In this document: positions 1 to 64,000 of the stretch, one piece after another | Numbering within the stretch: the first letter of the stretch is position 1 | How the letters are laid out: each line of letters begins with the position of its first letter | Source of the DNA: Cheilinus undulatus | Taxonomy: Eukaryota > Chordata > Actinopteri > Labriformes > Labridae | Assembly (NCBI RefSeq): GCF_018320785.1 | Contig: NC_054871.1 | Span: 17,542,339 to 17,606,338 of the forward strand | DNA length: 64,000 nucleotides | Direction: 5' to 3' | Made by a program: the position numbers and the translations under genes | The notes under the pieces: model-generated | The model's database searches: none | Seen by the model: only the letters and a program-made list of their open reading frames with translations | What the model was told of the DNA's origin: nothing

Positions 1-63
1 TTTGGCTTTTAGTGTGAAAAATATCACTCAATGCTTGACAAGTGCAATGATTCCTCTAAAGTA

Positions 64-1283
64 CACTGTATTGCCAAAAGTATTCACTCACCCATCCAAA
101 TAATTGAAATCAGGTGTTCAGTCACTTCCATGGCCACAGGTGTATAAAATCAAGCACCTAGGCATGCAGACTGTTTCTACAAACATTTGTGAAAGAATGG
201 GTTGCTCTCAGGAGCTCAGTGAATTCCAGCGTGGTACTGTGATAGGACGCCACCTGTGCAACAAGTCCAGTCGTGAAATTTCCTCACTTCTAAATATTCC
301 ACAGTCAACTGTCAGTGGTGTTATAACAATGTGGAAGCAATTGGGAACGACAGCAACTCAACCACAAAGTGGTAGGCCACATAAAATGATGGATGCTGAG
401 GTACATAGTGCACAGAGTTTGCCAACTTTCTGCAGTCGTTCGCTACAGACCTCCAAACTTCATGTGGCCTTCAGATTAGTTCATGAACAGTGCATAGAGA
501 GCTTCATGGAATGGGTTTCCATGGCCAAGCAGCTGCATCCAAGCCATACATCAACAAGTGCAATGCAAAGCATCAGATGCAGTGGTGTAAAGCACACCGC
601 CACTGGACTCTAGAGCAGTGGAGACGTCTTCTCTGGAGTGTCGAATTGCGCTTCTCCATCTGGCAATGTGATGGATGAGTCTGGGTTTGGCGGTTGCAAG
701 GAGAACGGTGCTTGTCTGACTGCATTGCACCAAGTGTAAAGTTTGGTGGAGGGGGGATTATGGTGTGGGCTTGTTTTTCAGGAGCTGGGCTTGGCCCCTC
801 AGTTCCAGTGAAAGGAGCTCTGAATGCTTCAGCATACCAAGAGATTATGGACAATTCCATGCTCCCAACTTTGTGGGAACAGTTTGGGGATGGCCCTTTC
901 CTGTTCCAGCATGACTGTGTACCAGTGCACAAAGCAAGGTCCATAAAGACATGGAGGAGAGAGTTTGGTGTGGATGAACTTGACTGGCCTGCACAGAGTC
1001 CTGACCTCAACCTGATAGAACACCTTAGAGTAGAAACTGAGAGCCAGGCCTTCTCATCCAACATCAGTGTGTGACCTCACAAATATGCTTCTGGAAGAAT
1101 GGTCAAAAAATCCCATAAACACACTCCTAAACCTTGTGGAAAGCCTTCCCAGAAGAGTTGAAGCTGTTCTAGCTGCAAAGGGTGGGCTGACATCATATTA
1201 AACCATATGGATTAAGAATGGGATGTCACTCAAATTCATATGTAAGTCAAGGCAGGTGAGCGAATACTTTTGGCAATATAGTG
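64..1283 (+). mobile_element. Tc1-like DNA transposon, copy 1 (dead)
   Basis: A complete but inactive Tc1/mariner-superfamily element of 1220 bp. The left end begins CACTGTATTGCCAAAAG. The right end, read on the other strand, begins CACTATATTGCCAAAAG, so the terminal inverted repeats are still clear. Both ends are flanked by TA (62-63 and 1284-1285), the expected target duplication. Nearly all of the interior is a decayed transposase gene on the plus strand. A close relative sits at 34.7-36.5 kb. Confidence 0.93.
164..1201 (+). pseudogene. Tc1-like transposase pseudogene, copy 1
   Basis: This is the remnant of a DD34E transposase, read across several frames from MQTVSTNICERMG to a terminal AAKGGLTSY-stop. 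The N-terminal helix-turn-helix part (SREISSLLNIPQSTVSG) and the catalytic core ([40 protein letters not shown]) are easy to recognise. It cannot make an active enzyme. A 14-base deletion after residue ~75, between two GGA triplets, shifts the frame. The first catalytic Asp is replaced (SVELRF instead of SDE.RF), a stop follows WQCDG, and about ten bases are missing after IEHL. The second Asp and the final Glu are still present. Confidence 0.9.
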
Positions 1284-3782
1284 TATACTTAAGTATAAAA
1301 GAGAAAGTTGAGATTTTAAAAGTATACCAAAAGTAAATGTAGTTAGTTACTTTCCACCACAACGTGAGTCTGGTCTGGTCGACAGTCCTGCCTGTTAGAG
1401 GGAAGGTTTATGTCGCCACTGTAACGGGGCTACATACTGCTAATGCTGTGTTCATGGTAATTAACGCTGGTCTTTATTATAACACTAATGATAAATGCTG
1501 GTCTATTATAGGACACGACAGAGAGAACTGTCTAGACCTGAGATAGCATCCCTGGTTCAAGTCATGTGGCTCCTCTCCTGCTTTCTTGTCAATGTTTTTG
1601 ATTCTGACCACTTACCTCATCTATATCTATTAATAAAGGCATAAAAAGCCCCAAAAGTATATATTTAAAGAAGAAGTATGACTTGTTTGTCAAAAAAGGA
1701 AAATAGGAAAATAAGAAGCAAAATTAAACCATTGTTAGATATTTGCTCCTTTTTGACTATGGAATAGAGACTCAGCTCTTGTCTTTTTTATTTAATATCC
1801 ATTTCAGAACCATAAACCCAGTTACCAAAAGATGCATGGATCAGGTGTCTACTTTCCTCCAGGGTAGGACCTTCAGACTCCCGATTTAACCCCTTAAAGC
1901 CTGTTAACTCAAATAATAGCCAGAAAATTCTCATTTTTTATAACTAAAATATTTATTTAACCTTCTACCCAAATCCAAAAAAGAAAAATTTCCATAAAAT
2001 TACAGATATATTTTTTGTATCACATTTGATCAATTAAGGTGTTTTCGGCAACCAATGATCCACTGTAGGGCTTTTTTATAATTTTTCTGCCTATATTAAA
2101 GTGATTTTTAAGTGATTTATTGATATTTTGATTCAATAGAGGTCCCATAAGAGTGTGAATCAAATATGATACAATAGGCATTTAGGGGTTAAACTGTTCC
2201 ACACACCTTTTTATACTTCCATAATCCATGCTGTAAATATTACAAATCATTAAAATAGTTGAGAATCACTGTAAAACAACTGAAAAGATCAAAGTATTAA
2301 AAGTTTAACAAAATCATTTTTTAATCCAGAGAAAAAGACAAATCAATGTTTTCTAAAGACAGTGCTTTCCAGTGATTCAGAGTCTAAGTAACTGTATAAA
2401 GAACCTTTATTATTCTTATAACTTTTCCCATTTTTTTGTTTTCTTCAACATACACATGTCAGTACATTCCTACTTGTGTTTTTCATTGCTAAATATGCAG
2501 AAATTTTGCACCCAGGGGCTGAAAGCACATTTTAAACACTTAAAAAGAAAAAAATGTTGATGTTTTCACTCATGTCTTTTTTATTTCCCTCTGTGTTGTT
2601 GATCTGGCTCAGGGGTTAGGTACGACTGCAGCGTGGTAGAGACAGAAGCTGCAGTCAAAGCTCCTGTGATCGGGTGCACACTTCATAGAGACCAGCAGAT
2701 GGAGGGGAGTGAGGAGCTGCGTGCTTCCTGAAGGTTTAGCAAGAACTGAGAGGTTACACTCCGCCAGTACAAAGCTGACCTGTCACACGCTGAAACATGC
2801 CGTATATCAATGCAGAGGAGCTTCCTGTTTATGTACCTTGCTGAGCACAGCTATCAGAGGAAAAGAGAGAGGGATTACAGATGAAAATATGTAGGAAATG
2901 TTGTTTCTCTCCTCACAAACTGAGGCGAACTTGGAGGCAGCATGCATGTGACGCCTGCATTTCCATTTTCGACGCTAATTAATGTTGTTTTGTCTTCAAA
3001 GTGCAATTGCAACCGGTAGTTATCAGCCTTGATCGCAGCATTTTCAAGGTTGTCTAGATGTGAGCCGTCACACAACAAATACCTGTAAATATAGAATAGA
3101 GGCACAACAGAGAAATAAAGGAATTATGGCGTGTGGAGAGCTCTGTGCAAATGAGGCACAGGAGAGATAGTCTGTGATGAAGTGAAGGACAAAACTGACA
3201 AAACAGCATATTATTTCTGCCTAGATCACTCTATAAAATCTGCTTTTCTGTTTTTGTGTGTCGGTGTTGTGTTGTGAACATGTATGTGTTTGTGTTTCTT
3301 CTCTTGGCAAACACCCAGCACTGAGGATCTCTCCACCTGCTCTGTATCAACCAGCAGGGCAGGCCTCAGTCTCTTACTCACACATCACAGTTTAGCTGTG
3401 TCTCATTCACATCGTCACCCCCCTGACATCTGCCCGTGTGCGTCTGTGTGCGTGTCCCAGTGCTGGTGTGAGTTTGTGTTAGCGGGCCGGGTTTGTGTGT
3501 GAGGTGAGGTTAAATAGGCGCCTAGCAATGAGAGGTGGGAACTGAAGCGGAACTGGCAGAATATCACACTCACATACAAGCAGTGACCATAGATACAACA
3601 CCATCAGAGCAGCATGTAAACTGCAGGTGTGGCCTATGCCTCAGTGATCATCCCGTACTTTGTTTTGACCCGGTCGCCTGTCACTGTGTGGGTATAATGT
3701 GTGGTAATGCCTGTATAGCTGTGTCTGTTCTGCCTGCACACACGCATCCTGGGGATTTTATTTGCTGGTTTTTCATCACACT
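1284..3782. other. AT-rich intergenic DNA, no gene recognised
   Basis: About 2.5 kb without a convincing coding region. Open frames here are short and have no family resemblance. A decayed SINE tail occupies ~1547-1690. The stretch 2600-3750 is less AT-rich and has GT-rich patches but shows no splice-bounded exon that I can identify. Confidence 0.5.
1547..1690 (+). repeat. decayed tRNA-derived SINE, 3' part
   Basis: The sequence has a box-B-like CCCTGGTTCAAGTC, then a CT-rich body with CTCCTGCTTTCTTGTC, and a tail with AATAAAGGCATAAAAAGCCCC. This is the layout of the SINE copies seen elsewhere in this window (5.1, 29.4, 31.6 and 60.7 kb). The tRNA-like head is missing or too decayed to see. 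Confidence 0.55.
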
Positions 3783-4110
3783 GATGATATGATGTATTAA
3801 AATATGATGTAACTCAATGTGGTACAATAACATATGATGCAAATTATGTAATACAATGTGATACGGTACAACTTAAACTATGATATGATAAACCATGTGA
3901 GATGATAATATACTATAATGACTATACCATACCACATGACGTGGCAGGCCATGGTAATATATGAAACAATATGGTATTATTAAAGCATGTGATACAATAT
4001 GACAATACAACATGATAGGATACCATATGGCGAAGCACCCCATGACATGACAGGGCACATTATACCACAATAGCATACCAAATAATGTGATGTACAAGGT
4101 TACTACAGTT

Positions 4111-4635
4111 GACTAAAACTAACTAAATAACTAAAAACTGAAACTAAACAAAAAATAAGCTTTACTAAAAGTAAACTAAAACTGTTCTGACAAAACTGAC
4201 TAAAATTGAATTAAATTAGGGATAAAATTGCCTTAGTTTTAGTCTTTGACAGCAGCAAACTGACATGTATGCCAAAACCTGGAGAGACATTAAATGCCAG
4301 ATTTGACTGAAGGATAATAAATGTAATAGTTAGTTTAGGTCTTTAGTTATCAGATATCATATTTGAATAAATAAAATGAAAGGCCTGTTTGAAAGTGTTT
4401 TTAAAACATTGTGTGATATTAACTGTTTCTGACCCTTTTGGGTCTCACCACTGACAAGTAAATCATATTGCTGTTAAGACCAACACTAATACTAATAAAA
4501 ACTCAACTAAAACAAAGCTTTTTTTGAAAAATAAAAATTCAGTTAACAAAAGTGGCAGTAAAAAATAATTTAAACTGAACTAAAAGTGAAAACAAAAATA
4601 AAACTTAATTTAAAAAGCCTAATGAAAACTACTAC
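4111..4635. repeat. interspersed repeat with CTAAAACTA-rich ends
   Basis: This roughly 525-bp block interrupts the pentanucleotide array. Both ends are rich in variants of ACTAAAACTAA (CTAAAACTAACTAAATAAC on the left; CTCAACTAAAAC and CTGAACTAAAAG on the right), and the middle is unrelated unique-looking sequence. Repeats with ends of this type are common in fish genomes and are usually non-autonomous DNA elements. I could not define exact ends or a target duplication. Confidence 0.5.
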
Positions 4636-5101
4636 AACCGATGTGACATGATTGTCATGATATGTGATACAGTAAAGAATGATAGTATGATAAAATAAAA
4701 AATAAACAAAACAAAACAACACTATGCAACATGACGGATACAATATGGCACTGAACGGCATGATATGATAGATATGATATGCTACAATACGATTTTATAC
4801 AATATGACTCAACCCACATAAAATGATATTACATAATACGATACGGTAAAAGCCGTAATGATACGACTATATCGTATGATACTAAACCATACACCATCCC
4901 ATACCACATGATAGGATGCCATATAATATGGCATGTCATGACTTTACATGGCAAATTATTTCCATTTTACGATATAATACAATATGGCACTGCATACGCA
5001 GTACAATATGGTAGGATATGATACAATATCATACGGTAGTACATCATATGACAGCATGAAATAACCTGGCACATAATACTATGACAAGAAATGATACCAT
5101 A

Positions 5102-5241
5102 GGGGGTGCAGGTGGCCTAGTGGTTCAAGGCATGCAGGTCCGCATGTCTACCCTTCACTCTCTCATCCCTGTTTTGGACTCTTTCCACTGTTGTTTACCA
5201 CAATAAAGTTACAAAAAGCAAAATAAGTCCTAAAAAAAAAA
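5102..5241 (+). repeat. tRNA-derived SINE with target duplication
   Basis: The head GGGGGTGCAGGTGGCCTAG resembles a tRNA 5' half with box A. The body is CT-rich, followed by ACAATAAAG and an A-rich tail. Flanks match: AAGAAATGATACCATAG before and AAGAAAATGATACAATAG after, a target duplication of about 17 bp drawn from the pentanucleotide array. The box B region appears deleted, so this copy would not be transcribed well by RNA polymerase III. Confidence 0.8.
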
Positions 5242-5945
5242 AGAAAATGATACAATAGGATATGATGCAACAAGATTCAATATGATACAGTACAGTATGA
5301 TATGATGCAAACCATGGTATTAGCTGTGATACAATACACTATGCAGCATGACAGATACAATATGGCACCACATGGCACGATACAATATGTTAGGATACGA
5401 TAAAATGCGATACAACACAACATGGTATGAGAAAGCAGGATATGATATGATATGATAAGACACAGCTGGATATGATACACTATGATACCATATGACAAGA
5501 CAGGATACAATATGACAAAGTACAGCATGACAGTATGATACAGTAGAAAACCACACCACAGGGTATGTTACAGTACGATACGACACAGCATGATACAAAA
5601 TGGTACAATACGTTACAATACAGTATGGTAAAACATAACGCAATATGATACAATACCATGTGTTACGATACAATATGATATGATACGATAAAATGCAATA
5701 TGATATAATACGATAGGATGTGTCATTATGCAACGCGTTACGAAGCCAGACAACATGACGTGGCTCATTATGCTGTGATACAATACAACACAATACGATG
5801 CAAACCATGTGCAATGAGTTGATACTATACAGCATGATAAGATATAATACAACATGACATTACATAAGACAATAGGATATGATACTTCACATTACCTTAT
5901 GTCACCTACGATATCAAACAATAAGATATGATACACTTAGTGCCC

Positions 5946-8865
5946 CCACCCGTCTAGACCCCCAGACTCTTCTCTACACTGCAGGTAGACAGAGTATCAA
6001 CCTGACTGATTGCTGATGCAGATATTTGGCATTTAGCTGATTCTGCATTTTGTTTCACAGATAATCAAATCGCCCGAGATCAATTAATCAAGATCAATTC
6101 AAATGTGTGTTACTTTCTGTCCCTCTGGTTTTGTTTTTACTCCCTACAGTCTCACCTAATGTTCCGCTCACAACACTGTTTGACTGGCTTGATGTCACAG
6201 AACTATCAGCCAATCAGCACTGAGGCCTGGGTGGCACTGACACAGAGAGTGTACAGCCCCACTTCCTGTTTGCTCTGTGCTGTTTCTCGTGTTGACAGAT
6301 GTAGTGCTAAATTGTCCTTAATTTTTTTTAACATGCAGTTTTACTTTTGTGACTAGAAGTAAATTTTGTTTGTCAGAACAAATGCATATCAGTTCCAAAT
6401 ATCGTTAAGTGGTCACACACACTTCTAGTAAGTGGTACTGAAAAACCACAATCAGTCAACCCTTACTACTCTACACCTGCTTCAAAAAATATTGCACACT
6501 TTTGTGCCTGAGCAACATCAGCTGATTCTTGAGATTTCCCATAATCAATTGATGTAGACTGACAGGTAGAGAGATCCTTGAAGTCTGAAAGACACTTTCT
6601 GACAGTCTTGCTTTCACATTGTCCTAGGCTGTGGATGTCACAAGTTTGATCCTGTTAAAAATCATACTCCAGTTACTTTGCAAACAAACACATTTGATCA
6701 CATCAACTCAAAGGAAAATCATATTTGTGCAGGAATAGGTGTTTTATCCATGTATTTAAATTGAATTTAACCCAAAGAAATTAAAAATACCAAAAGCATT
6801 TTTAAATACTGTGTAAATATACCCATGTCTTAATCATTAATGAAACTGTTCAGGCCAGGTTCAGATTAATCTCAGATGTTTTTTTAAGTCTACAGCAAGC
6901 ATACGGCAATGTCATATCTGTTCTTGTACAGTCATGGAAAACACACAGCCTGTCTTTTAACAAGATGAGAGAATAAGAGCAGCAGAGAAGACTGTCACTT
7001 GATAGAAGCTCTTCTTTCTTACCTGCTGAGGTCCCTGCAGACAGACAAAACTGTACTTTGGCATTGTGATTAATGCAAAAGTCAACGGTGCACATTACAT
7101 TGGGTTTATCTCACCATAATACAGCAGGATTTTATGGTTTCACAGAAGGGTAATAAACAAAAAGCACATGTGATTTCTAAAAGCCTGAAGGCATCAAGGA
7201 ACAGCTGCATTTTTATTTTTTCTACACTTGAATATTTTTGTGAATTAATTAAAAAGATACAGAAGAAGAGGAAGGAATCCTGTTTGTAGTGCAGGTTTCT
7301 GATCATGCATTCCTTATACAATACATACATTATATACATTATAGCGATAAGATGCATTCCAGCTCAGCAGCAAACCCCTGAAATTCTTGTCAACACAGGG
7401 TCATGATGATGTCCAGAATTTTATTTATCCTGCGGCTCCAGACCTGAGCAGCAGGCCTGGCTGTGTTTGTTTGTTTGTGTTTCTGCTTCGGTCCCTGCTT
7501 CCTGTAGCTCTGCGGCGTCAACCCGCCCACCGTCGTCCTTCCCATTAGACCCAGGGAAAACACGGCCCTGCTGCCACAGCCGTGCAGAAATCCCGGCGAC
7601 TGAGGTTTCCTCTTTGGACTGACTGAAGTGTTTGCTGTTTCCCACATTGTTGGAATTCAACACCAGCCTGTTTACTGGTCCCCATGTGGCTTCAGTCTCC
7701 CTCCCTCTTCCTCTCTTTTTTTTTCATCTCCAGACATACCTTTTTTTAAAAACATGGCATACATAGTGTTTGCTCCTAGTAATAAGACAGCATGCTACCA
7801 AAGAAATAACTGAAATGACCATGTTTTTGCAAGCAAATTATATTGTTCATTATGGCTACGTGCGTGTTATATAACCCTCTGGTTAACAAAAGGTGATGAT
7901 TTTTTTGTAACCTTTTTTTACTGTGCAAATGTGCAGCCACACTCCTAAATCTCTCTTTGTGTTGCAGAAATTAAGAGAGTTGTTATATACTATTAATAGT
8001 CTAATCTATTGGAGCATTTTTCCACTGTGAGGTACTGTATGGGCATCAGGGACATTGTTTCATATACTTTATTTTGCAGCTGACAGTGAATCATACAATG
8101 AATCAAAGGAAATCATATACATCTCAAGGAAAAATGTTAACAAGATGATGAGGCGCATGCAAAATGAGAATCTCTTCTTTATCTTTGTTTCCTTTTTTTT
8201 TTCCACTTCCTTCCCTCGGTACAGCCAGATGGCAAAGCTCCAGCTCTGCAGTCCTCTTCATACACTCATCATATTTGATGGGCGTCCTGCTGCCGAGTTT
8301 CAAGGAGGCCATGTGTTTACGAAATGACACTTGTGACAAAAGAAAACTTCTATTTAGCAAGCCGATTCTGGGGAGGGGGTGCATGGGGGCAGCAGCATGT
8401 GTGAACAAAGATTTAGGGAATGTGCTGTATATATTGAGCTTACATAGGAGCAAGGCAGTGGGAGAAAGGTTGTGTATGTGTTGTGTGTTCGTACCAGTGA
8501 AATCCATACCGTCTCTGTTTCACACTGCTGGATTCGTGTTGTCTTTTAATCACATCCTGTACCTTTTTCATCTTTTTACTATGTTACAATACAGTTTATA
8601 AGCATTTTTGTGCATGTACCATTCCAATACAGTGAGTTTTCCACATTAATGTCACAAATATTATACATTGTTAGCTCTCCTTCGCTGATGGATTCAGTCA
8701 GGACAAACTTTTGTTTAAAAAAAATCATTTGTTGTACATTTTGCTACTGAAACAGGTTTCATTTGTTGTTTATTTGTTCTCAATATGCTATCATCTTATC
8801 CTAATATTGTCTTTGTCTTCAATGGTGAGGAATTCCCATCAAAGTTTTCCCCTTCTCTTAATACT
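5946..8865. other. intergenic DNA 3' of lhx9, no gene recognised
   Basis: Nearly 3 kb with only short, unconvincing open frames. A GC-richer patch at about 7410-7660 is open in two overlapping minus-strand frames but has no recognisable domain. The end nearest 8.86 kb is the likely 3' untranslated region and flank of the lhx9 alternative terminal exon. Confidence 0.45.
8769..8774 (-). terminator. lhx9: candidate poly(A) signal for lhx9 short isoform
   Basis: A canonical AATAAA on the minus strand lies about 92 bases after the stop codon of the alternative terminal exon. Position and orientation suit a very short 3' untranslated region. Only the hexamer supports it. Confidence 0.35.
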
Positions 8866-8922
8866 TTAGGGAATTTTCAAACGTCGGGATGTATGGCTGT
8901 AATGCCCCAAGATTTGTTCTCC
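8866..8922 (-). CDS. lhx9: lhx9 alternative terminal exon (homeodomain-truncating)
   Basis: Read on the minus strand, an acceptor (CTTTCAG) is followed by 18 codons, GEQILGHYSHTSRRLKIP, and a stop. This matches almost exactly the alternative C-terminus I recall for mammalian LHX9 alpha-type isoforms, which replaces the last homeodomain helix. Exon 4 ends after a whole codon and this exon begins with one, so the splice 12088 to 8922 keeps frame and would give a 333-residue protein with both LIM domains but no recognition helix. Such a form could titrate LIM cofactors without binding DNA (known idea for the family, inferred here). The exon lies about 2.35 kb beyond the normal stop codon, so choice between isoforms means choosing between two terminal exons and two poly(A) sites. 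Confidence 0.9.
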   Translation of the reverse strand, partial: GEQILGHYSHTSRRLKIP

Positions 8923-11271
8923 CTGAAAGAAACGATAGAGTAAGAATATATTAACTACAGAGCAACCTGGCTTTACTGGGTCTGCATTTAACTCTTAATT
9001 CATTTTAGGCTTACCAATACGCTATGCATAAAAAATATATATACTATAAATGTATATATCAATATATGCTTTGAAGCATTCCTTTGATTTAAATTTTAAA
9101 GCCATGTTCATGCATTAAAAAGCAAATTCATATTTTTGACTGCAGGGTTTAGATGCAAATCCATGGGGCATTACGTTAAAAACCATAAACATCATAAAAT
9201 AGGAAATAGAAATTAAAAATGGAGGCAAAAATGAGGACGTTTAACTGGTCATTAATAACTGAAAGCTTTCTCATTTGTTGATGTGGTAAACAAAAATAGT
9301 ATTTAGGATAAAAAACACAAATAATGGCAAGTGCAATGAAAAATAAAACTCATTTAAAGCAAAGTATTTTTATTCACACAAATTTAATAAGATATATAAC
9401 AACCGTTTGGTCCATAAATATTTAAGGGGAAATAGTTTCTATACACCATCTTTATCAAGAAACAGGGAAACATGGACAATCTTGATAGAACACTTACTGT
9501 ACTCAACTATTAACACGAAGATCAATATATAAGGTTCTTGGATTACCCAACTATATCTGAAAGAGTGCACAAATGCTTTCTATGACATCGCTGCCCCCTT
9601 TTTAACAGGATACACCATAAAAAGATCTTCGGAAATAAGATGCAAAACAGTACAAAACTAGTGAGGCGTCAAAAGGATGTGAATCAGTTAACAAAGAACA
9701 CAGAGATCCTGAATTTCACAAACTTTCTCCCAAGTTATAGCATAAGGCACATAGTAGAACTGAGTTAGGCATCTACTTCAATAAGTAGATTTAGAGAACC
9801 ACTTTGTTCCACAATAGAACAAATTGTGACGCTCACGATGAAATGTATCAACTCCATTTAAGATTTCTTTCTTTTCTCTCTATCTTTCAGCCAGAAGAAA
9901 CATGTTTTTGGTCTGTTCAGTGGCAAGTGTCATTAAAGAAAGTATAAATATGGCCAAAACGGAGAACACATGGACAATGATTTCCCACTGGCTGCCTCTA
10001 AACAAACGACTTCGCCTTTCTGAGGTCATTTTAATGTTCGTATCAGCTCTACAAATCTAATCTGCAACGTCGCAACCATTTAATTTCTACTCCTTTCCCT
10101 TTTAAAATCACATTGTTACCCTGAGCAACATGATATAAACAATAATGCACTTTTCACTGGGCAGTATATTGTCACTGTGCAATCGGATTTAGCTGTGGAT
10201 CTATGGATGCGTTTTGACTGTGGTTAATCTATGAGGCCAGCAAATCTGAAAAAGTGCTCTGTCATGAAAACAATCAAGACAACAGTGTCTGTTAACTGTT
10301 TTCCTTTTTGAATTTCTCTCACTGATTTGTGATTTCCAGATAAATTCTCTCAATGTGACTGCATTACACGTTGAACAGTTACCACTGTACAGAATGTGGA
10401 ATTTGCTTGTTTTTTTCCCTCTCAATCACATTAGATATAATAATGAAGTCAAAAACATATGGAGGTTAGCATCAACCTGCCATATAAGCTGTGATGGTTG
10501 GATCCTAGTAATGAAATTTAGACGTTTTTCCATCTGACTCTGTGAGATATTTTAATGCCTGATTCCATCCAACTCAGTCTTAAAGACTGAAACATTCGGA
10601 AATAATTAAAGCCTGTTTTCTGGAGTTACCCATATACAGAACATTCGACAAGTTTATTTTCCAAATTATTCCAAAACAGAAACAAAAACAAAATCTTTAA
10701 ATTTGATAGTGCGAACACAGTGCATACATATACAAGTTTCTGAGGGCAAAATATTCATGATAGTTTAAAGTTTACCAATTAAGCATAAATTAGGAAGGGC
10801 TCGTTTTAGCATAATTCAATACAAATGTACAAATAAAGTCAAATCAAATATTAAATCTAGTTTCCAGACAAGCTTCAAGTTAAGTTTTTTTTTTTCTTTC
10901 CCCGATGAATTGGTTGTGGAATCCATGAAAATTTTCTAATCCGTTCGACTTCAAAAATGTCCCATTCAAAATCAATCTCTGCAAACTGTAACTCATCTAC
11001 AGACACGGCTGCCATGTGGTTTCAGATGCTACACATTAAAATGATTCCATGTGTTTTAATGTGGTCGCTGCTGTTCTTGCTCTTGTTGTTCTTGTTTGTG
11101 TACACAGTACAGCACTTTCTGTTCCAAGGAGCTGTCTCTGGTAGATTTAAAGGTGTCACTTAAAAAAATAAAATGTAGATTGACAAAAGAAAAACCAAAA
11201 AAAAAAAAAAAAACAAAACAAAGAAAACAAATCAATCAGATAAAAAAAATCAGTCTTCTAGAGATAGCTTG
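8923..11271 (-). other. lhx9: lhx9 3' untranslated region and flank
   Basis: This AT-rich stretch follows the main stop codon. It contains candidate poly(A) hexamers on the minus strand at 10653-10658 and 9369-9374, so the main transcript would have an untranslated region of about 0.6 or 1.9 kb. No other coding exon is visible. Confidence 0.55.
9369..9374 (-). terminator. lhx9: candidate poly(A) signal for main lhx9 transcript
   Basis: Minus-strand AATAAA in GTGTGAATAAAAATAC, about 1.9 kb after the main stop and before the alternative exon. A second hexamer at 10653-10658 is an equal candidate. Transcript ends cannot be decided from sequence alone. Confidence 0.35.
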
Positions 11272-11526
11272 TTAGAAAAGGTTTGTCAAGGTAGTTTGTG
11301 AAGGGCTCCCCGAATCATGGCTGTCCAAACTAGAGGTGACGGAGGTCACTACAGTGATAGAGGGGTTTGTCAGGTCTGTTAGTGTGGCCGCGCTGGAGGG
11401 GGGGGTCAGGGCCCCACTGTCAGATGAGGGCGGAGGGAGTGAGGTGCCATCAGCCTTATCAACACCTCCATTCTCCTGTCGCAAAACGTTCCTTCTGAAT
11501 TTGGCTCTTGCGTTTTGGAACCAAAC
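11272..11526 (-). CDS. lhx9: lhx9 exon 5: homeodomain helix 3 and C-terminus
   Basis: After the acceptor TTTGCAG the exon opens with VWFQNARAKFRRN, the DNA-recognition helix of the homeodomain. It continues through a Ser/Thr/Pro-rich tail (LTPPSSAATLTDLTN) to SPSQTTLTNLF and a TAA stop. The reading frame also runs open upstream of the splice site for a few codons, but the junction with exon 4 (LQ then VW) is exact. Confidence 0.97.
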   Translation of the reverse strand, partial: VWFQNARAKFRRNVLRQENGGVDKADGTSLPPPSSDSGALTPPSSAATLTDLTNPSITVVTSVTSSLDSHDSGSPSQTTLTNLF

Positions 11527-14500
11527 CTGCAAACCAATCCCAGTGTGGCTTTTACTTTTTGTGTTTACGATTAATTTTTAAAAAGATATCAAGACATCAA
11601 GTTATCACAGCTTTTAAGGTATCAAGTTGCCCTTTTCTTAGGTCTATAAATGTTTACGTGTCAATTTTCAATACACTTTTGAGCTTATGGGGCAGATAAT
11701 GAAACAGTTAGCTCCTGAACACTGAATATAATAATGTGAATTTAATTGCAAATTAAATTAATAAAGTTTAATATAAAAGAGAGCTGAATGACAACCTCTT
11801 TCATTTCACAAATAAAAGAACAAGTGCACTCTTATAATTCAACATTTCTCCTGCAGTCTTACACTTAGGTATAACTTCTCTCCTGTCTTTCCTTTAAGAC
11901 AAAAATAGCATTTCAGAATCTACAAAAAATCAGATAAAACCCCGTGGATATACATCTAAAGACTAAATGGACCAAACAAAACCAAAAGTATGACTTGAAT
12001 GATAATTCTGGTGTGAAATGAGAGGGAAGGGTGCAGACACAGGTATGGGGGTGATCGGATAAAAAGAGGAAATGGCTCTCAGCTTACCTGAAGAACTCTC
12101 TTAGTCAGGCCTGTTTTCTGGGCCAGCTGCTTTAAGTCCTTGGCATCCGGGTTGTGGTTGATGGCAAAGTAGGATTTCATTGTCCGCAGCTGATGGTGCT
12201 TGAAGGAGGTCCGCATGCGTTTGGTCTTCTGTGTTGGAGGGTAAGCTTGCTGGTCCCTGTCCAAGTGATCCGTGTCGTTCTCGTTACAGCCTGAGAGGGC
12301 AGAGAGCAGAGCACAGGAAGGGGTCAGAGGCCGGGAGGGATGACAGGAAAACATTTTCAGCTCTAAGCAGTCTCCTTTTCTAAAAATGTGTCCACATTGA
12401 ATTTTTCTACCCAAAGAAAAAAAAAGAAAAAGCTATGATTAAGTAAGTGGCAATGAAGCAGCTCACACCACTACTATCCAGATAGCATTATTCATAAACA
12501 GGAAACTGCTTCAATCTTATTAATTTAAATAGCTTTGAAGCTTAAGTTTAAACACAATAATGTTGTCAGAGCTGTCACAATACTAGAATTTTAACATTTA
12601 TGTGACAAAGGTAGAAAAAAAATATCAATGCCTGATTTGATACTGAAAGCATCATGACCAGATTTGGTCATTTCTTGCTTTTAATCAGCAAAAATTGCAT
12701 ACAAACTCCTGCACACTGCACTCTTTCACATTGGCAACGTATTTCTGCAATTTCAACATTGCTTTCTCTTGTGGCATATTTGGTTGAAAATCTGACTTTA
12801 AATTAATCACTTTTAAAAGCTTCCATTCTCTATGACACTACTGATGATTAAAATGACAGATGTGTCATTATTTAACATGTGGTATCAGAAAGTATCAAAG
12901 TATTCACAATTTAAACCATCCTACAAGCTACTTGTTAGGTTTTTAAGGGAACAATTGTAAGTTCAAGGGCATTTTATTAAAAACTGACTTGTAATAAGCA
13001 TAAATTTTCCATTGGCTTGCTGTTTAATAGATTTCTAACAGTCCAGAAAATCCTTGAAAGAACACACAGTCTTATCTCTCCTTTGTAATAACTGTCACAC
13101 ATCTGAGACTGTAGTTATTGCAGTTTAAACATAATGGGGATTTTTCTTGTTTGTTTCTGAAGCAAAATGATATATTTTTACCAGCACTGGGAGCAAGCTC
13201 AATAATTTCTGCTTGTGTTTGCAAAGACTAATCGTCCTAATGGGCCTCATTTTTCAATCGCTAACAACTGCAAATGTAAAACACTTAAGAGATAGTGAAA
13301 TGCAAAAATGGATCCACTACATTAAAAGCATTTTTACCTCAACAATCCAGCTGAAACTTTAAATAGCTGCATGTATGGGTATAACACTTTACACTTCACA
13401 GTTGCATCGTTTTATGCATTCTGTTTTTTTGGATTATTTTTACTGCCATGATGTAGAAAATTCCAACGCAAAATAATACTACCTAGTTAAATAATGACTA
13501 ATATTAACAAAAAAAATACCATTCATAATTTTGCACTGATTTTGCTTCGTGGGTCATGGTAGTGGGCCATAAAAGGTATATTAATTATGCAAAAGAGAGA
13601 GAATTTAGCCTGCAAAAAAATGCAAAAAGATTTCTTAAATATACAGCAAGTACCTTTGATTGTATTGTCTCTTTTAAACCTAACCTTGTATAGTTATTCT
13701 AAACAAAGTATAAAATTAATCTAACCAACATTTCAACATGAGGATTCTGCAGAAAATAAATGTCTTGGTTATACTGAATAGAGTAGATAGAGAATTAATA
13801 AACTGGACTTGATATTTTTCTGTTTTATGCACTGGTAGGTGCTATGTCTTGAATTATGTGTTTTTGTTACATGAGAAATCTTCTTGCTACATTCATACAC
13901 GCCATAAATAATCAATCACTGACATGTGTGTTTTTCTGTTCCAGCCCTTCCCTGGATTGTGTTTCGCTTGATATTACCCACTAGGGGTCTCTGTATCCAA
14001 ACAAGACCAAACTTTACAGAGTGGTGTGCAATACTCAGTGGACCCACACCTTTTCCCCTGTGAGAACAAACATGAATGTGCTCGCTAAAGCAGAAACAAA
14101 ACCTCAAACAAAACCTCAGTCTATTTGTCAGGAATATGAGCCTCCTGATGTGCAGAACGATACAATAACCTCAGCAGTCTGACAGTATTGTGAGGAGGTT
14201 ATAACAGGGGTGTTTGTGATATTACAGCACAGGAAAGGGGAGACAAGAATATACAGGGATAGTCTTCCATGTTTTTCCTATGGATTTCCATTTTATACTA
14301 CTCATTATTTTTTTGTTTAAATGCAGATTTGAGCATTTTAAGTCAAAAAATTACAATAACCTGAGCAGTCTGACAGTACTGTGAGGAGAGTAAAACAGGG
14401 GTGTTTGTGAATTTACAGCACAGGAAAGGAGAGACGGATATACAAGGATAGTCTTCCTTATTTTTCCTACGGATTTCCATTTCATACTATTCATTATTTT

Positions 14501-17500
14501 TAGTTTAAATGCAGATTTGAGTAAAAAAATACAAAAAAGTTGTGATGAACGTTTTAAAAATGAGTTAAATAACACTACATAGGCCGTAATAGGATTATCA
14601 TTAAATTATTCTATGAGCTTTAAAAATCCCAAATGAAAAATGTAATATTTCCACAGGGATTTTGCTGTGTCTGTTGCATTAAACAATGAATTCAAAGCAC
14701 ATCTTTTTGTATTTCTTTGTGAAACTTCTTTTTTTACCTGTTTTGCTGCCTTGATTTTGACACTTTATGTTGGCATATCCTGCTTCAAAAGAAAAAATGA
14801 ATATCAGTGCTGCGATTGTTTTTTTTCTATTAGGGCATCCATGAGAATTTACAATTTGCATAATCTCTTGGAATAGTGTTTACGAAAAAACAAACCAGAG
14901 GCCTTTGAGCAGGACTGTACAGTGTTGTGTTCCCTGCAGCAGGCCCCTGTGTCCGGCTCTCTTTCCCTCACTCTCTGTTTGTCCCTGAGAACTGTGCTGA
15001 CCGGCGCACGGGAGGCCAGAGATTCCAACGTCACCTTCAATTAACGAAGAACAATTAACGCGCAGATTACCCTTATTCCTCCCTATTCACTGGGAACAGA
15101 GGAAACTTGGCGCACAATGACAAACTTTCTCAACCGCGCACTAATTCACAGAAAGCGACAACAAAATGGGGACGCTGCAGGGGGGTGGTGGTGCTGGTGG
15201 TGGGGGTCGAGTTATAACATTCAGCGACTCAATGCATGATTGTAGATGAAACCTAGTTTTAACAGTGGCTTATTTTCTAATAACAATTCGACTGTCTTTC
15301 AATAAAGCGCGTATAAAGCATAATAATAGCGCAGCACTTCCCTTAACTATATTAATATTTATTTTGACCTGATTTAGTCTTAATTATAAAAGTCGATGGG
15401 CATGTTGTCGGCGAGGTCAAATTTCGATCAACACACGCCACAGTTTAAAGCACGAAAACGGTGCGTAAGGCGCGTGGACAAAAGCTGCAGATCAATTAGT
15501 CCATGGCTGCGGGCGCAGAAACACGCAGGCCATGTTCACCTAGATTTGCATTGCCAACAGGACAGATGGATTCATATCATACATGTAAGGCAGACCTACT
15601 GCTGGTACTGATGGGGCTCTGAGGGGCCGCCTGCATTCAACGGCGAGGCTCTAATGGAAAAACAAATTCATTTTTTAAAACCTTATTTCATTATTATTTT
15701 TATTTTGTTTGTGAGCAATGTTCTTAACATAACTATAATTTCTACTGTGTATTTTCTGATTTTTACAATAAATTAACAAGAAAAGAGCACGAATCACGAA
15801 AGACATTGACAATAAAGCAGCAAACTGCTTCAAAACAAGAAATAAAGATTAAATGGTTTAACCTAAATAAAAAAGTAGTAATGTTTTATTTCAATGCACT
15901 TTCATAGAGCTAATAAGACGTTGAAAATTTCGTGTTTTGCTGCCATTGCTCATGGGGCTGCCCCCTGCAAAATATTAGGGCTAAGCGTCAAAGGCTACAG
16001 CTACTTTTGCAACAAGCTAGCAAAAGAGAAGGAAAGAAAAAGGGGGAGACCATATTTAGAGAAATAACGTTTTTTTAGGATGTAACGTGTGCCTGCTCTT
16101 CATATGAGCTCCTACTTTGACATGCTGCCCTACCTGTGTTGTAGCTCGGTATATCTATCCCCATGGCCGGGCTCTTCCTCTTCCGCGGCCTCCCTTTCTG
16201 TGCAGTCCCCGTGCCGTTGAAGTAGGGCAGGGTGAGGCCGCCGCCCTTGGCTGCCAGCTCGGCGAAGTTGAGCTGTGGGTGGTAGTCCGGTCCCTGCACC
16301 AGCGTCTCGAAGTGGAGCCGGCAGTACACCAGGCTGTCCTTCATCCCGAAGTGGTCGCCCGTGGTCAGCGTCTTGTTGCAAGTGGTGCACGTGAAACAGC
16401 TCAGATGGTACACCGACTCTCGCGCCCGCATCACCATCTCCGAGGCCGATATCCCGAGGTGGCAGCGCGCGCACCTCTGCACGGAGAACCTTCTGGAACA
16501 GACACATCGTCAAGACACCTCATACACGGAGACCAGATGGGACAAACACAACAGTAAGGGCTAGGCAGGAGTAACAACAAATCTACACTGGCATGTCCCA
16601 TGCTGAATTTGGCTTGTGAGGTTTTGGCACTTACACTTTTTATTTAAAAAAAAGTTTTTTTTTATGTAAAACTGACATAGCTTTGATGCTAAACTAGTAG
16701 GTACATCAAAGAGCATTTAAGCTAATAGACTGTAGCAACACCTGGCCTACAACAACACGAGTAGGCCACATTTTCTTTAGTTAAAAATATTTTAACTGTA
16801 TAATGTTTCTTTCTGTTGTACAAGTTTTTTCACGGCTTTAGCAATAAAATATAAAATCTGTTAACTTTAAACACAGAGATTAAGAGGGAAAATTGAAGCA
16901 CGTGTGACGCATTAAAATATTAAGATAGCTAGCACATTTGGAACTAACAGCATTTATTTTCTTAAATTGTCTTTTTATTCAATGTCGTGAATTGTAATCA
17001 ATATTCTGGTTGGTGCATGGTTTGAATAATGTGTGTGATTTTTTTAAAATTACAGCATATTTTCCAGTAGTTACTTTCCATAGCAGAGCAGTATAGCTGC
17101 TAGCACAAGCCATTTAGCCTGGGTGAAATGTTTTCAAACAGTAAAAATGAAGGCTAAAAAGGCATTCTCCGTTGTTTTTTAAAGATTTACGCACTCAGAC
17201 TTCTCATGTATTACATTGAAAGCCTTGACAATATTGTGTGTGAAATACAAATAAATACCATGATTATTTTCGTATCATTATTTCTTTGTAATTAAAACCA
17301 GGCAGGGGGCCTTGAGTGACTGGTGTGATTTTATACAGACGAGAAAAGACCTAATTGGATTAAAAGCCTTCAGCATGATTCACATTGAACAATCACAGAC
17401 TGCTGAGCCCAGAATAACGGTGTCTATACAGAGGGTATTTTGTCAAAAATGTTTACGTTTGTAAGGCAGTTTTCCGTTTGAAACAAAATGGACCAATTTG

Positions 17501-18844
17501 TGCGTGGAAGGCTGCGCGCGCGCGTGCGTGCGTGTATGCGTCACACTGGCTACGAAATGTAGGTGAATGAAGAACCTTCATTTTTCTTACCTGTAGTAGT
17601 CCTCCTTGCAATAGATACTCCCATCCTTGGCAAAACACGTTAGCTCCGACTCCAGCGCGAGTTTACATTCACAGCATTTAAGACACCGCAGGTGCCACTG
17701 TTTGTCCACGGCCAGGAGGTAGTATCTATCCGAAATCTTTCCACCACAGCCGGCACACAGAGCAGGCTTCTCCGGGCTCATGGAAGGCATGGTCTGAGGC
17801 AGGGAGAGAGAGGAGAGCTGAAGGAGACCGTAGTTGGAGGTCTTACAGAGACCACTGGGGAAGTGTTGGTGAGTTTATGTTATGATGAAGGCAATGAAAT
17901 TCATGTTTGTTTTTCATCTGTCAAGACGAGGCCTTCAACAGAGACTTTAACACGATACTAAACAAATGCAGACTCGGTGTGGTCACAGGCCCTCCCGAAG
18001 AAAGGAGAAGCCACAATCTATGACACAGCTCTGAAATAAACTCCCCTTCCAGGAGGATTTAAAGATACCACTAAGATGCATTTTCTGTTTTTTAAAACTG
18101 AACTCTAGGTTAAGACAAGGAAACAAAATATAGAAAATTATATGTCCATTTAGAAATGAAAGCTACTTGTTTAATAAAATTGAAAAAAAAAAAAACAGAA
18201 GATATAGGCTGATGATAATAAAAAAAAAATAAAAATACTGATCCTGCTTGTTTTTTCTTTTATGTGTAGTGATGCAGTATCCAAACTAGAATGACTAAAT
18301 CTGCTATAAAACAAAATTTTATGGGTGCAATGCAAGAAAATTATCTCAAGAAAATTGTTGTGATTTTACTGTAATTTGCATTAAGATGCAAATCAATTTG
18401 TTGCCAGTTATTTTTTAATTTTTAAGCAAATTCATAAACTTTGAAAACTATGATATACAAACTTTTAATTATAAATTCTCTATTCCACTGATATTTTTGT
18501 TTTGTTAGACTCATTTGTTCCATTACTGGATAAGAAGTAGGCTAACTCCTCACTTGTCTCCTTCTCGCCCCAGGCAGCCGTAAACTTCTCCACAGAGGAG
18601 CACCACAGTCGTCGCTAGGATAAATTCTAACACACATTTAAACACAGGTCCACCGAACTCTTACCGATTCTCTCCCGTTCAGCTGCATGCCCTTCGCCAG
18701 GCGCGACTCCGTCTTCGACCTCCTCTCCATCTCCTCCATGATCCCTTGGATGTGATCCCCGGAGATCCCGTGGAAAAGCATGGCTCCCGGTCCTGGACGC
18801 AACGTGCAACTGCCTGGCTCTGTCTTGCAGCCCACAACTTCCAT
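11272..18844 (-). CDS. lhx9: LIM/homeobox protein Lhx9, full coding model
   Basis: Coding exons join as 18844-18665, 17793-17591, 16492-16134, 12290-12088 and 11526-11272, 1200 bases in all, giving 399 residues and a stop. The protein is a nuclear LIM-homeodomain transcription factor. LIM1 is at ~73-125 (C73, C76, H94, C97, C100, C103, C122, D125) and LIM2 at ~135-188 (C135, C138, H157, C160, C163, C166, C185, H188). A basic stretch KGRPRKRKS follows at 227-235, and the homeodomain lies at ~270-329 with Q319 and N320 at positions 50 and 51. Start and tail (MEVVGCK.., ..TTLTNLF) fit LHX9 rather than its paralogue LHX2. In vertebrates it acts in gonad, limb, forebrain and retina development. 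All junctions obey GT..AG and no lesion is seen. Confidence 0.97.
11527..12087 (-). other. lhx9: lhx9 intron 4
   Basis: A 561-bp AT-rich intron that splits the homeodomain just before helix 3. If it were retained, translation would add Val-Ser and stop. No repeat or further exon is apparent in it. Confidence 0.85.
12088..12290 (-). CDS. lhx9: lhx9 exon 4: homeodomain helices 1 and 2
   Basis: The acceptor CCCTCTCAG and the donor CAG|GTAAG bound 203 bases that complete Gly248 and encode CNENDTDHLDRDQQAYPP, then TKRMRTSFKHHQLRTMKSY and on to LTKRVLQ (residues 249-315). This is the acidic linker and the first two homeodomain helices, nearly invariant between LHX2 and LHX9. The exon ends on a codon boundary, which allows in-frame use of either terminal exon. 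Confidence 0.97.
12571..12910. repeat. decayed dispersed repeat, copy in lhx9 intron 3
   Basis: It begins GCTGTCACAATACTAGAATTTTA and ends with a GATTAAAATGACAGA..GTATCAGAAAGTATC block. The same two landmarks, in the same order, occur at 47.64-48.0 kb, so this is a dispersed repeat and not unique sequence. Its class is unclear; fish repeats with this start are often non-autonomous DNA transposons. Confidence 0.5.
14161..14537. repeat. two-copy tandem duplication (period 191 bp)
   Basis: Unit 1 (14161-14351) and unit 2 (14352-14537) share long matching runs: TACAATAACC.GAGCAG start, ACAGGGGTGTTTGTGA, ACAGCACAGGAAAGG, GATAGTCTTCC and TTTAAATGCAGATTTGAG. The copies differ by scattered substitutions and small indels, so the duplication is not recent. 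It lies in lhx9 intron 3. Confidence 0.9.
14990..15620. promoter_or_regulatory. candidate intronic regulatory block of lhx9
   Basis: This block is CpG-richer than its surroundings and dense in homeodomain-type cores. It contains two copies of CAATTAACG in close succession (about 15039-15061), several ATTA/TTAATTA sites and AGGTCAAATTTCGATCAA. It is non-repetitive. An enhancer or minor promoter is an inference from composition only. Confidence 0.35.
16134..16492 (-). CDS. lhx9: lhx9 exon 3: LIM2 domain and nuclear localisation region
   Basis: Minus-strand acceptor TTCCAG, donor G|GTAGGG. It encodes residues 128-247: RFSVQRCARCHLGISASEM with all eight zinc ligands of LIM2, then a linker, a Gly-rich stretch (AAKGGGLTLPYFNGTG) and the basic KGRPRKRKS. 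The linker reads QGPDYHP where other vertebrate LHX9 proteins have about one residue fewer. LIM domains bind LDB/CLIM cofactors in this family. A plus-strand frame through the same DNA is an antisense shadow. Confidence 0.97.
16493..17590 (-). other. lhx9: lhx9 intron 2
   Basis: A 1.1-kb AT-rich intron between the two LIM exons. Its distal third (about 17200-17420) is repeat-free and contains a palindromic homeodomain site. A CG/GT-rich run (GCGCGCGCGCGTGCGTGCG) lies at about 17512-17535. Confidence 0.75.
17352..17362. promoter_or_regulatory. P3-type paired homeodomain site in lhx9 intron 2
   Basis: TAATTGGATTA is a TAAT-N3-ATTA palindrome, the arrangement bound by dimers of paired-class homeodomains (Rx, Otx, Vsx type). 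It stands in a repeat-free stretch. Function is inferred. Confidence 0.3.
17591..17793 (-). CDS. lhx9: lhx9 exon 2: LIM1 domain
   Basis: Minus-strand acceptor CTGCCTCAG, donor CAG|GTAAG. It encodes Thr61, then MPSMSPEKPALCAGCGGKIS through YCKEDYY, i.e. the complete first LIM domain with ligands C73, C76, H94, C97, C100, C103, C122 and D125. The second Met (62) could serve as a downstream start, but the upstream exon joins in frame. The exon ends two bases into Arg128. Confidence 0.97.
17794..18664 (-). other. lhx9: lhx9 intron 1
   Basis: An 871-bp AT-rich intron. It contains A-rich runs at 18183-18235 and no recognisable repeat or exon. Confidence 0.8.
18665..18844 (-). CDS. lhx9: lhx9 exon 1: N-terminus
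   Basis: It encodes residues 1-60, MEVVGCKTEPGSCTLRPGPG, then AMLFHGISGDHIQGIMEEM and on to QLNGRES, ending at donor TCG|GTAAG. The start was chosen because MEVVGCK matches the long vertebrate LHX9 N-terminus. The frame is open further upstream, but the extra residues look unlike the family. An internal Met22 (MLFHG) is the usual junction with alternative first exons, preceded here by a possible AG acceptor at 18785-18784. Confidence 0.95.
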
Positions 18845-19090
18845 ATACTGTACTGCAGCGCTGCGCCCCGCTCTCTCAGCGCATCCAAACGGGCTCTTGG
18901 AGAGGCAACACAACACCAACACGACCCCCAGAGACTCCGATCAGCTCCTCCACACAGTGCAAAGGCAACTGGAAGAAAAAAAGGAACAAAAAAAAAAAAA
19001 ACCTACAACATGGGTAGAACAGGAGAAGTGGTGCGAATGGAAATGCACCAGCTTTTTTTCCTTCTGCCCGTGAACGCCTCTCCTCCAGGA

Positions 19091-19100
19091 AAAATATATA
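19091..19100 (-). promoter_or_regulatory. TATA-like box upstream of lhx9 exon 1
   Basis: TATATATTTT on the minus strand, 247 bases upstream of the start codon, within otherwise GC-richer DNA. It would place transcription start near 19065 and give a 5' untranslated region of about 220 bases. Support is the motif and spacing only. Confidence 0.25.
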
Positions 19101-20731
19101 GTCCAAATGATGCGACAAACCGGTGTGCAAGTGGAAGAAGAAGAAGTAGTGAAGTGGGGAGGGAGGAGGGGAGGGGGCTACAGTGTGAACACTCGCCAAA
19201 AATAATGACACAAAGTTTTTGTTGTTTCTTATTTAAAAGTGATTTCTCTCTCTCCCGGTTTTCCCAGTCAGGGTTCCTCAGTGCTCGGAGGTCAGGTTGG
19301 GACTGCCTGGATTTGAGAACCGTGTCCTATTTGTGAAGAGCCCGCAAAGCCTGCCCAGTCTGAATAATTTGGTAGGAGGAGTTCCCCTCTCCCTCTCTCC
19401 CTCTCCCTCACTCTCTCGCTTTCTCTATCGCCACTGACTGATTTCTATTCACCAACAAAGAGCTGTCACTCTTCCCTCAAAAACGACACATTTGAGCAGT
19501 GAGGAGGGCCACTATTTTATTATATTGACATTTTTATTACTTTTAATCCCCCATGTGTAAAGGCATGCACTGAAGGGGCTCAAAGTCATTTTAATTTAAT
19601 TTTCTTATTTATTTGACGTCCTGAGCATCATTTATCATTTGTTGTGCTTTTAAAAGTATTTAACATTGCATGTAAAAGGCTTAGAAATAGAGATGGCCTA
19701 GTTTAGTTCACATTTTCAAGAACTCTATGAAGATGATCCATGGTTTAATTTGGAGTTATAGATTCTGTATTTTAAAAAGACACTTAGTTTTTTTAATTCA
19801 CTCCTCTTTAAGTGTTTTGGGAGCTGAAATACTATTATAGCTGTGTTTGTGTGGTATAAATGTATTGTTTGGGGCGGGGCAGTGATCAGTGAGAGGTTAG
19901 GAGGCGGGGACAGATTGCATTTAACATCTTTTAATTTTTTGCCATGATTTTTTAAAATTCAAGTCATCTGTGCCGTTAAAATTCTGCATTATATGATATA
20001 CTAGCTACATGCTATAGCATATTCAATATGATCATTTCTTAACAGCTGTTTTCCTTTGATTGGTTGATCCCCTAGTTAGCACAGAACATACTTCGTTTGG
20101 TGGTGGAGAAGCACCATTATTTTTAGATAAAATTAGGCTAAATAGCCTTTTTGAACGCAGAATCATTTATGTCTCCATTCAGTTCTTTAGCTATTACATA
20201 GGATGTATCCATTAATGCTATTAAAGGAAGGATACGTGCATTTTCTCCTCTCGTGAAATTCTGTTTATCTGCAGAAGAATGAGATCTTCAGCAGAGCTTT
20301 GGATATGTTAATTTATTTTATAGGTTCTGCTAAAAGCACATGTAAAGCAGCAGATTTAAAGCAAAAACACTCGTTTTTAAAATTCCTCATAGCTGACTTC
20401 ATATAATCTGTGTCATGGAGGCGACGGTGAGGCTACACTAAAGATGTGTGTCAGATTTAAAGGGTGTGAAAGCTACTATAAAAAGGTGCAGACTGAAAGG
20501 CTTTACTGTCCTCCTCACAGGCCAAATATGGTGACAACAAACCAAAGAAATAAAGCAGCTCCACGTCTGTATTTTGACCAGCATACAACACAGGCCTTCA
20601 CTTTGGTAAAAATCCCGATAATGTGCTCAATGGCTGGGGAAAAAAAAATCTCTCCAAAACAAAAGAATAACTCTGGCTGAAGCTGTGACGCGCTTTTGCT
20701 CCCATTAATAGATTTACTGAGGCTCAGGGGG

Positions 20732-20838
20732 GTGTGTGTGTGTGTGTGTGTGCAGGTGTGGATGCTTCATCTCAAGACGTGTTACATTATCATGTGCACC
20801 CCACCACCACCACCACCACCAGCAGCAGCAGCAGCAGC
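20732..20838. repeat. microsatellites: (GT)n, (CAC)n and (AGC)n
   Basis: A GT run at ~20732-20751 is followed by a compound trinucleotide tract, CAC repeats at ~20802-20820 running directly into AGC repeats at 20821-20838. The open frames here (poly-His/Gln, or poly-Cys/Trp on the other strand) are artefacts of the repeat. Confidence 0.85.
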
Positions 20839-22245
20839 ACCCCGCCTCCCTCCACTCCCAACCCCCCCACCATGAAGTTGTGTTGACTTTAATTGGAGGC
20901 CCCTTGATAACAGCGCTATGAGACGAGGCTTGAACCCTTCTTTCCTTCCTCTCACTCCTGCACATGAACGGACGGCTGGACCAGCAAAAGCATATCCATT
21001 TACGTCCCAAAGAGACGCAAAAAGGCACGCGGGGTTTATTTCACCTGGACAAAGACGCCCTGAGAAGAGAGATCAACACATGCAGCTCTGTGATCCGTCT
21101 CCTTCACCAAAAACAAAAACAGACTACTCCTAAATGTCAGAAGTGGATTTATTCAGATTGTAAAATGTGAATCGGTGCGTCTATCATATCGTTAATGTCG
21201 ATAAAGAGTTGTGTTTTGACCCGTTGCCTCCAGCAGTGACATTTCATTTGACTGAAGAGGCTTTAACAATGTGTCAGTGAACAGCAAGGGGCTGAGGGAT
21301 TCACGTCTTTTGTGCTCTCGTTTTGTTTGGCTTCCTTTGTATCTAATGAGGATATTAGCTGAAAATAAACATACAATTATCTGTTTAATTTTTTGGGAGT
21401 ATTTTTAATTGAAAATCTGCACGTGAACCAAACCCCATCGACTAAATCACGCCTTCACATAAAGACCAAAAATAACAATAATAATAAAGAAACCTGAAGT
21501 TCTTTCCTGAAACAATTTCTAAACATGCCTATTTATTTAAGCTAACTGGGGCTGTATGTTACAAATCACATTTAATTAGCTGCTTTTAGTTAATAGAATT
21601 AGACGCTTATTTTTCAGACGTCATTTTTTTTCTTGAGTTAATGAGAATAATTGGCCCTAGTTATTAGATTTATGAAATTTTAAGACCAAAATATGGCCAT
21701 AAAAACACATTATTATCGCTGCGTATTTTTACGAATTCAACTGAGCTTCCTTTCAAACCTTTTTAAAAATTAAATAAAGAAAAGTGTTAACTGCCATGTT
21801 GGAAAATGGCGTGAACAGCCAGGTTGGCTCGATGGGCCACCCACTTTACACATTTAAAACGAAAGAAATAAAAAAAACATCTCATCTAATTCCAAAATCA
21901 TAAGAAAATAAGATGAGCGTAATTTGGATCAGGGCGTCATATTTATCACCTCCACAACTGGCACGATTTTGATACCATGTAAACCACTATGATATTTACG
22001 CCTTTAATTGTTCTGTTAATGTAAAAGTATTATTTTAAAACGTTCGTTAAATATAAAAATTCTAGGATTTGTAACATTTTTTATTGACTTCATCCTTTAT
22101 CTCGCTTATTATCTTCTGTCGTTGTCTTTATCCTGCAGCAGATTCGTCGCGCATTACTTCACACGCTCCCCGTTTCTGACTAAAAAAGTGCCCTAAACGT
22201 GATAAATTTCCCTCAAAAATGCATTTAAAAACGGCTCCAACTTAC

Positions 22246-22408
22246 CTGAGGTTGAGTGAGATCCTTGTGTCGCGTGCAGGCTGGGCAGATCCGGACTGCG
22301 CGCGCGGTGCAGAGGAGAGGCAGGAGGAGACGCTGCCGGTAGATGGGGGCTGTTCCTCGTTTCTGAGCTCACACTTGGAGTTGGAGCGTCAATTAAAACA
22401 CAAGACAT
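22246..22408 (-). CDS. candidate alternative first exon of lhx9
   Basis: On the minus strand an ATG at 22408 opens a 54-codon frame (MSCVLIDAPTPSVSSE.., ending ..QGSHSTS) that stops at a strong donor, CTCAG|GTAAG. The exon ends one base into a codon. Joining it to a possible acceptor at 18783 gives Ala-MLFHG in frame, the same phase as the alternative LHX9 first exon I recall from mammals (ending LEAA before MLFHG). However, the residues do not resemble that exon, the ATG context is weak (T at -3), and the acceptor lacks a pyrimidine tract. It could equally be a 5' untranslated exon. Confidence 0.3.
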
Positions 22409-25400
22409 TTAAATATTCCTCTCCCGTATTCAGGCAGGCAGGGCTCGGCACGGCACTGCACAGCGCGCGCACAATAACGCACAGAAGAACGGAAAGGCAC
22501 GAGCCAATGGCCTCCTCAGCATGCAGGTTATTCACTGTGTGATGGAAATTAAATAAGGTTTAACTAATCTGGAGTCAGTGCTCGCCTAAATTACGATTAT
22601 CTTCAGCAATTCGAAGGAATATTTCAATTTAACCAGATATTTTCCCCTTTAATCTCCACGTTTGCCTTTGGCTTTGTTTCCTTTTCAACTACGTATGATT
22701 GCAGATCAAAAGTTTATTTTAACCGCTTCAGAGGCGAGTAAAACGCATTTTGCAAACAAAGTTGTGCGTGGTTTCAAACGTGGATATCTCTTAAAAATCA
22801 GAAACAAAATATTCCATCACTTATCCTATCATATGTAGCTTACATTAAATAAGATTTTCACTAGTGGGAGAGCTAAGGTTTGTGTGAATAAATAATTAGA
22901 GGTCTATAGTCAAACTAGATTAGTCAGTCTGACAAAGATCAGGTAGAACGCAAAGCCTGTTGAACGAATTCAGTGCGAATTTTAAAAAAAGTATTTTAAT
23001 TTCGCGTATTTTAACCGTCTTTACTCAGTCTGCAAGCAGTAGCCCACAGCCAAATAGATATTGAAAAAAAACTTTATTAAAACAGTTCAAACGAACAAAC
23101 TGATATATGTAAGAATAATTCAAATATTTATATTTTATTGGTTCATGAATCCTTGGATTTTCTCCATTTTTTACACTTAAAATTGATAGACACTTAGAAA
23201 ATAGCAAAAACATTACATTTTCAAATACTGAATTTCCCCTGAACTGTGATGTGCACCTCCCCATCTTTGCTTATTGGATTTTATTGACTCAAAATAAATT
23301 CAGCATTAAGTGTATTTAGTCAGGTGACATTATGAACATATTTGAACCAAGGTTGCAGCATATCATGTGTAAGGAAATTTCCCTCTATTTTATTATGCTG
23401 CAGTTTTTTCATTTGGGTACACTTGAAGAAGAGCTGATTATACCACCACCCTTTAAAACTAGCCTATATATTCTCACCTTAGGTGATAAAACAGTCATTA
23501 TATACCTTTTAATATATATAAATCTGTTTTACATTATTGGATTATCTTTTACCCATCAGAGCTAAACAGTTTATGGAATTGATGCTAGTATTATTGATAA
23601 AATAATACATTCAAACTGTATAGTTCCTCTTTGAATTTAATAATTCCAGTTAACATGGCAGGGAGAGGTCATCCAGAATACAACACTCTGAGGTACAGAT
23701 GGACAGATTTAAATTGACAACCAGTGAATAAAAGCGTGTGAGTGAGCACCAGGGACAGGAGCAAAAAGGGTGACAATTAATTACACCTCTGTACTGCCTG
23801 CATAAATGATAACGAGCTTCACTGCTAACAGTCATTTTGCTTTGCTGCTTCCGCCTGGGCTGACATCACAATGTATCTCATCAATAATGCAACAGCACTG
23901 AGATCCATTTCACTGTGTACCACTACGCATACCGTGCACGCAGCATTCTGCGAGCATGATACCCAGGCGCACGCTTCAGCACTGAAACCACAGATACAGC
24001 ATCATACCGGGATGCCTGCCTGCCTTCCTGCCTGGCTCCTAGGGCATGCTGGGTAGATTACCACACATTCAGAGTTCATCTGGAGTTATCATTTCTGGGT
24101 CACCTCAAGTGACACTCAGGGAGCTCTCAGTCACTCCCACAGCAAGGCCAGAGAAGGAGCAGAGGAGGAAAAAGGAGGAAGGTGGAGGAGGATGATCCAG
24201 TGTGGTACAGGGAACCACGGGCTAAACACTGACAGAATGAAGGAGAGGAGTGGGAAGGGAAGGGAGAAAGGGAAAGGGGGTGTGAGGAGGAGGGGGGAGG
24301 AGGAAGAGAGGGAGGAGTGAAGCACTGTAAAAGCTGTATCCCAGTCACATGAGCCAGGCAGGGGTGGGTGGGTGTGAGAGGATGGTGAGACATCCTGGAA
24401 ATATTTACAAACACACAGAGGACATGGCTTCAGAATTATTAGAGGAGAGGAAATATCCAAAAAGAATAAAAAAGGCACGATTAAAATGTCTTACAATGAT
24501 TTAGAAAAATAATAATAAACAAGAATGAGCTGTAAATAGATTTTTTTAGGTGTCTGAACTCCCCATGTTTCCAGTCTTTCATTTCCATCCTCAGTTTTTC
24601 TCCTCTTCTTCCTCCACTTTCCCTTTTCTGTCTCTTCCAACCAACGCTCCCCCTCCTCTCCTTCACCCCCCCATCCCCTTCCTCCCTCCTCCATCCACCC
24701 TCCCTCCCTCCTCCCTTCGATCTCCTCCCTGCTCTGCTCTGCTGGAGCTCAAATCACAGCCCCGGTCCCTGGCAGATGGAGGATAGGAGAGGGAAGCTCT
24801 TAACTAGCCAGCCTGAGCCTCTGCTCCCTGCACACCAACTGCTGCCTGCCTCCCCTCCCTGCCTCCAGAGCAGCTCCGACAGCACACCGCCACCTCCACA
24901 CAAGCACCCCCCCATCCCTCCATCCCACCATCTCCTCTGGGGACAGCGTATCCTCCTGGGGAATGGTGTGCGTATTAGTCCATATCTGGCCACACTAGAA
25001 AGGACATGGAAACATAATGGATGGATGTTCTTTAACGCTATATAACCTTATGGGGCAAAGCGGCTTTTTGTGAGGAAACATGCTGATTTAGGTGATGCTT
25101 GTGGTATATTTTCAAACACTTCCCACTTCAACCGTTCATTGAAGACAGCAGGGAACATCACATGAAATAAGGTAGAGGTTAGAAAGTGTAAAAACAAACA
25201 AGAAGAAGCAATTTGATCACTTTCCTTTTAAATGTAGAGGAGAAATTACGGATAGACCTGCTTTGATGTGAAACCAGAAGGGAACGAAACAGGCCAAAGT
25301 GCTCCTTAGGTGCCCATTTCTGCCCCTGACTCTCCTTTTATCTGGGCTCATCTGGCGACCTCGGCTTGGCCTGGCATGAGCCTGACCACCAGTTGCGGTC

Positions 25401-28263
25401 TGAGGGAGAAAGTGCTCCTCTGTGCTATTTGCAGCCCTGTCTGTCTAAAGGAATCTGCCGCCCTGACTGTCACTCAACGGCCGTGTGTGTTTTTTATCAC
25501 TAATTCTACCACAGGGATCTGGTTGTCCATATGACCACTGTGGAGGCTGCTGCCCTGAGGCGAGCTGACATTGTCTGTGTACAAAGACCAGACGTTGATG
25601 TAGGGGCTGCTCAAATGCTGCTTGAATATCAAGACTCACACGCACGTTTCCACATGTGCATACACGCACACAAACCTGCAGAATGGTGCCTGGCCAATTG
25701 CTGAGACTGATGTTCCTTTCAGCCATCATACGGCTGACACTCAAGTTGTTTTTTTTCCCCGCCAACTCTCTTCTGTCAGCTCCTGGCTGGTCTGGCCAGC
25801 AGTGATGGAGACACTGTAACTGACTGTGGTTGGGGCCATTGGCCGCAGGGCTGCCGCGCCTGTTTGAGACGGAGAGGAGGAAGAGGGGGAGAGGGAGGGG
25901 GGAGAAGGGGCTGCTTGGCCTGTCAACTGGTTGTGACTCGAGCCTGTCTGGTCTCAGTTCCAAACTGGACAGCTCTCTCTTTCTCTGCGGCTAGTGGCAT
26001 CGTCCTGCAGAAAGGCACACGGTGTATAGCTGCCACTCTGCTCCAGCTCAGCATATGCTGCCGCTGAAGGTCAGAGATGTTCAGTCCAAAACGCCCAGAA
26101 TAAACACCTCGCATGTCTGATGTGCTGTAGTGGCTTGGGAACACATCTGTACTGAGGGAATACAAGCAACTCTGATGGTGTGTGTAGATCTGCATACCTT
26201 AATTTACTTTAAGTGAAAATTAACTTTATTAAATCTTCAGTTATTTATTGCCTATTTCACAACAAAGCCTAACCTTTTTGTAGTAATGATCAAACTAGAG
26301 CATTTTCTTAAATTAAGCATATATTTTATAAACCTTGTCAAATACAACAAAAAAAGCTAAATTAAACTTAAGTATAACAAACAAGTAATAAGTCAGATAA
26401 AAGATCTAAGAGACAGTCTACTGCTGTGAAAGTGCATGACTATTCTTGAACTGTATGTGTAAGGCTAAGTGTCTCTAAACAACCTTCAAAAGGGTGATTG
26501 ACCAGTCTGTGAAGGAAGGCAGGGGGTTGTTTTCAAGTAATTTCTGCATAAATCTGTTGGAGGCATTGCTGTGCTGTTTGTGTCTCCGTCAACAACTGCT
26601 GAGCTTGAACATGGTTTAAAAAAAAAAAAAAATCAAACTGTGCCATCACTGGATTGGGAAGACATGGAGGGATGAGGCAGACATGAAAGTTGGCCTATTT
26701 CATGGTCAGGCTGCGGGACCGCCGAGGCCCTGAATGGCAATGCATCTACTTTAATGTGACAGACAAGTCCCTAGGCAAAAACCCGCAGAGCTGCGGCAGG
26801 CGAGCGGGCCCAGGTACTTGATGAGTGTGACACCTTCACCGTCCCGCTGCAGAAATGTTGCTGCCGCACGCTCCGCTGCCTCGGTTTAGAATACCACCAA
26901 ATAAATTCGCCTCTCATCCCGCCTGACGATGCGTCCCCGAGAACCTGTCCTCCCCAGCACTGTTGAGATCATGAATCTCCTTGTAGCCGCTCACAGGGCT
27001 TTGCTCCGATCACTAAGCACTTGCCTTTGGGACCTACCTGCCGAGGAAAATTGTGGCCGCACCGGTAGGCGGCTGCAACAGAATTCCACGGCAGACACAT
27101 CCTCTCATACTGACGCTGTTTGCCCAATCAGGCGGAGATGGGTGAGTGTGTGTGGCAGGTTCAGAGCCAGAGCCTGAAGGCATCGCGCTTCCTTCCCACA
27201 TGTACTCACAAATCACAAATCAAGTGGCACATCTTTCCTGAACCGCTCTTGCACGCACAGGTAGTGTTGCATGAGCGCTTGACCTTACCTTGTGCTATTA
27301 CTGTGGGCTACAAAGAGCAGCGTTTAGCGCAACCTTTATTCTATATTGGCCTATTAGGAGCCACAGGGTGTTGCGATGGAGTAAGACTGCCTGTATGCAT
27401 GTGTGCATCTAAGCATGCTAGAGAACATGAGCTGATGTATTGCAGGGCTGGGAGAAGAGGGCCCAGGAGTTCATTAGGCTGCAGCTCGGGAGAGCAGCCG
27501 CAGGGAGAGCTTGCTGTAGCCAAGTGTTGCCAGGAGGCTGAGCTGCGGGTCCTGTGGGGAGGGTTGCTGTTGATGTCCACGGCATGTTTGTTAACAGCCT
27601 GATTCCATCAAGTGGTGTAAAAGCAGCGCAGCCAAGTGTAAGGGCTGACCCCTGGCCCCCGCCTATTTTTAACAACACAGCGTTTCAGTCAAAGGTAGAC
27701 AGTTCAGTCGAGCACTTGTGGAGTGTAAATGATGCTAATATTCATGCAGTGGTACATTTGGGAGAAAAAATAACAAGAGATGCAAAGCAAAAGAGCACAA
27801 GACTCCATCTGACTATCTGCAGCTACTTTCGCTTATATGCCCTTTATCTGGAGGGCGAAGATCTAAAATGCTCTTTCAGTTTTCATCTCCATACTCCCAC
27901 CACCCTTGTAAATGCATCAGAGGAGCTGAACACCACAAAATATTAAATACTCATAAAGAGAAATGAGAAATCAAGCTCAAGGCATTTCATTGGACATTGG
28001 AGGAATACATTAGAAAAAAACAGCACAACTTGATAAAAGACTATTTTACATGAGGTTCTAGTGAACAAATCCTCCTTCTTCTCTATCTTAGAATAAAAAC
28101 AATCCTATGAATAGTGATTCATACCAGATAGCTATTGCACAGACGCTACCCATATTTCATCATTTAGTACACTGCTAAAAAAATGACTCTCAGTAGTCCA
28201 AATGACGACAGGCTGAAGATTAGGAGCAGTTCTAAACAAAGATTTACCTTTGTCATGTTAGGC
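22409..28263. other. spacer between lhx9 and the C1orf53-like gene
   Basis: Almost 6 kb without a recognisable exon and strikingly poor in transposons compared with the rest of the window. It has polypurine/polypyrimidine tracts at 24.13-24.73 kb and GC-richer patches at 25.3-26.1 and 26.7-27.6 kb, where open frames of up to 172 codons occur but show no family resemblance. It may contain long-range lhx9 regulatory elements (inference). A minus-strand AATAAA at 27335-27340 is a possible poly(A) signal for the C1orf53-like gene. Confidence 0.5.
24140..24735. repeat. polypurine then polypyrimidine tracts
   Basis: The plus strand is almost pure purine at ~24140-24320 (GGAAGGGAAGGGAGAAAGGG) and almost pure pyrimidine at ~24590-24730 (CCCTCCCTCCCTCCTCCC). 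The two tracts are roughly complementary, with an AT-rich middle of about 250 bp. Confidence 0.75.
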
Positions 28264-37272
<9,009 letters not shown>

Positions 37273-37527
37273 GCTCGTCTGAAAGCACTGGCACTGGCTC
37301 AGTACGGTCAAAGTTGTACTCAGCTACTCTGTAAGCACTGCCACTAACTTTCTATTGTGAGCCCAGAGATACCGAAACTACGCTTCTTCATCGGCTCAGT
37401 AATAACAGCGAACACGATTACATTTGGGTTTTCTTGTAGCAAACTGACTCGGATGCATGTTTACTTCTCCCTCCATTCCCACTAGTGCCTGCACAGCAAT
37501 GTGTTACACTTCCTACTTTGCCGTATA

Positions 37528-37543
37528 CGTCACCTTGGTGACG
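37528..37543. promoter_or_regulatory. X-box/CRE-like palindrome upstream of C1orf53-like gene
   Basis: CGTCACCTTGGTGACG is an inverted repeat (CGTCACC..GGTGACG) resembling an RFX X-box with CRE half-sites. It lies 256 bases upstream of the start codon, near an ETS-type ACTTCC at 37508. Promoter function is inferred. Confidence 0.4.
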
Positions 37544-37710
37544 ACGTGTGACCTATGTCGTAACACTGATCTGAAGGCGCACACAGCGCCCCTACTGTTT
37601 CACACCAGCAACCAGAGAGACTCACACTGAAGGGTACACCACATGAAAAATAAAATAATTACATAATTATATACATTATAAATCATATCGGCATGATTAA
37701 AACAGGAAAA

Positions 37711-37752
<42 letters not shown>
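37711..37752. repeat. (ATCT)n microsatellite
   Basis: Ten near-perfect ATCT units followed by ATAATTG. It is the reverse complement of the TAGA tract at 34.64 kb. Confidence 0.92.
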
Positions 37753-39387
37753 AATTGTAATTCAAAGTGCAGAAAATACAGCAATAACAATAAAACAATA
37801 CATTAAAAAAAGAAAACATGACCTTAGGCAAGAAAAGCCCCCCAAAAACCATCTTAAAAAATGTAAACAAATACCAGACCCCAAGAAATTTGAAAATGAT
37901 TAAGTGTTAAGAAAATAGGATAAGAATAAAATAATTGTAATGCTAGGACATACAAAATACATTTTAAATCCTATCATTTTAATGTGCCACAGTATTTTTA
38001 AAGCAGAATATTACAATAATAGAGATTAAAAAAACAAACTACAAGTAAGTACAAGTGATTAATATGATTTCATTAAGTACTGCGTAGCCAGACTTTATAA
38101 ATCAGTTGTCACATTGTGTTTGAAATTGCAATATTCTTAGCTCCTCTCAGATCCAGACGACTCATCCATCACTGAAGAGCATAAATGCTGAAAACAGCAT
38201 CATAATCCAAGGTTACAGCTATAGCGCATATGCATAATTTTCTGAGTTTTTTCAATATATTTTCCTTTTACATATATTTAAAGTAATGAGTTTGCTCTTT
38301 TGAATGATAAAATGATTTAATGATAATATCATCCACTGTTATGTAGCATGATGCGTTCACATTGACTGTCATATTATAAATGTGGCTTCATTGTAAAGCC
38401 TCACTTTACTCTCCTTTGCTGCAATGACACTGTGGTGCAAACAAAGACACCTTCCCATTATATTAAAGTGAATTTATTATATTTTAAAGTCCTATAGTGT
38501 CTTGGAGAAAGCACTGCAAGGTTGATGAGTGGACATTAATGAGTACTTCCAAGGTTATCTGCCGCTGTAAGCCACCTCTGATGATGTGTCTGCTAAGAAT
38601 TCTGGGTAATCAGACCTGACAAGTGTCTTTTGACTGACATTGTGAGGTCAATTTACCCAAAGACAAATTACACATCAAAGTTGAAAATATATGCATGTAT
38701 ATAAGAGGCTTTGCAGAAATATTGTAAGTTAAGTAAACTGATGAAGCTGCTTTAAAGATTTATATTGTAATGGACTCAGTAAAGTCTACTGATGGGCACA
38801 TTAAGGCAAGGTTACTTTAACAAACAAACAAAAAAAGCAATAAGCCCTTGAACTTGTGCATTTTCTTTGGATGACATTTTGAGTCTGAAAGCTAAATCAT
38901 GTGCACCAGTGGAAACAATCTGATGTTGTTTTAGAGCCTTAGGTGGAGAATGAGACTTAACAGTACTCGGTTTTAGTGTGACTATGCCTTAAATGTAAAT
39001 ATTTTACCACTGTTTAAAGATGTCTGCAGTGTGGAGCCCTTAGTGGTTCACGGTACTGAGGACTCATGGGAGCTCTATATGTGAGGGGTTTTTGTTTGTT
39101 TGTGTATGTGTGTTATTTTGAATCTTTGTATGATAAGGCAGCAGCCCTGCCATTATCATTTCATACAGATGCATGAAACAGCATGCCCCAGTCTGCTGAC
39201 ACTTAATTACCTTCCAGTCAGCCAGAAGAAATCTGGCTCTGATCCAGACAGACTCTCTAGAGAGGAGACAGAAGTACATCTAATACCAGTGAATTCAATT
39301 TACACTGGGACAAATATCACTTAAACATGCAAACGATTAAAAATCACCTTAAACCAGATTTTTTTCTCTGAAAAAGACTGAGAAAAA

Positions 39388-39465
39388 AACTTTATTAATC
39401 CCAGGGGAAAAAAGGACACTACAGCTGCTCTTTGACATAATATAAAAATAGGAAATATAGGCACA
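39388..39465 (+). repeat. possible LINE 3'-tail fragment
   Basis: ACTTTATTAATCCCAGGGG followed by an A-rich run and ACAGCTGCTC resembles the 3' end shared by several fish LINE families (ACTTTATT.ATCCC..GGGGAAA). Only the tail is seen. Confidence 0.35.
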
Positions 39466-39589
39466 TACATACAAATATGACTTTAAAAGTGTTCTTTTTC
39501 TCAGGTTTTATTGTAATAGAGAAGCTTTTTATGTGCTTGTACTTTTTAAGTAGTTTTTAAAATGAATGCTCAGTCATTTCTGTGCACTG

Positions 39590-40958
39590 ACAGGTAGCAC
39601 ATTGCAGTAGTGGTTAAGGTTGCTCCAACAGAATAGAAATGTTAAGGGTTCAAACTCAGGCAAGCTCAAGTATTCTGTCTGCCTTCTAATGAAGCTTAGA
39701 CTGTGAGTATTAAACTACACTTAAGTAGTAGAAAGTCTACTGTATAAGGCCAGATTAAGCAGCACCAGCTGATGACTTCAGCCTAAAGGAGAAGTTTATT
39801 GAAGTCTCCTCAGATCCAGCAATATTATTGCAGTTTAAGTCCAAGATGTTGTCAGCATTTTGGATTGGAGTGGAAAAGGAGCTGCAGGTGCTAGGCATAA
39901 GAGCCTTTGCCACGCCTTTTTCTTTACATCATCATACCTGTGTGAGGATGTTGCAAAAGGCTGTTGCATCTTCAATACAAAATCAAATCATAGCTGGACG
40001 CTGAAAATGACCTGAGAGTGGCAGTCTCACAGCTGCACAACAGATGCAAAAAGATCTGTAGCACCAAATAAGTCCACAGTAGTCACTGAAATTAATGCAG
40101 GACTGGGTGTATAAATCTTAGAGGTGTTAAGTTTTTATTTTCAGGGAATTGTTCATTTTCAGAGAGTCAGATTTTTAAAAATCCAAATCTTTTGGTTTTA
40201 TGTTGTGGCGAATTCTATGAAAAACTAGTTTGTTTGCAAAAACTGTAAATAACGGTGTGTTTGTTGTACATTTACATGTTTTTACATGTGGATACGTACA
40301 ATGTGGGGTATGGGGGCCTGAAAATATTATCATCTGCAGGGAACCACTGATCTAGACTATTCAGAATTTCTCTCACTAGTTCATGGGACATTCTTTCAAA
40401 CTTCAGTAATGTGCGAAAAGGACACTGACCCTTACAAGCAAGCACTAAGGTTGACAGATAATTTCAATACTGCAGTTTTGCAGACAAGACTGGAAATGCT
40501 GGATAGTATGCTAGTGCTGTGGTTATGAGTTCCACCTTACATGAAGATTGTAGCTGGTATGAGTCTCAGCTAAGGCCTTCTCTCATGGAGCTTCCTCCCA
40601 CTTGAGCATGGTTTTGAGATTTTCCAACATACTTCACAGTACATGAACTGAAAATGTTAACACAGAAGAGTGGCACCTTAGTATGACAGAACTTCCACCT
40701 TTCATCCAGCAAGTTTCAGGTGCAATCCCTCGCTGAGGCTTTCCTGGATGTGGAGCTAGTGTGTTGTGGATGTCTCCAACTCCACTATTGACCTTGCTTC
40801 TGGAGTACCCTTATACTTAAACTGGACCCCTTAAAGGCAAGCCATGGCAGTACAATGGATAAAAATGTTGCTTTACCCTTATAATGTGAAGGTTAAGGGT
40901 CCAAGCACAACTGGGGCCTTTCTATCTGAAACTTAAGTGGTTTGGCTTTCTCCAGATT

Positions 40959-40990
<32 letters not shown>

Positions 40991-43900
40991 CTGAAAGGAT
41001 ATTGACCCTCAAAAACCAAGCATTCACAGCATAGTGGTGTAATAGTTAAGACTGTCATCTCGCAGTGCAAAGGTTGGCAGTTCAAATCCTGTGCATGCAG
41101 GGACAGAATAAGGTAAAGCAGGCAGGGGCAAAACAGGGAGTTTAAAGGGAAACACAAAGAGTTCAAGAGGAGGAAAAGATAAACTACAATAGGTTCAGAT
41201 AAAAAAACTAATGCCCCTTCAATGGTACATGAGGGAATAAAATGGGATCCCATACAAATAATTTAAATGGTATCTAATACACATTTCCCTGAGGAGAAAA
41301 ATCAGTTGTCACTTAAGGGAGGTGAAATAAAATATCACATGGAAAAAATGAAAGAAAGCATGGTGTATTTCTTCTTAAAGAAGCTGCTGACTCAGCTGAA
41401 TCATGAGTAATGAGTTTAGTGTAGAGCTCTGAGGCAGATTGTAATAGTCATTCTGTATACAGTAGGCTTATCCTGCATGATTTATGTGTATATTTTCATA
41501 ATCTAAAAAGCTTATGTAACTGAGTTATGTGTTGCAATTTAAGCGTTTATTTCATGCATGGGCTTCTGTAAATAGTATTTACACATGACAGACTGTAATT
41601 ATTTAGGCTTATGCCAAGTTATGCTAGTCTACTCTAATTTTCTTCTGTCCTTTGCAACTTAATTCAGGTCACAGCTGGGTTAAATCCCATCTACATCTCT
41701 CTGTATTTTGTTTTTATGTGTGTCTCATATTTGATAAACTGTGATCATGAACTTCCTTATCAGGCTTAACATGTTTTGGTTAAAATATAATTGCCATCTG
41801 GCTCCTATTGACCTCCAGATGCAAACAGTGGCCTCTGTGCATTGTGTATTTGCCCTGTCACCTCCATGTGCATACACCAGCAACACGTGGCAGCTTTTGT
41901 GTTTGCAGAGACATAGAGGACTCTTGTGCTGGAGTAATAGCACCAGAATGTTATTGTGCCAGTTTGTAGCTAAATAATTAAATATACCTGTGTGTATGGA
42001 GTATGTTGTCAACCCTACGCACGCCTTTTTTATTACAATATATAAATGCAAGAAAAAGAGCAAAACATAGTGAATGGTAGCCGTACACTAACACACTGCC
42101 AACAGGTGTAGTAGAGCGAGAAGTGGGACTGATCACCCAGGGCCCTGATGAGGCAGTGTAGTGGTTAGCACTGATGCCTCACAATGAGAAACTGGAATGG
42201 TCTGGCTTCATTCTCCGGGTTAGTGGACCATATTTTGTAGCTACTGGAAAGTGGATGAACACTGTCAAGCAAGCACTTGCAATGTGGTATGTTAGTGAGG
42301 TAGTTAGCATTAAATCCAGTAAGTAAACTAGTTCTGGGTTTGAGTCTAAGCAGGTACCTTGGTGTGTGCAACTATAACAGTCTGACTTCCTTCATCTTGT
42401 GAGTGGACCCCCCTTTTGAGCGATCACTGTGTAATGGAAAGTGGATAAATCCCAACAAGCTCTGATGAGGCAGCATTTTGGTGACTGCTGATGCCACACA
42501 TTTGAGATAGTTTCAAGTCCAGACAGGGTCTTTCCCATGTGGAGCTTGAACGGTCTGGCTTGCATTGATACCAAGGCTCACTTCCAATATATCCCTGCCC
42601 CTAACTATAGGCCCTACCCCTATATTTTGGGTGTTCACTTCTACATAGAGGTAGGGTGTTTCAGTTCTTGCTTGGAAAGGAGGGATAGGGTGAAGTCCTG
42701 GGGCTACATGACCCTTAAAATGGAAATGAAGGTGATTGGACACATGCTCCATCTGTCATATTCATTATGGGCCAGTTAAGACAAAATGAGGTAGTAAGTA
42801 TGCACAGCTTCGGTAAATAACGTAAGCTCCAAGTGTTGTCATAATTTACGAACAGTGAAGCTGGTTGGTTAATAAGAATCATGCTGAGGCCAATTGAGAG
42901 AACAAAAATATCTCTGCCAAGAATGGCTTTCAGTGTGGTCCTTTGCTCCTCTTTCAATCATGTTATCCAGATGATACATCTGAGCTAATCACTCCACCAG
43001 CAGCCATTGCATAAACCAGCTAACAGCACAACTAAACCCTGCCTGCAAACTCATGTTGAAGCAGGTTGAGAGAAGAGCAAACACATCTTCTCTACCAGGA
43101 TAAGCTTCAGTGTGGTTCTTTGCTGTTCTTTTAATAAATAAATGTGCTGCTAAACTGTAGCTACAGCTGAGCTAATCCCTCCATCGGCATCAACCTCTAC
43201 TACCAGTTTCCAGAACAACTAAACCCTGCCCGTAGCTACCGCCTCATTCTCATCAAATGATGCTGATTAGTCCAGTCTGTTCTCAGACCTGGAGCAATCA
43301 TTTCCTGTTGGAGCTTTGCAAGATAGATCTATCTGATGATAGACAAGGAATCTGGCAAATTCATCTGCTTTCCAAGGTTAAAGCTTGAAGGGTTGTCACA
43401 TTGAATAGGAGAAGGTTCCCAACTACCTTGTAACTCTGTTTCGAGGGGCAAGGAGACAAAAACAAGAGGAAGGAGTAAATCTTTGAAAGTTTCCATCCAC
43501 ATTCCTGTGCTGAATATCATCACTCGATGCTTCTGTTATATGCAAGGATCAAATGACACAGCCTCCGGACACATTCATCCCTATTTCATAGATCAAAACA
43601 CTGTGAAACCACACTGTTCCCATGAGATGCTAGCTGTGCTATCAGTTAGTGGTTGTTTACATGGGAGTAAAGAGCATTGTGGCAGCAAGACAGTAGTCAT
43701 TAAGAAAACTACAGTTGCTACTAGTGGCAGGTGGTGGCATTACAGTTTAAACAGAGCATTTGACCAGTATTATGGGCCTTAAATGATTAAAAAATGGTGA
43801 GTAACTAGTTTAACAGACTGGCTATTGGTACTGCTTACAAAGACTTCTGTCTTCATGACACAGGAGTCTGGGCTTTCTGTTAAATAACACCATACTGTCT

Positions 43901-44185
43901 CTAATATAACTAGAGGTGACTGGGCAAGCAGTGCAAGGCAAGAAGGTGATGGTTCAAATCCAGTGCAGGCCCTAGGCTTCTATGTGGAGTGAGGAAGATC
44001 TGGTTTAATCCTACTGGAGGACAGACTATATTTTGAACTTTAAGTACCAAAAGGACCATAAATCCAAACAGGATAGCACCCCCGTGGTGGCATGTTTGTG
44101 TTGTGATTAGCACCGCATCTTTACAGCTAGTGGGTTCTGTATTCAGTCTCTTATTTGAAGCTAGAGTGTTGTCGCTTTCTTACAC
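39590..44185. repeat. field of decayed tRNA-like/minisatellite repeat units
   Basis: At least ten diverged units share a GTAGTGGTTAGCACTGATG-like start, a CTCACA..AAGGTT..GGTTCAAATCC middle and a GGCCTTTCT.TGTGGAGCTT end. Clear starts are near 39596, 40504, 40842, 41030, 42150, 42300, 42470, 43920 and 44085. Pairs are often ~150-180 bp apart. A (TA)n run lies at 40962-40990. The pattern fits an old fish repeat whose ends contain tandem copies of this sequence, now heavily mutated. Confidence 0.55.
42885..43380. repeat. TTTGCAAGGTTAG repeat, copy B, with internal duplication
   Basis: Two adjoining ~180-bp units share GAGAGAA.AG.A..A, TTCAGTGTGGT.CTTTGCT.CT, GAGCTAATC.CTCCA and ACAACTAAACCCTGCC. 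They lead into a 3' part related to copy A at 33.74-34.1 kb (GTTGGAGCTTTGCAAGATAG, ATCTGCTTTCCAAGGTTA). Confidence 0.6.
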
Positions 44186-45102
44186 TGGAGCTTAGACCGT
44201 GATTTTAAATGACCAAAATATAATGGAAAGAATATAAACTCTTAAAATGAAGCACTGACTGGCAGCAAACATTGGAATAATTAAAATCAAAAATATTTCT
44301 AAACAGATTTTATTTCTATTAGTTTCATCCTCATAATTCATTCGTTTTCCTTAACTGCTTGTTCTGATTTCTCTTTTCTTTCCCCCTCTGCTCTTTTTTT
44401 TCATCTTTTGTCTCCCTAGTTTGGTCTGGCAATGTAATGTGGGTTATTTTGCTTCCAATTTACCTGCCATGCTCTGTACATCACCCAAAATCTATGGTTC
44501 TGGCTCATCTGGTTGATTTGGCCTCATTTACCATCTTTCTATGATCTATAAAACATTAGGGTTTGCCGTCATTCTCACTGCTTGAGGAAAGATGAATACA
44601 GGAATTAGCTGCAATATTTTTGAGAGCTAAATAGTCATGTATTTTAGTAAGACTGGTTTTAGATCTAGAGAGTGGGTTAATTGAAGCTATATTTCTCACG
44701 AGGCAAGAAAAGTGAGTGTCTACGTTTTCCCATACCTTATAAACTGGCAACACTTGGCTACAACTAAACATCATAAAGGGATAGTATTGTTTGTTTATGA
44801 TGCTTGACGGTTATTCTCTAGTTCCCAAGTGACCAAAATATCCAATTAACACTGGGTAAACTTACTTCTAAATTTGGCAGCCCTCACCAGGACCCCTTTA
44901 GTCCTAGGACCCCACATTGGGAGTCAATGCTAACGGCTAACTCAACCATAATTACTGCGGTGCTAATGCAGTCTCATTGGGAAACACGCTTTTATATGAT
45001 AGGCATGAATCATACGACTCAGGTCTTCTGTGTGTTATCACGCTTGTGTTACTCAAAGATGCTCGCAGGCAGCAGCAGCAGCAAGGTGCTCATCTGACGT
45101 GC

Positions 45103-45110
45103 TGACGTCA
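45103..45110. promoter_or_regulatory. dennd1b: consensus CRE in dennd1b promoter
   Basis: A perfect palindromic TGACGTCA about 300 bases upstream of the dennd1b start codon, preceded by a half-site (CTGACGT at 45094) and followed by an ETS-like ACTTCCTGG at ~45127. CREB/ATF control is inferred. The surrounding 45.06-45.42 kb is CpG-rich and promoter-like. Confidence 0.5.
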
Positions 45111-45389
45111 CCAAATCTTTGACAGCACTTCCTGGAGTGGTGTTTGTTGTGGGAAATAACGCCGTGCTGCTGAGCTGGGCATTCAGGCTACATTAACGGC
45201 AGCAGGACGGCGCGGACTACTACTACTATCACACCTCCAGACATGTGGTCGCGGCAGCTTTCGACCGGTGTCAGATAAAACAGAAGTAGAGACGGCTGGG
45301 ACTGAGGAAGGACGAGGGGGGGGATATACCCGGACAGCCAGCAGAGCAGCACAGCAGAGCAGAGCCGCCGACAGCACGGAGTTGTCACG

Positions 45390-45398
45390 ATGTTGTAG
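45390..45398 (+). other. dennd1b: minimal upstream ORF (Met-Leu-stop)
   Basis: ATGTTGTAG ends seven bases before the dennd1b start codon. It has A at -3, so some ribosomes could use it. It counts only if transcription starts upstream of 45390, which the promoter layout suggests. Confidence 0.4.
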
Positions 45399-45405
45399 CT
45401 AAACC

Positions 45406-45422
45406 ATGGACAGCAGAATAAA
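45406..45422 (+). CDS. dennd1b: dennd1b exon 1 (coding part)
   Basis: ATG in strong context (AAACCATGG), MDSRI plus two bases of Lys6, then donor AA|GTAAGA. Too short to appear as an open frame; identified through exon 2. Confidence 0.88.
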
Positions 45423-46041
45423 GTAAGACCACTGACTTTTGTCGCTTGTCGATGCAGAGCTGTCGAGCTAACAGTTAACGTGTGCTTAGGACACGTTAAC
45501 GCAGCTGAACGTAATATGCGGAGGTATGTCTGGCGTAATGTGAGCCATCTCCAGCAGTGGATTTAACGGCCAGGCCAGCTGGCTCGACAGCATTTGGGTC
45601 AGTCTGTTGCTCTGTCTACTAGCTGACCAGCAATTAGCAGCCACGCTAGCCAACAGGCAGCTTTAAATAGGTTACATATGCACACGACACCGACTGACCG
45701 AGTCCTGTGACCTAAGTTTAACCTGATATGTTGTCAAAACTTCTCATTGTTACACACAGACTTAAGCACAGCCAGCTTTAGCTAACATGCAAGTTATTGG
45801 CACTGTTTGCAATTGACAGTGTGACTCATGTAAAGTAGGGCAGGTGTGATTACAAATATTATTCTAAGGAGCATATAATGACTGCTACGTGTACTACACA
45901 CTTGTTGCCCAGTATAGTTGGAAATTACAGTTACCCCCCATTTCCCCTGAGTAAGCACTTTTCTTTTTCTTTCCAGGGAGAATCCAGACAGAACATTTGA
46001 TCTGGTTGTACAAGTGGCATGTCCAACATCTGAAAATGAAG
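45406..46041 (+). CDS. dennd1b: DENN domain-containing protein 1B, first two exons
   Basis: Exons 45406-45422 and 45977-46041 join to MDSRIKENPDRTFDLVVQ, then VACPTSENE, and stop one base into the next codon. This matches the start of vertebrate DENND1B (M-D-x-R-x-K-x-NPDRTFDL) better than DENND1A. DENND1 proteins are guanine-nucleotide exchange factors for Rab35 acting in clathrin-mediated endocytosis and receptor traffic. Only the first strand of the DENN domain's upstream module is here. The next expected exon (conserved W-K-F-P-E-D motif) was not found before 64000, so intron 2 exceeds 17.9 kb. Orientation relative to lhx9 matches human 1q31. Confidence 0.9.
45423..45976 (+). other. dennd1b: dennd1b intron 1
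   Basis: A 554-bp intron with donor GTAAGA and acceptor TTTTCTTTCCAG. No repeat or further exon is seen in it. Confidence 0.85.
45977..46041 (+). CDS. dennd1b: dennd1b exon 2
   Basis: 65 bases encoding the end of Lys6, then ENPDRTFDLVVQVACPTSEN and E, with donor G|GTATGT. The exon-end phase (one base into a codon) is that expected for the family's SENE/D junction. Confidence 0.92.
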
Positions 46042-47638
46042 GTATGTCACGTGAATATATCAACCAGTCAAACTATGTGCTTTACTAATATAGTAGATTT
46101 CTGACAAATTCAGTCAAAGTTCAAAGTGTCAGGATTTATCAGGAGAGTGGAAAAAGTGGTTGACAAAACATAGGATGTTATAAGGATTTAGAGACCAATG
46201 CACACTATAGGGAATTAAATACAACAGCCCTAATAAGAGACGAGAATAAAAGGAAATGCTGTAAAATTAGGAACTGATAAACACAAGGAACATGAAAAGT
46301 GAGCAAAATAAAACAAAAAACATTAAAAAGATTAATGAATTTGTTTAGTTCTTGCAAAATGTGATAAACATGAATTATAATGTAATTTATAATGTACTGG
46401 TAGGCTGTTTTCTCCTTGCTGTAGAAAATACAATGATTCTGCACCGTGACAATGTATGCATCAGGTTGAACATATTTGATAAACAACTCTGTAGCTTATT
46501 ATGTCATTATCATGTTGATATTTAAAGATATTTCAATATTTTAAGTTAAGAAGCTTGTGATTATTTGCATTAGTTGCAAATAGATAGTTACAGCTCTAGA
46601 TAATGTGCAGTCATTTTAAGGCTGTTGTGAGAAATGAAATGTTTATGAATCAGACTGAAGTTGATAGAGCTGTTTCTTTTTAACCAACAGAAGCAAATAA
46701 AACCTGACTGTTTCTATATATTAATTGTTAATACCTGTATAAGCTGTGGTGTGGTAGGTGTCACAGGAAGCTATTTACAGCGTGTTCAAAAAACATTCTT
46801 TTTTAGTACATTATTCAAAGCAAAACAGAGCCGTATGATACTTTTTTATGCCATTGCACAGGCAATAGCAGGGGCTGAAGCTATTTAGTTTTAGTGTTGT
46901 GTGTCTGTCCTCCTGTTTGACCATCGGGGCCATTCTTGTGGTTGTGATATCTCATAATTGAAGGATTTTCTTCTTTATGCACAGATGTCTACTCTCACTC
47001 AAGGAGGAAGTAATTCGAATTTGGAGGTCTTAGGTGAAGGTTGTTAGACCTTATTTATACCCTTTGCATGTGAACATGACATCTCAGGAATGCAGTGAGG
47101 GACTTTTGTCAAATTGGGCCTAAATCTACACTTCAACACGAGGGTGATGTAACTAGATTTTGAAAGCCAAAGGTCAGTATTTTATCAGTGTGGACTCCAT
47201 ACACTTAACTAGCTCTGTAATTCAAAGTTTATAACAAAACATGCACCTACACTACTCAGGAAGTAAGATTTCCACGCATCACACTACCACAGTACCACCC
47301 CTGCCCTCCTTTTTGACCCACTGTTGTACTTTTACTGCAGTTGTATACCGTACAGGCGGTAGTTCTAGTTTTGACTGAAAAGACAACCTTTGCATTTAAC
47401 TGACAAGCATTGCTAACAGACACGATGTAGTGCTTTGAACACAGAAATAACCAACAAGGCAAAAACTAAAAGTCCTTTACAGAAGCTTTGACTCTTTTTA
47501 CATCTTTCAGTGCTCAGACATTCAGTTTGTTAAAATTATATCAATCTTTACATTTCTGATAACTTGTCAGCCATTTAAGTCATTGTTAATAAAAATGCAA
47601 TATATTTTTGCTTAGAAGTGAAGATATTCAGCTTCAAG

Positions 47639-48000
47639 GGCTGTCACAATACCAGAATTTTAGACTTGGATATGATGCTATTGATCATCAGTGCCAATGA
47701 TTTCCTCTTTATGCTTCAGCAGCACTCCAAGATTGGGTAATTGCCTGTTAGTGAATACTAAAAATTCTAGTTAAACTAAAACAACTGTCTAAATTGTATA
47801 TAAACATTGGCCAAAATATTGTTGGTGTTGCTGTGTATTTTATATTGTGTGCAGGTCTTTGCCTGCAATGGATTATTCCCTCTCCTACACACCTGTTTCA
47901 TGAAATAGATACCACTGTTGAAGTTTCAATAGTTTCTGATACGATCAGTCATTAAAATAACAGACACACTTTGATACTTCATCAAAACTATCAGAAAGAT
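47639..48000. repeat. decayed dispersed repeat, copy in dennd1b intron 2
   Basis: CTGTCACAATACCAGAATTTTA start and a CATTAAAATAACAGACAC..GATACTTCATC end, the same landmarks as the copy in lhx9 intron 3 (12571-12910). Heavily diverged. Confidence 0.45.
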
Positions 48001-51000
48001 GGGCACTCATGGCCTCTCTCAGCTTAACTTTGTAAATGTCATTTACGGCATCCATACATTTTCCAGACCAAACCAGATGTTAACAAGGGTGACATGTTTG
48101 ATGATGAAGTTACCTTTTCAGTTATTAAATTAGCTTTAAAACCCATCTTGAGAAAATGGTTTTGCTTGTTTCCCCCTCCTAAGATCTGTGTTTGCTACTG
48201 TTTCTAGTGTAATTACAGTAATAATAAGGCTGCACAGTCGATGTTGCTTAACTTTGGCAGCCGTGTTTACCAAATTCACATCCACAGTATTTTAAGTCTG
48301 ACAGCAAGCGTCACAAAACAACACTGAATGACTGCTTCAGTCTTGAACAATGAAAGCAATCATTATGTCTGTGGTGTTGTTATGTGTGCTCTGTCAAGAC
48401 CCTGAGGACTGGAGAAGGTCAACACTAAGTTCAGCTTGAAAAATGGTCAGAGATATTTGCTGATTTCAGATGTCTTTGGCATTATTCATTCATTTATTTG
48501 ACTGATGTCTAGTCTGAACTAATCTGTCAAGACGCTTGAGTGTAAGTGAACAAGTGCAAGAACTTATTTTGCATCCTTGGCCTTACAAAGATTGTTTTAA
48601 AAAGAGCATGCTTGGGTCAGCCGGCTGTATTAACTCTTCTGCTGTTTGTGGTGGTCAAACATTCCAGCTGACAAAAAGCACACAGACTGTCACAGGAAAT
48701 GGCTGCGGCCAATGAGGAACAACACTATACTCTGCCTTTATGAATATGGGAAATATAGTCTACTATATTTCACATCAATATCAAGTGTCTGCCACAAGTC
48801 AAATATCATGCAAAAACATTTTCACTGCACATTACACCAGCTGTCTTATTTTGCCTGCTCAGTTTTGACGTTAAAGAGGTGTTATGTGGACGGTTCACTC
48901 GTGCAGCTGCTGAGCTGACCAGAGTAGACTCAAAGTTGTCCTTGGATGTAGTTTCTGATATTGGATTTTAAACCAACTCATAAACCACCGGCCTGCGCTA
49001 TAATAACTGACTTCCCCCCACGTATGATCCAGGGTCAGACTCATATCCGGACTCATGCTCCCTGGAGCACTGCTACAGAGCAACGTGTGCACAGCCCTCA
49101 GGTCAAATGGAAAATTCACATTCTGCTCAGTCATTTCTCCAAAGTGCTCTCCCTCTGCTCCATGCTAGCTCCTGATTGGATATAACAACGCCCCTGCTAG
49201 GATGTACATGTACACTGACTGCAGGCAGAGCTTGCATTTTTGGTAGATTGTTTTTGTAAAGGAATGGTTTCAGATAACCACATGAGGAATGAACCACTTC
49301 TCTCTGAATCTGATCAATTTCCTTTTCTTTGACTTTGCTCTAGCTGACATTTATGCTTCTTTTTTGCAAATTTTTACTGACTATACCATCTGTTTTGCAT
49401 ATTTATCAGGCACGTGTACATGTATTAACCCCTCAAACATGACCTTTGTTATTGCAATGCATGCACCTGTCTCTTTGCTTCATTTAGAGCTGAATGGGTT
49501 AATACGATGAGTCATAACAGAGCTAATTCGGCCAGCTATGAAACCTCCACAGTCGCTCACCACAAACAAGAGCTGTTTCTCCTTCAGCCAAACATTTAGG
49601 TAGTGGGCCAAAAAGCATCACTTCACATTAACACATTATCTTCCCACTATCTCACACAGGCAAACAAACAGGAGACAGCTATGATAGACTATAATTAAAT
49701 TGTCATAGCAACATGGTGTAAAAAATTAGAGCATGGACTAAGTGGTGGAAGGTTTCAGTGTGCTCGGATTTCTCATATCGGCTTCTCACAGTTAAGGGAA
49801 TATGAAGTGTAATTTTAGATTGATTTTGGCTGCAGTTCAGTTGTTGTGTACTCCCTCCAGTTTGCATTAGCACGCTGTACACTGACTGAAAGGGTTTCCT
49901 CTTCGACTAACTGGAAAGCTTGGTGTGTGTGCAGGTTTTTTTTTCGTTTTTGCTGATCATGCACTGCTGTGATGCCACTCTCACCACATCCTGGCCCTGC
50001 TGGTTTGAAACTAGATCCACGTGCAGCAGTCTGACATGCATTGTAGTTTAGAGGGATAGTTTCCTTTGATAGTAGTAGTTAAGATCAAACTGCACCGAAA
50101 CCTGTACTGGTGTCGGACTAACATTACCAAGCCCTTTGTAGATGGTCATAACACCTGTCCTTCAACTTCCTGTGTTAACTGAGTTTCACACCTTTTGTAG
50201 TCAGCGCGCTGTGCGAAGACGACACCCACATGTTTTCAGTAAGCTTGTGTTTTTTTTAAGTTGTAACCTTTTCAAAGCCATGATCTCTGACTAGATTACT
50301 CACTCATTATAAAGTTAACATTCAGAAACAGTGCAGAGCTTATCCATCCAAGCTGATATTTCTGAAACCCACGCCTGTTGGTGGCTGAATGAGATCATTA
50401 AACTATGAATAACTAAATACCACCAATAATTCTGACTCAAGAATGCAACAGTTGGCATAGCGCAGAACCAGGCTGGGCTATGTAGAACTTTATGGTCCAT
50501 CAAAGTAATATTGTTTCCTGAACCCACTTGGAGGACAGTAGCTTCTGCACACAGGGTTTTCCATAGGTGTCAACTGTCAGCCAGAGTACTGGTCACTTAA
50601 ATATACAGCTGACTACTTTTTTCCTATTGATGGCTTAATATAACAGCTTGACTAAAAAGCTGCAGGTAGCTCTTCCAGTATATTTTAGACAAATTTCAAC
50701 AATGCATCAATATAAAGTAATTTTAAATTAATTTGGTACTCGGTCTTGGTACTTAAGGATAAAACTAAACTCCAAAAGTCTTAATTTAACACATTCCCTC
50801 ATGAGATTGTCTTAAACATGATTACACTCATTTTATAAATGGCCATGGGAAAAATAACATAAAATTTGCTAAACAGTGTGAGCTAACTGCAGGAAGAAGC
50901 AGATTTTTCCCCTCAGTACCTAGCTAATAACAATGTTTTTCTTTAAATAATTAAATTCCTCTTCAATTTTTGATTAAATATTACTAAGATTACAAGAAAT

Positions 51001-51083
51001 TAAGTGTTTTGTATTCAAATTTCTTGTGGAGGACCCTCAGATGCCCTCGTTACTTGTGTCTGACCATGTTTACTGAGCTAGAG

Positions 51084-52578
51084 CAGTGGTTCTCTATTGG
51101 CCTAGCCTCTTGACCCACCACCATCATAAAAAACTGCATCTGAAATTTCTGAAAATTCTCCACCAATTATTTAATTTATTATTTATTTAGTGGAACAATA
51201 ACTAGAGCTGATCCGCCTTTTAGCAGTCTCGATCAGACACTTCTACATCAGTATCCATACCTGATAAGAAATCCAATTTTTTAAAAAAGGTAAGTATTCC
51301 TATGTTTTATGTGGTATTATGCACAATTAACTTGAAACTTGATGTCTTATTGAAAGACCAAAACATTTATTTAAATGCAGTAAACTTAATATTCATTCAA
51401 ATAAATGTATTTAAGCTTTGTACTCACTTCATATAGAAAAAGGTAGCAGAAACAAATGTTTTCAAATCAAATATTTGAAATTTCATTGCAATATATAAAC
51501 AGTAACGACAATTGTATAACCAGCAGCCCCACAGGGCAGCTGCTGCAAACTGAATATATAAAATAGCAGTGCAACACAAAATCTAAAGTAAATACACAGA
51601 AATAAATATCTACAAAAAAACTCTTTGTTAAGTAAAAAGTCCATGATTCATCTAAACAGGATAACAGCATCTATCTAGGGACTACTGCAGCAAGAAGTGG
51701 CAGATATGAAGTTTCATACGAGAAATTGACAAAGCAAGCTGCTGAAAACACATTTCCTGATGGAGACATTTACAATAAAAACATTCAAAGAAAACAAGAA
51801 CTACAGACTTTTACTGTGAAGGATTTGTCTGAAGTACCACATTTGCCATTGATTTAACTCTGCTTTTACACTGTGTTTACAGTCAGCCTCACTGTCAATT
51901 TTCATTGCTGCTTCTCTGACCTCCTTAAATGCCAGAGCCGCTTCTTTGAATCATCATGGGCTGAAAATAAAGGAGTCATGGGTTAAAACACCTTTAAACA
52001 GTTGTTTAAGCAGTTGTCATACGAGTCACTGCAGCTCATGTTAGTAAACTCCTTCATGCTGCTGTTAATACAGACGTCAAGCTTAGAGAGGAGAGAACAC
52101 ACCTTTACCTTGTAACTGTACTTCACATTAATCACACTGATACCAACAGGTAATTTCTGTGTTGTTATCTGACTGCTCTTTAGTGTCAGAGTGAAATACT
52201 GCATGAGTGGACTCAGACTGAGCTGTTGTCTCTTACATGGCGCACTGCTACGCTGGCTATGGTGCCTCAGGTGTGCATGTGCTTCCTTCATGACTTAGTG
52301 AAATTTAAGTCAGTAACGTGGATCAGCGCCTTCAGTCTGATCTCTGATACAAAATAGCGTTACCAGTATTGGATCAGAGCTGGCCCATCTCTAAAAATGA
52401 TAGAGTTTGGACCTTAGAAGATACAACCCTGGCAATAAAAAAAGAAATGGCACAAAACAAATATATTTAGAAAGCACTTGATAGACTTTTATGTTTTCAC
52501 GGGGCACACATTTGTGACCTTCTGAAAACGGCTCCATGACACACTCTTGGGTCCTGACCCATCAGTTAAGAACCACTG
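51084..52578. mobile_element. hAT-like (Charlie-type) element with 8-bp target duplication
   Basis: Left end CAGTGGTTCTCTATTGGC; right end, on the other strand, CAGTGGTTCTTAACTGATGG. The flanking octamers AGCTAGAG and AACTAGAG agree at seven of eight bases. Length 1495 bp. Much of the interior (about 51205-52400) looks like a second hAT-like repeat nested in the first, with GAGCTGATCCGCC at its left and GATCAGAGCTGGCCCATCTC at its right. No intact transposase. Confidence 0.75.
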
Positions 52579-53345
52579 AACTAGAGGTAAAGGCAAGCTT
52601 TAGCATCTCCCTCAATGGCTACTTTTTCCCTCAGGCTGACTACTCCACATGTCTGTGGAAAGCCCTGTGTGGGGGATTTGACCAAACCACTAGACCATCA
52701 GTCCACCTACACCTATAAACCTTGTTGAGTATTTTTCCAAGGTAATCCTAGATTATTCATCAAAAACCTGATAAGGGTCTGTCTACAGCCTGGTTGATAC
52801 TTTAGTGTTGTAACTGCACACAGCATAACGGGCATGTGGGTACGGGTTATAGTAGGGTGCATTAGGAGTGGACTGAGTAACAGCAAAACTTCTCATTTGT
52901 CTTTCAAACTTTTAACCTTTTACACCGAAAGTAACTAATCTGAGCTGCAAAACATAATGTAGCCGACTCAACAGCATGCTTACAGAAAAAAAGTGTTTAT
53001 AGCATGCACACTAGCAGGCATTAAATATGAGCTAAATGTACAGGTGTACCATCAGGTGTAGGTATCTAGGCCCCCCATGAATTCTGAACATTTTGAATAA
53101 AGCCTCAAACACAAAAACTACCAGACTGTCCCGCTCTGCTCTCAGCCCCACTTGACTAAGCCTCTCTTGCTCACGTGACACTTGGTGTAAATGATCCTTT
53201 TACCAATTAGATTAATTACATTAAACAATTCAGATCTGAAAGCCGATTCCTCTCTTGTTAGCAAGGTCTTATTGGAGTCCTGAGGATGTGGATATACAGC
53301 AAAAATAAGTGGTCAGCTATCTTAAATCAGTGGGTTGCTTTAAAG

Positions 53346-53669
53346 CAGTGGTTCCCAAAGTGAGGGTCAGGACCCCCAAGTGGGGTCACGGGATGCTTTC
53401 TAAAAAAAAAGAGGAATTTATTACGATTTAAAGTGTTACATTTTATGCATTGTAAAAAATATTGTAAAATGAGTTCAATTTAAAATAAAAAGTAGCTATT
53501 AACAGACTTCAATATAAGTAAAATGTACCAAAACTCCTTTAAATGTGAATTTGTACATGATGCTTTGTGCAGCATCGTGCACTTTAACGGCCTGAAGGGA
53601 AGGTGGGGGTTGCCGGTTTCTGATGCTGTTATTTTGCAGGTAATGGGCTAAAAAGTTAGTGAACCCCTG
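53346..53669. repeat. hAT-like terminal fragment
   Basis: CAGTGGTTCCCAAAGTGAGG is a typical hAT (Charlie-type) end. A possible partner end, CAGGGGTTCACTAAC on the other strand, closes at 53669, but the flanking octamers do not match, so the right limit is uncertain. Confidence 0.45.
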
Positions 53670-55774
53670 CAAGTATGACCTTAATCGTAACATCTTAATG
53701 TACAGAGCCAAGTTTTTCTTTCACTTTCTGCAACTGTGTCACTGAGAGCTTGTCATTTAGAACAAATACCTCTGCCAGTGTTCTGATTTTGCTCCTGTTG
53801 GACAGAGGCCCACCATTATTCCCTTGATGGGTAGGTTTGATTTTTCCTGTTATTTTGGCAAGCACTTGAGTGAACAGCATAACATCAGTGGTGCAGGTAA
53901 GAACAGAAAAGTCCATCACCTTACAGATTTGTTTAGTATACAGGAGAAAATCTCTCAGTAGATGAGGGCATCAGCATTCCACAACATAAGTGTTGCTGGG
54001 GAGGAAAAAAATCAAGAAAATAAATCTCCCAGCCACAATGATGGCAGGTTTCATATCTGGACTCAGCCCCACACTTCTAACCGCGGATGTGTGGAGAGAT
54101 GACAGACACTGGCCCTTTTTCCTCATGCAGGTCCACAGAGACCTGGCCTCCCTGTTCAGCTCGAGCTCAGTTCCGCTTAGCTCTGTTGGCTCGCTGCTCT
54201 GTGGATGCTCAGGCTGCGAGCAAGCGCTGCCTGAGAGCGTGACTGGCATGCTAGCTACTAGCGGCCCTGGCTACATAAAGCCATATTGATGTGTTTCCAA
54301 GATGCTGCCAAAGCTAGCAGATGACGCTAACGCTGCCAAGGCGGTAGGTGGGGACAGATGCTACCTGTCCTCGCCCGCTCCCTGCAGCCAGATTGTTGCC
54401 AGTAACAAAGCAATAAACTTAATAGATCAGCATATCAGTTTTACTGCAACATTCATGCTGCAATTAGGGGAAAGATTTATAGTGCACATTTTTTAAAAGC
54501 TCAATGTATGCAGCTATGTTTGCACTGATAACTCACAGGTCTTAGGTTTAGAACATGCATAGTTTACATTGCATGCTTTTTAAGCAATCCACTCTGAAAT
54601 CAGACTTGCAGGTCAGATGAAGCTGGAGCCTTAAAGTGACTAAATGAATTCTCCATGCCTTAGACTGACATTTTGCACAATCTGCACATCACATAACACC
54701 CCCCCAGCTTTAGAGGATGTGTAAAAACACAGTTATCTTGTTTCCATCTCATGTTTGTGCCTGCTGTATACTACTGTGTGTCTGTTTCTTTGTCTTATAT
54801 AAGAGATAAGTCGTCAGCTTTGGTAAGTCAAGATAACTTCTCGACTGTGTTTAAAAAATGCCGCAGGAGGAGGTTCAACTGTCAAAATATAACTGCACTT
54901 GCATAGATTTTGAGACTCCTCCTTCAGAAGCAAAAATATAGAGAAGACACATTTTACTCTTTTGTTCACGTGGCCTTATAGCTTCACTTTGTCCGACTAT
55001 GAAAAGTTACTTTTGTTCTAGATCCTCAGAACATTTTCGCTGAGACCCGGAGGTCTTACTGTGTCATCTGCTGTTCACTAGTTAGTCATCTATCTGCTTC
55101 TTTCTCTGCTGTAGCCCCCTCCAGCAGCTCTGAGATGCTTTTATTTTTTTCTCCTAGCTTTCACCTTTTCCCACCCCCCTCCCCTTGCTATCCGTAAAAC
55201 AAAACTCCCGGTTGTAGAACTTTTAGAAAAGGTTGAACGTTGACATTCTGTAAAATGTCAGAATTGCTCCTTGACCCGAGCCTTGCTGTATCTGCTGTCT
55301 GATTGGATCGTGGCTGTGTGTCGAGTTCACGGCAGGCTCACGATCAGACGGAAGGCCATTGGAGTACTAACAGATGCCATGGCAGCAAGGAGGGTGTTGA
55401 TTGGTCATTAGAGAGGCCACACTCCTCCACTTGCACTTCTGAGAGGACCCCAGGGTCTCACACTCTGTTTATCTCACAACCCCTCTGCCTTTGTCTTTTG
55501 TCTCACCCGTATGACTTTGCTAAATTGGCTTTATACACTAATTCAGATCTCTGACACGTCTTTGTTGTCTGTAACGGTTTCCTCTGAAGCAGACTGGGAA
55601 AGTCTTGTAACTTCTCTTCCATGTTACGGTTGTGGCTGTGAACTTGAAAAATCCCCTCCCACTCTGAGGGTGCGTCTCACTTCTCTTATTATAAGGCTTG
55701 AGTCTTTGGCTTGAGTCTTTTCCTTGAGTCTTAGTTCCGCCCACCAAAGACTCATGGAGAGACAGAGGAATCGA

Positions 55775-57511
55775 CAGGGAAGACTGAAGCCATAAGACCG
55801 ACGATTAACGGTCCATGGGATGTCCTTACCTCTGCAGCGTCACTTGAAGCGACGTCAGTTTATGATGACGGTGCCGGCTGATCAACAATCAGCTGACATC
55901 AATCAGCTGTCAGCAGGCAGAAACAGCTGATTGTGTCTCCATAAATTAACAGATGTCAGCATTTACAGGGATCAGAAAACCCCTGCATGAAGAGAAACCT
56001 GCAGTAAACAAAAGAAGTTTTAAAGGCTCATGAACTGATGGGCTGGGATTTTAAAGTGTTTGAAATAAGCATTTACAGTGAAATATTGAGAATTTATTTA
56101 TTAAATTAACAATAAAAAGTGAATCAGTATAGAATTTATATTTGATTTGTTTTCTGATTCACCTTCAAACATCAAACATGTTAAAAGTTCATAAAATCAA
56201 CAGAATCAGATATAAATCTTCCCTTTTCTCCAAAAAACCAACATCATTTAGAGGATTTTTTCTACATTCGGTCTGTCATAACCTTAAATTAAGACAAAAG
56301 ATAGTCGTAGAAAATGATTAAATTATTCTGTCCACCTGATTTAGACCAATTTTAGCCCAATAATAGTCGTTAAAAGTGCGACCATACAGAGACGTCTTTA
56401 CAACAACATGAAAATTACATCTTTTCACCTTTCACTTTTCTATTGAATCTAGACGTTGTTTAGACAGAGTGGAGACGTTTTTAATGTCATTGCAACTATT
56501 TTTTGATGTCAAAAAACATGCGGGCTCTTTCTACCTGCAAATGCTATATTACCAAATTATTAATTATCATAATTATTCAGTGTGAAGGCTAATGATCAAA
56601 CCTGACACTATCAGACTGATAGAAACTTTATTAATACCGCTGTGATTTAAACGTGTTTCTTCTTAAAATCAGACAGACTGCTGCTGTCTGACTTTAATTC
56701 TCTTCATAATTTAATGAACAGAAATTTCTAAATAGACTATAACACTTAGAAAAAAATATTGGTAGACGTTTAAAAAAGGTCTCCACTCTGTCTAAACGAC
56801 GTCTAGATTTAATAGAAAAGTAAATGGTGAAATGCTGTAAATTTCAGGTCGTTGAAAAGATGTCTCTATAAAGACCTCTCTATAAAGATGTGGCTGTAAT
56901 ATTGTCATTTTTTAACCACTATTATTGGGCTAAATTTGGACTAAATTAGACGGACAAAACATGGCTTACTTTCCTACAACTATCTTTGTCTAAATTAAGG
57001 CTATGATGGACTGAATGTTGAAAAAAATCCTCTAAATGTTGTCGGTGTTTGGTGGGAAAAGGAAGATTTGTATCTGAATCTTTAGATTTTATGAGCTTTT
57101 AACATGTTTTATGTTTGAAGGTGAATCAGAAAACTAATCAAATATTAAACTACACTGATTCACTGTTTCAAACTGATTTTATTTGTTCTCAATATTTCAC
57201 TGTAAATGCTTATTTCAAACACTTATTTTAAATCCCAGCCCATCAGTTATTGAGCCTTTAAAACTTCTGATGTTTATATTCTGTTTAGAGTCCGTTTATC
57301 GTCTGTAATAAACTCTGTTTTTCCTCTATTATTTATCTCTGCTGGTGCTGTAAAGTTTCACTGTGTAGCAGCGTCCAATCAGAGAGAGATATCCAATAAG
57401 GGGGCGTGCCTCTGAGTAAAAAGAGTTCCTGGAAGCCTTCTCTTATGTGTCTTTGCTCATCGGTCTTCAAATCTCAGTCCTTGGTCTTATGGCTTGAGTC
57501 TTAAAACCCTG
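55775..57511. mobile_element. foldback-type DNA element with ~0.5-kb inverted arms
   Basis: Two long arms, about 56012-56484 and 56770-57270, are inverted copies of each other, separated by a ~285-bp loop. Matches include CAGAGTGGAGAC, AGATTTGTATCTGA-like, GTGAATCAGAAAAC and GATGGGCTGGGATTT. The outer ends share CAGGG and AAGACT.AAGCCATAAGACC in inverted orientation. No coding capacity. No flanking target duplication was found. Confidence 0.82.
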
Positions 57512-57532
57512 TACGGGCTTTGGCACAGCCGT

Positions 57533-57561
57533 CAAGATGGCGGATCGGAAACGACTTCCGG
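57533..57561. promoter_or_regulatory. YY1 and ETS motifs beside the foldback element
   Basis: CAAGATGGCGG (57533-57543) is a YY1-type site and ACTTCCGG (57554-57561) an ETS-type site, in a short CpG-rich island. Such pairs are typical of core promoters but also occur in repeat-derived promoters. Function unproven. Confidence 0.35.
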
Positions 57562-59029
57562 TTCGAGCGAATCCGTAGGATCTGAGACCGATCTATAAGC
57601 AACTTGGGATCCAGCCTGAGTCATCACAGTGATCACATCTGACAACGGGACATGTGATGAAACTTACTTACCATTAACCAGTATCTGGCTGTTTTTACAA
57701 CCATATTCCTTGACCAGAGATCAGAAACACGTTGACATGAGCTTTGAATTACATCAAAACTGCATGGTAAAGAAAATAAAAGATGGTAGATTAATCTAAT
57801 GTGAACTGGAACTTGACATTCTTGCTTACATCCATAAAAAAAGATTGGGAAAATATGTTGTTGTGAGCCAAAACTTTGATCAGCATCATTAGAAAAAACC
57901 TTGAAAATTTGGTTTTACTTTTATTTTGTGCACCTAAGTATGTTTAAACAATGTAAAAAAAAAAAGTCTGTTTTTATCATGTTAGTGAACTAAAGACTAT
58001 TAAGATACTAAGAGGAGTTTCTCAAAGCCAGGCAGTGTGGTTTGGGGTCAGTTTTTCATGCAGCACCTCAGTTGATCCCAAACTAATCCAGGTGTGCTGC
58101 TCCATAGTTCCCATTCTGGGCTCTGATCCAGAAGTTGAGTGGCATAAATGTGTAACGGAGAGCCGTTGTTTTCTTCCCTCTTTAGCCATTACCATAAACA
58201 CGAGGGATAACGTGCATTTAATAGGTACCAAAAATCAAGCATACTGTAGAATACAAATGAAATGTACAGAGCTGGAAAACTGTTTCACTGTTTGACTGAC
58301 AAACAGTTTGCAGTTTGCTTACTGGTTTATCGACTGTTAGGTGTCACCCTGAAAAGATTCGTGGAGGTTTGAGGAGCAGAATCCAGCTAATCCAAAAGAC
58401 TCTGAAGGAGGCGTTCCATCCCACTTACCCACAACAGTGCCAAAGCTCATCAGATAACAAGGTGAATCTGTGAAAATGTCATTAAAAACTTAGAGCTGTT
58501 TTCAGTGGTCAACAATGAAGGTTTAGGAGGTTAGTAAACACACTGGAGCCAAAGTATACATTTATATTCTTAAGCCTGATGCACACCTACTGCACTTGGG
58601 GAATGCAGTTGTTGCTGACGTCACTTTTTTCAAGTCTTTGTTTTTGTTTTTGTTTTTTAAGCCACAGTGAATATTGTACTGCAGACTTTTTACCAAGGTA
58701 TCATTATACCATGAGAATTTGATACAGTTACAGTTCCTAGTTGTGAACTGGAAGAGAGAAAATTGCTACCTAGAGTGGCAGCGTTGGACACACTGACAGG
58801 GAAAGTAGTCCTGTTGCATGGCCCAACTGTAACTGTAGCCTGATTTATGTTGAAATTGGACAGCATGATCTTATTGTTTGTAGTGCTGGACACTGTGTCA
58901 GATTAGGCAGTGAGCCAAGGATTCATGCCAAGGCTTGGCCGACAAACTTAAGACAATGCAGAGGCACTTCACCAATTATCATGACTGAAGTGATGATGTT
59001 GGAAGCGGGGGCTGGGACTTTATTTGATA

Positions 59030-59180
59030 TTTATTCTTGGCCTTTTTACCTTTATTTGAGTGGAATAGGGCAGTTGATAGTGTAGGAAATCAGGGAGAGA
59101 AGGTGGAGAACACCATGTGGGAACAGAGCTACAGGTCTGACCTAAGTCTTCCTCTTTAAGGACGATAGTCTCAGCACATG
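59030..59180 (-). repeat. decayed SINE, minus strand
   Basis: On the minus strand: a GTCAGACCTGTAGCTC region, a CT-rich body (CTTCTCTCCCTGATTTCC), AACTGCCCTATTCCACTC and CAAATAAAGGTAAAAAGGCC. Same layout as the better copy at 60.6-60.75 kb. Confidence 0.5.
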
Positions 59181-60469
59181 GGACAAACTTGAGGCACTCC
59201 CTTTAGTTTGATTGCAGGTATGATTAGCAAATGTAGATCTTTTTCTTCCTTTTTCTGTTATCTGTCACAGAAGGCAGAAAGAAAATCAGACATGCAAGAA
59301 TTTCTGTCAAAAGTCCATGAGATGTCTCAGATTTGGTCTTCTTTGTTGTTCACATATTTTGCTTAACAAGATTTTTTTAAATCAGCAAAGTAAAGAATCT
59401 GGGGTGCATTTCCTTCCTTCAGCCATGTTTATCATCACAGTGTTGATCCAGTGTTTCCTGCATGTTTGTACTATTAATCTAGGCTGAAGACATGCTGCTA
59501 TTATAATTTAGAGTCTAGAGTTAGATAACTAGTGTAACTGCTCCTGTCAGTGATCTACAGTGTGACTCTTTTGTTGGTGTCTGGAGTCATTTGTAGCTCC
59601 CTATGCAAAGTCACTCAGCCATTCACTAACTGTGTAGTGGCCTGCTGCTTCCTGGGTTTAGTTCCAAATCTTTTGTCATATCAAAGAGAGGGAAGTAAAG
59701 TTCGTCTTCACATTTTATTATAACCTCTATTGTGTCTAACAAAAACTGGACTACATTCACAGTTATTTCAGTAAGATTTTATTATCCCAGTGCAAACTGG
59801 AGATGCACTGATTGTAAGGATCAGTGCTAATAGCAATAATGATAACAATGTTTTTTCATTACTTTGGACATTTTTGAGTGTTTTCACATGAGCTTTATAC
59901 TTGGATATTTTTAAAAAGATGTTTGTTGTAACCTCTCTTGAAATGTCACTTGAACATGTCTGATGAACTCAGAGACAGTGAGACTTCAGAGACATTATTT
60001 ACAGGTAATGTTTGTCAACAGGGGAGATATTGGCTGATATTGACGGGGTTGTCCTGATACTTAAATATGGTACTCATGAAAATCGAACAATATCTTCAAC
60101 TGCTTAGATGCCACTATGTCCTAGGTGTCAAATTATGGTTAAGCTCTTGCAAAAATTGCAGGAAAATGCCTGCACGCTGTCTAAATTGCACAAAATTGTT
60201 GGTAACATTTGAGCACTAAAATGTTATTTATGCAGCTTTGCAATTTACACAGTGTGCAGGCGTTTGCTGGAGATGACGCTTTGATTCATTCCTCTCCTAT
60301 GCCACTGTCTTGTGGAATTGATGCAGTTTTTGTAAAGATTTGGTCATTTTTGACACTATTCATTATTAAAACAAGGAGTTTGTATTATTTGAAACACAGG
60401 TGGTATGAAAAGTATCGAACATTTTGACAACTTTGATTCTGATGTGAAAATGATCTGAATGAACTGGGT

Positions 60470-61970
60470 GGATCTAGTGTTGTGCTGATCCAGCTTTTCA
60501 GCTCCGATATTGATCTGATAGCCGGGCTTTGGGTATCTGCTGGTACCAATTCTTAGGTTTGTAACCACCTTTGATAAGAATTTTTTTTTTTAAAGATGTA
60601 TTTTTGGCCTTTATTTGATAGGACAGTGGATAGAGTCAGAAACAGGGAAGAGAGCGGGGAGAGACATGCAGGAAATAGTGCCATGGGCTGGATTTGAACC
60701 CGGGTCACCTGCGTATATGGTGCGCGCCTTAACCACTCGACTACTGGTGCGCCTGTTAAGAAATTTTTTAAGTTAATAAAATCATAAAAACAGATGTAGC
60801 CATCACAGTTCTCCCTACAGTCTGTGAACCACTTACAAAAGCATCACTAGTCCCTGCTGCCACAGTGAACCCTTACTGAGCAGCACTGTATGAGCACAGC
60901 AGCTGAAGCTGTGACTCTGTTACTGTCCATGGCTTTCTCAAGCTGCTAGCATTAGCCTGTAGCATGTAGCACGTAGCATTACACTGTGCTGTACCATCAC
61001 AGCTCCAGGTATCCAGTGAAACTTAGAGCATTTACATCCATCAACTTTGCTTATGAATATTCTTATACTGTCTTGTAGAGGCGAAGCAGCGTGACTTTGA
61101 GAAGGTCTTACATGCTGACAAACAGTCCTGTGATTTTTTAAAATATTTTTGTCAGCATATTAACAGGACATCGGTTATCTTAATGCAACAATTTTCATGA
61201 AATGTAATGTTACTTCACATCTTGCTGAGATATGTATCTTTTTAGCCAACACAAAAGAAAGAAAAAAGTCAATCTAGCAGTCACGCTAAACTTAAATCAG
61301 ATGGGAGAAAGACACAAAAACTGAAACAAAAACATAAACCCAAGGAAATCCAAGGAGACAATACACATATATACCTGATCTTAATTGTATTAAACATCAG
61401 TCCTTGATGTCCATCTGATGAGTTAGGACCTCAACATAGAGGTCCTTCCTCTCAGCCACTCTATGAATTACCCGCTCATAGCTCGCTGTTGTGCTCGACA
61501 CCTCTACGCATGATTAAAAGTGGACAAATTGGATGAATTCCAAACAGCATAAAGAAACCTTACAACCAGTCATCAGAGCTAGATTGCTCCACAATCTTTT
61601 TACATTTTGATGTTTCAACATTATCTGGTACTGTCTGTGATTCAAAAGTTTGTATTTGCAATGCAGCCGGCAAAGTCGACCGCTTTACTGTGTTGTTTCC
61701 TTCACCCTCTTCAGTAGTTTAAACTCATGGTTAAACCTCCACCACTCTAAACATGAGCTGTGCATATATTTCTTGTAGTCACAGAAATTGTTGGTGTAAC
61801 TGGAGTGAAATACCCTCAGACTTAGCCTTTGTTGTTAGCTGTTAGCTTTGTTGTGAGATCTACCTCGTGGATTGGCCCACTGTCATGATACCTGATCTAG
61901 CTTTTTGAGTCCATAGTGGACCAGTATCCGATACCAAGGTCGGATCTCTGGGTGCGTTGCTAGTTCAGAG
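60470..61970. repeat. possible decayed hAT-like repeat around a SINE
   Basis: The left part (GCTGATCCAGCTTTTCAGC, GGGCTTTGGGTATC) and right part (CCAGTATCCGATACCAAGGTC, CTGATCTAGCTTTTTGAG) look like inverted, diverged ends of fish repeats built on GATCCGATAC words. The ends are too decayed to fix. A similar start occurs at ~59793 (GAGATGCACTGATTG). Confidence 0.3.
60581..60753 (-). repeat. tRNA-derived SINE, well preserved
   Basis: On the minus strand: head GGCGCACCAGTAGTCGAGTG with GTTAAGGCGC, box B GGGTTCAAATCC, body CTCCCCGCTCTCTTCCC, then CTATCAAATAAAGGCC and an A tail. The flanks TGATAAGAA and TGTTAAGAA are a probable target duplication. This is the best SINE copy in the window. Confidence 0.9.
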
Positions 61971-64000
61971 TCAGACACACATCCAGTAAATTCCAAGCCT
62001 GAGCAACCGATGATTTTGTGATCTCTATATTTTGACTGTTTGTGTCTAAAAATAAAAATGACTGAATAATTTCCTTCATTTTTATCAAGGGTAACTCAAC
62101 ATTGCATGAAGATAAACGTACACACATGATTTGCTTTTATTGGCAGCTGGGTGTAAAAGACAGATCTCTGTTTACTGTGACAGAAAACTGTTTATTCATT
62201 CCACATGGAAAAGGTTACCTCTTTCACACATCCACATTTTCCTAACATCTCGTATTTGTACCTGTTCTTCCTGTTGCATATCAACTTTTTCTGTGATCAC
62301 ACTTTTTTTTTTTTGCACAGTCAAAAACAAGGTGCGATCCCTCTTGCTCGTGTTTCTGATTATCACTCGATGTGACAGGGACAGATGGGCCTTCAGGAGG
62401 ATTTGAGAGAGGAAACATGCAGGTCAATGGGATATTTCAGACGGTGCACTCACGTATGCTCCTAACACAGGAGCTTGAGTGGACTTTTTCTTCAGAGCAC
62501 AGGATATCATTGGCCTGAACATGCAGAAACAGGATAAAATGGGAAAGGATTGGGGAGGGAGAATGAGAGGAAGATGGGGGAGAACAGATGAAGCGAGTGG
62601 TGGATATGCTGATGGCAGTAGTGTATAAACTGAAAGGTGAGATCCTGTGGAGGTTGCTGGCAGCAGAGCGTTCCCACTCGCTGACACTGTACTGAAACTC
62701 CAGGGGCAAACTGTCATTTGTGTATGTGTGATAGCAGGTACATGTTTAGGTGTATAGAGCGCATATAGGGCTGTGTATATGCATGTGCACGGCTGTGTGA
62801 CTGTGCATGAGAAAGACACACAGAGGCTGTGAGAGCTGCAGGAGGCTCATCTGAATTCACTAATGCTGCCAGACTGGGAGAACATGGAAAGACTTCTAGG
62901 CACTGACGCTCAGAGGCTATTTTTAGACTCCCCCCTTTCCATGGTGAAAAAGTGGGGGAAAAGTAGGGACCCGATCAATGATTTAAAATGAGATGAATTT
63001 GATGAATGCAGAAGAGTTTCATCACATCACCCTTACTTGCCGTCTCACAGCATTGTTGTCAGTGGCTTGTTTCTTTTGTGTGTGCTTGAGCTATGCATCT
63101 TGTGTGATGACAGATGAATTTATTCCCTTGTGACCACTTGTAAGTTATGCTGCAGACAGCTGTGGGAATTTTATGTGTTTAAAAATAAAAAACCATGAAG
63201 CAAAGGCTAGCATCATGTCCAGCTGTATTTAGCTTCCAAAAACTGGCAGTTTTATCTTGAAGCTAAGCTCTTCTTACATGTATCATGTCAGCGAATGACA
63301 ATGGATTTATACTGTATAAGCTCAACACAGCAGATGGCACAAGCATGTTCAACCAAATATACCCACATATACCCCCCTCACAAACCTACACAACCAATTA
63401 TTGTGAGTCAAAGAACAATGATTGGCTGGTTCTTGTGCATGTAATACCAATGTGGCCTAGTTTAGCCCACAAATGAACAGGATTAGTGCAGCTCCCGCTT
63501 TAATGTAGCTTTAGTGATGTTAATCTGTCCTAGTCAAGCAAATTGGATTTCATAAAAAGCTGTGCTCAAGAATATGTAGACTTTTAGGACTGTCGTGTAG
63601 GGTAGGTTTAATGTTGACTGGATCTTTAACAGGATTTGGATTTAACTTCCTTTGAGTCATGACTACATCAGCCCGCCCTCCGCTCTTGGTGCTTGTAAAG
63701 TGAATGATTGCCATAAAACTTGTACAACTGTTCTCATGGAGGATTCCAACCACATTAAAATGCATACCAGTGTCTTTTTGAAATAGATCTGCTTCATTTC
63801 AAATCAAAAGAACAGATGGAAGTATAGAACAGAGGTAAAAACGCGATGAAGTTAGTTAAATAATAGAAAGACCTTATGTTGGCTATGGGAAAGTCTTGAT
63901 ACCATACTTTTAAACGTTTAAATGATTCTCTTAAAAAAGATGATAGTGTCACCTATTTGGATACAACAAAGATAGAAGCCCATAGCATCCAATATTTGAT

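Follow-up and report, generated by a model that had tools for sequence, protein, structure and literature searches.

Mouse Lhx9-alpha (Lhx9a, with its Lhx9ab variants) was reportedly described by Failli 2000 and Molle 2004. The C-terminal tails of the mouse and chick proteins have been printed as GEQILGHYSQTSRRLKIP and GEQIMGHYSQTSRRLKIP, respectively, in a study that also found fish, bird and reptile members of the isoform by BLAST and detected the variant protein in mouse and chick with a specific antibody (PMC9310833; papers cited here by PMC number were available in part, and statements about them apply to those parts). According to the same source, Lhx9a failed to bind in vitro to a known LIM-HD site (reported there from its reference 8), and in a culture assay neural differentiation was not lowered, and was raised by Lhx9a alone, so that a dominant-negative action of the isoform is disputed. 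Lhx9-alpha (330 amino acids) and Lhx9-beta have been described as expressed in the embryonic mouse heart, where the form with an intact homeodomain is missing or present at extremely low levels; over-expressed together, LHX9-alpha and ISL1 co-precipitate (PMC2447832).

The window, the whole stretch of 64,000 nucleotides analyzed here, comes from the genome of Cheilinus undulatus and contains lhx9 on the minus strand, with the following features.

18665..18844, minus strand: lhx9 coding exon 1, from the ATG to the donor GTAAGAG (splice-site reading, in-frame join)
17591..17793, minus strand: exon 2, 203 bp, LIM1 (in-frame join; length equal to that of zebrafish exon 2, PMC7969587)
16134..16492, minus strand: exon 3, 359 bp, LIM2 (in-frame join and domain match)
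12088..12290, minus strand: exon 4, 203 bp, homeodomain up to KRVLQ, common to both isoforms (donor GTAAGC, phase 0)
11272..11526, minus strand: coding part of the canonical last exon (VWFQNARAKF to TNLF, stop), with the remaining homeodomain helix 3 and the canonical C-terminus
10658, minus strand: AATAAA, another candidate signal of the canonical 3'UTR (motif only)
9369..9374, minus strand: AATAAA, possibly the last poly(A) signal of the canonical 3'UTR (motif only)
8923..8932, minus strand: acceptor with pyrimidine tract, TTTCTTTCAG, adjoining the alternative exon (sequence reading)
8866..8922, minus strand: coding part of the alternative last exon (GEQILGHYSHTSRRLKIP, stop), the Lhx9-alpha tail (translation, splice sites, mouse match)
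8769..8774, minus strand: AATAAA, first candidate poly(A) signal for the alternative transcript (motif only)

The first four coding exons (18844-18665, 17793-17591, 16492-16134 and 12290-12088) are in frame when joined. Joining exon 4 to 11526 gives a 399-amino-acid protein that ends in TNLF, and joining it to 8922 gives a predicted 333-amino-acid protein that ends in GEQILGHYSHTSRRLKIP. The donor of exon 4 reads CTTCAG/GTAAGC in phase 0, with 12088 as the final exon base, and the acceptor of the alternative exon, TTTCTTTCAG/GGAGAAC, is a good match to an acceptor and is in phase with that donor. Unspliced, exon 4 runs into VS-stop directly after KRVLQ, and a splice is therefore needed for the tail. 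The AATAAA motifs at 10658 and 9374 lie between exon 4 and the pyrimidine-tract acceptor of the alternative exon. The preliminary description of this locus had proposed an 18-codon exon 3' of the main stop codon, spliced from 12088; its coordinates, length and donor are correct, as the canonical stop ends at 11272 and the exon occupies 8922-8866.

At the 5' end of the gene, translation in six frames revealed no first exon of the mouse Lhx9-beta type (MLNGTT or fragments thereof), and primers for the beta first exon and for the 3'UTRs have no good match within the window and were excluded from the primer comparisons below. About 3.4 kb upstream of exon 1, at 22246-22408 on the minus strand, an open frame beginning MSCVLIDAPTPSVSS is followed by CTCAG/GTAAGT and is a possible further 5' exon. 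Elsewhere in the window, 31-base inverted repeats at 62-1285 (94% complementary, 1162 bases apart) resemble DNA transposon ends, and a long degenerate run of ATCGTAT/ATCATAT-like words was noticed by eye at about 3790-5950, partly caught as tandem repeats. Between 24000 and 64000, ten long stop-to-stop frames (of 86 at 75 amino acids or more, and not strictly the ten longest) gave 0 Pfam matches, and no further gene was identified from them.

The two predicted proteins differ in their homeodomains. The alpha form is called helix-3-less here on limits of homeodomain helix 3 that we assume, WFxN being lost. The Pfam Homeodomain family (PF00046) aligns over positions 1-57 of 57 in the canonical form versus only 1-45 in the alpha form, in which two LIM stretches are retained; this agrees with the earlier assignment of the exon to an LHX9 isoform that lacks helix 3. 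Among solved structures, the full homeodomain is matched best by that of LHX9 (2dmq). The predicted product is likely a 333-amino-acid LIM protein without homeodomain helix 3 that modulates LIM-cofactor complexes.

Judged from its sequence, this alternative fish exon at 8922-8866 is orthologous to the terminal exon published for Lhx9-alpha (Lhx9ab). The exon has already been described and fish members of the isoform are already in print, which makes the find itself an ordinary one. Comparison with the mouse tail GEQILGHYSQTSRRLKIP (printed in PMC9310833) reveals 17 identical residues out of 18 and a stop at the same place, the exception being residue 10 (His in C. undulatus, Gln in mouse). The expectation of a match with the mammalian tail at all but one position, and of an exon shared by mammals and fish, was thus borne out. 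A search with the 18 tail residues through the 1.17 Gb genome to which the window belongs gave a single location, that in the window (E 3.5e-5), and no second one at E up to 0.001, although the counts are lower bounds and diverged copies may escape such a search. A 26-base piece of printed mouse sequence has one occurrence in the window and appears in 0 of 100 shuffles. A chance open reading frame was rejected as an explanation because the tail has a single genomic place and the 26-base piece is absent from the shuffles. The exact exon 26-mer has 0 matches in viral_contigs, no solved structure matches the tail up to E 1, and the forward-strand frames across 8801-9000, when translated, yielded nothing persuasive. 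Across the splice junction the spliced form of the window reads G/GGAGAAC, the same as the mouse qPCR primer of PMC3708810.

Evidence for use of the exon in teleosts comes from zebrafish. In an lhx9 RT-PCR assay, a 939-bp cDNA product was obtained at 24-96 hpf, and a product of about 736 bp when the 203-bp exon 2 was skipped (PMC7969587). The authors refer to the product as Lhx9 mRNA covering exons 1 to 5, and the term 'isoform' occurs 0 times in the main text as available. The reverse primer of this assay falls in the alternative exon, although its four 3'-terminal bases match the last bases of exon 4 and also those of the intron. Calculated from the window, the zebrafish amplicon would be 948 bp on spliced alpha cDNA and 9925 bp on a genomic template, with the forward primer placed only by its TGCAAG start (7 of 20 mismatches, tied with another place). 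These data provide good but indirect support for teleost use of the alternative exon, and suggest that the teleost alpha isoform has probably already been amplified in zebrafish. They also bear on the idea that the exon is a dead relic, which resembles the mammalian exon and is unused in fish. Fish and mammals have been separated for more than 400 million years. Such a relic is hardly credible: a zebrafish cDNA was amplified with a primer in the exon (PMC7969587), the frame is open, and this reading was rejected on the intact splice sites and the near-identity to mouse.

The conservation of the exon was also probed at the nucleotide level, using as comparison letters the primers printed in papers for mouse, human, chick, zebrafish and Astyanax. 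Mouse exon DNA was assembled from four oligonucleotides (PMC9310833, PMC3708810, PMC2447832, PMC9561852) that cover 55 of the 57 bases, and the whole-length comparison of the exon is with mouse only. The mouse cloning primer alpha-FL-XhoI-R (PMC2447832) was left out, since it is printed as CTCGAGTAAGGG, which conflicts at the stop codon with two other mouse primers; outside the stop codon it agrees with the other mouse primers by eye. No usable lhx9 sequence was found in the available parts of PMC10657563, PMC6876112, PMC8507291, PMC3473035, PMC6402656, PMC5438563 and PMC6464512. Window and mouse exon are identical at 54 of the 55 compared bases, and the only difference is at base 30, the third base of codon 10, where the window has CAT (His) and the printed mouse peptide has Gln, a replacement. 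The chick primer has 1 difference in 24 bases, a Leu/Met replacement, which leaves 0 silent differences in 7 codons plus 1 replacement. The zebrafish primer covers 18 exon bases with 0 differences.

Silent differences were found at 0 of 17 same-residue degenerate codons in the exon (mouse) versus 22 of 48 in the remaining exons of lhx9 (mouse and human; Fisher p 2.6e-4), a small sample from short printed primers in which the 17 and 48 codons are treated as independent. A mouse-only control gave 12 silent differences in 30 codons (p 0.0018). The mouse primer HD1054F was dropped from the control for its ambiguous placement (7 versus 8 mismatches); with this primer kept, the control is 23/51 (p 2.9e-4), or 13/33 for mouse only (p 0.0019). 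One control primer was also used on chick, which if anything biases the control toward conservation. Among teleosts, 0 of 6 codons in the zebrafish alternative exon (the seventh codon of the primer falls in exon 4) differ silently versus 6 of 24 in other exons, a comparison too small to add weight. That control is a hand count without stop and ambiguous rows (zebrafish RT-F and WISH-F, Astyanax e1e2F), and becomes 11/35 when all rows and the stop codon are counted.

Because silent differences number 0 of 17 versus 22 of 48, the results point to constraint on the nucleotides themselves: within this small sample, the exon is conserved at the nucleotide level, whether or not the protein is selected as well. 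The preliminary description had concluded from the near-identity that the truncated protein is under selection. That inference does not follow, as silent change is also absent where letters were compared, and the check proposed in that description, silent against replacement change, finds replacements only when run on mouse, chick and zebrafish letters (His/Gln against mouse, Leu/Met against chick). Strong purifying selection on the peptide alone, with the tail as a functional motif and the DNA kept only as its code, is accordingly improbable. It agrees with the frame, the stop and the 17 of 18 residues kept between mouse and C. undulatus, and mouse and chick do produce the protein (PMC9310833), yet under this view the exon should show silent differences about as often as other parts of lhx9, and those observed are 0 of 17 with 1 replacement (mouse) and 0 of 7 with 1 (chick). 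Furthermore, replacements affect 1 of 18 codons in the exon and 6 of 57 in the control primers (HD1054F excluded), which is no clear deficit; as a protein, the tail is not clearly more conserved than the rest of lhx9. Preservation of the frame and stop fits protein selection without proving it, and the peptide may matter too. Silent conservation by itself does not tell whether selection acts on a peptide or on a signal for splicing or regulation.

Conserved regulatory DNA is common at developmental regulator genes. The 57 bases could thus be kept mainly as an enhancer or other regulatory element of the lhx9 3' region, with the splice form incidental, an explanation we consider slightly less probable still than selection on the peptide alone. 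The lack of silent change wherever letters were compared is what such an element would leave, but the splice junction, frame and stop are conserved as well, and mouse and chick make both the transcript and the protein of the isoform (PMC9310833). In addition, the mouse and chick variant 3'UTR primers have no convincing match in the window downstream of the exon, and no ultraconserved-element report on LHX9 describes the exon among the matches listed (titles and abstract starts). Predicted RNA folding of the exon is unremarkable on three stretches (z -0.88, -1.22 and -1.12), and therefore no structure was found that accounts for the silent constraint; known RNA families gave 0 Rfam matches in the window at the gathering score. 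A TGCATG at 9114 on the minus strand, about 190 bases upstream of the alternative exon, is the sole copy in 8600-12100, a single site that is not significant. We take TGCATG to be an RBFOX-type word.

Placement of printed primers on the exon also has consequences for published reagents. The mouse 'Lhx9' expression plasmid electroporated in an axon-guidance study (PMC9561852) was made with a reverse cloning primer that has the core TTAGGGAATTTTCAAACGTCGGGA, corresponding to the end of the alpha frame, stop codon included. Because the printed primer ends at the alpha stop codon, this gain-of-function plasmid probably encodes the helix-3-less Lhx9 form; no isoform statement for it was noticed in the available part of PMC9561852. 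In chick spinal cord, the plasmid increased ipsilateral axons and strongly decreased commissural ones (3 embryos versus 5 controls), and in mouse retina and cortex it acted in the same direction as an Lhx2 plasmid, more weakly (PMC9561852). Loss of Lhx2 and Lhx9 causes midline-crossing defects (cited in PMC9561852). If the plasmid is alpha, the spinal result resembles Lhx2/Lhx9 loss and would fit interference, and the retina and cortex results, being in step with Lhx2, speak against plain interference. The plasmid, if alpha, would bear directly on the question of whether alpha is inert, dominant-negative or active. The mouse qPCR 'Lhx9' reverse primer of PMC3708810 falls in the alternative exon, as does the zebrafish reverse primer of PMC7969587, and these assays should consequently report alpha-type transcripts rather than canonical ones. 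Neither the silent-site result nor the isoform identity of the reagents in PMC7969587, PMC9561852 and PMC3708810 was found in print among the matches listed in one open library, and both are modestly new.

Taken together, these observations make it very probable that the locus carries the fish Lhx9-alpha terminal exon, used by alternative last-exon choice to make an LMO-like, helix-3-less protein, with part of the constraint acting on nucleotides. In the proposed mechanism, the 399-amino-acid LIM-homeodomain factor would result when the donor of exon 4 at 12087 is spliced to 11526, where the canonical last exon starts. Alternatively, the canonical exon and its poly(A) signals (AATAAA at 10658 and 9374) would be bypassed in C. 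undulatus and exon 4 joined to the distal last exon at 8922. The resulting alpha product would keep the two LIM domains, have a homeodomain truncated close to where helix 3 begins, and finish with the 18-residue tail. From the published mouse work, it most likely lacks DNA binding but still enters LIM-cofactor and LIM-HD (LDB-type) complexes via its LIM domains and alters their output, an LMO-like mechanism. Since no silent change is seen where letters were compared, at least part of the constraint lies on the nucleotides, most likely through RNA control of last-exon choice and less likely through an overlapping enhancer. We somewhat favor the further view that the bases of the exon serve twice, encoding the isoform tail and forming a nucleotide signal, most likely for last-exon choice, that has hardly altered since the fish-mammal split. 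If this view is right, Lhx9-alpha is a regulated output of its own and not a by-product, and the zebrafish knock-down RT-PCR, the mouse genital-ridge qPCR and the axon-laterality gain of function measured or expressed the helix-3-less form, unstated in the available parts of those papers. Without silent change, splicing or regulatory constraint deserves testing ahead of the claim of a selected peptide.

Comparison with known systems places the C. undulatus isoform closest to mouse Lhx9-alpha, with which it shares 17 of 18 tail residues, the junction after KRVLQ and the loss of helix 3, at 330 amino acids in mouse versus 333 predicted here. It differs from the mouse form by the Gln to His change at tail residue 10 and in being known here from genomic sequence alone. 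Chick Lhx9ab (PMC9310833) has the same tail, with RT-PCR and antibody evidence, but has Met at tail residue 5 and Gln at residue 10, in contrast to Leu and His here. LMO proteins are similar in that they present LIM domains without a DNA-binding homeodomain and have a proposed competition for LDB/CLIM (argued in PMC9310833 and PMC2447832). Unlike LMO proteins, alpha retains 45 of 57 positions of the homeodomain and ends in a tail of its own, and its dominant-negative action is disputed. Finally, a truncated-homeodomain variant of Lhx8 (mentioned in PMC9310833) is likewise the product of a LIM-HD gene whose splice form cuts the homeodomain, although it belongs to another gene.
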